Shown: in pieces, positions 1-64,000 of the stretch
Layout: every line of letters starts with the position of its first letter
How positions within the stretch are numbered: the stretch's first letter is position 1
Assembly (NCBI RefSeq): GCF_013402875.1
Contig: NZ_CP058579.1
Span: 2,480,001 to 2,544,000 of the forward strand
DNA: 64,000 nt
DNA from: Halorarum salinum
GTDB taxonomy: Archaea > Halobacteriota > Halobacteria > Halobacteriales > Haloferacaceae
Reading direction: 5' to 3'
Position numbers and translations under genes: made by a program
Notes under the pieces: generated by a model
What the model was told of the DNA's origin: nothing
The model's input: only the letters and a program-made list of their open reading frames with translations
Database searches by the model: none

Positions 1-166
1 CTCCGGACTCGTGAGGGAGAACTCGACGCGCGTGACTCCGTGCCCAGAGGCTGACTCGGTGCTCATCGGTCGTTCGACTCCACCTACCGTCCGACACCTA
101 ATCAGCCTTGGTGACGGAAGCATGCGGGATCGTCGTCGGTTCCCGTCTAGCATGTTAGCCCCACCC

Positions 167-174
167 TCTTTATG
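167..174 (+). promoter_or_regulatory. TATA-like box for the HalOD1 gene
   Basis: The T-rich stretch ctttatg lies 22-29 bases before the ATG at 196. This is the spacing expected for a leaderless haloarchaeal transcript, and it favours 196 over the in-frame ATG at 172, which sits inside the box. Confidence 0.45.
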
Positions 175-195
175 TGCCGCGGGCCGTTTCCGACC

Positions 196-492
196 ATGAA
201 TCGGGAACGGATGCAGGAGTCGGAGCGGACGCCGCTCGTCAGCGAATCCGTGCCGGAGGACCGGCCCGTCACCGTCACGGTCGTCTCCGCCGTGGCGACG
301 GCGCTGGACGAGTCCCCGCTGAGCCTTCCCCCGCTGTACGGGTCGGTCGACGTGGACGCCCTCGAGGAGATCGTCGCCGGGCAGCGGGAGTCCGGCCGGG
401 TGCGGTTCACCTACTGTGAGCACCTCGTCTCGGTCGGGGGCGACGGGGTCGTCCGGGTTTTCGACGGGGCCGAGGGCCGCCCGTCGGGCTAG
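196..492 (+). CDS. HalOD1 output-domain protein
   Basis: The 98-residue protein carries a HalOD1-type domain (halobacterial output domain 1). The recognisable core runs from a Ser/Pro-Leu-Pro-Pro-Leu-Tyr segment near residue 44 through a Val-Asp-Val-Asp-Ala-Leu-Glu stretch to a closing beta strand with VRVFDG. HalOD1 domains are common in haloarchaea, alone or fused to signalling proteins, and their biochemical role is not established. The start at 196 is chosen because a TATA-like box lies 22-29 bases upstream; an in-frame ATG at 172 would add eight residues. The gene stands alone and converges with the ArsR-type regulator gene that ends at 502. No enzymatic motif is visible. Confidence 0.75.
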   Translation: MNRERMQESERTPLVSESVPEDRPVTVTVVSAVATALDESPLSLPPLYGSVDVDALEEIVAGQRESGRVRFTYCEHLVSVGGDGVVRVFDGAEGRPSG

Positions 493-501
493 CGGCCGGG
501 G

Positions 502-1416
502 TCACTCGAGGGTGAGCGTCAGGTCGCCGCCGACCCTGACCAGGTCGTCCCCCATCGCGTACGTCACCGCGGGTTCGTCGGGGTCCCCGACCTCGTAGGG
601 GCGGGTCATCGCCCTCGTGAAGCGCGTCCACGCCGAGGGCGAGGAGCCGTCGGCATCGAGCAGTTCGAGGACGGCCGGGCGTCCAAGGTGAGCGAGCAGC
701 GGGGGCGTGACCCTGCCGCAACCACAGGTGGTACACTCGAGTCGCGCGACCGCTCCGATCGAGAGGTCACACTCCCCACACCGGGTTCGGTCCCCGGCGT
801 CGTGGTCGGAACAGACGACGAGTTCCCGGCCCGTCGGGCCCCCGCAGTCCGGGCAGGAGTCGGCGGCGAGCATGCCCACCTCGTGTTCGAACCTGGCGTG
901 GGCGAGTTCGACCGTCTCCCCGGCGGTCCGGGCGTCCAGCCCGGCCGGGGGGTACGGGAGCGCCGAGAGCGTCCCCGGCGGCGTGAACCGAAGCGTGAGG
1001 CTGCCCTCGCAGGTGTCACACTGCGTGAACACGTGCTCGTTCCTGTAGGAGACGGAGACGTCCCCGTCACAGCGGAAGCACGGCTTCCCCGTCGGAGCCG
1101 GGCCGAACCGGGGATCGTCGGTGAAAGTCCCGCTGAGCACCGCGCGGACGACGGTGCTTCCGGCGTGACGCATCGCGTAGCCGTGGTCGAGTTTCTCCAC
1201 GAACTGCCCCTGGAGCCGGCTGAGATGGTAGTTGAACTTCCCGCTGTCGGGTTCGCCGACTGCCTCCCGCAGCGTCGAGTACGTGACCGAGTCTCCCTGG
1301 CAGTCCTCCCGCTCGGTGGACTCGTACAGGGCGAAGAGGATGTCGAGGCGGAGTTCGTCGCCGAGCAACGCGAACGCCGCCTCGGGCGACAGGCACTCTC
1401 CTCCCTCGTCGTCCAT
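502..1416 (-). CDS. ArsR-type winged-helix regulator with zinc ribbons
   Basis: The 304-residue protein begins with a winged-helix domain (about residues 8-100, including LSPEAAFALLGDELRLDIL and FNYHLSRL) of the ArsR-like type used by many haloarchaeal transcription regulators. The C-terminal two thirds hold at least three Cys pairs (CFRC/CDTC, CPDC/CSDH, CGEC/CTTC), which look like tandem zinc ribbons. This architecture is frequent in haloarchaea and its targets are generally unknown. The start is placed at the internal Met at 1416 because the thirteen residues before it read as non-conserved leader and the Asp-rich MDDEGG segment looks like a native haloarchaeal N-terminus. It is transcribed away from msrA. 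A DNA-binding regulator is likely; effector and operator are unknown. Confidence 0.8.
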   Translation of the reverse strand: MDDEGGECLSPEAAFALLGDELRLDILFALYESTEREDCQGDSVTYSTLREAVGEPDSGKFNYHLSRLQGQFVEKLDHGYAMRHAGSTVVRAVLSGTFTDDPRFGPAPTGKPCFRCDGDVSVSYRNEHVFTQCDTCEGSLTLRFTPPGTLSALPYPPAGLDARTAGETVELAHARFEHEVGMLAADSCPDCGGPTGRELVVCSDHDAGDRTRCGECDLSIGAVARLECTTCGCGRVTPPLLAHLGRPAVLELLDADGSSPSAWTRFTRAMTRPYEVGDPDEPAVTYAMGDDLVRVGGDLTLTLE

Positions 1417-1578
1417 ATTTGGACGTTGGAACGACTGGATGAAAACTCTGTTCAAAGATCACACCAATGGTATTAACCGAAGCTATACATTTCCGGCCGA
1501 GAGGCCCGACGGCCGGGGGACGCGTCGACGGCGACCGACGCCGCGGCGCTTATCCCGAAGCGCGCCCTCCCGGTTCAC

Positions 1579-2139
1579 ATGAGCGAACACGAACGAGCGA
1601 CGCTGGCCGGCGGCTGTTTCTGGTGCGTCGAGGCCGCCTTCGAGGAACTGGCGGGCGTGACGTCCGTGACTTCCGGCTACGCCGGCGGCCACGTCGCGAA
1701 CCCCACCTACGAGGAGGTCTGCAGCGAGACGACCGGCCACGCGGAGGTCGTACAGGTCGAGTACGATCCCGAGGAGATCGGCTACGCCGACCTGCTCCGG
1801 GTCTTCTTCACGATCCACGACCCGACAACGCTGAACCGCCAGGGGCCCGACGTCGGCGAGTCCTACCGGTCGGCGATCTTCTACCAGGACGACGCGCAGC
1901 GCGAGATCGCCGAGGAGTTCGTCGCGGAACTGGAGGCCGAGGGCGCCTACGACGACCCGATCGTCACGGAGATCGAGCCGCTGGAGGCGTTCTACGAGGC
2001 CGAGGAGTACCACCAGGACTACTACGCGAAGAACCCGGGCGACGGCTACTGCCAGTTCAACGCCGACCCGAAGATCGCGAAGGTCCGCGAGAAGTTCGCG
2101 GACGAGGTGACGCACGAAGCGAGGACTACCGACGACTGA
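1579..2139 (+). CDS. msrA: Peptide methionine-S-sulfoxide reductase MsrA
   Basis: The 186-residue protein reduces the S-epimer of methionine sulfoxide in proteins, repairing oxidative damage in the cytoplasm. The signature GCFWC is at residues 12-16, with the catalytic nucleophile Cys13. The family motifs GYAGG, the Glu-rich GHAEVVQVEYDP and the TLNRQGPDVGESYRS segment are all present in order. A Cys in GYCQFN near residue 161 is a plausible resolving cysteine. Length matches stand-alone MsrA proteins. A TATA-like cttatcc at 1549-1555 lies about 25-30 bases upstream of the start, consistent with a short or absent leader. No MsrB is encoded next to it. Confidence 0.95.
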   Translation: MSEHERATLAGGCFWCVEAAFEELAGVTSVTSGYAGGHVANPTYEEVCSETTGHAEVVQVEYDPEEIGYADLLRVFFTIHDPTTLNRQGPDVGESYRSAIFYQDDAQREIAEEFVAELEAEGAYDDPIVTEIEPLEAFYEAEEYHQDYYAKNPGDGYCQFNADPKIAKVREKFADEVTHEARTTDD

Positions 2140-2322
2140 CTCCGCTCCCAGATCGGTACGTACGGGCGAAGGACGTAGCACACCGACGGAAAAGCTGTTC
2201 GGGCATTCATCGGCTCGTTGAGTTCAGCGGGCGTAGTCGGGTACGATCGACTTTCCTGCCTCGGACGGCGAGAGAGCTAGACGGTACCTCCCGGCCCGTG
2301 ATGACCAACGTTAAAATCCTTC

Positions 2323-5300
2323 GTGAAATACCCCGGGCCAGTGCGTAACGAAGTCGAGCGCGGCAACGAGCGGAGGGACCCGGACTGCGGGAGCGGGCTC
2401 AAGGGGCTACGTCGGAGTTCGGAGTTTCGAGGACCAGTCGAGTCCCCGGACGATCACGACCACTCGAACGACCACCTCGCGCTCATCTACGAGAGTCGAG
2501 AGGAGCAGTTCGCGTCCGCGATCCCGTTCATCCGTCAGGGGCTCGAACGTGGCGAGCGCTGTCTGTACGTCGCCGACGACAACCCCCGGGAGGACGTCCT
2601 GACGGCGATGCGGGACCACGGCATCGACGTGGACGCGGCCCTCGAATCGGGTGCGCTCTCCGTCCGCACGCCGGCGGACACGTACCGCCGAACCGGCGAG
2701 TTCGATCGGGCCACGATGCTGGAGTTCTGGGAGGAGTCGCTCGAACGGGCGAAAGGCGAGGGCGGCCACACGGGGCTCAGAGCGGCCGCCGAGATGACGT
2801 GGGCGCTGAACGGGGACACGAGCCCCGACGACCTGCTCGAGTACGAGGCCGTGCTCAATTCGCTCTACCGGGACGAGGACTACGTCGTCATGTGCCAGTA
2901 CAACAGGGAGCGGTTCCCGGCAGCGGTCACCCACGACGTCATCAAGACCCATCCACACGTCATCTCCGACGGGACCGTCTCGCGGAACTTCTACTACACG
3001 CCACCCGAGACGTACTTCGGCCCCGAGGAGATGGAGCCGAAGGTCGATCGCATGCTGCAGTCGCTGCGGGAGCGGACCGAGGTGAAGACGGAGTTGCGGG
3101 AACGGCAGGAGTACCTCGCGCGAGTGTTCGAGAGCAGTCACGACGCCATCCTCATCGTCGACCCCCGGGCGGACGAGATCGTCGACGCGAACTCGGCCGC
3201 TACCGAGATGCTCGGCTACACGCACGACGAACTGCTGACGCTCGGTCCCTCCGACCTATACCCCGATGAACTCGACAGGTTCCAGGCGTTCGTCGAGAAG
3301 GTGGTCGCGAACGGCACCGGTTGGATAGACGAACTCAACTGCCGCACCAAATCGCGGGGGCGGATTCCGGCGGAGATCTCCGCGTCCCGGATGGAACACG
3401 ACGGGCGGTCGGTCGTGCTTGCCGTGGCCCGCGACGTCTCCGAGCGCAGGAAGTGGGAACGTGCACAGCGGAAACTGTACGAAATCACGGCCGATCCCGA
3501 TCGGCCGTTCGACGAGAAACTCCAGGCAGTCTTCGAACTGGGCTGTGAGCAGTTCGACCTCGACCTGGGCGGGATCGCCCGGGTCGATCCCGAGACCGAC
3601 CTGTTCGAGGTGGAGACGATCAGCGACGAGCACGACCACCTCGTGCCGGGCGAACGGTATCCGCTCTCGGAAACGTACTGCCGGATGGCCACGGACGACG
3701 GAGTGACCGTCGACGTAACTGATCCCGTCGGCCAGGACTTCGAAGGCGAACTCTGTTACGACCGGTTCGGCGTCGAGGCGTACCTCGGAACGTACATCGA
3801 ACTCGGAGACGGTGACGGCCGGACGTTCTTCTTCCTCTCGAACCGCCCCCGGAAGGAGGAGTTCTCGGAGGTCGAACGAACCCTCCACCACCTGATGGGG
3901 CAGTGGGTGAAGTACGAACTCGAGCGCCGCCAACGCGAGCGGGAACTGCGCGAGCGCACGGAGCATCTGAGTGCGATCGTCGAGACCACACCCGAATGCA
4001 TCAAGACCGTCGCCGCCGACGGCACCTTGCTCCAGATGAACCCCGCCGGGCTGGACATGGTCGAAGCGGACTCCGCGTCGGACGTGATCGGCGAGTGCAT
4101 CTACGACCTGATCGCCCCCGAGCACCGCCAGTCGTTCCGTGAGTTCAACGAGCGAATCTGTCGGGGAGAACGCGGGACCATGGAGTTCGACGTCGTCGGT
4201 TTGGACGGCAGGCGCCGGCACATGGAAACGCACGCGGCACCGCTGTGTAGCCCCGACGGAAAGATCTCGCACGTGGCGCTGACACGCGACATCACCGACC
4301 AGATGGAGCGCGAACGCGAACTCGAACGGGCGCTCGACCTGCTCGAGAAGACCGAGCGCATCGCGGACGTCGGCGGCTGGGAGATCGACACGGGGACGAT
4401 GGAGGTGTTCTGGTCCGACCACCTCTTCGAACTCCTGGGGGCGTCCGCCGACGAGGAGCCGCGGCTGGACGGTGCCCTCGATCTGTACCACGAGGAGGAC
4501 AGGTCGATCGTCGAGAACGCCATCGAGGCGGCGCTCGAATCCGGCGACCCGTTCGACGTGGAGGCGCGAATCCGTGCGGGAAGTAACGGAGTACGCTGGC
4601 TCCGGGTTCAGGGGATTCCGGAGACCGTCGACGGTGACGTCGTTTCGCTCCGCGGGGCGGCCCAGGACGTCACCGAGCGCAAACGGCGCGAGCAACGGTT
4701 AGAGGAGGTGATCGACAGGCTCGAAGCGTCCAACGACCGCCTCGAGCAGTTCGCGTACGCCGCTTCCCACGACCTCCAGGAGCCGCTGCGGATGGTCTCG
4801 AGTTACCTGCAGCTGATCGAGGACCGATACAAGGACGAACTCGACGAGGACGGCGAGGAGTTCATCGAGTTCGCCGTCGACGGCGCCGACCGGATGCGCA
4901 CGATGGTGAAAGGGCTGCTCGAGTACTCCCGGGTCGAGACGCGGGGCGACCCCCTGGAACCCGTCGACCTCGATGCCGTGTTCGACGACGTGTTGTCGGA
5001 CCTCCGGATCCAGATCGAGGAGAGCAACGCCGGGATCACCGCCGACGAACTCCCCCGCGTTACGGGTGACGCCAGCCAGCTCCGCCAGGTGCTCCAGAAC
5101 TTGCTCGAGAACGCGATCACCTACAGCGGCGACGAGCCGCCGCGGATCCACGTCTCGGCCGAACGCGCCGGGTCCGAGTGGAACGTGTCGGTCCGCGACG
5201 AGGGCATCGGCATCGAACCGGAGCACCAGGAGCGAGTCTTCGAGGTGTTCCAACGACTCCACACCCGCGGCGAGTACGACGGGACCGGCATCGGCCTCGC

Positions 5301-5415
5301 GCTGTGCGAACGGATCGTCGAGCGTCACGACGGCGAGATCCGCGTCGAGTCCGACCCCGGTCAGGGGACGACGTTCTCCTTTACGCTTCCCGCAGTACGG
5401 ACTCGCGACCGATGA
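2323..5415 (+). CDS. MEDS-PAS-GAF-PAS-PAS sensor histidine kinase
   Basis: This is a soluble multi-sensor histidine kinase of about 1030 residues. In order: a MEDS (DcmR-type sensory) domain at about 45-235, PAS at about 265-375, GAF at about 380-540, PAS at about 545-665, PAS at about 670-790, a HisKA dimerisation domain with phospho-acceptor His816 in SHDLQEPLRM, and an HATPase domain with N box (NLLENAITYS), G1 (DEGIGI near 960) and G2 (GTGIGLAL). No membrane segment is visible, so it should sense an internal signal such as redox state or a small molecule. The GTG at 2323 and the in-frame GTG at 2341 are both possible starts; the TATA-like ttaaaatc at 2311-2318 favours 2341 for a leaderless message. 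Its stop overlaps the next small frame by ATGA. No response regulator is adjacent. Confidence 0.9.
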   Translation: MKYPGPVRNEVERGNERRDPDCGSGLKGLRRSSEFRGPVESPDDHDHSNDHLALIYESREEQFASAIPFIRQGLERGERCLYVADDNPREDVLTAMRDHGIDVDAALESGALSVRTPADTYRRTGEFDRATMLEFWEESLERAKGEGGHTGLRAAAEMTWALNGDTSPDDLLEYEAVLNSLYRDEDYVVMCQYNRERFPAAVTHDVIKTHPHVISDGTVSRNFYYTPPETYFGPEEMEPKVDRMLQSLRERTEVKTELRERQEYLARVFESSHDAILIVDPRADEIVDANSAATEMLGYTHDELLTLGPSDLYPDELDRFQAFVEKVVANGTGWIDELNCRTKSRGRIPAEISASRMEHDGRSVVLAVARDVSERRKWERAQRKLYEITADPDRPFDEKLQAVFELGCEQFDLDLGGIARVDPETDLFEVETISDEHDHLVPGERYPLSETYCRMATDDGVTVDVTDPVGQDFEGELCYDRFGVEAYLGTYIELGDGDGRTFFFLSNRPRKEEFSEVERTLHHLMGQWVKYELERRQRERELRERTEHLSAIVETTPECIKTVAADGTLLQMNPAGLDMVEADSASDVIGECIYDLIAPEHRQSFREFNERICRGERGTMEFDVVGLDGRRRHMETHAAPLCSPDGKISHVALTRDITDQMERERELERALDLLEKTERIADVGGWEIDTGTMEVFWSDHLFELLGASADEEPRLDGALDLYHEEDRSIVENAIEAALESGDPFDVEARIRAGSNGVRWLRVQGIPETVDGDVVSLRGAAQDVTERKRREQRLEEVIDRLEASNDRLEQFAYAASHDLQEPLRMVSSYLQLIEDRYKDELDEDGEEFIEFAVDGADRMRTMVKGLLEYSRVETRGDPLEPVDLDAVFDDVLSDLRIQIEESNAGITADELPRVTGDASQLRQVLQNLLENAITYSGDEPPRIHVSAERAGSEWNVSVRDEGIGIEPEHQERVFEVFQRLHTRGEYDGTGIGLALCERIVERHDGEIRVESDPGQGTTFSFTLPAVRTRDR

Positions 5416-5756
5416 GTCGACCCGTCGAGCGACCGTTCCAGCGCCGGGAGAACGAACGGAGCGTCCCTCTCCGACACGGACTCCGCCAGGCACTGGCGGG
5501 AAACGACGGCGTCGCGATCGATCGGCACGGGGACGAGAGGATCGCCGAGGCGTGGCTCTCCCCCGACTCCCTGGCCATCCTCACGCAGCTCGACGTGCTC
5601 CCCGAGGGCGTCGGCGCCCGAGACCGGTGGACGAACCGGACGTCGAGGTCGCCGGACGATCGACGGGTGGTGACCCCACGGCGCGTCGACCCGACTCGTC
5701 CGGCCGCCACTCGATTCGCGGCCGCTCGCGGGTTCTGCGGGCTCCCGAAGAACTAA
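5412..5756 (+). CDS. Hypothetical protein translationally coupled to the kinase
   Basis: The 114-codon frame starts at an ATG that overlaps the kinase stop codon (ATGA), a common coupling arrangement. The first 70 residues use G/C-ending codons, contain a plausible alternating pattern (HGLRQALAG, then a stretch ending in AILTQLDVLPEG) and could form a small helical/beta domain. The last 40 residues are Arg/Thr/Pro rich and look less protein-like, so the real stop may be correct but the tail disordered. I do not recognise the family. Its position suggests a partner of the histidine kinase, but that is inference from overlap only. Confidence 0.4.
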   Translation: MSRPVERPFQRRENERSVPLRHGLRQALAGNDGVAIDRHGDERIAEAWLSPDSLAILTQLDVLPEGVGARDRWTNRTSRSPDDRRVVTPRRVDPTRPAATRFAAARGFCGLPKN

Positions 5757-5784
5757 GGGACCGTCTCGTCGATTGTTCGACGCC

Positions 5785-5940
5785 ATGCCGGAGTGTCAAA
5801 ACTGTGGGTCGTTCGTCACCGAGGGATACGTTCGGGTGTTCGCGCCGGAGGGGATGACCGAACCCCGCGTGTGCCCACAGTGTGAGGACAAGGTCCGCGA
5901 CGGCGGGGACGTCCGCGAGGCGCGAAGCAGGCGACACTGA
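5785..5940 (+). CDS. Small zinc-ribbon protein (DUF7563-like)
   Basis: The 51-residue protein starts MPECQNCGSFVT and has a second pair CPQC near residue 33, giving a two-knuckle CxxC zinc ribbon. Small proteins of this exact layout occur widely in haloarchaea; I remember the family as DUF7563, which should be confirmed. The charged tail (REARSRRH) is typical of it. Function is unknown; short CPxCG-type proteins in Haloferax have been linked to varied regulatory phenotypes. The gene is separate from the upstream coupled frame by 28 bases and is followed by a 23-bp tandem repeat array. Confidence 0.75.
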   Translation: MPECQNCGSFVTEGYVRVFAPEGMTEPRVCPQCEDKVRDGGDVREARSRRH

Positions 5941-5970
5941 CCCGGCGGTCGACCGAACCGACGCCGACCC

Positions 5971-6108
5971 CGGACCGTCGGCCGATTCGACTCCGGTCCG
6001 TCGAGCGGTTCGGCCCCGGATCGTCGGCCGAACCGACTCCGGATCGTTCGCCGAAGTAACTTCGAATCGTTCGCCGAAGAAACTCCGGATCGTCCGTCGG
6101 ACGTCGTC
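5971..6108. repeat. 23-bp tandem repeat, about six units
   Basis: Six head-to-tail units begin at 5971, 5994, 6017, 6040, 6063 and 6086, each close to the pattern CGGATCGTCGGCCGA plus a CGACTC-like end. Units 1-5 are each exactly 23 bases; unit 6 is degenerate. The TCGGCCGA core is palindromic. The array fills most of the 215-base gap between two convergent genes, so it lies downstream of both stop codons. No open frame of coding character covers it. Confidence 0.85.
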
Positions 6109-6155
6109 GTCGTCTCGCGCGTCGAGCCGATGGATCGGCGGGAGGGAGTCCGGGC

Positions 6156-7295
6156 CTACACGCGCGGTTCCGACGCGGCGGCGTCCTCGAGCGCCCGGTT
6201 CTTCAGCGCCGCGCCGGTCGCGCCGTCGAAGAGGTGGACGGCCTCCTCGGGGAACCGGGCGACCGCGGTCGACCCGGGCTCGACGCTCCGCATCCCGCCC
6301 ACGGTGGCGACGAACGTCTCCTCGCCGTCGCCGAAGGTGAGATACACCGCGTTCTCGTTGCCCATCGGCTCGACCACGTCGACCGTGGTCTCGAAGTCGT
6401 GTTCGCCGCCGACGGCGTCCACGAGTTCGATGTCCTCCGGGCGGATGCCGAGGGTGACGCGCTCGGCGTCCCCGACGGACTCGGCGGACGTCCCGCTCAG
6501 CTCGTACTCGAGGTCGTCGCCGACGAGCGTCCCGTCGGCGGCCTCCGTCTCGAAGAAGTTCATCGACGGCTCGCCGATGAACCCCGCGACGAACCGGTTC
6601 GCGGGGCGGTGGTAGCACTCCAGGGGCGTCCCCGCCTGCTGGAGCTCCCCGTCGTCGAGGACCGCGATCCGATCGCCCATCGTCATCGCCTCGGTCTGGT
6701 CGTGGGTGACGTACATCGTCGTCGTCCCCAGGTCCTCCTGGAGGCGCTGGAGCTCCGTCCGCATCTGCGAGCGGAGCTTCGCGTCCAGGTTCGACAGCGG
6801 TTCGTCCATGAGGAACACCTCCGGGTCGCGCACGATGGCGCGCCCGAGCGCGACGCGCTGCTGCTGCCCGCCCGAGAGCTCCGAGGGCCTGCGGTCGAGC
6901 AGATCGTCGATGCCGAGCATCGCCGCCGTCTCCTCGACGAGCCCCGCGATCTCGTCGTCGGGCATGTCTGTCGACTCCTCCAGCCCGAACGACATGTTCT
7001 CGCGGACGGTCATGTGCGGGTAGAGCGCGTACGACTGGAACACCATCGCGATGTCCCGTTCCTGGGGCCCCGCGTCGGCGATGCTCTCGCCGCCGAGCCG
7101 GATGTCGCCGGAGGTGACCGTCTCCAGCCCGGCGACCATCCGCAGGGTGGTCGATTTGCCGCAGCCTGACGGGCCGACGAGGACGAGGAACTCCCCGTCC
7201 TGGATGTCGACGCTGACGTCGTCGACCGCGACGATGTCGCTACCGTCGTCGTCGGTGAACACCTTGCTCAGGCGTTCGAGCGTGAGTCCTGACAT
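6156..7295 (-). CDS. Sugar-type ABC transporter ATP-binding protein (MalK/UgpC family)
   Basis: The 379-residue ATPase energises the importer encoded upstream. Walker A is GPSGCGKST near residue 41, the Q-loop lies in MVFQSYALYPHM, the signature is LSGGQQQR, and Walker B plus D-loop read VFLMDEPLSNLD. An H-loop His (YVTHDQTEAM) follows. The C-terminal 130 residues form the TOBE/MalK regulatory region seen in carbohydrate importers (IRPEDIEL). Such an ATPase may serve several importers in one cell. The gene ends the operon; its start lies 2 bases downstream of the MalG-like permease stop. The internal ATG at 7295 is used because the frame upstream of it is non-coding read-through. Confidence 0.93.
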   Translation of the reverse strand: MSGLTLERLSKVFTDDDGSDIVAVDDVSVDIQDGEFLVLVGPSGCGKSTTLRMVAGLETVTSGDIRLGGESIADAGPQERDIAMVFQSYALYPHMTVRENMSFGLEESTDMPDDEIAGLVEETAAMLGIDDLLDRRPSELSGGQQQRVALGRAIVRDPEVFLMDEPLSNLDAKLRSQMRTELQRLQEDLGTTTMYVTHDQTEAMTMGDRIAVLDDGELQQAGTPLECYHRPANRFVAGFIGEPSMNFFETEAADGTLVGDDLEYELSGTSAESVGDAERVTLGIRPEDIELVDAVGGEHDFETTVDVVEPMGNENAVYLTFGDGEETFVATVGGMRSVEPGSTAVARFPEEAVHLFDGATGAALKNRALEDAAASEPRV

Positions 7296-7297
7296 GG

Positions 7298-8197
7298 TTA
7301 CGTTGCGACCCCCTCGGCGAACTCCTCTCCGAACGCGACGTAGACGAGCAGGGTCGGGAGGGCGGCGACGAACGCGCCGGCCATCCGGAACCCGAAGTCG
7401 ATGCCCTCGAGCGACGCGCCGAGCCCCGCGAGCTTCAGCGTCACGGGCGCGGCCGGGCTCGAGGAGGAGGAGACGAGGATGAGCGCGAACAGCAGGTCGT
7501 TCCAGATCTGGGTGAACTGGTAGATGAGCACCACCGCGAACATCGGCGTCGACAGCGGGAGGACGATGCGGCGGTACACCCGCCGCAGGGTCGCCCCGTC
7601 GAGCCGCGCCGACTCGAGCATCTCGCCGCTCATCGACTGGTAGTACGAGCGGAAGAGGATCGTACAGATCGGGAGCCCGTAGGCGACGTGCGCGATGACG
7701 AGTTCGACGATGCCGGCGTAGTCCGACGAGACGCCGAGCAGGTCCCAGACGACGAGCTGGTTCAGCGACAGGATGTTGAACACCTGCGTGAGCGGAACCA
7801 GCACCGCCTGGTAGGGGATGAAGATGCCCGCCACGAACAGCAGGAGCACCGGCGCCTGGTACCTCCAGTCGACGAGCGTGAGCCCGTATGCGGTCATGCT
7901 GCCCAGCAGCGCGGACAGGATCGTCGCCGGCACGGCGTACAGCACGCTGTTGAACAGTCCGACGAGCAGGACGTCGAGCGCCCGCCGGTAGTTCGCCAGG
8001 GTGAACCCCTCCAGCGGCGGCGCGTACGGCGCGGTCGCCGTGACCGCCGCCCGGGTCTTGAGCGACGTGACGAGCCCCGCCTCGATGGGGGCGAGGAAGA
8101 ACGCCACGAGCAGTCCAAGCGTCGCGTACAGGGCGACGCGGTAGCCGTTCATGTCGGCGAGGAACGATCCTCGACCGGTCGATGTCTCGGTGCTCAT
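7298..8197 (-). CDS. ABC transporter permease (MalG-like)
   Basis: The 299-residue membrane protein has about six hydrophobic segments and the coupling-helix EAA-type motif (ESARLDGATLRRVYRRIVLPL near residue 195), which contacts the ATPase. The N-terminal segment after MNGYRVALY is the first transmembrane helix. It is the second permease of the importer and should pair with the MalF-like protein encoded immediately upstream, whose stop codon overlaps this start by ATGA. Substrate cannot be read from permease sequence; MalG-family members move maltose, trehalose, glucose, glycerol phosphate and other carbohydrates. Confidence 0.92.
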   Translation of the reverse strand: MSTETSTGRGSFLADMNGYRVALYATLGLLVAFFLAPIEAGLVTSLKTRAAVTATAPYAPPLEGFTLANYRRALDVLLVGLFNSVLYAVPATILSALLGSMTAYGLTLVDWRYQAPVLLLFVAGIFIPYQAVLVPLTQVFNILSLNQLVVWDLLGVSSDYAGIVELVIAHVAYGLPICTILFRSYYQSMSGEMLESARLDGATLRRVYRRIVLPLSTPMFAVVLIYQFTQIWNDLLFALILVSSSSSPAAPVTLKLAGLGASLEGIDFGFRMAGAFVAALPTLLVYVAFGEEFAEGVAT

Positions 8198-9279
8198 AGG
8201 TTGTCGTGCTTGTACTGGTAGTAGAGGTACGGGGCGACGACCGCGAGCGCCATCGCGAACAGGATGACCGCGATGGCCGCGCCGTACGCCCAGTTCGTGT
8301 TGCTGTACGCCTCACGGACCATCTTCGTCGCGAGGATGTCCGCGCCGTTGGGCGGGCGGTACCCCCCGACGAGCGCGTAGAGGAAGTCGAACGCCTTCAG
8401 CGCGAACACCATCAGGACGACGGTGGCGCTGAGCGTCGCGTTCTTCAGCTGGGGGACGATGACCCGCCAGTACATCCGCGGGACGCTGGCGCCGTCCACC
8501 TTCGCGGCCTCGAAGTGCTCGTCCGGGATGGCCCGGAGCGCGGCGAGGTAGACGACCATCGTGTAGCCGCTGAACTGCCAGACCAGCGCGAAGACGACCG
8601 CCCACAGCACCAGACTGGAGTTGCCGATCCAGTTGTACGGTCCGAGGCCGACGACGCCGAGCGTCGCGTTGACGATGCCGCTGTCGAAGTCGTACATCCA
8701 CAGCCAGAACTGCGCGGTCACGACGAACGACAGGCTCATCGGCAGCAGGTAGATGGTCCGGAACGTGTTCTCGAACCGGATCCCGCGGTCCACGAGGATC
8801 GCCACCAGCAGCCCGATGGCGAGCGCGACGAGCGTGAACGCGACCAGCAGGACGAACGTGTTGACCGCGGCCTCTATCACGTACGGGTCGCCGGCCGCCC
8901 GGACGTACATGTCGAAATCGAGGTTCGAGTAGTCCGGCGACCCGAACTCCGAGAAGTCGGTCAGCGAGATGAGGACGTTCCAGCCGATCGTCCCGTAGAC
9001 GAAGAACGCCATCAGCAGGAACGTCGGCAGCCAGAACGGCGCCGATTCGAGGAAGTCCCTGCCGAACGTGCGAGCGAGCCGCGACCGCTCGCCCCGCCCT
9101 TCGGTCACCCCGCCGTCGGTCGCCACCCGTTCCCCCCCGCCGCTACCGTCGGTCACCGCTCGGTTCCCCTCGCCGTTGCCGTCGGTCCCTGCTCGCCCCT
9201 CCTCGCCCCCGTCCGACTCCTCCCGATCGCCTGACCGACCGCTGCCGGAACGCATCAAAGATTTTAGAATATCGGGCAT
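8194..9279 (-). CDS. ABC transporter permease (MalF-like)
   Basis: The 361-residue protein has a long hydrophilic Gly/Glu/Asp-rich N-terminal region of roughly 75 residues followed by six hydrophobic segments. The EAA-type coupling motif lies in HFEAAKVDGASVPRMYWRVI. It is the first permease of the importer, between the lipoprotein gene (19 bases upstream) and the MalG-like permease, with which it overlaps by 4 bases. The start may instead be the Met at 9255 (MRSGSG); the low-complexity N-terminus gives no help in choosing. The hydrophilic leader is unusual for MalF proteins and may be a haloarchaeal acidic extension. Confidence 0.9.
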   Translation of the reverse strand: MPDILKSLMRSGSGRSGDREESDGGEEGRAGTDGNGEGNRAVTDGSGGGERVATDGGVTEGRGERSRLARTFGRDFLESAPFWLPTFLLMAFFVYGTIGWNVLISLTDFSEFGSPDYSNLDFDMYVRAAGDPYVIEAAVNTFVLLVAFTLVALAIGLLVAILVDRGIRFENTFRTIYLLPMSLSFVVTAQFWLWMYDFDSGIVNATLGVVGLGPYNWIGNSSLVLWAVVFALVWQFSGYTMVVYLAALRAIPDEHFEAAKVDGASVPRMYWRVIVPQLKNATLSATVVLMVFALKAFDFLYALVGGYRPPNGADILATKMVREAYSNTNWAYGAAIAVILFAMALAVVAPYLYYQYKHDNL

Positions 9280-9298
9280 GGGACTGTGGCGTCGTGTG

Positions 9299-10567
9299 TC
9301 AGCCCTGGACCGTCGACATGAACTCCTCGGTGGCCGCGTCCACGTCGTACGGGCCGGAGAACTGCGAGGAGATCACGTTCTCGAGGTCGCTCATCTGCTC
9401 GGGCTCGACCGCCAGTCCGTGCGCGAGCGTCGGCGGCTTCTGCTCGGCGTTCTCGAAGTCCTCGATCGTCTCCTCGAGGTACGGGCCGAACTCGCTGGTG
9501 TCGACGTCCGTCCGCGTCGGGATCGAGCCCTTGTACTGGTTGAACGCGACCTGCGCCTTCTCGGTGCCGACGAACTCCATGAACGTCTTCGTGCTCTCGG
9601 GCGACGGGTTGTCGCCGGGCATGATGAACGAGTCGATGTGGAGCGTGTACGTCCCCTCGGTGCCGGGGAAGGGGACGTGGCCCCAGTGCTCGTCGTAGTC
9701 GAAGCCGTCGGAGTTCCGGTAGGCGCCCGCGGCCCAGTTCCCCTGGTGGATGAACGCCGCCTCGCCGTTGATGATCTTCTCGTTCGCCGCGGTGAGGTCC
9801 GTCGAGGACGCGTCGTCGTTGATGTGGTTCTCGAGGATCTCGGCGGTCGTCTCGAAGGCGGTCCGCACCGCGTCCTCGCCGCCCTCGCCGTTGATGAAGC
9901 TCATGTAGGCGTCGTAGCCGCCCGTCGAGAGCAGCACCACGCCGACGAGCTGGAGCGTCGTCCACGCGCCCTGCATCGCCTGGGCCATGGGCGTCGCGTC
10001 CGTCTCCGACGCGACGGTCTCGAGCGCGTCCAGCAGCGCGTCGGCCGAGTCGATCGAGGAGGGGTCGACGCCCGCCGCCTCGACGACCTCGACGTTGTAG
10101 AACAGGCAGTTCAGCCGGTGGGAGCCGATGGGGACGGCGCGGTACTCGCCGTCGTACTGGCAGAGGTCGGCCGCCTCCTGGACGTGGGAGTCGACGAGGC
10201 CGTTCTCCCAGACGTCCGTCACGTCACCCAGGACGCCGTCGTACTGGGTGAGGTTGTTCCCCGGCCACCCGGCGAACGCGCTCGGCGGGTCGCCGCTGTT
10301 CAGCCGGTTCGCGACGACGGTGTCCAGGTTCTGGTTGCCGCCGCCGCCGATGGGGCTGAAGTTGGTCTCGACGTCTGGGTGTTCCTCCTGGAACGCCTCG
10401 ACGAGCGCCTCCTCGGCCTGGGCGCCGTCGCCGCCGGTCCAGCCGTGGAGGACTTCCAGTTCGTTGCTTCCGCCGCCCATACAGCCAGCGAAGCCCGTCA
10501 GCCCCGCGGCACCGGCGCCCGCCGCGCCTTTCAGATACGTCCGCCGTGAGATTCCGGTATCGTTCAT
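9299..10567 (-). CDS. Extracellular solute-binding lipoprotein of sugar-type ABC importer
   Basis: The 422-residue protein opens with a twin-arginine signal (Arg8-Arg9 in SRRTYLKG) followed by an Ala/Gly-rich hydrophobic stretch and a lipobox GFAGC with Cys29, so it is probably exported folded and lipid-anchored outside. The mature part (ELEVLHGWTGGDGAQAEEAL) has the typical start of family 1 sugar-binding proteins, and Trp/Asn/Asp-rich segments such as HQGNWAAGAYRNSDG resemble ligand-pocket regions. It heads the operon binding protein, permease, permease, ATPase. Its promoter should lie in the 158-base gap before 10727. The substrate is probably a sugar but cannot be named from sequence. Confidence 0.93.
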   Translation of the reverse strand: MNDTGISRRTYLKGAAGAGAAGLTGFAGCMGGGSNELEVLHGWTGGDGAQAEEALVEAFQEEHPDVETNFSPIGGGGNQNLDTVVANRLNSGDPPSAFAGWPGNNLTQYDGVLGDVTDVWENGLVDSHVQEAADLCQYDGEYRAVPIGSHRLNCLFYNVEVVEAAGVDPSSIDSADALLDALETVASETDATPMAQAMQGAWTTLQLVGVVLLSTGGYDAYMSFINGEGGEDAVRTAFETTAEILENHINDDASSTDLTAANEKIINGEAAFIHQGNWAAGAYRNSDGFDYDEHWGHVPFPGTEGTYTLHIDSFIMPGDNPSPESTKTFMEFVGTEKAQVAFNQYKGSIPTRTDVDTSEFGPYLEETIEDFENAEQKPPTLAHGLAVEPEQMSDLENVISSQFSGPYDVDAATEEFMSTVQG

Positions 10568-10726
10568 CGTTTTTCCTCCGTGTGAGAGGTCGACGGGTTG
10601 TTCAGGAAGCTACCACTTAACCCTTCTCAAGTTAACTCCGCAACGAGTGAATTTCGCCCACAGCGTGTCGTATCGAAACGATATCGGGCGAGGCCGTCCG
10701 CCCGTCCGGTCGGAGGTCGGCACCCC

Positions 10727-13072
10727 TCACGGCACCGGTTCGTCCGTCCCGGCCAGCGCGTTCAGCAGCGTCACCGCCTCGGGCTTCGAGAGGGGGTCGT
10801 TCGCGTTCCCGCAGTGGGGCGACTGCACGCAGGCCGGGCAGCCGTCCGCGCAGTCGCAGGCGGCGATCAGCCGCGCGGTTCGACCCATCAGGTCCGCGGC
10901 GAAGCCGTACGCCTCGCGCGTGAGGCCGACCCCGCCGGGGTAGCCGTCGTAGACGAACACCGTCGACCGCCCCGTGTGGGGGTGGTACGGCGTCGAGAGG
11001 CCGCCGACGTCGGCCCGGTCACACAGCAGCGAGAGCGGCATGAGCGATATCATCCCGTGTTCGGCCGCGTGGATGCCGCCGTTGAACCCCGCCTCCCCGC
11101 CGATGGACCGCATCTCGGACTCCACGTCGTCGGGGACGGTGTAGTAGACGGCCGTGGTCCGGAGGCTCGTCTCGGGCAGGTCGAGGAGTTCGGTGCCGAG
11201 CGTCTCCCCGGTCGAGCCGTCGCGTCGCTCGAACCCGGTTATCTGCTCGGTGACGGTGACGTCCGCGAACCTGACGGGCGTGTCGGGCCTGTCCTCCAGC
11301 GGCTTCTCCCGACGGTCCGCCTCCACGGTCACCTCCTTGTCGGTGAGGACCTTCGTGTAGTAGTCGGCCCACGTGGGCTGGAGCCGGGCGACGTCGCGCT
11401 CGAGGTCCAGGTCGACGACCTCGTAGGACTGCCCCTGCTGGTGGTAGATCGCCCCAGGGTGGGCGTCCCGGAGCGCGTCCGAGAACGACAGCGTCGCGAC
11501 GCGGTCGTTGGAGCGGCCGTCGAGCAGGGTCACCTCGCGCTCGTCGATGGTGCGGAGGCTCATGGAGTGCTGTGGGCTCTCCCCGCCCGCGTGGGTCCAG
11601 CGGATCCCGTCGGCCGTGGTGCGCCGCTCCAGGGTCCCGACCGTCTCGAGGTCCGAGACGAGCCCGGGGAACCCCTCGCCGAAGTGGCGCTCGTCGCCCC
11701 GCGAGAGCCAGTTCTCCGCGGCCGCGCAAGCGACGTGTCCGGGGCGGAGTTCGTCGTTCCGCGGGTCGACCATCGCCTTCTCGGGATCGCCGTCGAAGAA
11801 GTCCTCCGGGTTCGCCATCAGGTACTGGTCGAGCTGGTCCTCGCCGCCGACCATCACGACGAGCGCCGGGTCCTCGCCACGCCCGGCGCGCCCGGCCCGC
11901 TGGAACGCGGACATCCGGGTGCCCGGGTAGCCGTCGAGGATCACCGCGTCCAGCCCGCCGACGTCGACGCCGAGTTCGAGCGCGTTCGTCGACCAGACGC
12001 CGCGCACGTCCCCCGAGTGGAGGCCGTCCTCGATCTCCCGCCGCCGCTCGTGGGTGAGCGCGGCCTGGTACGCCTCGACGTCGCCCGCGAGGTCGTCGCG
12101 TCCCCGGTTCCGGAGCTCCTCGGCGGAGTCGGTCGCGTACCGTTCGGCGGTCTGTCTCGCACGCGTGAACACGAGCGTCTGGTGCCCCCTCGAGACGAGG
12201 TCACAGAAGAGCCGCTTCGCCTCCGTGTGGCTCGACCGTCGCCGGCCGGACTGCCGGTCCGCGATCTCGTCCCCGTACTCCGGCGGGTTCCAGAGCACCC
12301 AGTTGCGGGGTCCGCGCGCGGAGGCGTCCTCGTCGACGAGCGTGAACCCCTCCTCGGGGTGGCCCGTGACCCTGCTCGCGTGCTCGACGGGGTTGCCGAC
12401 GGTCGCCGAGCAGCAGACGAACTGCGGGTCGGCGCCGTACCGCTCGCAGATCCGGTTCAGCCGCCGCATCGTCAGCGCGACCTGCGAGCCGAACACGCCC
12501 CGGTAGCCGTGCACCTCGTCGATGACGACGAGTTCGAGCGAGGAGAAGAACCACTCCCAGTGCTTGTACGCCCAGGGGAGCAGCGCGTAGTGGAGCATGT
12601 CCGGGTTCGAGAGGAGGACGGTCGGCCGCCGGCTCCGGACGTCCCGCTTCTCGGCGTCCGAGAGCCGGCCCGTGTACTGGTCGACCGAGACGCGCGAGCC
12701 GAAGCCGAGCCCCTCCGCCAGCCCCGAGAGCGTCCCGGACTGGTCGGAGATGAGCGCGTTCTGGGGCGCGAGATACAGCGTCCGCCCGCCGTGGTCCATC
12801 GCGTTCTCGAACGCCGGCACCGTGTAGGCGAGCGACTTCCCGCTCGCCGTCCGCGTCGCGAGCACCACGTCGTCCTCGTCGCGTGTCGCCTCGATCGCCC
12901 GCGCCTGGTGCTCGTAGAGGCGCTCGATCCCCTCGCCCTCGAGCGCCTCGGCCAGCCGCGGTTCGAGGTCGAGGCCCCGGACCGCCGCCTGCCGGCCCGG
13001 GAGCGTCCGCTCGGCGGCGATCTGCCCCTCGTAGTAGGGGCGGTCCCGCAGCCACGCGACGGTTTCGTCCAC
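10727..13072 (-). CDS. MrfA-like DEAD/DEAH helicase with C-terminal zinc cluster
   Basis: The 781-residue protein has an SF2 helicase core: Walker A TRTASGKS near residue 73-80, DEVH near 186, SAT (CCSATVGN), and motif [10 protein letters not shown]. The C-terminal half matches the DUF1998 region of the MrfA family, ending in a Cys cluster (Cys739, 741, 745, 748, 754 in [16 protein letters not shown]). Bacillus MrfA repairs mitomycin C adducts and binds zinc through such a cluster; that a haloarchaeal relative repairs bulky DNA damage is inference. It is transcribed divergently from the Dps-like gene. It is sometimes annotated only as DEAD/DEAH helicase or Hrq1-like. Confidence 0.9.
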
Positions 13073-13249
13073 GGATTCCCTCCGACCCGGCCCCGCTTAC
13101 CGGTTGCGATGGCGGGCCGTTCGTCCCGTCCCGCGTCCGCCGTGACGCGATGCCGACCGCGCCGAAATTCGTCGAGTCCGAACTCTCCGCCGCCTCAGCA
13201 GGAGCTTCGATCCCCGAAGACGCCAACTCGGAATCACGTTTGCCGAAGA

Positions 13250-13257
13250 TTATTTTC
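13250..13257 (+). promoter_or_regulatory. TATA-like box for the Dps-like gene
   Basis: The AT-rich octamer attatttt stands out in a GC-rich 213-base divergent gap, 29-36 bases before the ATG at 13286. That spacing suggests a short 5' leader of up to about ten bases. Confidence 0.5.
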
Positions 13258-13285
13258 CGGTTCCGCCACAACGTCGTCCCGCATC

Positions 13286-13909
13286 ATGTCCGAGAAGCCG
13301 CACGCGTCGGGCACGGTGGAGCCCGGCGACACGAGCAAGCGAGTCGGCGTCGAGACCATCCGAGAACGCGGCGTGGACGTCGAGGAGCTCCTCGGGAAGC
13401 TCGTCGACGCGACGGCGGCGGAGTTCACGACGTACTACTACTACACGAACCTCCGGATGCACCTCGCGGGCGAGGAGGACTACAAGGAGATCGCCGAGGA
13501 CGCGCGCCTCGAGGACCGCGCGCACTTCGAGCTCATGGCCCCGCGCATCTACGAGCTCGGCGGGATGCTCCCGAACGACATGAAGGAGTTCGAGGACCGC
13601 GCGTCCTGCCCGAGCCCGAAGCTCCCCGACCCGCCGACCGCGGAGAACATCCTGGAGGAACTGCTCGAGGCCGAACGGTGTGCCATCCGGACCTGGAGCG
13701 AGGTCTGCGACATGACCCACGGGAAGGACCCGCGCACGTACGACCTCGCCTCGCGCATCCTGAACGAGGAGGTCGACCACGAGGCGTGGTTCGTCGAACT
13801 GCTCTCGAAGGAGCGGGACGGCGAGGTCAACCCCGCCGGCCACTTCACCCGCGGGGAACCCGGCGACGCGCCCTACTCGACGAACAACCGGTTCAACGAC
13901 TCCGCCTGA
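13286..13909 (+). CDS. Dps-like ferritin (DPSL/thioferritin type)
   Basis: The 207-residue protein is a four-helix ferritin-fold protein that should oxidise and store iron and detoxify peroxide, possibly protecting DNA. Ferroxidase-type ligands are visible: Glu46, an ExxxH pair (Glu76, His80), Glu130 and an EExxH segment (Glu162, His165). Cys132 and Cys141 on one helix, plus Cys108, match the conserved cysteines described for archaeal Dps-like (DPSL) proteins, which combine a Dps dodecamer with a bacterioferritin-like metal site. The ATG at 13286 is preferred because a TATA-like box precedes it and the frame upstream is not coding-like. The last 30 residues (from GHFTRG) look like a disordered tail. 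Confidence 0.88.
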
Positions 13910-14150
13910 GCGGGCGGTCGGCCGGCCAGCCCGGGCTCGTTTTTCGGGTCGATCGGCGTCTCGGCTCGTTCCTCGTCGGTCGTCGGTATCCGCGTTCACG
14001 GAACGCCTCGCGTACCCGACCTCCCGTCCGCGGGTCCCTGGCCCCGGCCATCCACGGTCCGCTCGTGACCCGTCGACCGGCCCCCGCCCGGCACGGTTCA
14101 CTTCCGCCCCGCCCCGCGCAGTTTTCCCGCCGCGGCGCGCCCCGGGAAGC

Positions 14151-14618
14151 ATGGACGAGCCGTTCACCGTCCCGACCCCCGGCGGGACGCTCACCCTCGA
14201 CGCGACGTGGGTCGCCGCGACGCCCGGGGAGGTCCGCGAACAGGCGGCCGAGTACGACTCGGGAGAGCGGACGACCTTCGACGTCGGCGTCCGCTACCCC
14301 GACTCGTTCACCGGGGAGGTGATGCGCGCGATGGCGGCCATCCCGTACGGCGAGACGCGGACGTACGGCGACCTCGCCGACCGGCTCGGGACCAGCCCCG
14401 TCGCCGTCGGCGGCGCCTGCGGCCGCAACCCCGTCCCGCTCGTGGTGCCGTGTCACCGCGTCGTCGGCGCCGACGGCCTCCGCGGCTTCTCGGGCGACGG
14501 CGGCGTCGACCAGAAGCGCGCGCTGCTGGCCCACGAGGGGGCGCTGCCCGACGCGGCCGAGTCGGCGGACGGGCGCGACGGGACGACCCGACAGCTGACC
14601 CTCCCCGACGTCGAGTGA
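14151..14618 (+). CDS. ogt: Methylated-DNA--protein-cysteine methyltransferase
   Basis: The 155-residue protein should remove alkyl groups from O6-alkylguanine in a suicide reaction. The active site PCHRVV has the acceptor Cys101, preceded by the helix-turn-helix segment (YGDLADRLGTSPVAVGGACGRNP) and followed by the GLRGFSGDGG loop and the KRALLAHEG helix. The N-terminal domain is short and divergent, as in many archaeal members. The tail of about 25 Asp/Ser/Gly-rich residues is probably unstructured. It is 47 bases upstream of the ferredoxin gene on the same strand and may be cotranscribed, although no functional link is obvious. Confidence 0.92.
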   Translation: MDEPFTVPTPGGTLTLDATWVAATPGEVREQAAEYDSGERTTFDVGVRYPDSFTGEVMRAMAAIPYGETRTYGDLADRLGTSPVAVGGACGRNPVPLVVPCHRVVGADGLRGFSGDGGVDQKRALLAHEGALPDAAESADGRDGTTRQLTLPDVE

Positions 14619-14665
14619 CCGGCCCGGGCGGGCTCCTTTTGGCCGTGCCGCCCCGACACGGAGGC

Positions 14666-15037
14666 GTGACCCACACGGTCGAACTCGTCGTCCCGGAGGA
14701 CGCCGACGTCGAGGGCGCGGAGTCGGGTACGACCGTTGCGCTGGAGGTCGCCGAGGACCAGTCGGTGCTCGGGGCCGCCCGCGACGCCGGGGTCTGGCTC
14801 CCCGCGGACTGCCAGCGCGGCTGGTGTACGACCTGCGCGGGGAAACTCCTGGAGGGGGAGCTCGACCACTCGCGCGCGAGACGGTACTTCGAGGCGGACG
14901 AGGAGGAGGGGTTCGCGCTGCTCTGTACCGCTCTCCCGCGGTCGGACTGCCGCGTCGAGGTGGCGGCGCACGGGGAACTGCTCCGGCACCGCGCCGACCA
15001 CGACAGGCCGCCCGGAAACGCGAAGCTGAACGACTGA
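14666..15037 (+). CDS. Plant-type [2Fe-2S] ferredoxin
   Basis: The 123-residue acidic protein binds a 2Fe-2S cluster through Cys49, Cys54, Cys57 (CQRGWCTTC) and Cys87 (LLCTALP), the plant-type CxxxxCxxC...C spacing. The first 40 residues form the beta-grasp strand pair. The start is GTG, supported by the clear TVELVVPEDAD strand directly after it and by the absence of coding signal before it. The C-terminal HRADHDRPPG segment is an extension beyond the minimal fold. It probably carries electrons for a cytoplasmic oxidoreductase; which one cannot be told from the neighbours. Confidence 0.9.
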   Translation: MTHTVELVVPEDADVEGAESGTTVALEVAEDQSVLGAARDAGVWLPADCQRGWCTTCAGKLLEGELDHSRARRYFEADEEEGFALLCTALPRSDCRVEVAAHGELLRHRADHDRPPGNAKLND

Positions 15038-15093
15038 GCTGAACGGCCGGAGACGCGAACGGGGACCGACCGGGAAGCGAAGCGCCCCGGGGG

Positions 15094-16836
15094 TCAGAAC
15101 AGGCCGGGGAAGAGGACGTAGGAGAACAGCATCGCGAGCACGCCGACGCCCAGCGCGTAGTAGACGAGCGGGATGAGGTTCAGGCGCATGACGCGCCCCT
15201 CCTCGCCCAGGAGCCCGACGGTCGCGAGCGCCGCCACGATGTTGTGGATCGCGACGAGGTTGCCGATGGCGCCGCCGACCGCCTGCGCGCCGACGATGAT
15301 CTGTCGCGGGAGCCCGAGCTGTTCGGCGGCCTCGAACTGGAACCCGCCGAACGTGATGTTCGAGACGGTGTTCGAGCCGGCCATCGCGGCGCCGAGCGCG
15401 CCGATGAGCGCGGCGAAGAACGGGTAGACGGGGCCGAAGAAGCTCGCCGTCGCCTGCGCGAGCACGACGATCATGCTCCCCTCGGCCGGCGCGCCGGGGT
15501 GTGCCGCGGAGTTGATCATCACCTGCACCATCGCGATGACGAACACGAGCGCGATGAACGGCGCGACGATCTTCTCGACGGCCTCGCGCCAGGCGGCGGA
15601 GACCTGTTCGCCGCTCATGCCGAATATCGGGATCGCCAGCACCGCGCTCACGATGAGCCAGAAGCCAGGGACGCTCATCCAGGCGACGTCGTTGGCGAGG
15701 TCCGTCCCGAGGATCCCCTCCCATCCGAGGACGAACATCGGTTCGCTGATGAACGCCGCGACGGGGTCGACCGCGCGGGTGATCACGAGCAGGACGACGA
15801 GCAGGACGTACGGCGACCACGCCCGCCAGATCGACATCTCGGAGTTCGCCGCGACCCCGCCGTTGGCGACGGTGGCTCTCCCGGCCGAGGGACTTCCGCC
15901 GTTCCGGCCCGGTTCGATGGTGCCGACCCAGTGGGACGGCCACTCCTCCTGCGGGGGGAAGTCCCACTCGGTCTCCGGGAGGAAGTACCCGGCCTTCAGC
16001 GCGCCGACGGTGATGGCGCCCCCGACCATCGAGCCGATGAGGCTGGGGAACTCGGCGGTGAAGAACCACGCCGACAGCCAGTACGGGACGGCGAACGCCA
16101 AGCCCGCGAACACACAGAGCGGCACTACCTCTCGGATCTGTTCCAGCGACCGGCTGTCGTCCTCGCCGAAGAAGTGCACGATCATGCCGACGGCGAACAG
16201 CGGCATCGCCCAGCCGATCAGCGCGTGGTAGGTCGCGGCCCACGCGGCCACGGTCTGGGCGAACTCGGGGACCGTCATCCCGCCCGCCGAGATCGCCTCC
16301 CCGAAGCCGGCCGAACTCAGCGGGTCCTGGATGCCGACGATGATCGGTGTCCCGACCGCGCCGTAGGTCACGGCGATGATGTGGCCGATGATGGCCGCGA
16401 CCACGGCGGCCAGCGCCGGGAAGCCGAGTCCGAGCAGCAGCGGCGCGACGACCGCCGCGGGCGTGCCGAAGCCCGCCGCTCCCTCGATGAACGTCGCGAG
16501 GAAGAACGCGAGCAGGACGATCTGGACGCGCCGGTCGTCGCTGATCGACGCGAACCCGCGGTTGATCCTGTCGAACGCGCCCGCCTGCATCAGGGTGTAC
16601 AGCAGGAGGAGCGCCCCGAAGACGATCCAGAGGATCTCGAAGGCCGTCATGACGCCGACGATGGACGCCGCGGCCAGCCAGTCCGGCGGCATGTTCCAGG
16701 CGAAGTAGCCGACGGCCAGCGCCGTGACCCACGCGAGCGGCATCGCGCGCGTCGCGGGCCACAGGAACCCGACGAGCAGGCCGCCCGCCAGCAGCAGTGG
16801 TAGCGCCGCGAGCAGCAGTTCGACCGCGCTAGCCAT
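15094..16836 (-). CDS. lctP: L-lactate permease (LctP/LldP family)
   Basis: The 580-residue protein has about fourteen hydrophobic segments and the family's conserved stretches, for example ATFIEGAAGFGTPAAVVAP near residue 115, GHIIAVTYGAVGTP near 165 and a late AALIGALGAAMAGSNTVSN segment. LctP-family proteins are proton-coupled importers of lactate and sometimes glycolate. A central hydrophilic loop (PSAGRATVANGG) is rich in Ser/Gly and not conserved. The gene is divergent from lutC and the fused lutBA, so uptake and oxidation genes flank one promoter region of 237 bases. That pairing makes the lactate assignment firm. Confidence 0.93.
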   Translation of the reverse strand: MASAVELLLAALPLLLAGGLLVGFLWPATRAMPLAWVTALAVGYFAWNMPPDWLAAASIVGVMTAFEILWIVFGALLLLYTLMQAGAFDRINRGFASISDDRRVQIVLLAFFLATFIEGAAGFGTPAAVVAPLLLGLGFPALAAVVAAIIGHIIAVTYGAVGTPIIVGIQDPLSSAGFGEAISAGGMTVPEFAQTVAAWAATYHALIGWAMPLFAVGMIVHFFGEDDSRSLEQIREVVPLCVFAGLAFAVPYWLSAWFFTAEFPSLIGSMVGGAITVGALKAGYFLPETEWDFPPQEEWPSHWVGTIEPGRNGGSPSAGRATVANGGVAANSEMSIWRAWSPYVLLVVLLVITRAVDPVAAFISEPMFVLGWEGILGTDLANDVAWMSVPGFWLIVSAVLAIPIFGMSGEQVSAAWREAVEKIVAPFIALVFVIAMVQVMINSAAHPGAPAEGSMIVVLAQATASFFGPVYPFFAALIGALGAAMAGSNTVSNITFGGFQFEAAEQLGLPRQIIVGAQAVGGAIGNLVAIHNIVAALATVGLLGEEGRVMRLNLIPLVYYALGVGVLAMLFSYVLFPGLF

Positions 16837-16918
16837 GGCGGTGCCTCCGGTCGTCGCGATCCCTTCCGGTACCGACTCCCGACTCGTGTGTCGATGTCTG
16901 CCACATAGCTCCGGACGT

Positions 16919-16934
16919 ACACTTTTAATAGTGT
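16919..16934. promoter_or_regulatory. Palindrome in the divergent lactate promoter region
   Basis: A perfect inverted repeat ACACT-TTTAAT-AGTGT sits 83 bases before the lctP start, with its AT-rich spacer resembling a TATA element and a second AT-rich stretch (gtataaaacc) beside it. A further AT-rich box (atttatataat, about 16979-16989) lies toward lutC. The site could be an operator for a lactate-responsive regulator; no regulator gene is adjacent. Confidence 0.5.
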
Positions 16935-17073
16935 CGTATAAAACCTGCCGTCGGCTCGTTATTCTCTCCTACGGTCGAATTTATATAATGGTCCTTCGCG
17001 CTCGGATTCGGCGACGCCCCGCCTCGCGGAACCGTAGCGAACAATCATATGCGTCCGGCCGCACACGTGACCA

Positions 17074-17691
17074 ATGACACGCCGGACGACCGCAGCGTTC
17101 GAGGCGTCGCTCGACGGGCTAGACGTCGGTCGGACGCGGACGACGCCCGGGGGGTTCGAGGCGGTCCTCCGCGAGGTCGTCCGCCAGCCGGCCGTCGGCG
17201 TCCCCCTCCCGGACGAGGGCCTGTCGCTCCCCGCGTCGGTGACGACCGACGCGACCCCCGCGGAACTCGCCGACGCGGCGACCGGCGTCACCGCCGCCGC
17301 GCTCGGGATCGCGGACTACGGCAGCGTCGTCCTCCCCTCGACCGCGACGGGCGCCGAGCAGGTCAGCCTCTTTCCCCCGCTACACGTGGCCGTGCTCCGG
17401 GAGTCCGACGTCGTCGCCGGAATGCCCGAGGCGATCGAACGGCTGGCGCCGCTCCTGCGCGACGACCGGGGGAGCGCCGTCGTCGCGACCGGACCCAGCG
17501 CCACGGCCGACATGGGGGACCTCGTCCGGGGCGCACACGGACCGGAGGAGGTCCACGTCGTCATCGTCGAGGACGACGAAGGAACCCGGAACGGGACGGT
17601 CGACTCGGCGGGCGACGAGACGTCCGACGCGGGGGAGGGGGGGACGACCGGGAGCGTCGACGCCGGACCGGCGGGTGACGGCGATGAGTGA
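17074..17691 (+). CDS. lutC: LUD-domain protein, LutC-like
   Basis: The 205-residue protein carries a LUD domain (about residues 25-165), with the family's ALGIADYGSVVLPSTATGAEQVSLFPPLHVAVL core and the GPSATADMGDLVRGAHGPEEVHVVIV end. LutC is the non-iron-sulfur subunit of the LutABC L-lactate oxidation complex and acts in the cytoplasm. The remaining 40 residues are a low-complexity acidic Gly/Thr tail, a haloarchaeal feature not seen in bacterial LutC. The gene overlaps the start of the lutB-lutA fusion by 8 bases, so the products are probably made together. Divergent lctP supports the pathway assignment. Confidence 0.88.
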   Translation: MTRRTTAAFEASLDGLDVGRTRTTPGGFEAVLREVVRQPAVGVPLPDEGLSLPASVTTDATPAELADAATGVTAAALGIADYGSVVLPSTATGAEQVSLFPPLHVAVLRESDVVAGMPEAIERLAPLLRDDRGSAVVATGPSATADMGDLVRGAHGPEEVHVVIVEDDEGTRNGTVDSAGDETSDAGEGGTTGSVDAGPAGDGDE

Positions 17692-19933
17692 GTCCGACGA
17701 GATGCGGGCGGCCCGCATCCGGGAACTGATGGAGACGGAAGGGGACGCGGTCGCGGACGGCACCCGCGGGTTCAACGCGGGACGCTACGAGTCGGTCGCC
17801 GACCTCGACGAGTACGAGGAGCTGAAGGACGGGGCGCGGGCGATCAAGGAGGACGCGATCGGACGGCTCCCGGAACTGCTCGACCGCCTCGAGGCGGCCG
17901 TCGAGGGGAACGGCGGGACGGTGTACCTCGCCGAGGACGCCGCCGACGCGAACCGGTACGTCCGGGAGGTCGTCGCCGGGAAGGACGCGGACAGGGTCGT
18001 GAAGTCGAAGTCGATGACGACCGAGGAGCTGGAGGTGAACGAGGCGCTCGAGGCCGACGGCGTCGAGGTCGTGGAGACCGACCTCGGCGAGTGGGTGCTC
18101 CAGGTCGCCGACGAGGCGCCCTCGCACATCGTCGCGCCGGCGATCCACAAGTCCCGCGAGGGCATCGCCGAACTGTTCAACGAGCGGTTCGACCCCGAGG
18201 AGCCGCTCGAGACTGCAGAGGAGCTGACGAGGTTCGCCCGCGAACGGCTCGGCGAACTCATCGAGGGCGCCGACGTCGGGATGACCGGGGCCAACTTCGT
18301 CACCGCCGACTCCGGGACCGTGGCGCTCGTCACCAGCGAGGGGAACGCGCGCAAGTGCGCGGTCGTCCCGGACACCCACGTCGCGGTCGCGGGCGTCGAG
18401 AAGGTGATCCCGAGCGTCGAGGACCTCCGACCGTTCGTCGAACTGATCGGGCGCTCCGGGACCGGCCAGGACATCACCTCCTACGTCTCGTTCCTGACGC
18501 CGCCGGTCGCCTCGCCCGCGGTCGACTTCGACGATCCGGACGCGCCGATGGCCGACGGCGCGATCGGCGGCGACGGCGCCGGCGACGACCCCGACCGGGA
18601 GTTCCACCTCGTGCTCGTCGACAACGGGAGGCTGGCGATGCGCGAGGACGAGGACCTGCGGGAGACGCTGTACTGCATCCGCTGTGGGGCGTGTGCGAAC
18701 TCCTGTGGCAACTTCCAGTCGGTCGGCGGCCACGCCTTCGGCGGCGAGACGTACTCCGGCGGCATCGCGACCGGCTGGGAGGCGGGCGTCGAGGGGCTCG
18801 ACGCCGCCGCCGAGTTCAACGACCTCTGTACGGGCTGCTCGCGCTGTGTCCCCGCCTGTCCCGTGAAGATCGACGTCCCGTGGATCAACACCGTCGTCCG
18901 GGACCGCGTCAACCGGACGGACGGGGCGGGGGAGTTCGACTTCCTCGTCGACGGGCTGACTCCGGACGAGGAACCGGGCGGGCTCGACCGCACGAAGCGG
19001 CTGTTCGGCAACTTCGAGACGCTCGCGGCGTGGGGGAGCAGGACGGCGCCGCTGTCGAACTGGGTCGCCGACAGCGCGCCCGCTCGGTGGGCCATGGACC
19101 GGTGGCTCGGCGTCGCACCCGAGCGCGACCTGCCCGAGTTCGAGCGGGAGACGCTCGTCGACTGGTTCGCCGCGCGCGGGAGCCGCGTCACGGCCGACGA
19201 CGCGCGCCGGGAGGCGGTGCTGTACCCCGACGTGTACACCAACCACGTCGCGGTCGACCGCGGGAAGGCGGCGGTGCGCACCCTCGAGGCCCTTGACGTG
19301 CGGGTGTCGGTCCCCGCGTCGGCCGCGGTCGGGAGCGGCCGCGCGCCGCTCTCGCAGGGGATGGTCTCGACGGCGCGCCGGCAGGCGGAGCGATGCCGCG
19401 ACGCGCTCGTGCCGGAACTGGAGCGGGGCCGCGACGTGGTCGTCGTCGAGCCGAGCGACCTCGCCGCGATCCGGCGGGAGTACGAGAAGCTGCTCCCCGA
19501 GGGGGACCACGAACGGCTCGCGGCGGGGAGCTACGAGGTGCTGGAGTACGTCTACGGGCTGCTGGAGAGCGGCGCGGACGGGAGCGCGCTCGGGGACGGC
19601 GACGACGAGGGTGGGGCGGTGAACTACCACGCCCACTGCCAGCAGCGAACGCTCGGGCTGGAGGGCTACACCGTGGCGGTGCTCGAACGACTCGGCCACG
19701 AGGTGACCACCTCGGACACGGAGTGTTGCGGGATGGCGGGGAGCTTCGGCTACAAGTCGGCGTACTACGAACTGTCGATGGACGTCGGCGAGCCGCTGGC
19801 CGAGCAGTTCGGGGACGACGACCGGACCGCGCTCGCGTCGGGCACCTCCTGTTGTGAGCAACTCGGCGCGCTGCTCGGCCGGCCCGGAACCCACCCGGTC
19901 GAACTGCTCGACCCGGACTCGCCGGACCAGTGA
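17684..19933 (+). CDS. Fused LutB-LutA iron-sulfur lactate oxidation protein
   Basis: The 749-residue protein joins two usually separate subunits. Residues 1-310 form a LutB-type LUD domain. Residues 331-341 (CIRCGACANSC) and 382-392 (CTGCSRCVPAC) hold two 4Fe-4S cluster motifs. The C-terminal region has LutA-type CCG features: HAHCQQ, then CCGMAGSFGYK with Cys681-Cys682 and SCCEQL near the end. The complex oxidises L-lactate to pyruvate and passes electrons onward, probably to quinone. A classical LutA has two CCG repeats; only the last is clear here, so the region 400-640 deserves alignment. The ATG at 17684 is preferred over the GTG nine bases earlier. Similar fused proteins are known in haloarchaea. 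Confidence 0.87.
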   Translation: MSESDEMRAARIRELMETEGDAVADGTRGFNAGRYESVADLDEYEELKDGARAIKEDAIGRLPELLDRLEAAVEGNGGTVYLAEDAADANRYVREVVAGKDADRVVKSKSMTTEELEVNEALEADGVEVVETDLGEWVLQVADEAPSHIVAPAIHKSREGIAELFNERFDPEEPLETAEELTRFARERLGELIEGADVGMTGANFVTADSGTVALVTSEGNARKCAVVPDTHVAVAGVEKVIPSVEDLRPFVELIGRSGTGQDITSYVSFLTPPVASPAVDFDDPDAPMADGAIGGDGAGDDPDREFHLVLVDNGRLAMREDEDLRETLYCIRCGACANSCGNFQSVGGHAFGGETYSGGIATGWEAGVEGLDAAAEFNDLCTGCSRCVPACPVKIDVPWINTVVRDRVNRTDGAGEFDFLVDGLTPDEEPGGLDRTKRLFGNFETLAAWGSRTAPLSNWVADSAPARWAMDRWLGVAPERDLPEFERETLVDWFAARGSRVTADDARREAVLYPDVYTNHVAVDRGKAAVRTLEALDVRVSVPASAAVGSGRAPLSQGMVSTARRQAERCRDALVPELERGRDVVVVEPSDLAAIRREYEKLLPEGDHERLAAGSYEVLEYVYGLLESGADGSALGDGDDEGGAVNYHAHCQQRTLGLEGYTVAVLERLGHEVTTSDTECCGMAGSFGYKSAYYELSMDVGEPLAEQFGDDDRTALASGTSCCEQLGALLGRPGTHPVELLDPDSPDQ

Positions 19934-20036
19934 CGTGCCGAACGCCGCCGCCGACGGCGACCCGAACGACCGGCGGCGACCGCGCGAACTGTCCGACCGT
20001 CGACGGTCGTCTGACGGGCGTCGGCCCGTGGGGACG

Positions 20037-20044
20037 CTTTTAAG
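20037..20044 (+). promoter_or_regulatory. TATA-like box for the PRC-barrel gene
   Basis: The octamer cttttaag lies 25-32 bases before the ATG at 20069, in line with leaderless transcription. Confidence 0.45.
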
Positions 20045-20068
20045 ACCCGGCACTCCGTTCGCGGGGAC

Positions 20069-20362
20069 ATGGACGCAGACGGCTCCCCACAGGAGATCAC
20101 GACGCTCGTCGGTCGCGAGGTGTACTCCAACAACGGGGTCTTCGTCGGCGAGGTGGAGGACGTCCGCCTCGCCCTGGACGCGGAGACGGTGACCGGACTG
20201 GCGCTCACGGAACTGAACGGCGAACTGTTCTCCGGCCGGATCGAGCCCGGGAAGGGCGTGATGGTCCCCTACCGCTGGGTGCGCGCGGTCGGCGACGTCA
20301 TCCTCGTCAACGACGTCGTCGAGCGGCTGAAGGACGACGAACAGGAAGAAGCGATCGCGTAG
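20069..20362 (+). CDS. PRC-barrel domain protein
   Basis: The 97-residue protein is a single PRC-barrel, with the typical LVGREVYSNNGVFVGEVEDVRL opening and a PYRWVRAVGDVILVND closing strand. PRC-barrels occur in RimM, photosynthetic reaction centre H subunit and many small archaeal proteins, some of which have been linked to haloarchaeal cell division (CdpA/CdpB proteins). This one is short and soluble, so a CdpB-like role is possible but unproven. The start follows a TATA-like box by about 25 bases. It converges with the RCK-DHH gene. Confidence 0.85.
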   Translation: MDADGSPQEITTLVGREVYSNNGVFVGEVEDVRLALDAETVTGLALTELNGELFSGRIEPGKGVMVPYRWVRAVGDVILVNDVVERLKDDEQEEAIA

Positions 20363-20506
20363 ACCAAACGGGGGTTGGAACGGACCCGGTCGGCGCGACC
20401 CGCGTCGGACCGGCGAACGGCCCGGCGGCCGGAGACGAGTCGACGGTCGGGTGCGGGTCGGCGACACGAGGCGGATCGACGGGGCGGACCTGCGACCCGG
20501 CGTGAA

Positions 20507-21976
20507 CTACGACCCGTTCGAGGACTCGGAGCCGCCGCCCCCGGAGCTCTCGACGCCCATCGCGTCGAACAGTTTCCGCCGAACCGCCTCCTCCGAGAGC
20601 GTGAGCAGCGTGTCGCGGTTCGACTCGCTCGCCTCGATGCCGGTGAACAGCCCGAGCGGTATCTCGGCGTTGCCCTGCGTCGAGTGGCCGGCCGCCTCGC
20701 CGATGTCGGAGAAGGCGTCCTGGAGCACGTTGCCGATGTTGATGCGGATGTCCTTCGAGCGGGCCGACAGGTAGATCGTGTCGTCGTCGATGCCGAACAC
20801 CGCCGAGGTGGTGATCCCCTCGAGGTCGAGGAGCTGTGAGGCCGCCTGCGCGAGCGCCTCGCGGTCGCGGATGAACCCGGCGTTCGAGACGAGGTGGCTC
20901 CCCTGCACCTCGCGGTTCTGGATGGCCTCCGCAAGCACGTCCAGCGTCTCGGGCGACATCGAGGGGGACTCGACCTCCTCGAGCATGTCGTGGTCCGCGA
21001 ACGGGTGGAGGTACGCGGCCGCGGTGAGGTCCGCGGGCGTCGTGTCGCGCTTGAAGTCGACCGTCTCCGCGCGGATGCCGTACAGCAGCGCGGTCGCGAC
21101 CGTCGCGTCCGGCGAGAGGTCGAACTCCTGGATGTACTTCGTGAGGATGGTGGAGGTCGCGGAGACGTTCCGCCGGATGTCGGTGAACGAGGCCTCGAAC
21201 TCCTCGTCGGGCTCGTCGCGGTCGATGTAGACGTCCACGTCGGCCCCGACGTCGAGCTCGCCCGCCTCCGAGTAGTCGACGAGCGCGAGCGCGCCGTACT
21301 CCGCGAGCGGCCTCGCGTCCGCACGCGCGTGGAGGTCGATGCCGAGCGTGTTGACGAACGCGCGGTTCTCCTGGTGGCCGATCTCCCCGTCGTAGATGAT
21401 GTCGGACTCGACATCGTACTCGGCCGCGATGGCCCCGAGCGCCACCGCGGCGGCGATGGAGTCCGGGTCGGGGTTGTCGTGTGCGAGGATGGCGAGCGTG
21501 CCGTCCGTCGACTCGAGGATGTCCGCGAGCTGTCGGGCCTTGTACTCCAGCTCGCCGGACTCGAGCGCGCGGAGCGCGGAGTCGGCGATGACCGTCGACG
21601 GGTTGATCACCACGTCGGCGCCCAGTTCCGTCAGCTCGTCCTGGCTCACGGGGTCGGAGGCGCGGACGACGACGTACTGCTCGCCGTCGCGCTCGCGGAT
21701 CGCCCGGACGGCCGCCTTGTTCGCGTCCACGTCCGAGGAGAGGATGAGGATCACGTCCCGGTCCGCGACGACCTCCGCGACGTCCGGATCCGCGATGTCC
21801 TGTGCCCGCGCGTTGAGGTCCTGGTCGCGCAGCGCCTCGACGCGGGACTCGTCCTTGTCGAGGATGAGCACGTCCTTGCCCTCCTCGGTGAGATCGTCGG
21901 CGACGGCGTGCCCGACGCTCCCACACCCGAGGATGGCGTAGGTGGACATCGAGGAGATCGTGACCCCGGTACTCAT
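20507..21976 (-). CDS. RCK (TrkA-N) domain plus DHH/DHHA1 phosphoesterase
   Basis: The 489-residue protein has an N-terminal Rossmann nucleotide-binding RCK domain (AILGCGSVGHAVADDL, residues 13-28), then a DHH-type phosphoesterase domain (LAILAHDNPDPDSIAAAVAL, then a stretch with IIYDGEIGHQENRAF) and a DHHA1 domain with a Gly-rich end (GEAAGHSTQGNAEIPLG). The family includes nanoRNases and c-di-AMP or pApA phosphodiesterases, and RCK domains can bind nucleotides. Because the window also encodes diadenylate cyclase, c-di-AMP turnover is a possible role. The segment where the DHH motif is expected reads VDYSEAG. The start MSTGVT at 21976 is chosen; MSTYAIL ten codons later is also possible. 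Confidence 0.85.
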   Translation of the reverse strand: MSTGVTISSMSTYAILGCGSVGHAVADDLTEEGKDVLILDKDESRVEALRDQDLNARAQDIADPDVAEVVADRDVILILSSDVDANKAAVRAIRERDGEQYVVVRASDPVSQDELTELGADVVINPSTVIADSALRALESGELEYKARQLADILESTDGTLAILAHDNPDPDSIAAAVALGAIAAEYDVESDIIYDGEIGHQENRAFVNTLGIDLHARADARPLAEYGALALVDYSEAGELDVGADVDVYIDRDEPDEEFEASFTDIRRNVSATSTILTKYIQEFDLSPDATVATALLYGIRAETVDFKRDTTPADLTAAAYLHPFADHDMLEEVESPSMSPETLDVLAEAIQNREVQGSHLVSNAGFIRDREALAQAASQLLDLEGITTSAVFGIDDDTIYLSARSKDIRINIGNVLQDAFSDIGEAAGHSTQGNAEIPLGLFTGIEASESNRDTLLTLSEEAVRRKLFDAMGVESSGGGGSESSNGS

Positions 21977-22047
21977 TGGTGTTTCGCCGTCGGTGGTGAC
22001 GGAACTTAAGCGGTGATGTTCGTTCACGCGCCGGGAAGCGGAAGGCA

Positions 22048-22054
22048 TTTTACA
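22048..22054 (+). promoter_or_regulatory. TATA-like box for tRNA-Lys
   Basis: ttttaca lies 26-32 bases before the tRNA 5' end, the usual archaeal tRNA promoter spacing. Confidence 0.55.
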
Positions 22055-22079
22055 CGGACGGCGGAACGTACTGGTGTCG

Positions 22080-22153
22080 GGGCCGGTAGCTCAGTTAGGG
22101 AGAGCGACGGACTCTTAATCCGTCGGTCGGGGGTTCAAATCCCTCCCGGCCCG
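22080..22153 (+). tRNA. tRNA-Lys (CTT)
   Basis: The 74-base cloverleaf has acceptor GGGCCGG paired with CCGGCCC and discriminator G at 22153. The anticodon stem ACGGA/TCCGT encloses the loop CTCTTAA with anticodon CTT at 22114-22116. The T arm contains GGTTCAAAT. No intron and no encoded CCA are seen. Confidence 0.97.
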
Positions 22154-22222
22154 TTTTCCCGCGAACGAAGTGAGCAGTGAAAACGCCCTAGAGGGGTTTG
22201 AAGCAGGGAGTGAAGCGACCGT

Positions 22223-22244
22223 GGTTCGAATCCCTCCCGGCCCG
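22223..22244 (+). repeat. Duplicated 3' end of tRNA-Lys (attachment-site-like)
   Basis: These 22 bases match the last 22 bases of the tRNA-Lys gene (22132-22153) with a single A-to-G difference, covering the T arm and the 3' acceptor strand. No 5' half of a tRNA precedes it, so it is a fragment. A directly repeated tRNA 3' end is the classic outcome of tyrosine-recombinase integration into a tRNA gene; here only 69 bases separate the copies and no integrase is adjacent, so it would be a remnant. Confidence 0.75.
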
Positions 22245-22396
22245 CTTCTCGCGTGAAACCGCCACGACGAGCACGGCGCGTCCCGAGAAGCGACGTCGAA
22301 CTCCGCGTGGCAAGCGAGCGCGTCGACCGGCCGCCGCGGGGACCGTTCGCCGCGTCGGCCTACCGATCGAACGGCGGCCGGTAGGGGCCGCCGAAC

Positions 22397-22693
22397 TCAC
22401 TCATCCCCGCGTCCGCACGTCACCGACACCTCGTAGGAGACCGGTAACTCCTCGCAGTCCAGTATGTCGGCGATCTGTTCGGCCGTGAGGCTCCCCTCCT
22501 CCCGCGCGCGGCGCACGAGCCGCGCGACGCGCCCGCTCGCGGGCTGGAGGCGGTTGTCCCCCGCCATGAAGCAGTAGTACTCGGCGGCGACGTCGATCGC
22601 CCCCGACCAGGAGCGCTCGCCGGTCGCCTCCTGGAGGGCGTCGTACACCGACTGGCGTCGGTCGGTCAGCCTGATGGTCGTCGCTTCGCCCAT
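22397..22693 (-). CDS. Small protein with ribbon-helix-helix-like N-terminus
   Basis: The 98-residue protein begins MGEATTIRLTDRRQ, a beta strand with alternating Thr/Arg followed by two helices, which fits a ribbon-helix-helix DNA-binding fold (residues 3-45). The second half has a helix pair with a charged RVARLVRRAREEG segment and a C-terminal strand SYEVSVTCG. I do not recognise the family by number. Similar short proteins are common in haloarchaeal accessory DNA. It lies next to the tRNA-Lys fragment and could be left over from the element that used that site, but base composition does not differ visibly from its neighbours. Confidence 0.65.
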   Translation of the reverse strand: MGEATTIRLTDRRQSVYDALQEATGERSWSGAIDVAAEYYCFMAGDNRLQPASGRVARLVRRAREEGSLTAEQIADILDCEELPVSYEVSVTCGRGDE

Positions 22694-22761
22694 GTGGGCT
22701 CCTAGACGCCGGGCGACAAATATCCTCAGATGACTGAAACGGCCGTTTCAGCGACGGGTCC

Positions 22762-23193
22762 TCAGTACTCTGCGAGCGTCGCGCTGGCGATCCGGAGCTC
22801 CACGAGCGCGCCCGCGGACTCCTCGCCGCCGTCGGCTTCGGCGTCCCCGTCGCCGGCATCGTCCCGATCGTCGGTATCGCCGCGGTACTTCCGGTCGATC
22901 GCGTCGAGCACCTCCTCCTCCCGTTCGGCGTCATCGACGACCCGCGCGGTGGCGAGCAGCGTCGCGTTCCAGTCGACGTTGCCGGCGCGGTCCGCGCTCT
23001 CGATGGAGACGGCGACGCGGGGGTTCCGCCGCACGTTCCGGAGTTTCTTCCCGCCGGTGGTGATCCACAGCGACCCGTCCTCGTAGGCGTACCAGACCGG
23101 GGCGACGTGCGGGCGGTCCTCGACGCTCGTCGCGACGTGAGCCGAGAGCGGGGCGTCGGCGATGCGGTCGGTCACGCGGTCGGGGACGACCAT
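22762..23193 (-). CDS. Pyridoxamine 5'-phosphate oxidase-family flavin-binding protein
   Basis: The 143-residue protein has the split-barrel fold of the PNPOx-like family: the start HVATSVEDRPHVAPVWYAYEDGSLWITTG and the strand RVAVSIESAD are typical of small FMN- or F420-binding members. The role of these haloarchaeal proteins is unknown. An acidic Asp/Gly/Glu insertion (residues about 112-128) interrupts the second half. The start MVVPDRV at 23193 is chosen because upstream codons give low-complexity sequence. The MFS gene is divergent. Confidence 0.85.
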   Translation of the reverse strand: MVVPDRVTDRIADAPLSAHVATSVEDRPHVAPVWYAYEDGSLWITTGGKKLRNVRRNPRVAVSIESADRAGNVDWNATLLATARVVDDAEREEEVLDAIDRKYRGDTDDRDDAGDGDAEADGGEESAGALVELRIASATLAEY

Positions 23194-23344
23194 GTCCGGA
23201 CGGTCGTTCCCGGCGGGGAAAACGTCGCCGGCGGCGTCGGCGCCCACGCGGACGGGTCACGACCGGCGGGGATTCGAGGCGACCCTTGCCGCTTCGGTCC
23301 GGCGGTTTCGACGGGCATTTGACGGTGGTCCCCGGAGCGCCACC

Positions 23345-24604
23345 GTGTCACGCGAGGGGCCGCCGTCACGACTCCAGTTCTGGACGCTCTACCTCTCGCG
23401 GTTCGCAGGCGGGTTCGGCTCCATCACGCTCGTCGTCCTCATCCCGAAACTGGCGACGGAACTGGGGCTCGCAGGGATCGGACTGGGCCTGCTGTACACG
23501 GTGTACACGCTCGCGCAGACCGTCACGGTCGTCCCGGTAGCGTGGGCGGGCGACCGGTACGACAAGCGCCTCGTCCTGCTCGGCACCCTCGTCGTCGGAA
23601 TCGCGACGTACGCCGCCTTCGGGTTCGTCTCAACCGGGACGGAACTGCTGGCGGTTCGAGCGTTCCAGGGCGCCGTCTTCACCGGGATGGGCCTCATGAC
23701 GCTCGCGCTGGTCGGGGAACTCGCGACCGCGGGCACCCGTGCGAACTACATCGGGAAGGCGAACGCAGCATCGTTCGCCGCGTCCATCCTGGGCGGCCTC
23801 TCCGCGGGCTTTCTCTACGACTACTTCGGCGGGTCGCGGGAGGTGTTCCTGGTCATCACCGGCCTGTACGTGGTCACCTTCGGCGCGACCGCGCTGCTGC
23901 TCTCGGCCGACGAGACCAGGGTCCCCGGCTTCCCGTTCTCCGACCTTGCGGTGAACCGGCGCATCCTCACGCTCACCTCCTTCCGCGCGCAGTACGCGGT
24001 CGCGGTCACGCTCGTGCGTAACTGGGTCCCCGTGTTCGCGGGCTACGCCGCCGCACAGGGCGGACTCGGCTACCCGGCGTTCGCCGTCTCCGTCATCACC
24101 GTCTCGGAGAAGTTCACGAACATGCTCCTCCAGCCGTTCACCGGCCGACTCTCGGACTCGGCGGGGCGCGCGCTGTTCGTCTTCGCCGGCGGGGGTGCCT
24201 ACGGGGTCGTCGCCGTCGTCGTCCCGCTCACGCCGGCGGTCGGCGCGGCGCTGGGTCTCCCGGAGTCGTACCCCGTCGTCGGCGCCGTCTCGGCCGCGTT
24301 CCTCCCGCTCGTCGCGCTCAACCTCGCGCTCGGCGTCGCCGACAGTTTCCGCGAACCGGCGAGCATGGCGCTGTTCGCCGACGAGGGGAGTGACGGCGAC
24401 GGCGTCGCGTCGAGTTTCGGCATCCGCGAACTCGTGTGGCGCCCGGGGTCGGTGCTCGCGCCGGTCGCCGGCGGGTGGCTGATGGCCGAGGTCGGCATGG
24501 GGTCGGTGTTCCACGTCGGCGGCGCGTTCGCCCTGCTCGGGGCGCTCACGTTTCTCGGACTCCTCGGACGCGCTCACGGCGCGAGCGCGCTCCGCGAGTG
24601 GTAG
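23345..24604 (+). CDS. Major facilitator superfamily transporter
   Basis: The 419-residue protein shows about twelve hydrophobic segments in two halves. The first half includes LYTVYTLAQT, the GDRYDKRLVLL loop that matches the MFS signature between segments 2 and 3, and a GKANAASFAASILGGLSAG segment resembling the helix 5 motif of drug-type exporters. The second half has the related GRLSDSAGRALFV loop. The start is a GTG at 23345 directly before SREGPPSRLQFWTLYLS; upstream codons are not protein-like. Substrate is unknown; drug or metabolite export is the usual guess for this group. Confidence 0.87.
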   Translation: MSREGPPSRLQFWTLYLSRFAGGFGSITLVVLIPKLATELGLAGIGLGLLYTVYTLAQTVTVVPVAWAGDRYDKRLVLLGTLVVGIATYAAFGFVSTGTELLAVRAFQGAVFTGMGLMTLALVGELATAGTRANYIGKANAASFAASILGGLSAGFLYDYFGGSREVFLVITGLYVVTFGATALLLSADETRVPGFPFSDLAVNRRILTLTSFRAQYAVAVTLVRNWVPVFAGYAAAQGGLGYPAFAVSVITVSEKFTNMLLQPFTGRLSDSAGRALFVFAGGGAYGVVAVVVPLTPAVGAALGLPESYPVVGAVSAAFLPLVALNLALGVADSFREPASMALFADEGSDGDGVASSFGIRELVWRPGSVLAPVAGGWLMAEVGMGSVFHVGGAFALLGALTFLGLLGRAHGASALREW

Positions 24605-24702
24605 TCGTCGCCGCCGGGGGGGAACCGACGAGCACGCCGCCGGACGACGGCCGCGGAAAATCGGTCGGCCGACAGCCGCCGAGTCCCGCCCGCGTCCTCC
24701 AG

Positions 24703-25881
24703 TTACAGTTCGCTCGCGACCGTCTCCGTACCCGCGCCCACGTCGACGTCCGCGCCGTGGTCGGCGAGCGTCTCCCCGAGCGCGCTCACGAGGAAGGAGA
24801 CGTTGTCGGGCCGTGCGGAGTGGCCCATGCAGCCGATGCGGAAGATTTCGCCAGCGAGGTCGCCCAGCCCGCCCGCGATCTCCAGGTCGTAGCTCGCCAG
24901 CAGGTCGTCGATGACCGCGCCGGCGGCCGCGCCCGCCGGCACGCGGACGGCGTTGAGGCTCGGGAGCCAGTACTCGTCGGCGGCGTTCATCTCGAGGCCC
25001 ATCGCCTCGACGCCCGCCTTGAGCGCGCCCGCCACCCGGCGGTGGCGCTCCCAGCGTTCCTCGATGCCCTCCTCGGCGACCAGGCGGAGCGCCTCCCGCA
25101 GCGCGTACACGTTCGTGATGGGTGCAGTGTGGTGGTACGCGCGCTCGTCGCCCCAGTACCCCTCGAGCAGCGAGAGGTCGAGGTACCACGAACGGGCCGG
25201 CTCCTCCCGGGAGAGAACCTTGTCCATCGCGCGGTCGTTCAGGGTGAGCGGCGAAGCGCCCGGCGGGCAGGAGAGACACTTCTGGGGACCCGAGTAGGCG
25301 ACGTCGACGTCCCACTCGTCCACCTCGAGTTCGACGCCGCCCAGGGAGGTGACGCAGTCGGCGACCACGTACGCGTCGTGGTCGTGGGCGATCGAGGTGA
25401 GTTCGGGGACGCTCGGCTGGCGCACGCCGGTGGAGGTCTCCGCGTGGACGAAGCCGAACACGTCGGGCTGGTGCTCGTCGAACGCCTCCTGGACGGCCGC
25501 GGGGTCGAGCGGCTCGCCCCAGGGGGCGTCGACCTCGACGACCTCGCCGCCCGCACGGCGGGCCATCTCGGCCATTCGGCCGCCGAAGTAGCCGTTCGTG
25601 GGGACGAGCATCGTCTCGCCGGGTTCGACGAGGTTGCCGATGGCCGCCTCCATGGAGGCCGACCCCGTCCCCGAGACGGGGATCGTCCACTGGTTGTCGG
25701 TCCGGAACGCGTAGCGCAACAGTTCCTGGGTCTCGTCCATCATCTCGACGAACGCGGGGTCGAGGTGGCCGACGAGCGGCGTCGCCATCGCGCGGAGCAC
25801 TCGCGGGTGCACGTCACTCGGCCCCGGACCCATCAGCGTCCGGACCGGCGGCCGCAGTTCGCCGACGTCAGGTCGGTTCAT
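24703..25881 (-). CDS. Class V aminotransferase (alanine--glyoxylate / serine--pyruvate type)
   Basis: The 392-residue PLP enzyme has the family start PPVRTLMGPGPSDVHPRVL, the cofactor-binding SGTGSASMEAAIGN segment, an aspartate in VVADCVTSLGG and the Schiff-base Lys201 in SGPQKCLSCPPG. C-terminal PSLNAVRVPAG and FRIGCMGHSA segments complete the fold. The family transfers amino groups from alanine or serine to glyoxylate or pyruvate, and also includes phosphonate and purine-catabolic enzymes, so the exact substrate is open. The start is MNRPDVGEL at 25881. Confidence 0.9.
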   Translation of the reverse strand: MNRPDVGELRPPVRTLMGPGPSDVHPRVLRAMATPLVGHLDPAFVEMMDETQELLRYAFRTDNQWTIPVSGTGSASMEAAIGNLVEPGETMLVPTNGYFGGRMAEMARRAGGEVVEVDAPWGEPLDPAAVQEAFDEHQPDVFGFVHAETSTGVRQPSVPELTSIAHDHDAYVVADCVTSLGGVELEVDEWDVDVAYSGPQKCLSCPPGASPLTLNDRAMDKVLSREEPARSWYLDLSLLEGYWGDERAYHHTAPITNVYALREALRLVAEEGIEERWERHRRVAGALKAGVEAMGLEMNAADEYWLPSLNAVRVPAGAAAGAVIDDLLASYDLEIAGGLGDLAGEIFRIGCMGHSARPDNVSFLVSALGETLADHGADVDVGAGTETVASEL

Positions 25882-26004
25882 GTGCGTGACCAGCGGGGGC
25901 CCGGGCAAAAGTATCGCGCTTCCGGTCGGTCCGGCCGGCGGCCTTCCCAGGATGGGCGCGGTGAACGGGGAACGCTTACCCGCACCCCCCGGGAAGACGT
26001 GGAC

Positions 26005-26859
26005 ATGACCGAGGAAGACGTCGGGCCGGGGTCGGCGTGGTTCGTCGGCGAGGACCCGGTCGCCGCGATCCGCGACGGATCGGCGACGGCTCCGGCGGAC
26101 TGGCCACGGATCGCCGTCGAGTCGGGCGCGGCGGGCGACCGGGACGACTACTACCGGCGGCTGAAGGACGCGACCACCGCCGCGGCCCGCGAGGCCGTCC
26201 GGGAACGCGAACGTGCGGACGACCGCCAGTTGCTCCACGCCGTCCGCGCGATGGACGACGCCGACCGGACGGCGAACGAACTCGCCGAACGCCTGGCCGA
26301 GTGGGGCGGGAGCCTCTTCGACGAGTCGGGGTCGGGCGTCGAGTACGCCCGCGAGGTGGCGGGTCGATCGCCTGCCGGTCCGGCCGAGGATCGCGTCGTC
26401 TCGCTCGCCCGACGCGTCGTCGACCTGGCGGAGGAGGCCCGCGACCTGGAGTCGTTCATCGAGGGGCGGGCGCCGGTCGCCGCGCCGAACCTGTCCGCGC
26501 TCGCGGGGCCGGTGCTCGCCGCGCGACTCGTCTCGCTCGCCGGCGGGCTGGAGCCGCTCGCGAAGAAGCCCTCGGGGACGCTTCAGGTGCTCGGCGCGGA
26601 GGACGCGCTGTTCGCGCACCTGCGCGGACACGCCCCGTCGCCGAAACACGGGGTCATCTACACCCACGAGTACGTCCGGGGGACGCGGCCGGAGGACCGG
26701 GGCTCCGCGGCCCGCGCGCTGGCCGGGAAGCTGACGATCGCCGCCCGCATCGACCACTACTCCGGCGACTACCGGCCGGACCTCGAGGCGGACCTCGACG
26801 AGCGGATGCGTGCCATCCGCGAGCGGGCGGCGGGAGACGAGGGTGGTCCCGATGCGTGA
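26005..26859 (+). CDS. nop5: NOP5/NOP56-type box C/D RNP core protein
   Basis: The 284-residue protein is the scaffold of the archaeal box C/D guide RNP that directs 2'-O-methylation of rRNA and tRNA. The Nop domain is clear: a coiled-coil region with YYRRLKDATTAAAREAVR and ALRAMDDADRTANELAERL-like helices, then ALAGPVLAARLVSLAGGLEPL and GAEDALFAHLRG. It is shorter than eukaryotic NOP56 and has no Lys-rich tail. Its stop overlaps the fibrillarin start by 8 bases (ATGCGTGA), consistent with coupled synthesis of the two partners. L7Ae, the third core protein, is not in the window. Confidence 0.95.
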   Translation: MTEEDVGPGSAWFVGEDPVAAIRDGSATAPADWPRIAVESGAAGDRDDYYRRLKDATTAAAREAVRERERADDRQLLHAVRAMDDADRTANELAERLAEWGGSLFDESGSGVEYAREVAGRSPAGPAEDRVVSLARRVVDLAEEARDLESFIEGRAPVAAPNLSALAGPVLAARLVSLAGGLEPLAKKPSGTLQVLGAEDALFAHLRGHAPSPKHGVIYTHEYVRGTRPEDRGSAARALAGKLTIAARIDHYSGDYRPDLEADLDERMRAIRERAAGDEGGPDA

Positions 26860-27484
26860 CCTGCCGGACGGCGTGAGTCGGCGCGAGATCGACGGTCGCG
26901 AGCGGGTCTGTACGCGCGGCCCGCCCGTGTACGGCGAGCCGACCGACGGCGACTGGCGGGTCTGGGACGCCTCGCGGTCGAAGCTCGGCGCGATGCTCGA
27001 ACTCGGGATGGAGACGGGCCTGGCGGGCGGCGAGTCGGTGCTGTATCTCGGCGCCGCGAACGGGACGACCGTAAGCCACGTCGCGGACTTCGCCGGCCCG
27101 ACCTACGCGGTGGAGTTCTCCGCGCGGCCGGTCAGGGACCTGCTCGAGGCGGCCGACCCCCGCCCGAACCTCTTCCCGCTGCTGAAGGACGCGCGAAAGC
27201 CGGACACGTACTCCCACGTCGTCGAGTCCGGCCTGGACGTCCTCGTGCAGGACGTCGCGACGCGCGGCCAGGCGACCGTGGCGAACCGGAACGCGCGGTT
27301 CCTCGCCGACGACGGCCGGTTGCTGCTCGCGGTGAAAGCCCGGTCGGAGGACGTCGCCGCCCGCCCGGAGGCCGTGTTCGAGGAGGTTCGCGCCGACCTG
27401 TCCGACCGATACGAGGTCCTGGCGGAGACGCGGCTGGACCGCTTCCACGAGGACCACCTCGGCATCGTGGCCCGACCGCGGTAA
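26852..27484 (+). CDS. flpA: Fibrillarin-like rRNA/tRNA 2'-O-methyltransferase
   Basis: The 210-residue enzyme transfers methyl from S-adenosylmethionine to the 2'-OH of guide-selected RNA riboses. The AdoMet site reads LYLGAANGTTVSHVAD (about residues 64-79), followed by YAVEFSARPVRDL and the conserved FPLLKDARKPDTY. The catalytic Lys is likely in LLLAVKAR. The N-terminal extension that precedes the methyltransferase fold (KVWDAS-like RVWDASRSKLGAML) is intact. It is cotranscribed with nop5 and overlaps it. The start MRDLPDG at 26852 is favoured by that overlap. Confidence 0.96.
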   Translation: MRDLPDGVSRREIDGRERVCTRGPPVYGEPTDGDWRVWDASRSKLGAMLELGMETGLAGGESVLYLGAANGTTVSHVADFAGPTYAVEFSARPVRDLLEAADPRPNLFPLLKDARKPDTYSHVVESGLDVLVQDVATRGQATVANRNARFLADDGRLLLAVKARSEDVAARPEAVFEEVRADLSDRYEVLAETRLDRFHEDHLGIVARPR

Positions 27485-27815
27485 CTCGACTCGAACGCAC
27501 CGTTTCTCACGTCTCGGCGTAGCGAGTCGCCGATCGCGTCGCCGGTCGAGCGCCGACCGTCCGTGGTCGACCGGTTCGTTGCTCGGCCTCTCGGCTACAC
27601 GGACTACGGGTTCCGTCCTGCCCGCCGTCGATCCCGGAACCCTCTCCGTCCGTGCGCTCTGGTCCCGGTTTCGTATTTGAACGTTCGGCCGAGGCCCGCG
27701 ACTCCCGATGCGGTCGGCATCGCTCGGCGTTCGAACGCGTCGGACGTGCACGCGAAGCGCACGACGGGAACCGGTATCCCGAGATATATACCACCCCGAG
27801 CCGAACCCCGGGCCG
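27485..27815. other. Intergenic region before gshA
   Basis: This 331-base gap holds the gshA promoter (TATA at 27785-27790) at its right end. I see no tRNA, no repeat and no frame of coding character elsewhere in it. Confidence 0.6.
27785..27790 (+). promoter_or_regulatory. TATA box for gshA
   Basis: The hexamer tatata lies 26-31 bases before the ATG at 27816, so the mRNA should start at or a few bases before the start codon. Confidence 0.65.
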
Positions 27816-28919
27816 ATGGAGACTGGTTCGCGGGAGTCGTTCACGCGGCTGGGTACCCTCGGGGTCGAGGAGGAGTTCTACATCGTCGACGACGCGGCGC
27901 GCCCCGTCTCGGGCATCGACGAACTCGTGTACGGCGACGCGGACCCGCCCGAACCGCTCGCCGGGCGCCTCGACCACGAACTGTTCAAGTTCACGATCGA
28001 GACCCAGACCCCGCTCGTCGAGGACCCGACGGCCGTCGACGACCACGTCACGGCGGTCCGCGACGCGCTCGTCGAGCACGCGACCGACCACGGCTACGGC
28101 ATCGCCGCCGCGGGGCTCCACCCGGCCGCGAGGTGGCGCGAACTCGACCACGCGGAGAAGCCCCGCTACCGGTCCCAGCTCGACCGGATCCAGTACCCTC
28201 AACATCGCAACACGACCGCGGGCCTGCACGTCCACGTCGGCGTCGACGACGCGGACGAGGCCGTGTGGGTCGCGAACGAACTCCGGTGGTACCTCTCGCC
28301 GCTGCTCGCACTGTCGGCGAACTCGCCGTTCTGGAACGGCTTCGACACGGGGCTCGCGTCCGCGCGTGCGAAGATATTCGAAGCGCTGCCGAACACGGGC
28401 ACCCCCACCAGGTTCGCCGACTTCGAGACGTTCGAGGCGTTCGAACGACGGATGGTCGAGCACGGCTCCATCGAGGACCGCGGGGAACTGTGGTACGACG
28501 TTCGACCCCACACCGAGCACGGGACCGTCGAGGTCAGGGCCCCGGACGGTCAGGCCGACCCCGACGTCGTGTGCGCGTTCGTGGAGTTCGTCCACGCGCT
28601 CGTGATCGACCTCGCGGAACGATACGAGGACGAACGAACCCCGAGCGACGCGGGGAGCGACGTCGGGGACGGCGGCCTCCGTCGGGAACTGCTCGACGAG
28701 AACAAGTGGCGGGCGATCCGCCGCGGGCACGACGCGTCGTTCGTCGACAGGGACGGCGAGTCCGTGATCGACCTCGCGGGGGCGATCGATCGGGAGTGCG
28801 ACAGGTTGGGCGTCGACGGGGTTCGGGACCTTCTGGACCGCGAGTCCGGCGCGGAACGCCAGCGTCGGATCCACGAGACCGGGGGACTCGACGAGCTCTG
28901 CCGGTCGCTGCTGGTTTAG
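27816..28919 (+). CDS. gshA: Glutamate--cysteine ligase (haloarchaeal GshA, GCS2 family)
   Basis: The 367-residue enzyme condenses glutamate and cysteine to gamma-glutamylcysteine, the main low-molecular-weight thiol of haloarchaea, which lack glutathione. The GCS2 hallmarks are visible: [11 protein letters not shown] near residue 12, [12 protein letters not shown], the HPAARW stretch, [12 protein letters not shown] near 132 and [16 protein letters not shown]. Length fits the family (about 360-370). It is the most direct reason to expect gamma-glutamylcysteine-dependent enzymes nearby, including the glutaredoxin-DinB fusion 3 kb downstream. The start follows a TATA box by 26 bases. Confidence 0.94.
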
Positions 28920-28973
28920 TCGTCGGGCGGGCGACGAGTTTTTGCGGTCGGAGTTCCGACCGGTCACCTAGAG

Positions 28974-29561
28974 ATGGCTACCGACGACGACTCGGGGGAC
29001 CGGGACCAGGGGCAGACCGGCGAACCGGACGACGGCGGAGGGGACGAGCCCCGTGGCGCCAGGGAACGACTCGAAGAGGGCGCGGGCGACGTCGCCGAGA
29101 GCTTCGACAAGCGTGCGGTCGATCTCCTGTCGTGGCTCCTCGACACGGAGACCCGCGCGAGGATCTACGTGTTCCTCCGGCAGCACCCGAACGCGACGAG
29201 CGACGAGGTGGCCGACGGAACCGGGCTCTACCCGAGTACGGTCCGGGAGGCGCTCGCCGAACTCCACGAGGACGGCACCGTGTCGCGACGGAAGCGGGAG
29301 GCGTCGGGCGCCGGAAACAACCCGTACGAGTACGAGGCGATCGCGCCGTCGAAGCTCGTGGAGGGCGTCGTCGAGCAGGTCCAGTCGGAGCTGAACACGG
29401 TGTTCAACCTCGACCGGCGCCTCGGCACGGACGCCAGCGACGAGACCGAGCCGGTGACCGTCTCGGTCGAGACCGACGACGACGCAGGGGAGGAATCCGT
29501 CGACGCGGCCGTCGACGCCCGCGGTGACGGATCCGACGACGAGAGCCCGAACGGCGCGTAG
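28974..29561 (+). CDS. Winged-helix transcriptional regulator
   Basis: The 195-residue protein has a winged-helix domain at about residues 45-115 (LLSWLLDTETRARIYVFL, then SDEVADGTGLYPSTVREALAEL as recognition region and EYEAIAPSKL). A helical segment follows and the last 45 residues are an acidic tail. The first 40 residues are also acidic and Gly-rich. The DNA-binding domain resembles the TrmB/ArsR-like group common in haloarchaea. It lies between gshA (54 bases) and coaD (36 bases), all on the plus strand, so a shared transcript is possible; its regulon is unknown. Confidence 0.85.
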   Translation: MATDDDSGDRDQGQTGEPDDGGGDEPRGARERLEEGAGDVAESFDKRAVDLLSWLLDTETRARIYVFLRQHPNATSDEVADGTGLYPSTVREALAELHEDGTVSRRKREASGAGNNPYEYEAIAPSKLVEGVVEQVQSELNTVFNLDRRLGTDASDETEPVTVSVETDDDAGEESVDAAVDARGDGSDDESPNGA

Positions 29562-29597
29562 CGCCCCATTTATGGTCCGCGGGGGCGACCCGAGCGT

Positions 29598-30092
29598 ATG
29601 AACGTCGCGCTGGGCGGGACATTCGACCCGATCCACGACGGACACCGCGTGCTGTTCGAGCGCGCGTTCGAACTGGGGGACGTGACGGTCGGGCTCACCT
29701 CCGACGAACTGGCGCCGAGGACCCGCCACGAGGACCGCTGGGTTCGACCGTTCGACGAACGGAAGCGCGACCTCGAGGCGGAACTCGAACCGCTCGCCGA
29801 GCAGTACGGCCGCCGGTTCGAGGTCCGCGAACTCACGGAGCCGACCGGCATCGCGACCGAACCCGAGTTCGACGCCCTCGTCGTCTCGCCCGAGACCAGG
29901 GACGGCGGCGAGCGCATCAACGACATCCGGACCGAGCGGGGCCACGACCCGCTCCGGATCGAGGTCGTCGAACACCTCGCCGCCGAGGACGGCGACCGCA
30001 TCTCCTCGACCCGCATCGTGAGGGGCGAGATCGACGAACACGGGAACCTGACGCCCGAGCGCGAGGGGCGCGGCACCGCCCGTCCGGAGTAG
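29598..30092 (+). CDS. coaD: Phosphopantetheine adenylyltransferase (archaeal CoaD)
   Basis: The 164-residue nucleotidyltransferase adenylates 4'-phosphopantetheine to dephospho-CoA. It has the family start VALGGTFDPIHDGHRVLFERA (T/HxGH motif as HDGH), then a long helical middle and the ISSTRI segment (IRRISSTRIV-like, near residue 137) that binds ATP phosphates. The archaeal form is distinct from bacterial CoaD. It starts 36 bases after the regulator gene, and its stop is directly followed by the GTG of a small membrane protein. Confidence 0.93.
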   Translation: MNVALGGTFDPIHDGHRVLFERAFELGDVTVGLTSDELAPRTRHEDRWVRPFDERKRDLEAELEPLAEQYGRRFEVRELTEPTGIATEPEFDALVVSPETRDGGERINDIRTERGHDPLRIEVVEHLAAEDGDRISSTRIVRGEIDEHGNLTPEREGRGTARPE

Positions 30093-30093
30093 C

Positions 30094-30318
30094 GTGGCCT
30101 CCGACGCCCCCGTCGGACGGATCGCGAGTCGGCCGCGTGCGGCGGGATTGCTCCTCGGCGGTGCCGGACTCGGACTGGTCGGATATCTGCTCGTGAGGCT
30201 GTCCGGAACCGACCCGGACAGCCTGCTCGCGTACGTCGGCGGGGCGTTCCTCGTCGTCGGTCAGCTCGCCGCCGTCGTCGGCCTGGTGGGCGTCGCGTGG
30301 CTGGTCCTCCGCGGGTGA
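30094..30318 (+). CDS. Small membrane protein
   Basis: The 74-residue protein has two hydrophobic segments: residues about 16-36 (GLLLGGAGLGLVGYLLVRLS) and about 45-72 (AYVGGAFLVVGQLAAVVGLV). A short basic N-terminus suggests the first helix enters from the cytoplasm. It starts at GTG 2 bases after the coaD stop and is probably cotranscribed with it. I do not recognise a family and no active-site residues are visible. Confidence 0.6.
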   Translation: MASDAPVGRIASRPRAAGLLLGGAGLGLVGYLLVRLSGTDPDSLLAYVGGAFLVVGQLAAVVGLVGVAWLVLRG

Positions 30319-30331
30319 AACCCGACCCCGT

Positions 30332-30640
30332 TCACCACGTCGGGGGCGTGAACCCCGCGTCCTCGAGGATGGGCTTCCAGTGCTGCTGGACCGAGAGCCG
30401 GGTCACGCCCATCGCGTCGGCGACGCTGGTCTGTGATCGCTCGTCGCCGGCGACGAGCGCCCCGGCGTACAGCGCCGCCGCCGCCATCGCGGGCTTCGAC
30501 CGGTCGGCCTCGGGGACGTGCGAGAGGAACAGGTCCGTCGCGTTCGACCGCGCCTCGCCCGACAGGTCGAGCGACTCGGCCGCCCGCCTGAGGTCCCGCA
30601 GCCACTCCTCGTTCTCCACCTCGTCGCTCGCCCGGTACAC
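30332..30640 (-). CDS. Single-cyclin-repeat TFB-like protein
   Basis: The 102-residue protein resembles one cyclin fold of archaeal transcription factor B. The segment AMAAAALYAGALVAGDERSQ and the helix-turn-helix-like TSVADAMGVTRLSVQQHWKP match the second cyclin repeat of TFB, which contacts the BRE. There is no zinc ribbon, no B-finger/linker and no first repeat, so it cannot be a full initiation factor. It may bind DNA or act as a dominant competitor or regulator. Its 3' end converges with the small membrane protein gene 13 bases away. Similar short proteins exist in haloarchaea, labelled transcription initiation factor IIB family. Confidence 0.7.
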   Translation of the reverse strand: MYRASDEVENEEWLRDLRRAAESLDLSGEARSNATDLFLSHVPEADRSKPAMAAAALYAGALVAGDERSQTSVADAMGVTRLSVQQHWKPILEDAGFTPPTW

Positions 30641-30722
30641 TCCCGGCGGTTGGTCGCGCCCCTACTTAACGGCTCGGCGCCTCCGACAGGTTCTTACGGC
30701 GATTGGCGGTACGTGATGGCGA

Positions 30723-30807
30723 GCGCGGGTAGCCAAGCCAGGCCAACGGCGCAGCGCTTAGGACGCTGTCCCATAGGGGTCCGCCGGTTCGAATCCGGTC
30801 CCGCGCA
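30723..30807 (+). tRNA. tRNA-Leu (TAG)
   Basis: The 85-base type II tRNA has acceptor GCGCGGG paired with CCCGCGC and discriminator A. The anticodon stem CAGCG/CGCTG encloses CTTAGGA with anticodon TAG at 30759-30761. A long variable arm follows, as required for leucine tRNA, and the T arm has GGTTCGAAT. No intron is seen. Confidence 0.97.
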
Positions 30808-30856
30808 CTTCAGATGGAACGAGGACGTCGGCCCGTGGCCCGCTCACGGGTCCTCC

Positions 30857-31678
30857 CTACTCGTTCCACACCTTCCGGGGCATCGGGAGCCCCTCCCACA
30901 GCGCCGGATCGATCGGGTCGGCGACGTCCACGTCCAGTTCGTTCTCGAGTATCCACTCGAACTGTCGCACGTGTTGGCCCGTGTGCCACGTCGTCCGCTC
31001 GAAGAACTCGTGTTTCGTCGGCTGTCCCCAGAAGACGTCGGCGGTTTCCGACCACTCCGCCGTTCGTCCTGGCCCCTCGAACCAGTCCCGGAATCGACTC
31101 CGGACGGACCGCCCGTACGTCGAGAGCGCGACCGTCGAGTGGGGGTCCCAGTCGTGTTCCATCCGGGGGACGCCATCCATCGGGACGCCGGCCTCGTGCA
31201 TGACGAACACGTCCGGGAGGCTGAAGACGTGCCGGACGAGTTCACCGTAACTCCGCGGCCTGTTCGGGATGTCGGTGTGTAGCTCCGCTTCCGGTACGCG
31301 TTCGAGGTACCGAAGCGTCGTCGAGAGCATGACGTCGAGCCGGTCGGACAGTTCCTCGACCGGCAACGGTTCGGCTTCGTGGTCGATTCCGACGAGGTCC
31401 GCGACCTTCGGGACGTCCTTTCCGTCCGCCCAGTCGTCGCCGACCCTGACGACCGGGACGTGCTCGGGGAGCCCGTGCTCGGCCATCTCCCCGATGATCT
31501 CCGGATCCGCACCCCTGACCCCTATCGGCGACGGGTCCGCCGGCTCATCCGCCGCGTCGTTCGATCCCACTACGTTGTGCGAGACGAACTCGACCCCGTT
31601 GCGTTCCAGGAACTCCTTGACTCGAAGACAACTCGTACAGCCAGTCGCCCAGTAGAGGTGCGTGTCTGGTGTGGACAT
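30857..31678 (-). CDS. Glutaredoxin-DinB fusion protein
   Basis: The 273-residue protein joins two domains. Residues 4-85 form a glutaredoxin/thioredoxin fold with redox motif Cys14-Thr-Ser-Cys17 in YWATGCTSCLRVKEFL and a VPVVRVGDD segment preceding the usual cis-Pro strand. Residues about 105-270 form a DinB four-helix bundle, with metal-type His residues in ELVRHVFSL and WHTGQHVRQ. DinB/YfiT proteins include thiol S-transferases that use mycothiol, bacillithiol or glutathione. A thiol-transfer or thiol-reduction role with gamma-glutamylcysteine is therefore attractive here, given gshA nearby, but it is inference. The N-terminal domain alone would be a plain glutaredoxin. Confidence 0.85.
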   Translation of the reverse strand: MSTPDTHLYWATGCTSCLRVKEFLERNGVEFVSHNVVGSNDAADEPADPSPIGVRGADPEIIGEMAEHGLPEHVPVVRVGDDWADGKDVPKVADLVGIDHEAEPLPVEELSDRLDVMLSTTLRYLERVPEAELHTDIPNRPRSYGELVRHVFSLPDVFVMHEAGVPMDGVPRMEHDWDPHSTVALSTYGRSVRSRFRDWFEGPGRTAEWSETADVFWGQPTKHEFFERTTWHTGQHVRQFEWILENELDVDVADPIDPALWEGLPMPRKVWNE

Positions 31679-31866
31679 GTCTCACGACCCGTTAACACGC
31701 GTTCCGGGGGTAAAGATACCGTGTCACGTGCCCAACTCCCGATCGCTCATCGACCGCTCTACGCGTCGTACCAGTCCGAGACGTGTCTCCCCCCGTCCGC
31801 ACCCTGCAAGCCGGGCGCATGACGGGGTCGCAAGGACTTTGACGTGTCCCTTGTACCTATAACGAA

Positions 31867-32676
31867 ATGTCTCCTCCCGCCGACCTGCTGTCCGACCTGG
31901 TGGCGGACGTCGACGAAACCTTCCTCTTCTCGCCGACCGGTTCCATGTACGACCGGTTCCTCGAGGCCGACGAGCCGGTCGTCGTGGTCGCCGCCGGAAA
32001 CGAACACGACGCCGAGCGGTACGTCGAGTTGCCGCTCTCGTTCGAGAACGTCCGCGACCGGATCCGGTTCGGCGTCGAGGGCGCGATGGACAAGGACTAC
32101 GTCGAGGACGGCGACACGGTCGCCTGCGCGGTGGGCGTCCTGGACGAGGCCATCGACGCCGTCATCCGGACGACCGTCTCCGCGTCGATGCACTCGGGCA
32201 TCTACGACCTGTTCGCCAACTCGCGGGCGGACCCGAACGTCATCCGCGACGTGTTCGACGTCGCCATCGAACTCGGGAAGAAGGGCCAGAAGGGCAAGCC
32301 GGTCGGCGCGCTGTTCGTCGTCGGCGACGCGGGGAAGGTGATGAACAAGTCCCGCCCGCTCTCGTACAACCCGTTCGAGAAGTCCCACGTCCACGTCGGC
32401 GACCCCATCGTGAACGTGATGTTGAAGGAGTTCTCGCGGCTCGACGGCGCGTTCGTCATCAGCGACTCGGGCAAGATCGTCTCGGCGTACCGCTACCTCG
32501 AACCCGCCGCCGAGGGCGTCGACATCCCGAAGGGACTCGGCGCCCGGCACATGGCGGCGGGCGCCATCACCCGGGACACCAACAGCATCGCCATCGTGCT
32601 CTCGGAGTCCGACGGGCTGGTCCGGGCGTTCAAGGGCGGGAAACTGCTCCTCGAACTGGACCCGGAGGAGTACTGA
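31867..32676 (+). CDS. dacZ: Diadenylate cyclase DacZ
   Basis: The 269-residue protein makes cyclic di-AMP from two ATP. The C-terminal DisA_N domain (about residues 120-265) has the DGA motif at Asp193-Gly194-Ala195 (RLDGAFVISDSGKI) and the RHxAA motif at Arg227-His228-Met-Ala-Ala (GARHMAAGAIT). The N-terminal 115 residues are an archaeal DacZ-specific region. DacZ is known from Haloferax, where c-di-AMP level is tied to osmotic control and too much is toxic. The gene sits 3 bases before an MscS-type channel gene, suggesting cotranscription and an osmotic link. The message is probably leaderless or nearly so. Confidence 0.94.
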   Translation: MSPPADLLSDLVADVDETFLFSPTGSMYDRFLEADEPVVVVAAGNEHDAERYVELPLSFENVRDRIRFGVEGAMDKDYVEDGDTVACAVGVLDEAIDAVIRTTVSASMHSGIYDLFANSRADPNVIRDVFDVAIELGKKGQKGKPVGALFVVGDAGKVMNKSRPLSYNPFEKSHVHVGDPIVNVMLKEFSRLDGAFVISDSGKIVSAYRYLEPAAEGVDIPKGLGARHMAAGAITRDTNSIAIVLSESDGLVRAFKGGKLLLELDPEEY

Positions 32677-32679
32677 GCC

Positions 32680-33501
32680 ATGTCGGTCGCCGACGCCCCG
32701 CGGGTACTCGCGCAAGTGCCGCCGGACGGGACCGATCGGATGATCGACGCGGTCCCGGCGCGCGTCTGGCTCGCGGTCGGGGTTCTCGCGCTGGGCGCAG
32801 TGCTCAGCTACCTCGTCATCGCCGTGAACCGGCGGATCCTCCAGGGCGCCGGCGTCCCGGAGGCGATCGAGGGCACCGCCTTCGAGCGGACCGCGAGGGA
32901 GTTCGGCACCACGACGGTCACCATCATCGCCCGACTCACCGGCTACTTCATCTTCATCCTCTCGGTGCTGGTCGCGCTGACGGTCGCGGACGTGAGCTTC
33001 ATCTCGGAGTTCTGGAACCGCGTCGCCGTCTTCCTCCCGCGGCTGTTCATCGCGGCGCTCGTGCTCATCGTCGGCGTCGTCGTCGGCGACAAGGCGGAAC
33101 TGTTCGTCGAGGAGCGACTCCGCGGCGTGAAGCTCCCGCAGACGAGCGTCCTCCCGCTGGCCGCCAAGTACAGCGTCTTCTACATCGCCGCCCTCGTCGC
33201 GCTCGGCCAGATCAACGTCGACACGGGCGCGCTCGTCGTGCTACTGGGCACGTACGCGCTCGCCGTGGTCCTGTTCTCGGCGCTCGCGTTCCGCGACCTG
33301 CTCGCCTCCGGGGCGGCCGGCCTGTTCCTCCTCTTGAACCAGCCGTACGGCATCGGGGACCGCGTCCGCATCGGGGACACCGAGGGGATCGTCCAGGAGG
33401 TCGACGTGTTCGTCACGCACGTCGAGACCGACGGCGAGGAGTACGTCGTCCCGAACCGCCGGGCGCTCACGGACGGCATCGTCCGCGTCAGGGACCAGTA
33501 A
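32680..33501 (+). CDS. MscS-type small mechanosensitive channel
   Basis: The 273-residue membrane protein has five or so hydrophobic segments and a C-terminal MscS beta domain (QPYGIGDRVRIGDTEGIVQEV then EEYVVPNRRALTDGIV). The pore-lining TM3-like helix lies just before it (LLGTYALAVVLFSALAFRDLLASGAAGLFLLL). It would release solutes on hypo-osmotic shock. Adjacent dacZ, 3 bases upstream, makes c-di-AMP-linked osmoregulation the likely context. It is shorter than E. coli MscS at the C-terminus (no alpha/beta cage domain). Confidence 0.9.
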   Translation: MSVADAPRVLAQVPPDGTDRMIDAVPARVWLAVGVLALGAVLSYLVIAVNRRILQGAGVPEAIEGTAFERTAREFGTTTVTIIARLTGYFIFILSVLVALTVADVSFISEFWNRVAVFLPRLFIAALVLIVGVVVGDKAELFVEERLRGVKLPQTSVLPLAAKYSVFYIAALVALGQINVDTGALVVLLGTYALAVVLFSALAFRDLLASGAAGLFLLLNQPYGIGDRVRIGDTEGIVQEVDVFVTHVETDGEEYVVPNRRALTDGIVRVRDQ

Positions 33502-33575
33502 CCCGACCGACGCCGCCCGTCGAGGGTCCCGGTCGCTCGCGTCCGGACCCCGTTTCCGGTCGCCGTCCCCGGCCG

Positions 33576-34244
33576 CTACTCCCGTACAACCGGTTCCGCC
33601 GGCACGCCCGCGACCGTCTCGCCGGGCGGTACGTCGTCGGCGACCAGCGAGTTCGCGGCGACCTGCGCGTCCGCGCCGACGTGCACGCCGGGGAGGATCA
33701 CCGCCCCGGCGCCGATCATCGCCCGTTCGCCGACGACGACGTCGCCGACGCGGTACTCGTCCTGCAGGAACTCGTGACAGAGGATGGTCGCGTCGTAGCC
33801 GACGATGGCGTTCTCCCTCAGCGTGATCCGCTCGGGCCAGAAGACGTCGGGGGTCGCCTCCAGCCCCCACGAGACGTTCTCCTCGACCGTGGCGCCGAGG
33901 CGCCGGAGCAGCCAGTTCTTCCGGCGAAGGCTCCCCGACGTCCTGATGAGCCAGGTGAGGACGTAGTTCGACGCGACGCGGGGGTACGACTTCGCCTCGG
34001 TCCAGTGCCACAGCGAGTTGCGCGGCCCGGGCGTCGCGTGCCGCTCCAGCCTCCCGAACCGGTCCGGCCGGTCCCCGTCGGAATCGCCGTCACTGGCCGG
34101 TTCGGCGCCCGGCGGACCCCTCGCGGATTCGCCGTCGACCGCCTCCCCGCCTGTGCCGGCGCCGTCGGTCACGTCCTCGCCCGGTTCGCCGCCGGCCGCG
34201 TCCCCGTCGTCCGTCACGGTACCCCCTCGGGGCGACGCCGACAT
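33576..34244 (-). CDS. Hexapeptide-repeat acyltransferase
   Basis: The 222-residue protein has an acidic, Gly-rich N-terminal region of about 65 residues and then a left-handed beta-helix acyltransferase domain. Hexapeptide-type turns run from ITLRENAIVGYDATILCHEF through VVVGERAMIGAGAVILPGV to VGADAQVAANSLVADDVPPG, followed by the AGVPAEPV end of the LbetaH group. A His in ILCHEF is a plausible catalytic residue. It probably acetylates a sugar or other small acceptor; the substrate is unknown. Confidence 0.85.
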   Translation of the reverse strand: MSASPRGGTVTDDGDAAGGEPGEDVTDGAGTGGEAVDGESARGPPGAEPASDGDSDGDRPDRFGRLERHATPGPRNSLWHWTEAKSYPRVASNYVLTWLIRTSGSLRRKNWLLRRLGATVEENVSWGLEATPDVFWPERITLRENAIVGYDATILCHEFLQDEYRVGDVVVGERAMIGAGAVILPGVHVGADAQVAANSLVADDVPPGETVAGVPAEPVVRE

Positions 34245-34396
34245 GAATCCTGCCGTCGTCCGTTCGGACTCGGCTTCGGCGTCGGGCCGCTCTCGACGCC
34301 GCCGTCGGACCGACCGAAGGCTCCGCCGCCGACCGCGGTTTCGGTTCTGATACCCGCGGCCGAACGTTTTTCCGCGGCATCCGGGACGTATCGGCG

Positions 34397-35227
34397 ATGC
34401 CAGACAGACGACTCCAGGCCCGGATGCTGGTCTCCGGCGCGATCCTGTTCGGATTCTACGTCCTGCTCGCGAAGTTCGTGCTCGTCCCCCTGTTCGGACT
34501 GGGCGTCGCCGTCGCGGGAAGCGGCCTCCTCGTCGTCGGCCAGTACGTCCTCGGGAAGAAACTCGCCCTCTGGCGTGTCGATGCGAGGGAACTCTCCCGC
34601 GAGGAGTACCCCGAGGTGTACGATCGGTTCGAGCGACTCTGTGCCGACCGGGAGTTCCCCCGACCGGAACTGCTGGTCGGCGAGATGGGCACGCCCAACG
34701 CGTTCGCCGTCGGCCGGCGGGGCGCCGGCGTGGTCGTCGTCAGCGAACTCATGCTCGAACTGCTCGACCCCGACGAGGTGGAGGCGGTGCTCGCACACGA
34801 ACTGGCCCACGTCGACAACCGCGACGTCGTGATGCTGCTGCTCGGCCAGTCGGTCGCGACGCTGGTCGGACTCACCGTCTTCTTCGTCGTGGACCTGCTC
34901 GCCGACGAGGTGCCGGGCGGGTTCCTCGTCGCGTGGGTCGTCTCCGTGCTCGCCCAGCTGCTCGTGATGACCTTCGTCTTCGCGATCTCGCGCTACCGGG
35001 AGTTCGTCGCCGACCGCGAGGCCGCCGAGGCGACCGACCCCGCGACGATGGCGTCGGCGCTCGCGACCATCGAGGCGGTCGGGACCCACGAGCGGGCGGC
35101 CGACGTCGACGACTCGGTCGCAGCGCTGTGCATCTTCGGCGGGAAGCGAGGGCTCCTCGCGGCGCTGTTCTCGACGCACCCGTCGACCGAGAAGCGGATC
35201 GCGAAACTCGACGCGATGATGGACTGA
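34397..35227 (+). CDS. htpX: M48 family membrane metalloprotease (HtpX-like)
   Basis: The 276-residue protein has two hydrophobic segments near the N-terminus (about residues 10-50), the zinc-binding HELAH motif near residue 135 (VEAVLAHELAHVDNRD), two further hydrophobic segments (about 150-200) and the third ligand Glu in SRYREFVADREAAEAT. HtpX-type proteases degrade damaged membrane proteins on the cytoplasmic side. The C-terminal TFSTHPSTEKRIAKL-like stretch (LFSTHPSTEKRIAKLDAM) matches the family end. Several HtpX copies are typical in haloarchaea, so the numbered paralogue cannot be fixed. Confidence 0.92.
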   Translation: MPDRRLQARMLVSGAILFGFYVLLAKFVLVPLFGLGVAVAGSGLLVVGQYVLGKKLALWRVDARELSREEYPEVYDRFERLCADREFPRPELLVGEMGTPNAFAVGRRGAGVVVVSELMLELLDPDEVEAVLAHELAHVDNRDVVMLLLGQSVATLVGLTVFFVVDLLADEVPGGFLVAWVVSVLAQLLVMTFVFAISRYREFVADREAAEATDPATMASALATIEAVGTHERAADVDDSVAALCIFGGKRGLLAALFSTHPSTEKRIAKLDAMMD

Positions 35228-35251
35228 CCCCGACCCGACCGACGGCCTCCC

Positions 35252-36547
35252 TTACTCGCCGCGCAGTTCTTCCGTGTGGTCGATCCGCCGCCGGACCAGG
35301 TCGGCGGTCCCGATGTCGTGTCTGACGTGGAACCCCTCGCCCGCGGCCGCCAGCGCCGACTCCGCCTCCTCCTCGGCCGCCGCGATGGAGTCGCCGCGGC
35401 CGACGACCGCGAACGAGCGCGACGTCGTCGTGTACAGGCCGTCGTCGCGCTCGTCGACGCTGGCGTAGAAGAGGAGCGCCTCCCCCGCCGCCTCCTCGTC
35501 GACCTCGATGCGCGCGCCCGCCTCCGGGTCGGTCGGGTAGCCGGCCGGGACGGCGTACTTGCAGACGGTCGCCTCGCCGGAGAACGAAAGCTCCGGGAGC
35601 GGGTCGCCGTCGCGCGCCGCGGTCAGCACGTCGAGGAACGGCGTCTCGAGGGCGGGCAGCGTGTTCGTCGCCTCCGGGTCGCCGAAGCGGGCGTTGAACT
35701 CGACGACCTTCGGCCCGTCCGCGCCGAGCATGAACTGCCCGTAGAGGACGCCCTTGTAGTCGGGGAGGGCGTCGACGACCGCCTCGAGCACCGCGACCGC
35801 GTCCCCGTAGTCGGACTCGGTCATGAACGGGAGCGTCCGGCCGGTGTCGGAGTAGCTCCCCATCCCGCCGGTGTTCGGCCCCTCGTCGCCCTCGTAGGCC
35901 CGCTTGTGGTCCTGGACCGCGGGGGTGACGCGTAACTCGCCGTTCGCCACGAACGCCTGCACCGTGAACTCCTCGCCGATCAGGCGCTCCTCCACCACCC
36001 ACTGGTCGTGGTCGCTCCCCCGAACGTACTCGGCCGCCTCCCCGTGGGTCACCTGGTCGCCCGTGACGCGGACGCCCTTGCCGCCGGTGAGCCCGATCGG
36101 TTTCACCGCGACGTCGTCCCCGGCTTCGCCGACCTCCTCGACGTACGCGGCCGCGGCCCCGGCGTCCTCGAACGTCTCGAAGCCGGGACAGCCTGGGATC
36201 GACTCCCCGCGCATGAACCGGCGCTGGAACGCCTTGTCGGTCTCCAGTCGCGCCTCGGCGGCCCGAGGGCCGAACGTGTAGACCCCCGCGTCGTCCAGCG
36301 CGTCCGCCACGCCCGCTTCGAGGGCGGACTCCGGGCCGACGACCGCCAGGTCGGCGCCGACCTGCCCGGCGTACGAGACGATGCCGTCGGCGTCGCGCTC
36401 GCCCGCCGTCTCGAAGCCGTCCGCCAGGGCGGCGATGCCGGGGTTGCGGTTGCTCGCGCACGCGAAGAGGTTGCAGTCGTCGGCCAGCGCGCGGGCGATG
36501 GCGTGCTCCCTGCCGCCGCCGCCCACGAGCAGCACCGTCTCGGTCAT
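35252..36547 (-). CDS. purD: Phosphoribosylamine--glycine ligase
   Basis: The 431-residue ATP-grasp enzyme makes glycinamide ribonucleotide in purine biosynthesis. The N-terminal domain begins VLLVGGGGREHAIARAL; the ATP-grasp part contains VAVKPIGLTGGKGVRV and EERLIGEEFTVQAFV; the metal/phosphate site PNTGGMGSYSDTG and the closing strand KVVEFNARFGDPEATNTLP follow. All typical PurD blocks are present in order and length fits. It is monocistronic between htpX (convergent) and the DUF255 gene (divergent, 227 bases). Confidence 0.96.
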   Translation of the reverse strand: MTETVLLVGGGGREHAIARALADDCNLFACASNRNPGIAALADGFETAGERDADGIVSYAGQVGADLAVVGPESALEAGVADALDDAGVYTFGPRAAEARLETDKAFQRRFMRGESIPGCPGFETFEDAGAAAAYVEEVGEAGDDVAVKPIGLTGGKGVRVTGDQVTHGEAAEYVRGSDHDQWVVEERLIGEEFTVQAFVANGELRVTPAVQDHKRAYEGDEGPNTGGMGSYSDTGRTLPFMTESDYGDAVAVLEAVVDALPDYKGVLYGQFMLGADGPKVVEFNARFGDPEATNTLPALETPFLDVLTAARDGDPLPELSFSGEATVCKYAVPAGYPTDPEAGARIEVDEEAAGEALLFYASVDERDDGLYTTTSRSFAVVGRGDSIAAAEEEAESALAAAGEGFHVRHDIGTADLVRRRIDHTEELRGE

Positions 36548-36774
36548 GGTCGGAGTCGGTACGCACAGGGGTGTAAAACTTGCTCTCCGACCCGCGTTAT
36601 GTGTGCACGTTGATGTGGTGGACGTGGTCCGCTCGCGCGGACGCTCGGGTCACGCTCGACCGCCGCCCGCCAACCGTTCGCCCGCCAACCGTCCGATCGA
36701 CTGCCTACCGTCCGACCGACGACCGCGACCACCCGACCGCCCATCTTTTCCGCTGGGCGCCCGACCTAGCCGAC

Positions 36775-38943
36775 ATGACCGATCCGACGGCGCGGAACAG
36801 GCTGGACGAGGAGGCCAGCCCGTACCTCCGCCAGCACGCCGACAACCCCGTCAACTGGCAGCCGTGGGACGAGGCGGCCCTCGAGGCCGCGCGGGAGCGT
36901 GACGTCCCGCTGTTCCTCTCGGTCGGCTACTCCGCTTGCCACTGGTGTCACGTGATGGAGGAGGAGTCGTTCGAGGACGACGCCGTCGCCGAGGTGCTGA
37001 ACGACTCGTTCGTCCCCGTGAAGGTGGACCGCGAGGAGCGCCCCGACCTCGACCGGGTGTACCAGACGGTCTGCCAGCTGGTGAGCGGCCGCGGCGGCTG
37101 GCCGCTCTCCGTCTGGCTCACGCCCGAGGGGGAGCCGTTCTACGTCGGGACGTACTTCCCGAGGGAGGGCCGGCGGGGGATGCCCGGCTTCCTCGACGTC
37201 TGCCGGAACGTCGCCGACTCGTGGGCCGACCCGGAGCAGCGCGCCGAGATGGAGAACCGGGCCGAGCAGTGGACCGCAGCCGTGACCGACGAACTGGAGG
37301 AGACGGGGTCCGCGGACGAACCCGCGGGCGTCGAGACCGCCGACGGCGCGGACGCGACGCCGGACGGAACTGACCCCGGAACTCCGCCCGGGGACGAACT
37401 CCTCGACGACGCGACGACCGCGGCGGTTCGGAGCGCCGACCCCGAACACGGCGGGTTCGGTCACGGGGGCCCGAAGTTCCCGCAGCCGGAACGGATCGAC
37501 CTCCTCCTGCGTTCGTCCGCGCGCTCGGGCCGCGAGGAGCCGCTCGACGCGGCGCTCCGGGCGCTCGACGCGATGGCGAACGGCGGGCTCTACGACCACG
37601 TCGGCGGCGGCTTCCACCGCTACTGCACCGATCGCGAGTGGGTCGTCCCCCACTTCGAGAAGATGCTGTACGACAACGCGGAGCTCCCGCGGGTCTACCT
37701 CGACGCCTACCGGCTCACCGGCCGAACCCGGTACGCCGTCGTCGCCCAGGAGACGCTCGCGTTCGTGTCGCGGGAGCTCACCCACCCCGACGGCGGGTTC
37801 TACGCCACGCTCGACGCGGACTCCGGGGAGGGCGAGGGTGCCTACTACGTCTGGACGCCCGACGCCGTCCGCGAGGCAGTCGACGACGACCTCACGGCGG
37901 ACCTGCTGTGTGACCGCTACGGCGTGAGCCGGTCCGGGAACTTCGAGGGCGGACGGTCCGTGCTCACGGTCTCGACCGACGTCGAGACGCTGGCCGCCGA
38001 GTACGACCTCGACGAGGACGAGGTACGCGGCCGGCTGACGGACGGTCGGCTCGACATGCTCGAGGCGCGTTCCGAGCGGGAGCGCCCCCCGCGGGACGAG
38101 AAGGTGCTCCCCGGGTGGAACGGGCTGATGATCTCGGCGTTCGCCGCGGGCGGGTGGGCGCTCGGCGAGGGGCTCGCGACGCACGCGACGGACGCGCTCT
38201 CGTTCGTCCGCGAGCACCTCTGGGACGGCGAGCGGCTCTCCCGGCGGTACATCGATGGGGACGTGAAGGGCCAGGGGTACCTCGAGGACTACGCGTTCCT
38301 CGCCCGGGGCGCGTTCGACACCTACGGGCTGACCGGCGACGTGACGCACCTCTCGTTCGCGCTCGATCTCGCGCGAGTGATCCGCGAGGCGTTCTACGAC
38401 GCCGACGCGGGCACCGTCTACGCGACGCCGGCAGACGGCGAGGAGCTGGTGGCGCGACCCCAGGAGCCGACGGACCAGTCGACGCCCTCCAGCCTCGGCG
38501 TGGCGACGTCGCTGCTGCTCGACCTCCACGGGTTCGCCCCCGACGAGGGGTTCGAGGACGTCGCGGCCGACGTGCTCGCGACCTACGACTCGCGGGTCCG
38601 CGCGAGTCCGCTCGAACACGCGACCCTCGCGATGACGGCCGCCAAGCGTGCCCGGGGTCCGCTCGAACTGACGCTCGCCGCCGACGAACTGCCGGCCGAG
38701 TGGCGCGACACCGTCGGGGGTCGCTACCTCCCGGGGGCGGTCGTCGCCCCCAGGCCCGCCGACGAGGCGGGGCTCGACGGCTGGCTCGGCGAGCTAGGGC
38801 TGTCGGAGGCGCCGCCGGTGTGGGCGAACCGCGGCGCCCGCGACGGCGAGCCGACCGCGTACGTCTGCGAGAACTACACGTGCTCGCCGCCGAACCACGA
38901 GCTGCGGGCGGCCCTCGAATGGGCGAGCGAGCGGGAGGAGTGA
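36775..38943 (+). CDS. Thioredoxin-fold DUF255 protein (YyaL/SPATA20 family)
   Basis: The 722-residue protein has an N-terminal thioredoxin-like DUF255 domain (residues about 5-170) with CHWCH in SACHWCHVMEEESFEDDAVA and VKVDREERPDLDRVY, then an alpha/alpha toroid similar to six-hairpin glycosidases (KMLYDNAELPRVYLDAYRLT, LPGWNGLMISAFAAGGWALG). Biochemical activity of this family is not established; a redox or sugar-epimerase-like function has been proposed. A Gly/Asp-rich insertion (about 185-210) is haloarchaeal. The start at 36775 is the first Met before conserved sequence; upstream in-frame codons look non-coding. Confidence 0.92.
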   Translation: MTDPTARNRLDEEASPYLRQHADNPVNWQPWDEAALEAARERDVPLFLSVGYSACHWCHVMEEESFEDDAVAEVLNDSFVPVKVDREERPDLDRVYQTVCQLVSGRGGWPLSVWLTPEGEPFYVGTYFPREGRRGMPGFLDVCRNVADSWADPEQRAEMENRAEQWTAAVTDELEETGSADEPAGVETADGADATPDGTDPGTPPGDELLDDATTAAVRSADPEHGGFGHGGPKFPQPERIDLLLRSSARSGREEPLDAALRALDAMANGGLYDHVGGGFHRYCTDREWVVPHFEKMLYDNAELPRVYLDAYRLTGRTRYAVVAQETLAFVSRELTHPDGGFYATLDADSGEGEGAYYVWTPDAVREAVDDDLTADLLCDRYGVSRSGNFEGGRSVLTVSTDVETLAAEYDLDEDEVRGRLTDGRLDMLEARSERERPPRDEKVLPGWNGLMISAFAAGGWALGEGLATHATDALSFVREHLWDGERLSRRYIDGDVKGQGYLEDYAFLARGAFDTYGLTGDVTHLSFALDLARVIREAFYDADAGTVYATPADGEELVARPQEPTDQSTPSSLGVATSLLLDLHGFAPDEGFEDVAADVLATYDSRVRASPLEHATLAMTAAKRARGPLELTLAADELPAEWRDTVGGRYLPGAVVAPRPADEAGLDGWLGELGLSEAPPVWANRGARDGEPTAYVCENYTCSPPNHELRAALEWASEREE

Positions 38944-39038
38944 CCCGCACGCGGCTCGACCGGGGGACGGGCCCCCACCGACGCCGAGCTACGGGGTGAG
39001 ACGGCCGCTCGCACCCGTACGACGGCCACTTCGTGATG

Positions 39039-39046
39039 TTTAAGTA
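39039..39046 (+). promoter_or_regulatory. TATA-like box ahead of tRNA-Ser and the ribosomal operon
   Basis: tttaagta is the strongest AT-rich box in this gap. It lies about 100 bases before tRNA-Ser, which would give a leader of about 75 bases before the mature tRNA, and it could drive the tRNA plus rps13 together. Confidence 0.4.
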
Positions 39047-39143
39047 GGGTTCCCGTCTTGTACCGAACGGAGATACTGCAGGGGTGATCGGACCCCGAGT
39101 CCCGGGCGCGGACGCTCGAAGGGCGACGATACTGAACGCAGGT

Positions 39144-39227
39144 GTTGCGGTAGCCAAGCCTGGCCCAAGGCGCTGGGTTGCTAACTCAGTGGCGCAAGCC
39201 TCCGGGGTTCGAATCCCCGCCGCAACG
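39144..39227 (+). tRNA. tRNA-Ser (GCT)
   Basis: The 84-base type II tRNA has acceptor GTTGCGG paired with CCGCAAC and discriminator G. The anticodon stem CTGGG/CTCAG (one G-T) encloses TTGCTAA with anticodon GCT at 39180-39182, and a long variable arm follows. It lies 21 bases before the rps13 start and probably shares a transcript, as is common in haloarchaea. Confidence 0.96.
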
Positions 39228-39248
39228 CTGTCCAGCCACCAAAAAGAC

Positions 39249-39788
39249 ATGAGTGCAGAAGAACCAGAGGACGCGTCAGACGGCGAGGAGGAGGAGGACC
39301 TCCAGTACTTCGTCCGGATCGGCCAGACCGACCTGGACGGGACCAAGTCCGTCGAACGCAGCCTCACGGAGATGAAGGGTATCGGCCAGCGGACGGCGCG
39401 ACTCGTCGCCGAGACCGCCGACGTGGACCGTACGGCCACGTTCGGACTGCTCGGCGAGGAGGAGATCGACGGCGTCGTCGACGTCGTCGAGAACCTCGAG
39501 GACCACGTCCCGTCGTGGATGGTCAACCGGCAGAAGGACTTCTTCACCGGCGAGACCACCCACAGGACGGGCGGTGACCTCCAGGAGAAGCGTCGCCACG
39601 ACATCAACCGCATGAAGATGATCGACTCCTACAAGGGAGTCCGACACAAGCGCGGACAGAAGGTCCGCGGTCAGCGGACCAAGTCCACGGGGCGGTCCGA
39701 GGGCACCATCGGCGTCAACGTCGAGGAGATCCGCGAGGAGGCGGCCGAGGAGGCCGCCGCCGAGGAAGAGGAGGGTGACCTCGAATGA
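39249..39788 (+). CDS. rps13: 30S ribosomal protein S13 (uS13)
   Basis: The 179-residue head protein of the small subunit has the uS13 core LQYFVRIGQTDLDGTKSVERSL then MKGIGQRTARLVAETADVD, and the C-terminal rRNA-binding SYKGVRHKRGQKVRGQRTKSTGR. An acidic N-terminal leader (residues 1-17) and an acidic Glu/Ala-rich C-terminal tail are haloarchaeal additions. It heads the S13-S4-S11-RpoD operon and overlaps rps4 by 4 bases (ATGA). Confidence 0.97.
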   Translation: MSAEEPEDASDGEEEEDLQYFVRIGQTDLDGTKSVERSLTEMKGIGQRTARLVAETADVDRTATFGLLGEEEIDGVVDVVENLEDHVPSWMVNRQKDFFTGETTHRTGGDLQEKRRHDINRMKMIDSYKGVRHKRGQKVRGQRTKSTGRSEGTIGVNVEEIREEAAEEAAAEEEEGDLE

Positions 39789-40309
39789 CGACCGGCAACT
39801 CCACCAAGCGATACGAGACGCCGAACCACCCGTACCAGGGCGAGCGCATCGCACAGGAGTCGGACCTGCTCGGTCGCTACGGCCTGAAGAACAAGGAGGA
39901 ACTCTGGCGCGCGCAGTCGGAACTGCGCGACTACCGCCGCGAGGCCCGGCGCCTCATCGGCGACGCGCAGGGCGACGTCGAGGTCGCGGGCGAGGCCGGC
40001 GAGGAGTTCGTCGACCGCCTGCGCCGCTACGGCATCCTGAGCGAGAACGACGGGATCACCGAGGTGCTGTCGCTCGACGTCACCGACGTGCTCGAGCGCC
40101 GCCTCCAGACGGTCGCCTACCGCAAGGGCGTCGGCCACACGCCCAAGCAGGCGCGCCAGTTCATCGTCCACGGCCACGTGACCGTCGACGACGCGCGCGT
40201 CACGCGGCCGTCCTACCAGGTACCGACCGCCGAGGAGGACTTCGTCTCCTTCGACGAGACGAGCCCCCTCGCGGACGAACTCCACCCCGAACGCGCGGAG
40301 GGTCAGTAA
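39785..40309 (+). CDS. rps4: 30S ribosomal protein S4 (uS4)
   Basis: The 174-residue protein nucleates 30S assembly on 16S rRNA. The archaeal N-terminus (KRYETPNHPYQGERIAQES) and the S4 RNA-binding domain (LERRLQTVAYRKGVGHTPKQARQFIVHGHV, about residues 103-135) are clear. Its stop TAA directly abuts the rps11 start, with the two genes adjacent without a gap. Confidence 0.97.
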   Translation: MTTGNSTKRYETPNHPYQGERIAQESDLLGRYGLKNKEELWRAQSELRDYRREARRLIGDAQGDVEVAGEAGEEFVDRLRRYGILSENDGITEVLSLDVTDVLERRLQTVAYRKGVGHTPKQARQFIVHGHVTVDDARVTRPSYQVPTAEEDFVSFDETSPLADELHPERAEGQ

Positions 40310-40714
40310 ATGAGCGAATCAGAGAACACGCCACAGGGCGAGGGCACGTGGGCCATCGCCAACGTCTTCGCATCGTTCAACAACACGCTCATCACCGTCA
40401 CGGACGTCACGGGTGCCGAGACGCTCGTGAAGTCCTCCGGCGGCGCCGTCGTGAAGCAGAACCGCGACGAGGCGTCGCCGTACGCCGCGATGCAGATGGC
40501 CGAGGGGGTCGCCGAGGACCTGCTCGCCCAGGGCATCGAGGGCGTCCACGTCCGCGTGCGCGGCCCCGGCGGGAACGCACAGAAGTCCCCCGGGCCGGGC
40601 TCGCAGGCGACCATCCGGGCGCTCGCGCGCGCCGGGCTTGAGATCGGCCGCATCGAGGACGTGACTCCCATCCCGCACGACGGCACGCGGGCGCCGAAGA
40701 AGAACCGGCTGTAA
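40310..40714 (+). CDS. rps11: 30S ribosomal protein S11 (uS11)
   Basis: The 134-residue platform protein has the conserved [19 protein letters not shown] start, the [18 protein letters not shown] helix and the basic end [17 protein letters not shown] with the PHDG loop. The N-terminus is a short Glu/Asn/Thr leader. It directly abuts rps4 and lies 6 bases before rpoD. Confidence 0.97.
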
Positions 40715-40720
40715 CCCACC

Positions 40721-41470
40721 ATGGCAGACGAATTCGACGTGGAGGTAGTCGCCCGGGACGACCGCTCGGCGAGCCTGCTCGTGCGGGGGCTCACGCCCGC
40801 CGTCGCGAACGGCATCCGGCGGAGCGTCCTCGCGGAAGTGCCGACGTTCTCCATCGACACCGTCCGGTTCGTGGAGAACACGTCGGTGATGTTCGACGAG
40901 ATGGTGGCGCTCCGGCTCGGGCTCGTCCCGCTGACGACGCCGCTCGACGACTACGAGATCGGTGAAACCGTCACCGTCGCGCTCGACGTCGAGGGACCGG
41001 CGACGGCTTACTCGGGCGACATCGAGACGTCCGACGAGCGCGTCGTGCCCGCCGACGAGAACGTCCCCATCATCGAACTGAAGGACGGCCAGCGCCTCGA
41101 GTTCGAGGCCGACGCCGTCCTCGACACGGGGAAGAACCACGCCAAGCATCAGGCGGGCGTGGGCATCGGCTACCGCCACCTGCAGCGGGTGGAGGTCGTC
41201 GGCGACGCCGGCGAGTTCGAGGACGAGGAGCCCCGCATCCTCCGCGGCGTCATCGAGACGGAGGACGGCGAGTACGTCCACACGGACGAGTTCGACGCCG
41301 ACCTCACGAACCGCTACCCCGGCAAGGAACTGGAGGTGACCGACGTCCCCGACGCGTTCGTCTTCAACGTGGAGTCGGACGGCTCCCAGGACGTCGACGA
41401 ACTGATCCTCCGCGCGGTCGAGTCGCTGCAGGACCGCGCGGACGAACTGGCAACGAAGGTCGCAGTCTGA
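40721..41470 (+). CDS. rpoD: DNA-directed RNA polymerase subunit D (Rpo3)
   Basis: The 249-residue archaeal RNA polymerase subunit corresponds to eukaryotic Rpb3 and half of bacterial alpha, and forms the assembly platform with subunits L, N and P. The alpha-motif [20 protein letters not shown] (residues about 28-47) and [16 protein letters not shown] are visible. No Fe-S cysteine cluster is seen in the inserted domain, as in other haloarchaea. Position after rps11 is the conserved archaeal order. Confidence 0.96.
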
Positions 41471-41575
41471 GACGACCATGTCCGCATCCCCCACACGAAC
41501 GGCGTTCGCCCCCGCCACGAGCGACGCGTCGGCGACCGCCGTCGCCGCGCCGTCGACGGGTGGGACCGAAAGCCG

Positions 41576-41580
41576 TTTAA
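41576..41580 (+). promoter_or_regulatory. TATA-like box for tRNA-Leu (CAG)
   Basis: tttaa lies 28-32 bases before the tRNA 5' end, matching an archaeal tRNA promoter. Confidence 0.5.
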
Positions 41581-41607
41581 CCGGGGATGCGGTACGACGG
41601 AGTGCCA

Positions 41608-41692
41608 GCAGGGATAGCCAAGTCAGGCCAACGGCGCAGCGTTCAGGGCGCTGTCCTGTAGAGGTCCGCAGGTTCAAATCCTGCTCCCTGCA
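41608..41692 (+). tRNA. tRNA-Leu (CAG)
   Basis: The 85-base type II tRNA has acceptor GCAGGGA paired with TCCCTGC and discriminator A. The anticodon stem CAGCG/CGCTG encloses TTCAGGG with anticodon CAG at 41644-41646. Its body is nearly the same as tRNA-Leu (TAG) at 30723. It interrupts the ribosomal protein cluster between rpoD and rpl18e and has its own TATA-like box. Confidence 0.96.
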
Positions 41693-41780
41693 CTGTCACT
41701 CCGATTCTCTCGCGGCTCCGACGTGGGACCGTCGCTCCGGGACGGAGTCGACCCCCCGCGGAGCCACCACACTCCACTAC

Positions 41781-41786
41781 GGAGGT
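41781..41786 (+). promoter_or_regulatory. Shine-Dalgarno site of rpl18e
   Basis: ggaggt ends 5 bases before the ATG at 41792. It is one of the few clear ribosome-binding sites here and decides the start of rpl18e, which follows a tRNA and therefore has a 5' leader. Confidence 0.7.
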
Positions 41787-41791
41787 TCACT

Positions 41792-42148
41792 ATGAGTAGT
41801 AGCAAGACCAATCCGAGACTTCAGAACCTCATCGCCGAACTGAAGTCGGTCGCGCGCTCGTCCGACGCAGCCGTCTGGCAGGACGTCGCCGACCGGCTCG
41901 AAAAGCCGCGGCGCACGCACGCGGAGGTCAACCTCGGCCGCATCGAGCGGTACGCGAACGAGGACGAGACCGTCGTCGTGCCGGGCAAGGTGCTCGGCTC
42001 GGGCGTGCTCCGCAAGGACGTCACCGTCGCCGCCGTCGACTTCTCCGGCACCGCCGAGACGAAGATCGACCAGGCCGGCCGGGCGATGACGCTAGAGGAA
42101 GCGCTGTCGAACAACCCCAGCGGATCCGACGTACGGGTGATCCGATAA
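41792..42148 (+). CDS. rpl18e: 50S ribosomal protein L18e (eL18)
   Basis: The 118-residue protein has the archaeal eL18 start [20 protein letters not shown], the [13 protein letters not shown] core and the [21 protein letters not shown] end. A ggaggt site 5 bases upstream fixes the start. It overlaps rpl13 by one base (TAATG), indicating translational coupling. Confidence 0.96.
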
Positions 42149-42627
42149 TGAGCCTCGCCGAGTTCGACGCCGACGTCGTCGTCGACGCGCGGGACTGCAT
42201 CATGGGTCGGGTCGCCTCCGAGGTCGCCCAGCGCGCGCTCGCCGGCGAGCGCGTCGCCGTGGTGAACGCCGAGCGGGCGGTCATCACCGGCAACACGGAG
42301 GCCACGATGGAGACGTACCGCAAGCGCGCGGAGATCGGCTCCGATCGCGGCCCGAACTACCCGAAGCGGCCGGACCGCATCTTCAAGCGGTCCATCCGCG
42401 GGATGGTCCCGTACAAGAAGCCGCGCGGCCGCGAGGCGTTCGAGAACGTCCGCGTGTACGTGGGCAACCCCTTCGAGAAGGGGGCGGCGACCGTGTCGCC
42501 CCGCGGCGACGGCGAGGCCGTCGAGGCCGAGATCCTGGAGGGGACCTCGCTGGACCGCCTGTCGAACATCAAGTTCACGACCCTCGGTGAGATCTCCGAG
42601 GCACTTGGAGCCAAGGTCACATGGTAA
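42148..42627 (+). CDS. rpl13: 50S ribosomal protein L13 (uL13)
   Basis: The 159-residue protein has the core [22 protein letters not shown], the rRNA-binding [23 protein letters not shown] segment and the helical end. It starts in the TAATG overlap with rpl18e and overlaps rps9 by 7 bases. Confidence 0.96.
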
Positions 42628-43019
42628 CGAACACGTCAGGGAAGAAGAAGACGGCCGTCGCCCGCGCCACGGTGCGCGAGGGCGAGGGTCGCGTCCGCAT
42701 CGACTCCGAGCCAGTCGAGCTCGCCGAGCCGGAGCAGTCCCGCCTCAAGATGCTGGAGCCGTTCCGCATCGCGGGCGAGGACCTCCGATCGCGAGTCGAC
42801 ATCGACGTAACCGTCAACGGCGGCGGCTACGCCGGGCAGGCCGACGCCGCCCGCACCGCCATCGCGCGGGGGCTCGTCGAGTTCCTCAACGACGCCGAAC
42901 TCCGCGACGCGTTCATGGAGTTCGACCGCTCGCTGCTCGTGAACGACTCGCGACAGTCCGAGCCGAAGAAGTGGGGCGGGCCCGGCGCGCGTGCCCGCTA
43001 CCAGAAGTCGTACCGCTGA
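42621..43019 (+). CDS. rps9: 30S ribosomal protein S9 (uS9)
   Basis: The 132-residue protein has [22 protein letters not shown] at the start, [21 protein letters not shown] in the middle and the basic C-terminal tail [10 protein letters not shown] whose last Arg reaches the P-site tRNA. It is preceded by an overlap with rpl13 and followed after 12 bases by rpoN. Confidence 0.97.
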
Positions 43020-43031
43020 GGTGGTCCAGCC

Positions 43032-43226
43032 ATGATGATTCCAGTCCGGTGTTTCACGTGCGGCACGGTCATCGGTGAACACTGGGAGGAGTTCAAGGCC
43101 CGCGCCCGCGAGGGCGAGGAGGACCCCGGCGAGGTGCTCGACGACCTCGGGGTCGACCGGCACTGCTGCCGCCGGATGATGATCTCGCACACCGACCTGG
43201 TGGACGTCGTCTCCCCCTACCAATGA
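43032..43226 (+). CDS. rpoN: DNA-directed RNA polymerase subunit N (Rpo10)
   Basis: The 64-residue zinc protein corresponds to Rpb10. The unusual CxxC zinc bundle is intact: CFTCG near residue 6 and RHCCRRMM near residue 44. It overlaps rpoK by 4 bases (ATGA). Confidence 0.97.
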
Positions 43227-43414
43227 GCGGGAACAGCCCGATCACCCGGTACAACCGGTACGAGAAGGCCCGCATCCTCGGGGCGCGCGCCCTGCAGCTC
43301 GCGTACGGCGCGCCGGTGCTCATCGAGAGCGACCAGTCCGAGCCGATCCTCATTGCGGCCGAGGAGTACGACGCGGGGGTCCTGCCGTTCACGGTCAGGC
43401 GGGAGGGGAAATGA
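43223..43414 (+). CDS. rpoK: DNA-directed RNA polymerase subunit K (Rpo6)
   Basis: The 63-residue protein corresponds to Rpb6/omega and is recognised by [20 protein letters not shown] followed by the conserved [20 protein letters not shown]. It overlaps both neighbours by 4 bases, so rpoN, rpoK and eno are probably translated in sequence. Confidence 0.97.
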
Positions 43415-44622
43415 CGCTGATCGCCTCGGTGTCGCTCCGGCGCGTGCTCGACTCGCGGGGGAACCCGACCGTCGAGGCCGACGTGCTCACCGAGTCGGGC
43501 GGCTTCGGCCGCGCGGCGGCGCCGTCCGGGGCGAGCACCGGCGAGTACGAGGCGATCGAACTCCCGCCCGGGGAGGCGATCGCCGCGGCCCGCCAGCACG
43601 CGGTCCCCCGGCTCGTGGACTCGGTCCACGCCGGCAACCAGCGCGACGTGGACGCCGCCCTGCACGGCGCCGACGGCACCGACGACTTCTCCGAGATCGG
43701 CGCCAACAGCGCCGTCGCCGTCTCGATGGCGGCCGCGAAGGCGGGCGCCGACGTGCTCGGCGCCCCGCTGTTCCAGCACCTCGGGGGGACGTTCCGCGAC
43801 GCCGACCGCTCGTTCCCGGTCCCGCTCGGCAACGTCGTCGGCGGCGGCGAGCACGCCAAGGAGGCGACCCACATCCAGGAGTTCCTCGCCGCGCCGGTCG
43901 GCGCGCCGTCGGTCTCCGAGGCCGCCTTCGCGAACGCCGCCGTCCACGAGGCCGTGGGCGACCTGCTCGACGAGCGGGGCGTCCCGGCCGGCAAGGGCGA
44001 CGAGGGCGCCTGGGCGCCCGGGATCGACGACGCCGAGGCGTTCGAACTCGTCGAGGAGGCGACCGACCGCGTCGCCGACGAGGTGGGCTTCGAGGTCCGC
44101 TTCGGGCTCGACGTGGCCGCCTCGGAGCTGTGGGACGCCGACGCCGGCGTCTACCGCTACGGCGACCGCGAGCGGACGCCCGACGAGCAGATCGACTACG
44201 TCGCCGACCTCGTCGACGAGTACGACCTCGCCTACGTCGAGGACCCGCTGGAGGAGGACGACTTCGACGGCTTCGCGGAGCTGACCGAACGGGTGGGCGA
44301 CCGCACGCTGATCTGTGGCGACGACCTGTTCGTCACCAACGTCGAGCGGCTGGAGCGCGGCATCGACGTCGGCGCGGGCAACAGCATCCTGATCAAGCCG
44401 AACCAGATCGGGACGCTGTCGGACGCGTTCGACGCCGTCGAACTGGCCCAGCGGAACGGGCTGGACGCCGTCGTCTCCCACCGCTCGGGCGAGACCGAGG
44501 ATACGACCATCGCACACCTCGCCGTCGCCACGGACGTCCCGTTCATCAAGACGGGGGCCGTGGGCGGCGAGCGAACCGCCAAGCTGAACGAACTCATCCG
44601 CATCGCGGAGGAGGCAGTATGA
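43411..44622 (+). CDS. eno: Enolase
   Basis: The 403-residue glycolytic enzyme interconverts 2-phosphoglycerate and phosphoenolpyruvate. Conserved blocks are [11 protein letters not shown] near the N-terminus, [13 protein letters not shown], the metal-binding Asp/Glu in [13 protein letters not shown] and GDDLFVTN, the catalytic Lys in [14 protein letters not shown], and [19 protein letters not shown]. Length is somewhat short of bacterial enolases, as in other haloarchaea. It is embedded between RNA polymerase and ribosomal protein genes, the conserved archaeal context, and overlaps rps2 by 4 bases. Confidence 0.97.
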
Positions 44623-45404
44623 GCGAAAGCGAAAACGACACAGACGAGGCGCCGGCCGAGGAGGAGGTCGAGGAGACCGAGCCCGCGGCCGAGGAGGCGC
44701 CCCAGACTGACGCACAGCCGGACGAGGCGGCCGAGTCCGCCGACTCCGAGGGAGCCGCGGGGGCCGAGGACGAGGCCGAGGAGGCCGCGTCCCCCTTCGA
44801 CGAGGACGTCATGCCCGACGAGGAGGCCGACCTCCTCATCCCGGTCGAGGACTACCTCTCTGCCGGCGTCCACATCGGCACCCAGCAGAAGACGAAGGAC
44901 ATGGAGCGGTTCATCCACCGCGTCCGCGACGACGGCCTCTACGTGCTCGACGTGAGCCAGACGGACGGCCGGATCCGGACCGCGGCGGACTTCCTCGCCA
45001 ACTACGACCCCGAGCAGGTGCTCGTCACCTCCTCGCGGCAGTACGGCCGGTTCCCGGCCGAGAAGTTCGCCGACGCGATCGGGGCGCGCGCCCGCACCGG
45101 GCGATTCATCCCGGGCACGCTGACGAACCCCCAGTACGCCGGCTACATCGAGCCGGACGTCGTGGTCGTCACCGACCCGATCGGCGACGCGCAGGCGGTC
45201 AAGGAGGCCATCACGGTCGGCATCCCCGTCATCGCCATGTGCGACTCGAACAACCAGCTCAGCAACGTCGACCTGGTCGTCCCGACCAACAACAAGGGTC
45301 GCCGCGCGCTGTCGGTCGTCTACTGGCTGCTCGCCAACGAGACGCTCGACCGCCGCGGCGCCGAGCCGACCTACGCCCTCGAGGACTTCGAGGCCGAACT
45401 GTAG
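44619..45404 (+). CDS. rps2: 30S ribosomal protein S2 (uS2)
   Basis: The 261-residue protein has the S2 core from [20 protein letters not shown] onward, with [38 protein letters not shown] and [20 protein letters not shown]. The first 60 residues are an Glu/Ala-rich acidic extension absent from most archaea outside the halophiles. It ends the long ribosomal/polymerase operon. No further ribosomal gene follows in the usual short distance. Confidence 0.97.
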
Positions 45405-45536
45405 CCGGCGTTCGAACTTTTCGTTTCGGTCGATCCGGCCCTCCGAGCGGAGCGGCCGCTCGCGGAATCGGGGTCCATCGTCCGCGACCGGACCGGCGTC
45501 GACCGGGACCGATCGGGAAAACCGCCCGGCGAGCGA

Positions 45537-45887
45537 CTACTCGGCGAGCGTCTGTTCGGCCGAGCGCCGGTCGGAGGCCGACAGCTCGGCGTTCGATACC
45601 GTCTCGCCCTCGCCGACGCGGACGACCGCATCGGCGCCCGCGAAGCCGAGCACGCGCTCCCACTCGGCGAGCGCCGAGAGCGCCCCGTCGTCGGCCGCCG
45701 AGAACTCGCGCGCGTCGACGACGACCGAGAACCCGGGGTCGCAGTGCTCGGCGGCGTGGCGAGCCTGCGCCATCGCGGCGACGACCGCCGCCGTCGTGAA
45801 CGACCCCGAGAGCGTGAGATAGAGCCGGTTCCCGTCGGGGTCACGGTTCACTTCGGGGCCGGGGCCAGAGTGGGTCGTCGAACTCAT
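45537..45887 (-). CDS. STAS-like small protein
   Basis: The 116-residue protein has a fold pattern like STAS/SpoIIAA domains: strand RLYLTLSGSFTTAAVVAAM, helix, strand FSVVVDAREFSAADDGALSAL, helix, strand DAVVRVGEG. The usual phosphorylated serine context is not clear; ARE-FSAAD at the loop is the candidate. STAS-like proteins in haloarchaea often occur with sensor kinases or HalOD1 proteins, but none is adjacent here. The start MSSTTHSG at 45887 is chosen over the Met 12 codons upstream. The family name is tentative. Confidence 0.6.
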   Translation of the reverse strand: MSSTTHSGPGPEVNRDPDGNRLYLTLSGSFTTAAVVAAMAQARHAAEHCDPGFSVVVDAREFSAADDGALSALAEWERVLGFAGADAVVRVGEGETVSNAELSASDRRSAEQTLAE

Positions 45888-45929
45888 CGCTTTCGACAGG
45901 GCACGGGAGGAACATAATTCCACCGCCCC

Positions 45930-45963
45930 GTTATCCGACGGGATAACTGGATTATTTAACCAG
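45930..45963 (+). promoter_or_regulatory. Promoter with two inverted repeats upstream of the structured region
   Basis: GTTATCC (45930-45936) and GGATAAC (45941-45947) form a 7-bp inverted repeat with a 4-base spacer. Directly after it, CTGG...CCAG (45947-45950 and 45960-45963) encloses the AT-rich box attatttaa (45951-45959). A TATA box in this position would start transcription near 45985, some 370 bases before mvk. The inverted repeats suggest regulated rather than constitutive use. Confidence 0.5.
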
Positions 45964-45984
45964 TCGCCTACGGGTAGGACTCCC

Positions 45985-46265
45985 TTACCGGTCGAACGGG
46001 TACCGGCCGCTGGAGGTTGGTGACCACGTGGAGACCGGTACGGGCCGCGGGCCGATTCGAAACGTGGAACTAGAACGCCGCTCGGTGGGCCCTACCCGGC
46101 GATCACGGCGCCGACGGGCGCCGAGCGACCCTCCGACGCCCCGAGGGCGTCGACCTCTTTCCCCGCTCGGCGCCCGTGACGGACCGCGGGCGACCGACTG
46201 TCACACGCGTGGTGGCCGGGTCGCGCCACAGTAGGGGACACCGCCCGTCTCTAGCTTAAACCTAC
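45985..46265 (+). ncRNA. Candidate structured RNA upstream of mvk
   Basis: Within the 469-base gap between the STAS-like gene and mvk there is no frame of coding character, yet there are long perfect inverted repeats. A 14-bp stem joins 46114-46127 with 46164-46177; inside it an 8-bp stem with a CGA triloop joins 46134-46141 with 46145-46152; upstream a 7-bp stem joins 46000-46006 with 46035-46041. A TATA-type box lies about 25-35 bases before the proposed 5' end. I looked for RNase P and SRP RNA consensus motifs and could not match them, so the identity is open. Boundaries are estimates. Confidence 0.35.
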
Positions 46266-46356
46266 CGGTGCGGTATCAGCAGGAAAGTACGACGCCCGCC
46301 GGGCCGGCCCGCCGTCGAGTCGCAACTTCTGTTACCCCTCCCCGGGAGTAGGGGGT

Positions 46357-47373
46357 ATGACCACCTGCAGCGCGCCGGGGAAGGTGTACCTCTTCGGCGA
46401 ACACGCCGTCGTGTACGGCGAACCCGCGATCCCGTGTGCGATCGAACGACGGGCGCGGGTCACGGCCGAGCCCCGGAACGACGGTCGGGTCAGGGTGGAG
46501 GCGAACGACCTCTCGCTGGACGGGTTCACCGTCAGCTGGGGCGACTCGGTCGAGGACCGTCCCGACATCGACGTGCCGACCCAGCTCGTGGAAGCCGGCA
46601 TGGGTTACGTCGACGAGGCGGTCGGGCAGGCCCGCGACGCGGCGGACGCCCCGGACGCCGGCTTCGACATCACCATCGAGTCGGACATCCCGCTCGGCGC
46701 CGGACTCGGCTCCTCGGCGGCGGTCGTCGTCGCCGGCATCGACGCGGGGACCCGATCGCTCGGCGTCGAACTGCCGCCCGGGGAGGTCGCGGACAGGGCC
46801 TACCGGGCGGAGTACGCGGTCCAGGACGGGCAGGCGTCCCGCGCGGACACGTTCTGCTCCGCGATGGGCGGGGCCGTCCGCGTCGAGGGGGAGGACCGCC
46901 GGACGATCGACGCGCCGGAACTCCCGTTCGTCGTCGGCTACGACGGCGGCGCGGGCGACACGGGCGAACTCGTCTCCGGCGTGCGCGCGCTCCGGGAGGA
47001 GTACGGGTTCGCGGCGGACACGGTGACCGCCATCGGCGACGTGGTGCGGCGCGGCACGGAGGTGCTCCGGGGGGCCGACCCCTCGGGCGAACCGGCGCCC
47101 GACCTGCTCGCGGAACTGGGTCGGCTGATGGACTTCGACCACGGGCTCCTCTCGGCGCTGGGCGTCTCCTCGCGCTCGCTCGACGCGATGGTCTGGGCCG
47201 CGCGCGAGGCCGACGCCTACGGCGCGAAGCTGACCGGCGCCGGGGGCGGCGGCTGCATCGTCGCCCTGGACGACACCGGGGGGACCGAGACAGCGCTCGA
47301 CTACACCCCCGGCTGCGAGGCGACGTTCCGGGCGGAACTGGCCGCGGACGGCGTGCGGGTGGAGGAGTCGTGA
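46357..47373 (+). CDS. mvk: Mevalonate kinase
   Basis: The 338-residue GHMP kinase phosphorylates mevalonate in isoprenoid (archaeal lipid and carotenoid) biosynthesis. Motif 1 is CSAPGKVYLFGEHAVVYGEPA, motif 2 the ATP-binding PLGAGLGSSAAVVVAG near residue 112, and motif 3 the Gly-rich KLTGAGGGGCIVAL near residue 290. The catalytic Asp is probably in DGQASRADTFCSAMGG. It is followed after 52 bases by ipk, the kinase that ends the archaeal mevalonate pathway. Confidence 0.96.
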   Translation: MTTCSAPGKVYLFGEHAVVYGEPAIPCAIERRARVTAEPRNDGRVRVEANDLSLDGFTVSWGDSVEDRPDIDVPTQLVEAGMGYVDEAVGQARDAADAPDAGFDITIESDIPLGAGLGSSAAVVVAGIDAGTRSLGVELPPGEVADRAYRAEYAVQDGQASRADTFCSAMGGAVRVEGEDRRTIDAPELPFVVGYDGGAGDTGELVSGVRALREEYGFAADTVTAIGDVVRRGTEVLRGADPSGEPAPDLLAELGRLMDFDHGLLSALGVSSRSLDAMVWAAREADAYGAKLTGAGGGGCIVALDDTGGTETALDYTPGCEATFRAELAADGVRVEES

Positions 47374-47425
47374 CCTCCTCTTCGCGAGCGGAGCGAGCGA
47401 CTGGCAGGGAACGGAGGGAACCGGA

Positions 47426-48160
47426 ATGACGGTGGTCCTGAAGCTCGGCGGCTCGGTGATCACCGAGAAGGACGAACCGGAGACGCTCGACGGCCGGACG
47501 CTCACGGACCTCGCGGACGCCATCGCCGAGGCCGACCTCGCGGGGCTCGTCCTCGTCCACGGCGGCGGATCGTTCGGCCACCACCACGCGGCCGCCCACG
47601 GCGTCTCGACGACCGAGGGGACCCGCGACGCCCGCGCGGCGATGGACGTCCACGGCGCGATGACGACGCTCAACCGGTTCGTCCTCTCCCGGCTCCACGA
47701 GCGGGACGTGTCGGCGCTGCCGGTCCACCCGCTCTCGGCGGCCGCACGCGACGCGGCCGGCGACCTGTCGATGCCGACCGCACAGGTGGCGACGATGCTC
47801 GGGGAGGGGTTCGTCCCCGTCCTCCACGGCGACGGCGTCGTTCACGCCGGGGAGGGGGTGACGGTGCTGTCGGGGGACGAACTCGTGGCCCACCTCGCGC
47901 GGGAACTCGACGCGGACCGGGTCGGCGTCTGCTCGACCGTCCCGGGCGTGCTCGACGCGGACGGGGAGGTGATCCCCGGGATCGACTCGTTCGAGGCGGT
48001 CGCGGACCTGCTCGGCGGGAGCGACGCGACGGACGTGAGCGGCGGGATGGCCGGGAAGGTGCGGGAACTGCTCGCGCTCGACGCGCCGGCGCACGTCTTC
48101 GGCCCGGACGCGCTCGGCGAGTTCCTCGCGGGCGGGAGCCCGGGCACCCGGATCGGGTGA
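47426..48160 (+). CDS. ipk: Isopentenyl phosphate kinase
   Basis: The 244-residue amino acid kinase-fold enzyme phosphorylates isopentenyl phosphate to isopentenyl diphosphate, the last step of the archaeal modified mevalonate pathway. It begins VVLKLGGSVITEKDEPETLD, has the substrate loop VLVHGGGSFGHHHAAAHGV with the catalytic-type His, the DGVVHAGEGVTVLSGDEL segment and GGMAGKVRELLALDAPAHVF at the end. Pairing with mvk on one strand supports cotranscription. Confidence 0.95.
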   Translation: MTVVLKLGGSVITEKDEPETLDGRTLTDLADAIAEADLAGLVLVHGGGSFGHHHAAAHGVSTTEGTRDARAAMDVHGAMTTLNRFVLSRLHERDVSALPVHPLSAAARDAAGDLSMPTAQVATMLGEGFVPVLHGDGVVHAGEGVTVLSGDELVAHLARELDADRVGVCSTVPGVLDADGEVIPGIDSFEAVADLLGGSDATDVSGGMAGKVRELLALDAPAHVFGPDALGEFLAGGSPGTRIG

Positions 48161-48222
48161 GGGGCCCCGGATACGGGGGATCGGCACCACCGCGGCGGCC
48201 ACGGCGCGGCAGCGCGGCCCGG

Positions 48223-49125
48223 TTACGCGAACGCCCGCCGGAGCCCCGCCCGGAGCGCGCGCCGCTTCACGAGCAGGAACGCGAGCAGGACGAGCGAGAA
48301 CCCCGTGACGGTGTCGGGCGATAGCGTCTCGTCGAGCACCAGCCAGCCGAACGCGGCCGCGAACGGCGGGATGGCGTACTCCAGCAGCCCAGCCTGGATC
48401 GGTCCGAGCCGGTCGAGCAGCCGGAAGTACAGCAGGAACCCGCCCGCGCCGGGGACGACGGCGAGGTAGACGAGCCAGCCCACCCCCGCGGCCGTGGCGG
48501 TCGCGTCCGCGACGCCCTGGCCGAGCGCGAGCGCGGCGAGGTGCAACGAGAGCGCCCCCACGAGCGCCATCCACGCCTGGGTCGCCAGCGGATGGAGCGT
48601 CGCGGCGTCCTCGCGGGTCGTCACCGCCCCGAGCACCCACGCGACCGCGGAGCCGAACACGAACAGCGCGCCCGCGTTCGCCGCCAGGTTTCGGGGGTCC
48701 GGCCGCGCGATGACGAGCAGGCCGCCGAAGCCGACGATGACGCCGACGGCACCGAGCGCGTCCAGTCGCTCGTCGGGTCTGAGCACCCGCGTCGCCACCG
48801 GCGTCAGCACGGGGATGAGCCCGACGAGCGTCGCCGCGACCGCGCTCGTGACGTACACCTGCCCGCTGAACAGCAGCGCGTGGTGGGCGCCGATGCTGAA
48901 CAGCCCGCCGGTGGCGATGGGTCGGAGATCGCCCGCCCCCGCCGGCCGGATCGGGCGGCCGCTCGCGACCGCGACGACGAACAGGAGCCCCGCGGCGAGG
49001 TCGAACCGGAGCGCGGCGAGAAACACCGGCGGGAAGTCGGCGAGCGCCGCCTTCGTCGCCACGAACGCGGTCCCCCAGACGGCCGCGAGGGCGAGAAATC
49101 CCGCCGCGTCCCGCGTCCCCCTCAC
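48223..49125 (-). CDS. EamA/DMT-family transporter
   Basis: The 300-residue protein has ten hydrophobic segments in two EamA repeats. The first repeat starts LALAAVWGTAFVATKAALADF and ends ALGAVGVIVGFGGLLVIA; the second starts NAGALFVFGSAVAWVLGAVTT and ends TGFSLVLLAFLLVKRR. Such proteins usually export amino acids or other metabolites. The GTG start at 49125 overlaps the RNase Z stop by 4 bases (GTGA), so the pair is probably coupled. Substrate unknown. Confidence 0.9.
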   Translation of the reverse strand: MRGTRDAAGFLALAAVWGTAFVATKAALADFPPVFLAALRFDLAAGLLFVVAVASGRPIRPAGAGDLRPIATGGLFSIGAHHALLFSGQVYVTSAVAATLVGLIPVLTPVATRVLRPDERLDALGAVGVIVGFGGLLVIARPDPRNLAANAGALFVFGSAVAWVLGAVTTREDAATLHPLATQAWMALVGALSLHLAALALGQGVADATATAAGVGWLVYLAVVPGAGGFLLYFRLLDRLGPIQAGLLEYAIPPFAAAFGWLVLDETLSPDTVTGFSLVLLAFLLVKRRALRAGLRRAFA

Positions 49126-49880
49126 ACCTCGAACCGGAGGCCGTCGCGCGCGACGCGAACGTCGCCGTCGAATCGGTTGCGGACGCTCTCGATCATCTCC
49201 TCGTGGCGACCCTCCGTGTGCGGGTACTGGTGGGTCAGGTACACCCGGCCGACGTCGTAGCCCGCGAGCGCCTCGCCCAGTTGGCTCGGCGTCGGGTGGT
49301 TGTCGACGTCCACCTCGTCCGGGAACGAACAGTCGTGGGCGAGCACCCGGGCGCCGTCGGCGAACGTCGCCAGCCCCTCGAACGCCTCGGTGTCCCCGGA
49401 GAAGACGAACGCGTCCTCGCTGCCGGGGTCGGAGAAGCGGTACGCGAGACACTGGATCGAGTGGCGGGTCTCCCGGGCGCGCACCTCGAAGCCGCTCACC
49501 TCGAACGACTCGTCGGGGTTGACCTCCCGGACCTGCAGGTCGACGCGCCCGTCGAGGTAGTCGTGGACGCCGAGCAGGCCGTCGAGCAGGCCCTTGGTGC
49601 CCGGCGGGCCGACGACCTCCAGTTGCTCCTCGCCGGCGAGCCACCGGGCCTTCAACAGGGGGAGGAGGTCCGAGACGTGGTCGAGGTGGTGGTGGGTCAG
49701 GAGCACCGTCGAGACCGCCTCGTAGCCCGGGTCGGTCTGGGAGAGCCGATGGAGGACGCCGGCGCCGCAGTCGACCAGCAGCGGCCGGCCGTCGCCCGGC
49801 GCCGCCTCCAGCAGCAGGCCCGTCTGGACCCGGTCGGCGACGGGCATCGCCGAACCGGTGCCGAGGAACGTAACGCGCAT
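49122..49880 (-). CDS. Ribonuclease Z-like MBL-fold hydrolase
   Basis: The 252-residue metallo-beta-lactamase protein starts RVTFLGTGSAMPVADRVQTG and has the metal motif HHHLDH at residues 63-68, SGDTEAFEGLATFADGARVLAHD in the middle (with Asp and His ligands) and LTHQYPHTEGRHEEM toward the end. These are the RNase Z (short form) features; the enzyme cleaves tRNA 3' trailers, though many haloarchaeal paralogues are general MBL hydrolases. It is shorter than Haloferax RNase Z proper (around 310), so a paralogue is possible. It overlaps the EamA gene. Confidence 0.82.
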   Translation of the reverse strand: MRVTFLGTGSAMPVADRVQTGLLLEAAPGDGRPLLVDCGAGVLHRLSQTDPGYEAVSTVLLTHHHLDHVSDLLPLLKARWLAGEEQLEVVGPPGTKGLLDGLLGVHDYLDGRVDLQVREVNPDESFEVSGFEVRARETRHSIQCLAYRFSDPGSEDAFVFSGDTEAFEGLATFADGARVLAHDCSFPDEVDVDNHPTPSQLGEALAGYDVGRVYLTHQYPHTEGRHEEMIESVRNRFDGDVRVARDGLRFEV

Positions 49881-50134
49881 ACGATCGGTTCCGGTTCCGC
49901 GTCGGATAGCGGTGGCGATTGTGGCGGGTTCCCCGCCGGCGTGGACGTCCGGTTCCCGGGGCGGGGAGCCGTCGAACCGTCCCGAACCCCCGGCGCCACG
50001 CGCTCGTTCGAACGACACCGCTCGACGGGATCGGATCCACCCCCTCCGTCTCGGCGGATCCGGCCCCGCCATCGGCGGGCTTCACTTCCGCCGTCCGCAC
50101 AACCCACTTACCCGCGCGTCGCCTCCCACCTCCA

Positions 50135-52912
50135 ATGCGAGGACGGGAACTGCTCGCGGGGACGGAGGTCGAGTACGACTTCGACCCCGCCGCGGTTCCG
50201 ATCGAGGACGGCGACGTGCTCGACCTGCTCGAACCGTCCGTCGGGGAGTGGTGGGTCGAGCAGTTCGGCGAGTACGTCCCGGAGAACGGCGGCTTCTTCA
50301 CGCCGCCACAGCGCGAGGCCATCCCGCTCATCGACGGGGGGACGAACAGCCTCGTCTGCTCGCCGACGGGGTCGGGCAAGACGCTCGCCAGCTTCACGGC
50401 CATCATCAACGACCTCTACCGTCGCGAGCGGGAACTGGACGGCGGCCTCGACAACGAGGTGTACTGCCTGTACGTCTCGCCGCTGAAGTCGCTCGCCAAC
50501 GACATCCACCGGAACCTCGAACTGCCGCTCGAGGGGATCTCGGGGAAACTGGCCGAGCGGGGCCACGAGACCGAGATCCGACACGCCATCCGCCACGGGG
50601 ACACGAGCGACGCCCAGCGCCGGCGGATGCTCGAGACGACGCCCCACGTGCTCAACACGACGCCCGAGACGCTCGCCATCCTGCTGAACTCGCCGAAGTT
50701 CAGGGAGAAGCTCCGGAGCGTCGAGTACGTCGTCGTCGACGAGGTCCACAGCCTCGCGGCGAACAAGCGCGGCACGCACCTCTCGGTGTCGCTCGAACGG
50801 CTCGAACGGACGTGCGACGGCTCGCCCACCCGCATCGGCTGTTCGGCGACCGTCGAACCGCTCTCGACGATGGCGGAGTTCCTCGTCGGCGGGACCCGCC
50901 GCGGCGACGGGACGTGGGAGCCACGCGAGTACGAGATCGTCGACACCCGCTTCGTCCGCGAGTTCGACCTCCGGCTGGAGTGTCCGACCGACGACCTGAT
51001 CGGGACGCCCCGGGACGTCGTGAACGACCGGTTCTACGACCGCCTGCACGAACTGATCCGGGGCCACGAGAACACGCTCGTCTTCACGAACACCCGATCC
51101 GGCGCCGAACGCGTGCTCGGGACGCTCCGGGAGCGGTTCGACGACTACGACGAGGGGAACTCCGGCTGTCACCACGGCTCGATGTCGAAGGACACCCGAG
51201 AGGCCGTCGAGGGGAAGCTGAAGTCCGGGGAGGTGGACGTGGTCACCTCCTCGACGTCGCTGGAACTCGGCATCGACATGCCCCACCTCGACCTGGTCGT
51301 GCAGGTCGGCTCCCCGAAGTCGGTCGCCGCGCTCCTCCAGCGGGTCGGCCGCGCGGGCCACCGACTCGGCCGGACCGTCGAGGGAAGGGTGCTCGCGCTC
51401 GACCGGGACGAACTCGTCGAGTGCGCGGTGATGCTGGGGCGGGCCGAGGAGGGGTTCGTCGACCGCGTGTTCGTCCCCGAGAACGCCCACGACGTCGCCG
51501 CCCAGCACGTGTACGGGATGGCGATCAACGGGGTGCGCCGCGAGGCCGACGTCCGGGGGACGCTCCGCTCGGCCTACCCGTACCGCGGCTTCGACGGGGA
51601 CGACTGGGAGGAACTGCTGTGCTACCTCACGGCCGACTACGACGGGATGGAGGACCGCAACGTCTACGCGAAGGTGTGGCGTGACGCGAACGACCCGCCG
51701 GACGGCGAGCACCACTACCCGGAGTACGACGTCGGCGAGCGCCTGATCGGCAAGCGCGGTCGGCTCGCCCGGGTCATCTACATGACGAACGTCGGCACCA
51801 TCCCGGACTCGTTCACCTGCGACGTGCTCACCCGGGGGAGCGACGAGTGGGTCGGCCAGCTCGACGAGAACTACCTCGACACGCTCGAACCCGGCGACGT
51901 GTTCCAGCTCGGCGGCGGCACCTACGAGTACCGCTACCGCCGGGGGTCGAAGGTCCGCGTCGACCCCTCGAGCGCCAGGCCGACGGTGCCCTCCTGGTAC
52001 TCCGAACGGCTGCCGCTGAGCTACGACCTCGGGCGGGAGGTGCTCGCGTTCCAGGGGGAACTGCTCGACAGGCTCGCGGAGGGCGGCGAGCCGGCGGCCC
52101 GCGAGTGGCTCCGCGGCTTCCCGCTGGACGAGAACTCCGTCCGGGCGCTCGCGCGGACCTTCGACGCCCAGCGCCGGTACGCCGGCGCCGAATCGGTCTC
52201 GACGCCCGACCGGCTCGCGATCGAGGTGGAACTCGACCGCGAGGAGTACCGGCGGCGCTACTACGTCCACTCGAACTACGGCCGGGAGTTCAACGACGGC
52301 CTCTCGCGGCTGGTCGCGCACCACTGCACCCGCCGGGCGAACACGAACGTCCAGGTGGCCGTCGCGGACAACGGCTTCACCGTCTCGATGCCGCTGAACC
52401 GGAAGGTGGACGTGCCGGGGGTCGTCGAGGAACTCGACCCGGACGAGTTGCGCGCGGACCTCCGGACGGCCCTCGACGGGACCGACCTGCTGAAGCGCTA
52501 CTTCCGCATCAACGCCACGCGGGCGCTGATGATCCTCAAGCGCTACAAGGGGTACGAGAAGTCCGCCGCCCAGCAGCAGGTGTCCTCGGAGATGCTCATC
52601 TCGTACGCGCGCGACCTCGACTCCTTCGCCGTGATGGAGGAGACGTACCGGGAGATCACGGAGGACAAACTGAACCTCGACGGCGTCCGCGAGGTGCTCG
52701 AGCGCGTACGGGCGGGCGAGATCGAGGTGACGAGCCGGGAGGTCGAGAGCCCGTCGCCCAGGGCGTTCGGCCTCGCGACGCTGACGGCGAGCGACGTGGT
52801 GCTCGCCGAGGACGAGTCGGCGGTGCTCCGGGAGTTCCACGAGCGCGTCATGGACGAACTCGACGGGGAAGCGGGCGAGGACGCGTTCCTCGAGGCCGAG
52901 GGCGACGACTGA
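50135..52912 (+). CDS. lhr: Lhr-type SF2 helicase
   Basis: The 925-residue protein is a large-helicase-related enzyme. Walker A lies in CSPTGSGKTLASF near residue 77, DEVH in VVDEVHSLAANKRGTHLSVS near 205, SAT in IGCSATVEPL and motif VI in QRVGRAGHRLGRT near 410. The Lhr-core C-terminal region (winged helix and beta-sheet domains) follows, with GTIPDSFTCDV and FRINATRALMILKRYKG. Lhr proteins unwind forked DNA or RNA-DNA hybrids during repair or recombination. The start at 50135 is chosen because conserved sequence begins soon after it and the preceding codons do not look coding. Confidence 0.92.
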   Translation: MRGRELLAGTEVEYDFDPAAVPIEDGDVLDLLEPSVGEWWVEQFGEYVPENGGFFTPPQREAIPLIDGGTNSLVCSPTGSGKTLASFTAIINDLYRRERELDGGLDNEVYCLYVSPLKSLANDIHRNLELPLEGISGKLAERGHETEIRHAIRHGDTSDAQRRRMLETTPHVLNTTPETLAILLNSPKFREKLRSVEYVVVDEVHSLAANKRGTHLSVSLERLERTCDGSPTRIGCSATVEPLSTMAEFLVGGTRRGDGTWEPREYEIVDTRFVREFDLRLECPTDDLIGTPRDVVNDRFYDRLHELIRGHENTLVFTNTRSGAERVLGTLRERFDDYDEGNSGCHHGSMSKDTREAVEGKLKSGEVDVVTSSTSLELGIDMPHLDLVVQVGSPKSVAALLQRVGRAGHRLGRTVEGRVLALDRDELVECAVMLGRAEEGFVDRVFVPENAHDVAAQHVYGMAINGVRREADVRGTLRSAYPYRGFDGDDWEELLCYLTADYDGMEDRNVYAKVWRDANDPPDGEHHYPEYDVGERLIGKRGRLARVIYMTNVGTIPDSFTCDVLTRGSDEWVGQLDENYLDTLEPGDVFQLGGGTYEYRYRRGSKVRVDPSSARPTVPSWYSERLPLSYDLGREVLAFQGELLDRLAEGGEPAAREWLRGFPLDENSVRALARTFDAQRRYAGAESVSTPDRLAIEVELDREEYRRRYYVHSNYGREFNDGLSRLVAHHCTRRANTNVQVAVADNGFTVSMPLNRKVDVPGVVEELDPDELRADLRTALDGTDLLKRYFRINATRALMILKRYKGYEKSAAQQQVSSEMLISYARDLDSFAVMEETYREITEDKLNLDGVREVLERVRAGEIEVTSREVESPSPRAFGLATLTASDVVLAEDESAVLREFHERVMDELDGEAGEDAFLEAEGDD

Positions 52913-53089
52913 GTCGGCCGCGGCGGGGAGCGGTCGCCGCCGGTGCCGCCAGCCCTCGGTGCTGTCCGTCGTCGGAGCCATCCGTCCGCCGCCGCGTTCG
53001 GTCCGTCCACCCCGGAACCACCGGCCGCCCACCCGCGGAATCGGGGTACGCGACGCATACCAAAGCCGCGGTCGACCCAACCCGCGTCC

Positions 53090-53581
53090 ATGGCGGAACC
53101 GGGGAACGTCGCGGTCGTCCACGTCGAGGCGAGGGTCGCCGAGGGGGAGGACGCCGGCGAGACGTTCGAGACGACCGACGTCGACGTCGCGCTCGAGTCG
53201 GGGAGCTACGACCCCCACCGCGACTACACGCCGATGGAGTTCCGGGTCGGCGCGGGGGAGGTGCCGCCGGCGATCGACGACGCGGTTCGGGACCTGTCCG
53301 TCGGGGAGGAACGGACGGTCACGGCGGACCCGGAGGACGCGTTCGGCCCCCGCGACGAGGGCGCCGTCGTCGAGGTGGACTGGGACGACCTCGGGGACGG
53401 CGACGGACCGGATGCCGCCGTCGGGAAACCCGTCACGGCAGAGACCGGCGAGGTCGGCTGGATAACGGACGCGAACGGGGACGTCGTCACCGTCGACTTC
53501 AACCACGAGTTCGCCGGCCAGCCGGTCACCTTCGTCGTCAGGTTGCTGGACGAACGCGAGCCGTCGGCCGGGGACGACTGA
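53090..53581 (+). CDS. FKBP-type peptidyl-prolyl isomerase (SlyD-like)
   Basis: The 163-residue protein is an FKBP with an inserted flap domain, as in SlyD: VAVVHVEARVAEG at the start, then YTPMEFRVGAGEVPPAIDDAV and SVGEERTVTADPEDAFGPRDE (the FKBP active region), the insertion around DDLGDGDGPDAAVGKPV, and VDFNHEFAGQPVTFVVRLLD at the end. It catalyses proline isomerisation and has chaperone activity in relatives. It is cytoplasmic; no signal peptide. Convergent with the sulfite-oxidase-family gene. Confidence 0.92.
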   Translation: MAEPGNVAVVHVEARVAEGEDAGETFETTDVDVALESGSYDPHRDYTPMEFRVGAGEVPPAIDDAVRDLSVGEERTVTADPEDAFGPRDEGAVVEVDWDDLGDGDGPDAAVGKPVTAETGEVGWITDANGDVVTVDFNHEFAGQPVTFVVRLLDEREPSAGDD

Positions 53582-53673
53582 GCGAGCGCGACGGGGACGG
53601 CGGTAGCCGGGCCCGACTTCCCTCGTTCCCGACGCCGATCCTCCGCCGCGACCGTCCGCCCCTCGACCGACGA

Positions 53674-55113
53674 CTACTCCTCCACGGTCACGTTCACGCC
53701 GTGGGGCTCGTACGCGGTGGCGATGTAGCCGTCCTGGTTCCACGGGAACATGTCGTCCTGGATGCCGCGGAGCCCCTCCTCCGGGCTGGAGATGGTCGCC
53801 GGCTGGGTGCGACCCTGCGAGTCGGTCGCCCGCGAGACGAGCCGGTACTCGCCGGGTTCCGGCGACCAGACGTAGCGGAACAGGCGCCAGGAGAAGACGC
53901 CCAGGTCGGGCCGGAAGAACTCCGCCTCCCCCCACGTCTCGCCGCCGTCGTCGGAGACCTCGACCGAGTCGACCGTCTGGTCGCCGGCCCAGGCGACGCC
54001 GACGACCTCGACGCTGCCGTCGGGCTGTCGGGTGACGGTGCTGTCTTCGCCGGGGTGGCCGATCTGCGACTTCACGAGCTGGTCGAAGATGTAGGCGTTC
54101 CGGATCTCGTCCGGGTTCTGCATCTGCTCGTACGTGTCGTAGACGTCGACCGACTCGTACTGCTCGGCGGCCTCGTCCTGTTCGGGGATGATGCGGTAGG
54201 AGTACTGCTGCCAGTGGGTGTAGGTCCGCTGGTCGCCGTCCTCCCACTCCTCGCCGAACACCATCATGTCCATGACGTGCATCCGGTTCACCCACTTCAC
54301 GTTGTTGTTGCCGTACCAGCCGGGGACGACGAGCCTCACGGGGAAGCCGTGGTCGGAGGCGAGCGGCCGTCCGTTCATCTCGTAGGCGAGCAGGCAGTCG
54401 TCCATCACCTTCGACATGGGGATCGACCGGGTGAAGACGTCCTCCCCCTCGGGCGCCTCCCCGCCCATCGCCGAGAGCCACATCCCGTCGCTCGTGTCGG
54501 CACCGTACCGCTCCAGGACGGCGCTCAGGGGCGTGCCGGTCCACTCGGCGTTCCCGACGGCCCCGAACGTCCACTGGTTGCCGCCGACCTGCGGCTGGAA
54601 GTACGACCGGCCGTTGCCGGAGCACTGCATCACGTGGAACACCGTCTCCGTCGGGAACCCGTTCTTCAGTTCCTCCATCGAGAGGTCGACCTCCTCGTCG
54701 ACCAAGCCGGTCAGCGAGACGCTCCAGTCGGCCTCGTCGATCTCCGGGGTGGGGTAGTGGTTCCGGATGTACAGTTCCTCGAGCGGCGTGACGAGCGTCG
54801 TGTACGTCGCCCGCTCCGCGGCCTCCGCGTTCTCCGGCTCCGGGGAGAGGATCCGGAGCCCCGGGTACCGCTCCTCGAGGGACGGGCCGGTTTCCTCCGG
54901 CGTCTCCGTCTCGGCCTCGGGCGTCTCGGTCTCGGTGGCGGTCGTGGAGGCCGTCGGCGACCCCGCCGTCCCGGTCGGCTGCGTGTCGGCCTCGCTACCC
55001 CCACAACCCGCCAGCAGGGACGCGCCGCCCACGGCCCCGGCAGCGTGGAGGAACCGGCGCCGCTTCAGGTAGCGCTCGCGCTTCGAGATCCGGTCCGACT
55101 GTTGATCGGGCAT
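53674..55113 (-). CDS. Sulfite-oxidase-family molybdopterin oxidoreductase (Tat lipoprotein)
   Basis: The 479-residue protein has a twin-arginine signal (Arg18-Arg20 in LKRRRFLHAAG) and a lipobox LLAGC with Cys37, followed by a Thr/Glu-rich linker to about residue 90. The molybdopterin domain has the ligand Cys164 in HVMQCSGNGRSYF, GVPLSAVLERYG-like GTPLSAVLERYGAD and the DHGFPVRLVVPGWYGNNNVKW segment; a dimerisation domain with WAGDQTVDSVEVSDDGGETW follows. This is the sulfite oxidase (SUOX/SorA) architecture. It should oxidise sulfite or a related sulfur/nitrogen compound outside the membrane. The halocyanin gene upstream is a natural electron acceptor. Confidence 0.9.
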   Translation of the reverse strand: MPDQQSDRISKRERYLKRRRFLHAAGAVGGASLLAGCGGSEADTQPTGTAGSPTASTTATETETPEAETETPEETGPSLEERYPGLRILSPEPENAEAAERATYTTLVTPLEELYIRNHYPTPEIDEADWSVSLTGLVDEEVDLSMEELKNGFPTETVFHVMQCSGNGRSYFQPQVGGNQWTFGAVGNAEWTGTPLSAVLERYGADTSDGMWLSAMGGEAPEGEDVFTRSIPMSKVMDDCLLAYEMNGRPLASDHGFPVRLVVPGWYGNNNVKWVNRMHVMDMMVFGEEWEDGDQRTYTHWQQYSYRIIPEQDEAAEQYESVDVYDTYEQMQNPDEIRNAYIFDQLVKSQIGHPGEDSTVTRQPDGSVEVVGVAWAGDQTVDSVEVSDDGGETWGEAEFFRPDLGVFSWRLFRYVWSPEPGEYRLVSRATDSQGRTQPATISSPEEGLRGIQDDMFPWNQDGYIATAYEPHGVNVTVEE

Positions 55114-55321
55114 GAACCGGACCGTTGGTCCCGCACGCCCCTTGTTATGTTCACCCACGGCGCGGTAAGGGGTCGTCCGTGCCGAGGGTCGGATTCGTTC
55201 GGAACGCGTCCCGGGCAGTGCCACCCCGGGGGTCAACCGATCGGACCCGCCCGTCCACGGATCAGGGTCGGGCCTCGGCGGTCAGAATCGCTCCGACGGA
55301 GAGCGGCGACCCGCGATCCCC

Positions 55322-55927
55322 TCAGCCGTCGACGACGACGGTGCCGACCATCCCCTGGTCCTCGTGGGGTTCACAGACGTAGACGTACTCGCCGGGGACG
55401 GTGAAGACGTGCTCGAAGGTCGATCCTACCTCGTTGATCGAGTAGTGCCGGTCCCCCTCGTAGGACGCGAACGGCTCGGCCCCCTCCGGGTTCCGGACCT
55501 TCTCGGACGCGCCGGGAAGGGACGTGACGTTGTGTCCCGCGCTGTCGAAGGTCCACCGCACCGCGTCCCCCACCCGGATCTCGACCGTCTCGGGGTCGAA
55601 TCGGAGCCTCCCCTCCGGGCCGACCGCCACGTCGATCGTGCTGCCGCCCGTCGACGTGCCGGTAGCGGGGGGACAGTCCGGGGTACCGGTCCCGTTCGTT
55701 TCGGTCGTCCCGGTCGGTGATGCGTCCATCGGACACGACTCCGTCCCGTCCGGTGGCGTTTCAGCCGCGCTCGTCGGCGTCCCGGCACCGTCGGCGGTCG
55801 CCCCCGCCGGCCGCTCGGTCGCCGACGATTCCCCGGTCGGCTGGGCGCCGTCCCCGCTCAGGCATCCGGCTATCACGCCCAGCCCCGACGCGGCGAACCC
55901 ACCGAGAAACGTCCGTCTGTCGGTCAT
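55322..55927 (-). CDS. Halocyanin-type blue copper lipoprotein
   Basis: The 201-residue protein has a twin-arginine signal (Arg4-Arg5 in TDRRTFLGGF), lipobox VIAGC with Cys22, a long Thr/Gly/Pro-rich linker and a C-terminal plastocyanin domain (about residues 100-201). Type 1 copper ligands are His132 in SAGHNV, Cys185 and His188 in YVCEPHEDQGM and Met193. It carries electrons at the outer membrane face. Upstream of the sulfite-oxidase-family gene by 208 bases on the same strand, it is a likely redox partner. A CPMDAS stretch in the linker is of unclear meaning. Confidence 0.9.
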   Translation of the reverse strand: MTDRRTFLGGFAASGLGVIAGCLSGDGAQPTGESSATERPAGATADGAGTPTSAAETPPDGTESCPMDASPTGTTETNGTGTPDCPPATGTSTGGSTIDVAVGPEGRLRFDPETVEIRVGDAVRWTFDSAGHNVTSLPGASEKVRNPEGAEPFASYEGDRHYSINEVGSTFEHVFTVPGEYVYVCEPHEDQGMVGTVVVDG

Positions 55928-56135
55928 GCGTCGACCGACGCCGCGGACGGCCGTTGTTACGAGCCCCCTTCGCTCCGGGACCCCTCCGTCCCGATCGTCC
56001 GTCCCACGTAGGGCCACCGTACCGGCCGGGCGACGGGGGAGGGCCATCGCGACCGATCGACCCGGGGGACGCGCCGTCGCCGCTCCCCCGCCCCGGACCC
56101 CTCATCCTTTTGACGGAGCGTCGGTACCCACCCGC

Positions 56136-56594
56136 ATGGAGACACTCGACCCCCGCGTCCGGTTCCTCTGGGCCGCGGGCGCGCTCGTCACCGCGGCGGT
56201 GCTCGGCGCCGCCGGGTTCGCGCTCGTCCGGTTCGGCGTTCCAGTCCCCGGAACCGGCGTCCTCGCGGTCGTCGTCGTCGTCGCGGTCGCCGGGGCCGTC
56301 CTCGCGGTCCTCCGCTACCGCGTCTGGCGCTTCGAGGTGCGCGAGGACTCGCTGTACCTCGTCCGCGGGGTCCTCACCCGCACCGACACCTCGGTGCCGT
56401 TCGTCCGCGTCCAGCACGTCGACACCAGACGCGGCCCCGTCGAACGGGCCGTCGGGCTGGCGAGCGTCGTCGTGTACACGGCCGGGACGCGCGGGGCCGA
56501 CATCGCCATCCCGGGGCTGACGCCCGAGCGTGCTGGGGAACTCCGGGAGCGCCTGCGCGACCTCGCGACCGAGAGCGAACTGGACGCCGTCTGA
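56136..56594 (+). CDS. Bacterial PH-domain membrane protein (YdbS-like)
   Basis: The 152-residue protein has two hydrophobic segments (about residues 9-32 and 40-59) and then a bPH2 domain: RVWRFEVREDSLYLVRGVLTRTDTSVPFVRVQHVDTRRGPVERAVGLASVVVYTAG. The SVPFVRVQHVD stretch is characteristic of the YdbS/YdbT family. Function is unknown; in Bacillus relatives affect resistance to cell-surface stress. It ends 1 base before the ATG of the larger YdbT-like gene, so the two are cotranscribed and may form one complex. Confidence 0.88.
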   Translation: METLDPRVRFLWAAGALVTAAVLGAAGFALVRFGVPVPGTGVLAVVVVVAVAGAVLAVLRYRVWRFEVREDSLYLVRGVLTRTDTSVPFVRVQHVDTRRGPVERAVGLASVVVYTAGTRGADIAIPGLTPERAGELRERLRDLATESELDAV

Positions 56595-56595
56595 G

Positions 56596-58398
56596 ATGAC
56601 CAGACTCCACCCGCTCTCGGCGGTGCTCGACGCGGCCCGGGCGGCGCTCCAGTTCGGCTCCTTCGGGTTCTTCGCGGTACTGCTGCTGTCCGGACCGCTC
56701 GGGTTCGGCGACGCCGCCGCGGCGTTCGTGCTGGCGCCCCTCGGCGCGGTCGTCGGCGCCGGCTACGCCGTCGCACGGTACCTCCGGTTCGAGTACGACC
56801 TGCGCCCGGAGCACCTCGTCGTCACCTCGGGCGTGTTCGCCAGACAGGAGCGCGAGATTCCCCTCCGGCGGATCCAGAACGTGGACGTCTCCAGGGGCGT
56901 CATCCAGCGCCTGCTGGGGCTCGCGACTGTTCGGTTCGAGACGGCCGGGGGCAGCGCGACCGAGGCCACGCTGGACGCGGTCGGCGTCGACGAGGCCGAG
57001 CGCCTCCGCCACGAGGTCGGGGAGCGCGTCCGCGCCGTCCGCGAGCGGGAGCGGGCGAGCGGGGACGCCGCCGGACGCGGAGCGACCGCGGAGTCGACGG
57101 GCCAGGCCGCCGGGACGGCGGGGACGCGGACGGGGCCCGCCGACGGCCTAACGGGGACGGAACGCGGCCCCCGCACGCCGGCCGCCGAACCCGAACGGGA
57201 GACGCTGTACGAGATCTCGGGGGGCGACCTGCTCGTGCTCAGCGCCGTCTCGTTCCGGCCGGGCGCGATCGCGGCGCCGGTGTTCGGCGCGCCGTTCGTC
57301 GGCGACCTCGTCGTCGACGGCCTGCTCGTGACGTTTCGCCTCCTCGGCGGCGGACGAGGGGGTGGATTCCCGGACGACCTCGCGATCCTGTTCACCGCGC
57401 TCGCCGGCCTGCTCGCGTTCGCGCTCGCGGTCTGGGTCGCCAGCGCCGCGCTCACGTACGTCCGGTACTACGACTTCCGGCTCGAACGCGTCGCGGACGA
57501 ACTCCGGTACGAGCGCGGGCTGGCGGGTCGGTACAGCGGGACGATCCCGCTCGACAAGATGCAGACGGTCACGGTCGGCGAGAACGCCGCGATGCGGAGG
57601 CTCGGCTACGCGAGCCTCTCGGTGGAGACGGCGGGGTACGCGCCGGGATCGGACGGCGCGGGCGGCGCGGAGACCACGGTCCCGCTGGCGTCCCGCGACC
57701 GCGTGTTCTCGCTCGCGCGCGACCTCCAGCCGTTCGGCGAGCGGTCGTTCCGACGGCCGCCGACTCGCGCCCGCCGGCGGTACGCCGTCAGGTACGTCAT
57801 CGTCTCGTTCGTCCTGGCGGGTCTCGGTCTCGCCGCCGCGCGCGCCCTGTCGCCGGTGCCGGACCTCGTCGCGCTCGTCCCGCTCGTCGGCCTCCCGCTC
57901 GCGCCCGTCGCCGCCCGGGCGAAGTGGCGTCACCGCGGGTACGACGAGGCCGACGACGCCGTGTTGACCCGATCGGGATTCTGGCACCGGAGCACCCGCG
58001 TGGTCCCGTACTACCGGCTCCAGACCGTGTTCGTCCGCCGGACGGTGTTCCAGCGCCGCTGGGGGCTCGCGAGCGTCACGGCCGACACGGCGTCGACGTC
58101 GAGTTTCGTCGTCGGCGACGCGACCGCGTACGACCTCGACGGCGGGGACGCCGATCGGCTCCGGGAGCGCCTGATCGAACGGCTCCGCGCGGACCTGGCC
58201 GAACGTCGCGGGTCGGGGGGAACGCGCGGGGACGGACGACGCGGAGACGACGCGGACGAAGGCGCGGGTGAAGACGACGCGGACGGATACGACGCGGGTG
58301 AAGACGATCGGCTCACGGACGAGGTCGAGGCCGACGAGGACGGCGCCGACGGCGGGGCGCCCGGGGACGCGACCGGCCCGGGCGGGCCAAACGCCTGA
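56596..58398 (+). CDS. Triple bacterial PH-domain membrane protein (YdbT-like)
   Basis: The 600-residue protein carries three bPH2 domains, each recognised by a VPLRRIQN- or IPLDKMQT-like strand: EIPLRRIQNVDVSRGVIQRL near residue 95, TIPLDKMQTVTVGENAAMRR near 320 and VPYYRLQTVFVRRTVFQRR near 470. Pairs of hydrophobic segments precede each domain. The last 60 residues are an acidic Asp/Glu/Gly tail, cytoplasmic by charge. It follows the YdbS-like gene without a gap; the pair matches the bacterial ydbS-ydbT arrangement. No enzymatic motif is visible. Confidence 0.88.
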   Translation: MTRLHPLSAVLDAARAALQFGSFGFFAVLLLSGPLGFGDAAAAFVLAPLGAVVGAGYAVARYLRFEYDLRPEHLVVTSGVFARQEREIPLRRIQNVDVSRGVIQRLLGLATVRFETAGGSATEATLDAVGVDEAERLRHEVGERVRAVRERERASGDAAGRGATAESTGQAAGTAGTRTGPADGLTGTERGPRTPAAEPERETLYEISGGDLLVLSAVSFRPGAIAAPVFGAPFVGDLVVDGLLVTFRLLGGGRGGGFPDDLAILFTALAGLLAFALAVWVASAALTYVRYYDFRLERVADELRYERGLAGRYSGTIPLDKMQTVTVGENAAMRRLGYASLSVETAGYAPGSDGAGGAETTVPLASRDRVFSLARDLQPFGERSFRRPPTRARRRYAVRYVIVSFVLAGLGLAAARALSPVPDLVALVPLVGLPLAPVAARAKWRHRGYDEADDAVLTRSGFWHRSTRVVPYYRLQTVFVRRTVFQRRWGLASVTADTASTSSFVVGDATAYDLDGGDADRLRERLIERLRADLAERRGSGGTRGDGRRGDDADEGAGEDDADGYDAGEDDRLTDEVEADEDGADGGAPGDATGPGGPNA

Positions 58399-58445
58399 CC
58401 GGGACGCGGTCGTACTCGGGAGTCGGTCAGGTACCCAGCCGTCGG

Positions 58446-58949
58446 TCAGACCTCGTACCGGGGAATGTGCGCGTAGCGCAGGAACAGCGAGCCCAGCACG
58501 TAGCCGTACGCGACGTGGGCGAGCAGGCTGACGAGGACGTACCCCCACAGCAGTAGCCCGGTCTGACCGGTCCAGAACGCGATGAGGAAGCCGGTCCAGA
58601 TGATGACCGCGTAGGTGACGCCCCGGAGCGCCGTCGACCGCGCCGGCGGGAGGAACTCCGCGAGCGACACGAAGAGGATGGGGAGCGTCGTCATCCCGCC
58701 GCCGACGAAGATGAACGCGCCGAGCGGGAACGCGAGCGAGGACTCCGCCGGAACGCCGAGGAGTTCGGCCAGGCCGGCGAACGCGTCCGGCGAGATGACG
58801 CCGAGCGCGTACCCGACCGCGAAGAACGGCACCATCGCGACCATCCCGACGAACCCGGCGCCGCCGGCGATCAGGATCTCGCGGACCCCGATGTCGGTCT
58901 CCCGTTTGCCGGTCTGTTCCCCCGTCGCGGCAGCGGCGCCGTTCGTCAT
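58446..58949 (-). CDS. Four-helix membrane protein of unknown function
   Basis: The 167-residue protein has an N-terminal hydrophilic stretch of about 22 residues and then four hydrophobic segments: GVREILIAGGAGFVGMVAMV, PLGAFIFVGGGMTTLPILFV, ALRGVTYAVIIWTGFLIAFW and LLWGYVLVSLLAHVAYGYVL. I do not recognise a specific family with confidence; DUF6789-type haloarchaeal membrane proteins look similar. It is convergent with the YdbT-like gene and 44 bases downstream of the Dna2-like gene on the same strand. Confidence 0.75.
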   Translation of the reverse strand: MTNGAAAATGEQTGKRETDIGVREILIAGGAGFVGMVAMVPFFAVGYALGVISPDAFAGLAELLGVPAESSLAFPLGAFIFVGGGMTTLPILFVSLAEFLPPARSTALRGVTYAVIIWTGFLIAFWTGQTGLLLWGYVLVSLLAHVAYGYVLGSLFLRYAHIPRYEV

Positions 58950-58993
58950 GGTAACACGTCACGTGAGGCGAGCGGATAAAGACTCGGACCGGG

Positions 58994-61693
58994 TCAGCGC
59001 CGCGCCCAGTCGAGCATCCGCCGGTAGAACGGGTCGGAGGCCAGCGCGTCGGCGTCCCCCACGAGACAGAGCGCCTTCCTCGCCCGGGTCAGCGCGACGT
59101 TCATCCGGCGCGGGTCCTCGAAGATCGGCGAGTCGAGCGAGTCGGTGGCGACGAACGAGACGACGATCACCTCCTCGCTCGACCCCTGGAACCGGTCGAC
59201 GGTGTCGACGGTGACGTCGGTCCGTCGGCCGATCTCGGCGACCTGCGCGCGGAACGGCGCGATGACGCCGATCTCCCCGCGCGGGACGCCGGCGTCGACG
59301 TACGACTCGACGACCGCCGCGACGCGCTCGGCCTCCGCCGGGTTCGCGTTCCCCTCCCGCCGACCGTCCGGGTCGACGAAGGCGACGTTCGCTCGGAGTT
59401 CGGGCGGCAGGACGTCGGCGTCGACGCCGAGATCGGCCAGGGTCTGTCCCGCCACCTCGGGGGTCGCCGGTCGAAGGGCGCCGTCGTAGAACTCGCTGGA
59501 GGAGAACGCCTGGATGCGCTGGCTCATCCGGTACTGCCGGTCGAGCATCACGCCCGCGTCCGGATGGTCCTCGATGAGCCGCTGGAACAGCGACCGCTGG
59601 AGGTCGTTTTCGGCCCGGACGACGGGCGGCAACTGCTCGTGGTCGCCGACGAGCACGAACCCGTCCGCGAGGTTGACCGCGGCCAGCGTCCCCGGTTCGG
59701 TGAGCTGTGAGGCCTCGTCGACGAGCGCGACGTCGAACCCCTGCTCGCGCATCGCGCGCGAGCCGCAGGCCGCGGTGGTGGCGGCCACGACGGACGCGCC
59801 GTTCAGTTCGGCCGCGCGGTCGTTCGGCTCGCCACGGCGGACGAGCCTGACGTCCTGCATGTCGCCCCGGACGCCGGTCTCCGTGCCGTACCGGACGGCG
59901 CCCTCGAACCCCTGCTCGCGGAGGGCTTCGAGCGCGTTGTCGACCGCGCGGTTGGTGAACGCCGACAGCAGCACCCGATCGCCGCGTTCGACGAGCGCGC
60001 GGACGATGCGGGCGATGGTGTACGTCTTCCCGGTCCCCGGCGGGCCGTGGACCAGCGCGAAGTCCTCGGCGTTCACGGCGCGGTTCACCGCCCGGTTCTG
60101 CGACTCGTTGTTGTCGATGAAGGTGTCGTCGCCGTCGGCGAACTCGGGTTCGCGCCGCCCGAACAGCACGTCCTTGCGGTCGGAGTCGCCCTTCAACAGC
60201 GCGTCGTGAAGGGCGGTCAGCATCCGGTCGACCGAGATCTCGGAGGGGTAGACGTCCAGCCGGCGGAGGTCGACCGGCTCGTCGGTCGTGACGGCGACCT
60301 CCTCGCCGAGTTCCTCGATGCGACACAGCTCGCTGTGGCCCGCCGCCGGGTCGCCGTCCGAGGCGAGCGCCACGTCGCCCTCGCGGAGCTTCGAGACCGC
60401 CTCGGGGTCCTTCCGGGCCCGCAGCCGCCAGCGGCCGCCGGGCAGCTCCTCGCGGTCGAGCGGGTCGAGATCGACCAGCGCCCGGTCGTCCGCGGCGCGT
60501 TCCTCGGCCGTCTGCTCCCAGAGCTTCCGGTACTCGGCGTGGGTCTCGCGGCGCTCCTCCTCGATCGCGCGGTAGGAGCGGTCGAAGTAGTCGCGCTCCT
60601 CCTCGGGGAGCGGCGTCCCGATCTGGCCCGCCTTCGACTCCTGGTCGAGGCGGCCGGAGACGACCATGCAGGTGTCCTGCTCGAAGCAGTACTCGCACTT
60701 CGCGTCGGCCTCGAACCCGGTCGGGACCGAGACGTCGAACTCCGTCGCGGCGATCTCGTTGCGCGTGCGGACGACGAACTCGAGCAGGCCCTTCCCGACC
60801 GAGAACTCCTTGGCCGGCGAGAGGTCGCCGCTCGCCTCCGAGCGGTCGAGCGCGGTGTTCTTCGTGTACAGCAGCGTGCCGGTGTCCGCCGGGACGCCGC
60901 GTTCCCGGAGCAGCAGCGCGTAGCAGGCCGCCTGGATCTTGTCCTGGAAGCGCGGGTCCCGGTTCGTGTTCTTCCCCGTCTTCAGTTCGACCGGCATCCC
61001 GCGGCGGAGCGCGTCGGCCCGGCCCTTCACGCCGAACGTCGGAGAGATGAGCGTGTACTCCGAGCGCCAGTCGGTCTCCGCGGGCGTCCCGTCCCACTCC
61101 GACGGGGCGGTCCCCGCCTCGTCCCCCTCGGGCGTCAGGGTCCCCTGGTTCAGCCACCCCTCGATGGCGGCCGCGTTGCGGCGCACCTCGTCTACGACCT
61201 CCTCGCGCTCGCGGCCGAGCAGGCCCAGTTCGAGCCCCGCGTCCGCCACCTGGTCCTCGATGCTCTCCTCCAGGTCGACGCCGCGCAGGAGGTCGCCGAA
61301 CACCTCGTGGACGATGGTCCCCTTGACGACCGGGTAGTTCAGCGGGACGCCCGAGAGCTTGTTCAGGTAGTACATCCGGGGACACTGGACCCACGACCGA
61401 ACGTCGGTCACGTCGACGAGGAAGTCCGGTTCGAGCACCACGTACGACTCCTTCGAGGTCGTGTACCCCTCGCGGTCGCCGTGGTCGTCGCGCTCGGCAT
61501 CCGTGACCAGCAGTTCCATCCCGGGTTCGGCGTGCTCGGCGGTGTGGGTCCACTTGCCCCACAGCGTCACCGTCGCCGCGTCAGCCGCGCCGTCGTCGGG
61601 TCGCACGGTCAGTTCCGCCAGGTCGCGCTCGCCGTACTTCGTGTCCACCGAACGGACCTCGCCGACCGACAGGATCGGACCGCGGACGTTCAC
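58994..61693 (-). CDS. OB-fold / Cas4-like nuclease / SF1 helicase (Dna2-like)
   Basis: The 899-residue protein combines three parts. Residues 4-62 look like an OB fold (ILSVGEVRSVDTKYGERDLA). Residues about 95-345 form a PD-(D/E)xK Cas4/Dna2-type nuclease: four cysteines for a Fe-S cluster (Cys104 in WVQCPRMYYL and Cys333, Cys336, Cys342 in CEYCFEQDTC), the GTIVHEVFGDLL segment and the VELKTGKNTN strand. The helicase core has Walker A GPPGTGKT near 548, DEASQ and GDHEQLPPVV motifs and EVIVVSFVATDS. Dna2 processes flaps and resected ends. No D/E-x-K residue appears to be missing at this level. The annotation is firm for domains; cellular role is inferred. Confidence 0.92.
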   Translation of the reverse strand: MNVRGPILSVGEVRSVDTKYGERDLAELTVRPDDGAADAATVTLWGKWTHTAEHAEPGMELLVTDAERDDHGDREGYTTSKESYVVLEPDFLVDVTDVRSWVQCPRMYYLNKLSGVPLNYPVVKGTIVHEVFGDLLRGVDLEESIEDQVADAGLELGLLGREREEVVDEVRRNAAAIEGWLNQGTLTPEGDEAGTAPSEWDGTPAETDWRSEYTLISPTFGVKGRADALRRGMPVELKTGKNTNRDPRFQDKIQAACYALLLRERGVPADTGTLLYTKNTALDRSEASGDLSPAKEFSVGKGLLEFVVRTRNEIAATEFDVSVPTGFEADAKCEYCFEQDTCMVVSGRLDQESKAGQIGTPLPEEERDYFDRSYRAIEEERRETHAEYRKLWEQTAEERAADDRALVDLDPLDREELPGGRWRLRARKDPEAVSKLREGDVALASDGDPAAGHSELCRIEELGEEVAVTTDEPVDLRRLDVYPSEISVDRMLTALHDALLKGDSDRKDVLFGRREPEFADGDDTFIDNNESQNRAVNRAVNAEDFALVHGPPGTGKTYTIARIVRALVERGDRVLLSAFTNRAVDNALEALREQGFEGAVRYGTETGVRGDMQDVRLVRRGEPNDRAAELNGASVVAATTAACGSRAMREQGFDVALVDEASQLTEPGTLAAVNLADGFVLVGDHEQLPPVVRAENDLQRSLFQRLIEDHPDAGVMLDRQYRMSQRIQAFSSSEFYDGALRPATPEVAGQTLADLGVDADVLPPELRANVAFVDPDGRREGNANPAEAERVAAVVESYVDAGVPRGEIGVIAPFRAQVAEIGRRTDVTVDTVDRFQGSSEEVIVVSFVATDSLDSPIFEDPRRMNVALTRARKALCLVGDADALASDPFYRRMLDWARR

Positions 61694-61777
61694 TACCCTA
61701 CCCCGGTCGCCGCTGGTGAAAAACGGTGTCGGTCCCCGCGCCGGTGCCGTCTCGGGGACGGGCGGGCGACGCGCAGT

Positions 61778-62638
61778 TCACCGCGCCGTTCGGGCGGCCG
61801 ACCCCCCACAGCCGGCGGAGGTCGCCCCGACGTCCGCACAGAGGCGCTCGACCGGGGGCGTCTCGGCGCCGCGCTGGAGGCGGCCCCAGTCGTCGTGGTC
61901 CCCGTCGCCGGCCCCGCCCGCGGAGTAGTCGAGGTGGTGGCCCGGGGCCTCGTAGTTCATGGCGCTCGGATAGCGGTCGAAGCGCACCTCGCGGCCGTCG
62001 ATGCCCGGCGCGACCTCCTCGCGAAGCCCCAGCGAGTGGCCGAGTTCGTGGACGAACACGGCGGGGTCCCCGCATGTGACGAGGCTCGCGTGCCCCTCGT
62101 TGTAGCCCCGCGCCGGCGCCAGGAGGACGTAGTGGTGGCCGGCGTCGCCGCGGTCGCGGTACTCGTGCGCGTAGCGGTAGAGCAGGTCGGCGGGGATCGG
62201 GTCGGTCCCGGGCACCGCGTCGTCCCGGACCAGGTGGAGCGCCACCCCCGTGTCACCGCCGGGGTTCTCGACGGGCGCGTCCGCGAACGTCCTCCGGAGC
62301 CGTTCGGCGTCCCGCTCCGGGAGCCCACAGCCCGTCCGGTAGTCGACCTCCACGTACACGTCCGTCCGGAGCGGGTCCGCATCGGGGAGCGCGCCGGTCG
62401 CGTGCACCTCGACGCCGTCCGGGAGCGCGTCGCCGTCGGTGTCGGGGTTCCCCGGGTCGGTTCCGCGCCGGAGCTCCGCCGCGTTCGAGAGGCCGTCGCC
62501 GTCGGCGTCGCCCGCCGGGTCCGCGAGGGCCGCGGCGACGGCTCCCGGGTCCGGAACCGCGTGGACGGCGCCGCCGCCGACCGTCGCCCCGAACAGCAGC
62601 GCCAGGACGAGCGCGCGTACGGCGGGGACGGGGAGCAC
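61778..62638 (-). CDS. Secreted metzincin-like protein with calcium-binding TSP3-type repeats
   Basis: The 286-residue protein has a hydrophobic N-terminal segment (about residues 4-27) that fits a Sec signal peptide. Residues 44-75 carry Asp-rich motifs (DADGDGLSNAAE and DTDGDALPDGVE) typical of calcium-binding thrombospondin type 3 repeats. A zinc protease motif HELGHSLG is at residues 197-204, with Glu207 rather than His or Asp at the usual third-ligand place of HExxHxxGxxH, and a possible Met-turn SAMNY at 225-229. Four Cys (for example 104 and 189) could form disulfides. A secreted zinc protease is a reasonable reading; activity is unproven. Confidence 0.72.
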   Translation of the reverse strand: MLPVPAVRALVLALLFGATVGGGAVHAVPDPGAVAAALADPAGDADGDGLSNAAELRRGTDPGNPDTDGDALPDGVEVHATGALPDADPLRTDVYVEVDYRTGCGLPERDAERLRRTFADAPVENPGGDTGVALHLVRDDAVPGTDPIPADLLYRYAHEYRDRGDAGHHYVLLAPARGYNEGHASLVTCGDPAVFVHELGHSLGLREEVAPGIDGREVRFDRYPSAMNYEAPGHHLDYSAGGAGDGDHDDWGRLQRGAETPPVERLCADVGATSAGCGGSAARTAR

Positions 62639-62731
62639 GCTCTCGGGGTGCGGGCAGGGACGCGTTAAGTGTTGGCACGGGACGAAGGGGGAGGACCGTC
62701 GCGCTCCGTCGGCCGGATCGTCCGCTCGCTC

Positions 62732-63184
62732 TCACTCCCCGTCGGGCGCCGCGAACTCGACGAGCGTGAGATCGCGGTCCAGCGCGCAGTGGTCGTGGGG
62801 CGGGTCGCCGCGGACCTCCGCGATGCGGTGCTCCTCGTCGAAGTCGGCGCCCTGTGGGACGCAGAACTCGTGGCTGGGGCACTCGACGTGGGGACACGGG
62901 CCGGCGAGGGAGGCCTTGCTCCCGGCGTACGCGCCCTTCGAGGGCACGTTGGCGGCGACCGTCGACGGCTCGACCTCGACCGCGCGGACGCCGGCGTCGT
63001 GGACCGCACAGTCGAGCAACTGGGTGTTCTCGCGCACGTCGCTCACGCGGTAGCGGCGGCCCTCGACGAGGTTGAGACACTGCCCCCGGTACGGACAGCC
63101 CTCGCAGGCCGACGACTCCCCCTCGTACACGAACTCGGTGCCCTCCTCCGCGAGGCGGCTACCGACGAGCGTGACCGTGGTCAT
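62732..63184 (-). CDS. UPF0179 family protein
   Basis: The 150-residue protein matches UPF0179, an archaeal family of unknown function. It begins TVTLVGSRLAEEGTEFVYEG and has Cys clusters CEGCPYRGQC (about residues 28-37) and CPHVECPSHEFC (about residues 97-108), which suggests a metal or Fe-S site. The central DAGVRAVEVEPSTVAANVPSK is conserved in the family. No enzymatic role is known. It ends 93 bases downstream of the metzincin-like gene's start, on the same strand. Confidence 0.9.
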   Translation of the reverse strand: MTTVTLVGSRLAEEGTEFVYEGESSACEGCPYRGQCLNLVEGRRYRVSDVRENTQLLDCAVHDAGVRAVEVEPSTVAANVPSKGAYAGSKASLAGPCPHVECPSHEFCVPQGADFDEEHRIAEVRGDPPHDHCALDRDLTLVEFAAPDGE

Positions 63185-63260
63185 GGGTGGTGGTACCCCG
63201 GGCCCGCGGTTACGCCTTTCGCCCGTTCGGACGACGTGGGCCCCGACCCCGACGGGCAGA

Positions 63261-63653
63261 CTACGGCGTTCGACCGGTCAGTTCGTCCAACTCCGCGAAG
63301 TACTCCTCGCGGGGAACCTGATAGACGCCGCGGTAGTCGACGTCGCCGCTCGCGAACCGCTCGGCGAGGTCGGCGGCCGCCCCGACCGCCTCCGCCCGGT
63401 CCCCGAGCGTCGTCGACTCGGCCTCGACCTCGGGTTCGAGGAACAGGGTGACCCGCCACTCGTCCGTCTCGCGGTGGGCCGCGCCCGGCCGCTTGCGCGG
63501 GGAGCCGTTCGTCACGTAGAGGGTCGGGAGGCAGGCCGACGGGAACTCGTCGCCGTCGAACACGTCCGGCCGGTAGACGAGCACGGTCCGCCCCTCCGGC
63601 TCCTCGTTCCAGACGCGCCAGCCGTCCGCCAGCGACTCCGGATCGAAGCTCAT
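63261..63653 (-). CDS. DUF5820-type protein
   Basis: The 130-residue protein has a haloarchaeal layout I remember as DUF5820: LADGWRVWNEEPEGRTVLVYRPDVFDG at the start, ACLPTLYVTNGSPRKRPG in the middle and EWRVTLFLEPEVEAES, then a helix ending EYFAELDELTG. It is soluble and acidic. Function is unknown and no active-site residue stands out. Confidence 0.78.
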   Translation of the reverse strand: MSFDPESLADGWRVWNEEPEGRTVLVYRPDVFDGDEFPSACLPTLYVTNGSPRKRPGAAHRETDEWRVTLFLEPEVEAESTTLGDRAEAVGAAADLAERFASGDVDYRGVYQVPREEYFAELDELTGRTP

Positions 63654-64000
63654 GGCCGAACGGAGGGCGCCGGCCTACAAAGGCGGCCCGCTCCGGGCAC
63701 CGTTGAGCGCCCCCCGTCCGGACCGGTCGCGTTCGCGGGCCGGTGCGTCGGCGGCACCGGGGTACCGTCCCAGGGTCGCTTATAAAGAATGACGGACGGG
63801 GAGCGGCGGCGTGGCTGGCGCGTGCGATTTTTCACCTGGGCCGGCAAAACCCTTTTACCTGTTAACAACCCACATGGCATTAAGCCTCCCCCCGAACGGG
63901 GAGGTCGACCCCGCTCATCCCGCCGCTCTGGTCGCCCCTCGCTGTCTCGTCGCGTGGGTAGGGTCGAACGCGGTCGGTGTCGACGACTGACGCCGCCGAC
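63654..64000. other. Intergenic tail with tandem promoter-like boxes
   Basis: After the DUF5820 gene there are 347 bases to the window edge. Two TATA-like boxes face right: ttataaag at 63780-63787 and ttttac at 63853-63858. A 7-bp hairpin (CCTCCCC...GGGGAGG) lies at about 63885-63904. Tandem promoters of this kind precede haloarchaeal rRNA operons and other highly expressed genes, but no rRNA sequence is reached here. Confidence 0.4.
63874..63990 (+). CDS. Candidate 38-residue frame at the window edge
   Basis: A 39-codon frame starts at the ATG at 63874, about 16-21 bases after the ttttac box, and ends with TGA at 63990. The codons mix G/C- and A/T-ending thirds, including a rare TTA near the start, and the peptide (starting MALSLPPNGEVD) shows no recognised motif. 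It could be a leader peptide, a fortuitous frame or a misread 5' end of a larger transcript. Confidence 0.2.
   Translation: MALSLPPNGEVDPAHPAALVAPRCLVAWVGSNAVGVDD

Follow-up and report, generated by a model that had tools for sequence, protein, structure and literature searches.

The window analysed here, a 64,000-nucleotide stretch of the Halorarum salinum genome, encodes a protein in which a glutaredoxin (Grx) precedes a DinB helical bundle, not far from gshA. This raises the question of what chemistry the two domains carry out together, and whether the nearby gene reveals the thiol on which they act. A sequence-only reading of the DNA had described a CTSC glutaredoxin and a DinB domain with an intact HxxxHxRQ segment within one protein, and this description agrees with the Pfam matches, a predicted structure and 53 homologues. 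The reading had also connected the protein with gamma-glutamylcysteine through gshA, a connection that fared less well. The positions of all features are collected in Table 1.

The open reading frame starts with ATG, encodes 273 residues and fills exactly the span given for the gene in Table 1. The N-terminal half matches Pfam Glutaredoxin (PF00462) at residues 8–45 (E 6.6e-6, 26.7 bits against a cut-off of 22.9), and the C-terminal half matches DinB_2 (PF12867) at residues 114–239 (E 1.3e-6, 29.3 bits against a cut-off of 24.8). Both domains are present in all 53 homologues of alignment A2, and homologues in other haloarchaea are 68–72% identical to the window protein over its full length; the gene and the fusion are therefore genuine and not chance products. 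A whole-genome search found a single copy, which, together with the two domains in every member of A2, shows that the fusion is not a sequencing join. A diadenylate cyclase (DacZ) gene (window 31867–32676) lies divergent from it.

Table 1. Positions of the features discussed, in window coordinates except for the last five rows, which are numbered within their own loci.
Feature	Position	Strand	Basis or description
Grx-DinB fusion gene	30857..31678	minus	ORF and translation; Pfam; 530 relatives in genome contigs
Glutaredoxin domain (residues ~3–99)	31382..31672	minus	Pfam PF00462; AlphaFold model; structure matches
CTSC active-site motif (C14, C17)	31628..31639	minus	Both Cys invariant in 53 homologues
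Loop insert (residues ~41–57)	31508..31558	minus	Gap in bacterial rows of alignment A1
DinB/YfiT four-helix bundle (residues ~103–261)	30896..31372	minus	Pfam PF12867; Z 14.9 to 6iz2 (DR0053) and 3gor
H150, predicted metal ligand, helix 2	31229..31231	minus	Invariant in 53 homologues; predicted helix 144–162
H232 and H236 (HTGQH), predicted metal ligands, helix 4	30971..30985	minus	Invariant in 53 homologues; predicted helix 222–247
gshA, glutamate-cysteine ligase	27708..28919	plus	NF010045, 656 bits against a cut-off of 395
L100	1531	reverse	TGA-form relative
L101	1531		TGA-form relative
L102	268		TGA-form relative
L103	1528		TGA-form relative
L098	1525	reverse	TGA-form relative, Pseudomonadota

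The AlphaFold2 model, built on alignment A2, has a pLDDT of 89.8 and a pTM of 0.87. Its predicted Grx domain was compared with known structures using VIA-align and matches BC3987 (3zit, Z 11.2), cGrx1 (7c10, Z 10.0) and NrdH (Z 9.7). With a predicted thioredoxin fold (Z about 10–11), a PF00462 match over the cut-off and an invariant CxxC, this half qualifies as a redoxin. It shares the fold, the CxxC and a Val-Pro pair (V74-P75, invariant) with cGrx1, NrdH, YruB and Uxx-star; in contrast to these proteins it is joined to a DinB domain and scores below the cut-off of every curated NCBIfam Grx subtype (Grx3, mycoredoxin, NrdH, YruB and Uxx-star). The Grx half is closer to redoxins of the NrdH, YruB and cGrx1 types than to the classic glutathione glutaredoxins. 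The main haloarchaeal subgroup has a loop insert of about 17 residues (positions 41–57), which is modelled with a pLDDT below 50 at residues 41–46. Copies from Halorubrum and Natronomonas (L021:5001–5750 and L022:1296–2048) form a separate haloarchaeal subgroup and are about 53–56% identical to the window protein over a shorter matched length (about 250 residues).

For the predicted DinB domain, compared over residues 103–258, the structure matches include DR0053 and 3gor (Z 14.9), the mycothiol S-transferase of M. tuberculosis (Z 12.9), maleylpyruvate isomerase (2nsg, Z 12.3; 2nsf, Z 11.7) and OvsA (Z 11.6). The HxxxHxRQ segment reads HTGQHVRQ (residues 232–239), and the third histidine is H150. 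Structure prediction had been suggested as a check of the metal site, and the model places all three histidines on the expected helices, H150 on helix 2 and H232 and H236 on helix 4, which is the canonical three-histidine arrangement at the level of helices. The predicted four-helix topology and the three-histidine site assign the domain to the DinB/YfiT superfamily (S-transferase-like, STL). B. subtilis BstA-H, of the same superfamily, are metal-dependent thiol transferases in which three histidines are the only fully conserved residues; the metal histidines of BstA are H67, H160 and H164 (PMC5815605). In the 53 homologues of the fusion, the invariant residues include C14, C17, H150, E227, R228, T229, W231, H232, Q235, H236, R238 and Q239. 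A decayed or inactive fusion that has lost its function would fit the patchy distribution among haloarchaea, but is highly improbable given that every residue of catalytic type is invariant across phyla and that the nearest haloarchaeal copies are 66–72% identical.

The four-helix bundle, with one histidine on helix 2 and an HxxxH on helix 4, is common to the fusion, BstA-H, the M. tuberculosis mycothiol S-transferase and DR0053. These relatives are single-domain proteins, whereas the fusion adds an N-terminal redoxin, and its thiol and metal are predicted. Proteins of the EgtB/OvoA/OvsA type and the mycothiol-dependent maleylpyruvate isomerase resemble the fusion in carrying the DinB fold within a two-domain protein; their partner domains, however, are not glutaredoxins. 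EgtB reportedly uses gamma-glutamylcysteine (PMC5815605). Like the glutathione S-transferases (GSTs), including the haloarchaeal Xi class, the fusion has in its general plan a redoxin fold ahead of a helical domain, but its helical half is a DinB bundle with a predicted metal site, and the whole-chain TM is about 0.3. Membership in the GST family was rejected: the window protein has no GST domain match, its C-terminal half is DinB and not GST_C, and GST_N_3 gave a single weak match among the 53 homologues.

The position of gshA relative to the fusion differs from the 3 kb upstream that had been described. The gshA gene ends 1.9 kb from the fusion and is on the opposite strand, which places it past the 3' end of the fusion gene and not upstream. 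A TrmB-like winged-helix gene, a cytidylyltransferase-like gene, a TFIIB-repeat gene (minus strand) and a tRNA-Leu lie between the two. All 145 haloarchaeal genomes sampled contain gshA; full-length fusions were found in four of them, a count that leaves out partial weak matches (E 3e-5 to 1e-3) in seven other haloarchaeal genomes. In the other three carriers the two genes are 2.2–2.5 Mb apart or on separate contigs, and no gshA was found in the flanks, up to 5 kb, that were retrieved for other haloarchaeal carriers. Since gshA is universal and the fusion rare, and since the genes are on opposite strands here and unlinked elsewhere, their closeness in the window looks like chance. An operon with gshA was rejected because of the strands, the intervening genes and the lack of linkage in other carriers. 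The version given in the sequence-only reading, an enzyme dedicated to gamma-glutamylcysteine with a functional tie to the adjacent gshA, could draw on the short distance and on the use of gamma-glutamylcysteine by haloarchaea (PMC7278568), but is very unlikely in view of this arrangement, of the 145 to 4 disparity, of the separation in the three other carriers and of the chiefly bacterial membership of the family. The gene-linkage argument is thus largely refuted. The TrmB-family gene (window 28974–29561) is directly 3' of gshA on the same strand and may encode a regulator of thiol synthesis; the TFIIB-repeat gene (window 30332–30640) encodes a 102-residue protein with a single TFIIB-type repeat.

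What remains is a widespread and uncharacterised two-domain family whose two active sites appear intact from their sequences, and for which no describing paper was found. Scanning one genome from each species yielded 530 relatives; the best 80 of these are mostly from Alpha- and Betaproteobacteria, with a few from haloarchaea and one from a Chloroflexi metagenome-assembled genome (MAG). Plasmid copies occur in Roseomonas, Variovorax, Caballeronia and Rhizobium and, where annotated, are mostly named 'DinB family protein' or 'glutaredoxin domain-containing protein'. These proteins share the architecture and motifs of the window protein at 28–47% identity. Bacterial members differ from the haloarchaeal ones in having a shorter loop past the second strand and in being often located amid catabolic genes. 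Among 398 genomes sampled evenly from the phylum of genome G147, only one besides that at the centre of the sample reached E 1e-25, which indicates that the fusion is widespread but thin. Five of 400 Chloroflexota genomes carry it, and two surveys returned the same five carriers. No relative was found in the viral contigs searched.

The haloarchaeal copies form one clade (support 100/100) on a long stem. With the tree rooted on distant relatives that bear an in-frame TGA, this clade is nested among bacterial sequences, with the root and the donor uncertain. The fusion is therefore a member of a bacterial two-domain family and no haloarchaeal invention; on the simplest reading of the sequences it probably entered haloarchaea from bacteria by gene transfer. 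What is new is the uncharacterised architecture, as the two component domains are already known.

The family is mainly bacterial and most carriers have glutathione genes. Of 40 carrier genomes, 34 gave strong matches to glutathione synthetase. Five others, none of them from Chloroflexota, contain GCS2, and the last one is the Chloroflexi MAG. Glutathione is widespread in Proteobacteria regardless of the fusion, so these genes are consistent with thiol use and do not prove it. The five Chloroflexota carriers, some of which may be incomplete MAGs, gave no match to GCS2 (gshA-type), glutathione synthetase (gshB) or BshC in a search that covered these genes and whose controls behaved as expected; those thiols are thus not required family-wide. 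Common occurrence of the fusion in organisms devoid of such thiols had been named as an observation that would contradict the proposed thiol chemistry, and these five carriers provide it in part, for the gshA-type, gshB and bshC genes. As the known thiol of haloarchaea, gamma-glutamylcysteine is still a possible partner there. An archaeal thiol review makes no mention of DinB (PMC7278568). The idea of a thiol-dependent DinB/YfiT enzyme with a redoxin is supported in general, in contrast to its special tie to gshA.

Four relatives from Chloroflexota (L100–L103) and one from Pseudomonadota (L098) have an in-frame TGA exactly at the codon of C14, and the remainder of each protein follows downstream, including all three histidines. 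In all five genomes SelB scores over the cut-off and a tRNA-Sec is present at close to 70 bits; in the window genome and in G147, with the Cys form, no SelB was found over the cut-off. Together, these observations point to selenocysteine (Sec) forms of the fusion. Plasmid searches with a Sec-form protein and with the window protein gave one identical set of 13 records. The four Chloroflexota genes have in common an ACGAAAG-N5-CTTTCG element at an identical offset after the TGA, from which L098 differs, and the element was found at this place in none of 86 Cys-type sites examined. The element uses codons that are uncommon in these genes, which are GC-rich: CTT accounts for 2–4 of 26–32 Leu codons. 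No SECIS match to Rfam was obtained in the Sec loci. Folding energies are modestly better than those of shuffled sequences (z-scores 0.9 to -2.2), so the hairpin just 3' of the TGA is a good candidate for a SECIS-like element, not a proven one.

Selenocysteine is normally retained at a redox nucleophile, which argues that C14 is that nucleophile and that the glutaredoxin half probably functions as a redox centre. In these distant relatives Sec would occupy the same place as in glutaredoxin-like redoxins. The Sec forms, the most interesting by-product of this work, thereby give an unusually clear hint to the residue of the redox chemistry. A literature search found no description of a Grx-DinB fusion or of a DinB selenoprotein, and DinB is not mentioned in the selenoproteome papers examined, so that the TGA-bearing fusions are a candidate selenoprotein family, unnamed in those papers.

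We tentatively favour, at somewhat less than even confidence, a DinB transferase or isomerase that depends on a metal and a thiol and carries its own redoxin; haloarchaea would have received it from a bacterial family by gene transfer. H150, H232 and H236 most likely ligate a divalent metal in the DinB bundle, which would activate a low-molecular-weight thiol, presumably glutathione in Proteobacteria; gamma-glutamylcysteine is the most abundant candidate in haloarchaea. The activated thiol may attack a small electrophile or isomerise it, and the dithiol redoxin, with C14 attacking and C17 resolving, may then perform a redox step, for example the resolution of a mixed disulfide or the reductive release of the thiol. 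If gamma-glutamylcysteine is the haloarchaeal thiol, this could be the first enzyme of DinB type to use it in archaea.

The resemblance of the Grx half to NrdH/YruB-type redoxins counts against such a thiol-dependent enzyme. NrdH receives its electrons from thioredoxin reductase and not from a small thiol. The fusion might likewise be a reductase that needs no small thiol, with thioredoxin reductase recharging the NrdH-like Grx and electrons passing to a substrate at the DinB metal site. This alternative, which we regard as unlikely but worth serious consideration, would explain the closeness to dithiol redoxins of the cGrx1, NrdH and YruB types, the existence of Sec forms, and the Chloroflexota carriers without matches to GCS2, glutathione synthetase and BshC, the genes searched there. 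It is opposed by the ability of nearly all proteobacterial carriers, and of the haloarchaeal ones, to make glutathione or gamma-glutamylcysteine, and by the use of thiols in the characterised DinB relatives (PMC5815605). An undescribed enzyme class is also conceivable, and doubtful at present, that would combine in one chain a thiol step activated by a metal with a redox step carried out by a dithiol or selenol. Its natural selenoproteins would be found in Chloroflexota and in one or more Pseudomonadota genomes, and its haloarchaeal members would have adapted to gamma-glutamylcysteine.

The neighbouring genes at the bacterial loci were called by a simple GC-frame method and are approximate. 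Genes for small-molecule catabolism are often found there, in support of the favoured transferase or isomerase: an isochorismatase-family hydrolase is present in 18 loci, with N-carbamoylsarcosine amidohydrolase and 3ot4 as the nearest solved relatives, and further neighbours encode an oligopeptide ABC transporter, an AtzE-like amidase, a LeuCD-like dehydratase, AtuA/DUF4387, luciferase-like oxidoreductases, CoA-pathway enzymes and TTT/TRAP-type transporters. A thiol-dependent cis-trans isomerase or lyase in the catabolism of unsaturated organic acids, with the Grx holding the thiol as a counterpart to the mycothiol-dependent maleylpyruvate isomerase, would suit the hydrolase, amidase, dehydratase and TTT/TRAP-type transporter genes as well as the fold match to 2nsg and 2nsf. 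We consider it rather improbable, as the operon contexts vary widely across lineages, the haloarchaeal copies lack such a context, and an isomerase needs no dithiol or Sec redox centre. The lineage-dependent neighbourhoods imply no single substrate; a thiol- or redox-dependent helper step on reactive intermediates fits them better than one fixed pathway.

A conserved haloarchaeal neighbourhood was looked for and not found among the loci examined, whose neighbours include malic enzyme-phosphotransacetylase, SDR, lipoate ligase, integrase and bactofilin genes; the malic enzyme neighbour is common only to L017, L018 and L004. In SAR116 and Rhodospirillaceae-type genomes (L093:7311–7628, L084:5933–7327 and relatives), an AtuA-family gene directly follows the fusion, with DUF4387 after AtuA in four of six loci and an LLM-type oxidoreductase upstream, forming a conserved block. 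The plasmid operon of Roseomonas marmotae (L012:4309–7376) comprises an ABC peptide transporter, an isochorismatase-like hydrolase, Grx-DinB, an AtzG-like protein and an AtzE-like amidase, and possibly serves the catabolism of an N-carbamoyl or amide compound.
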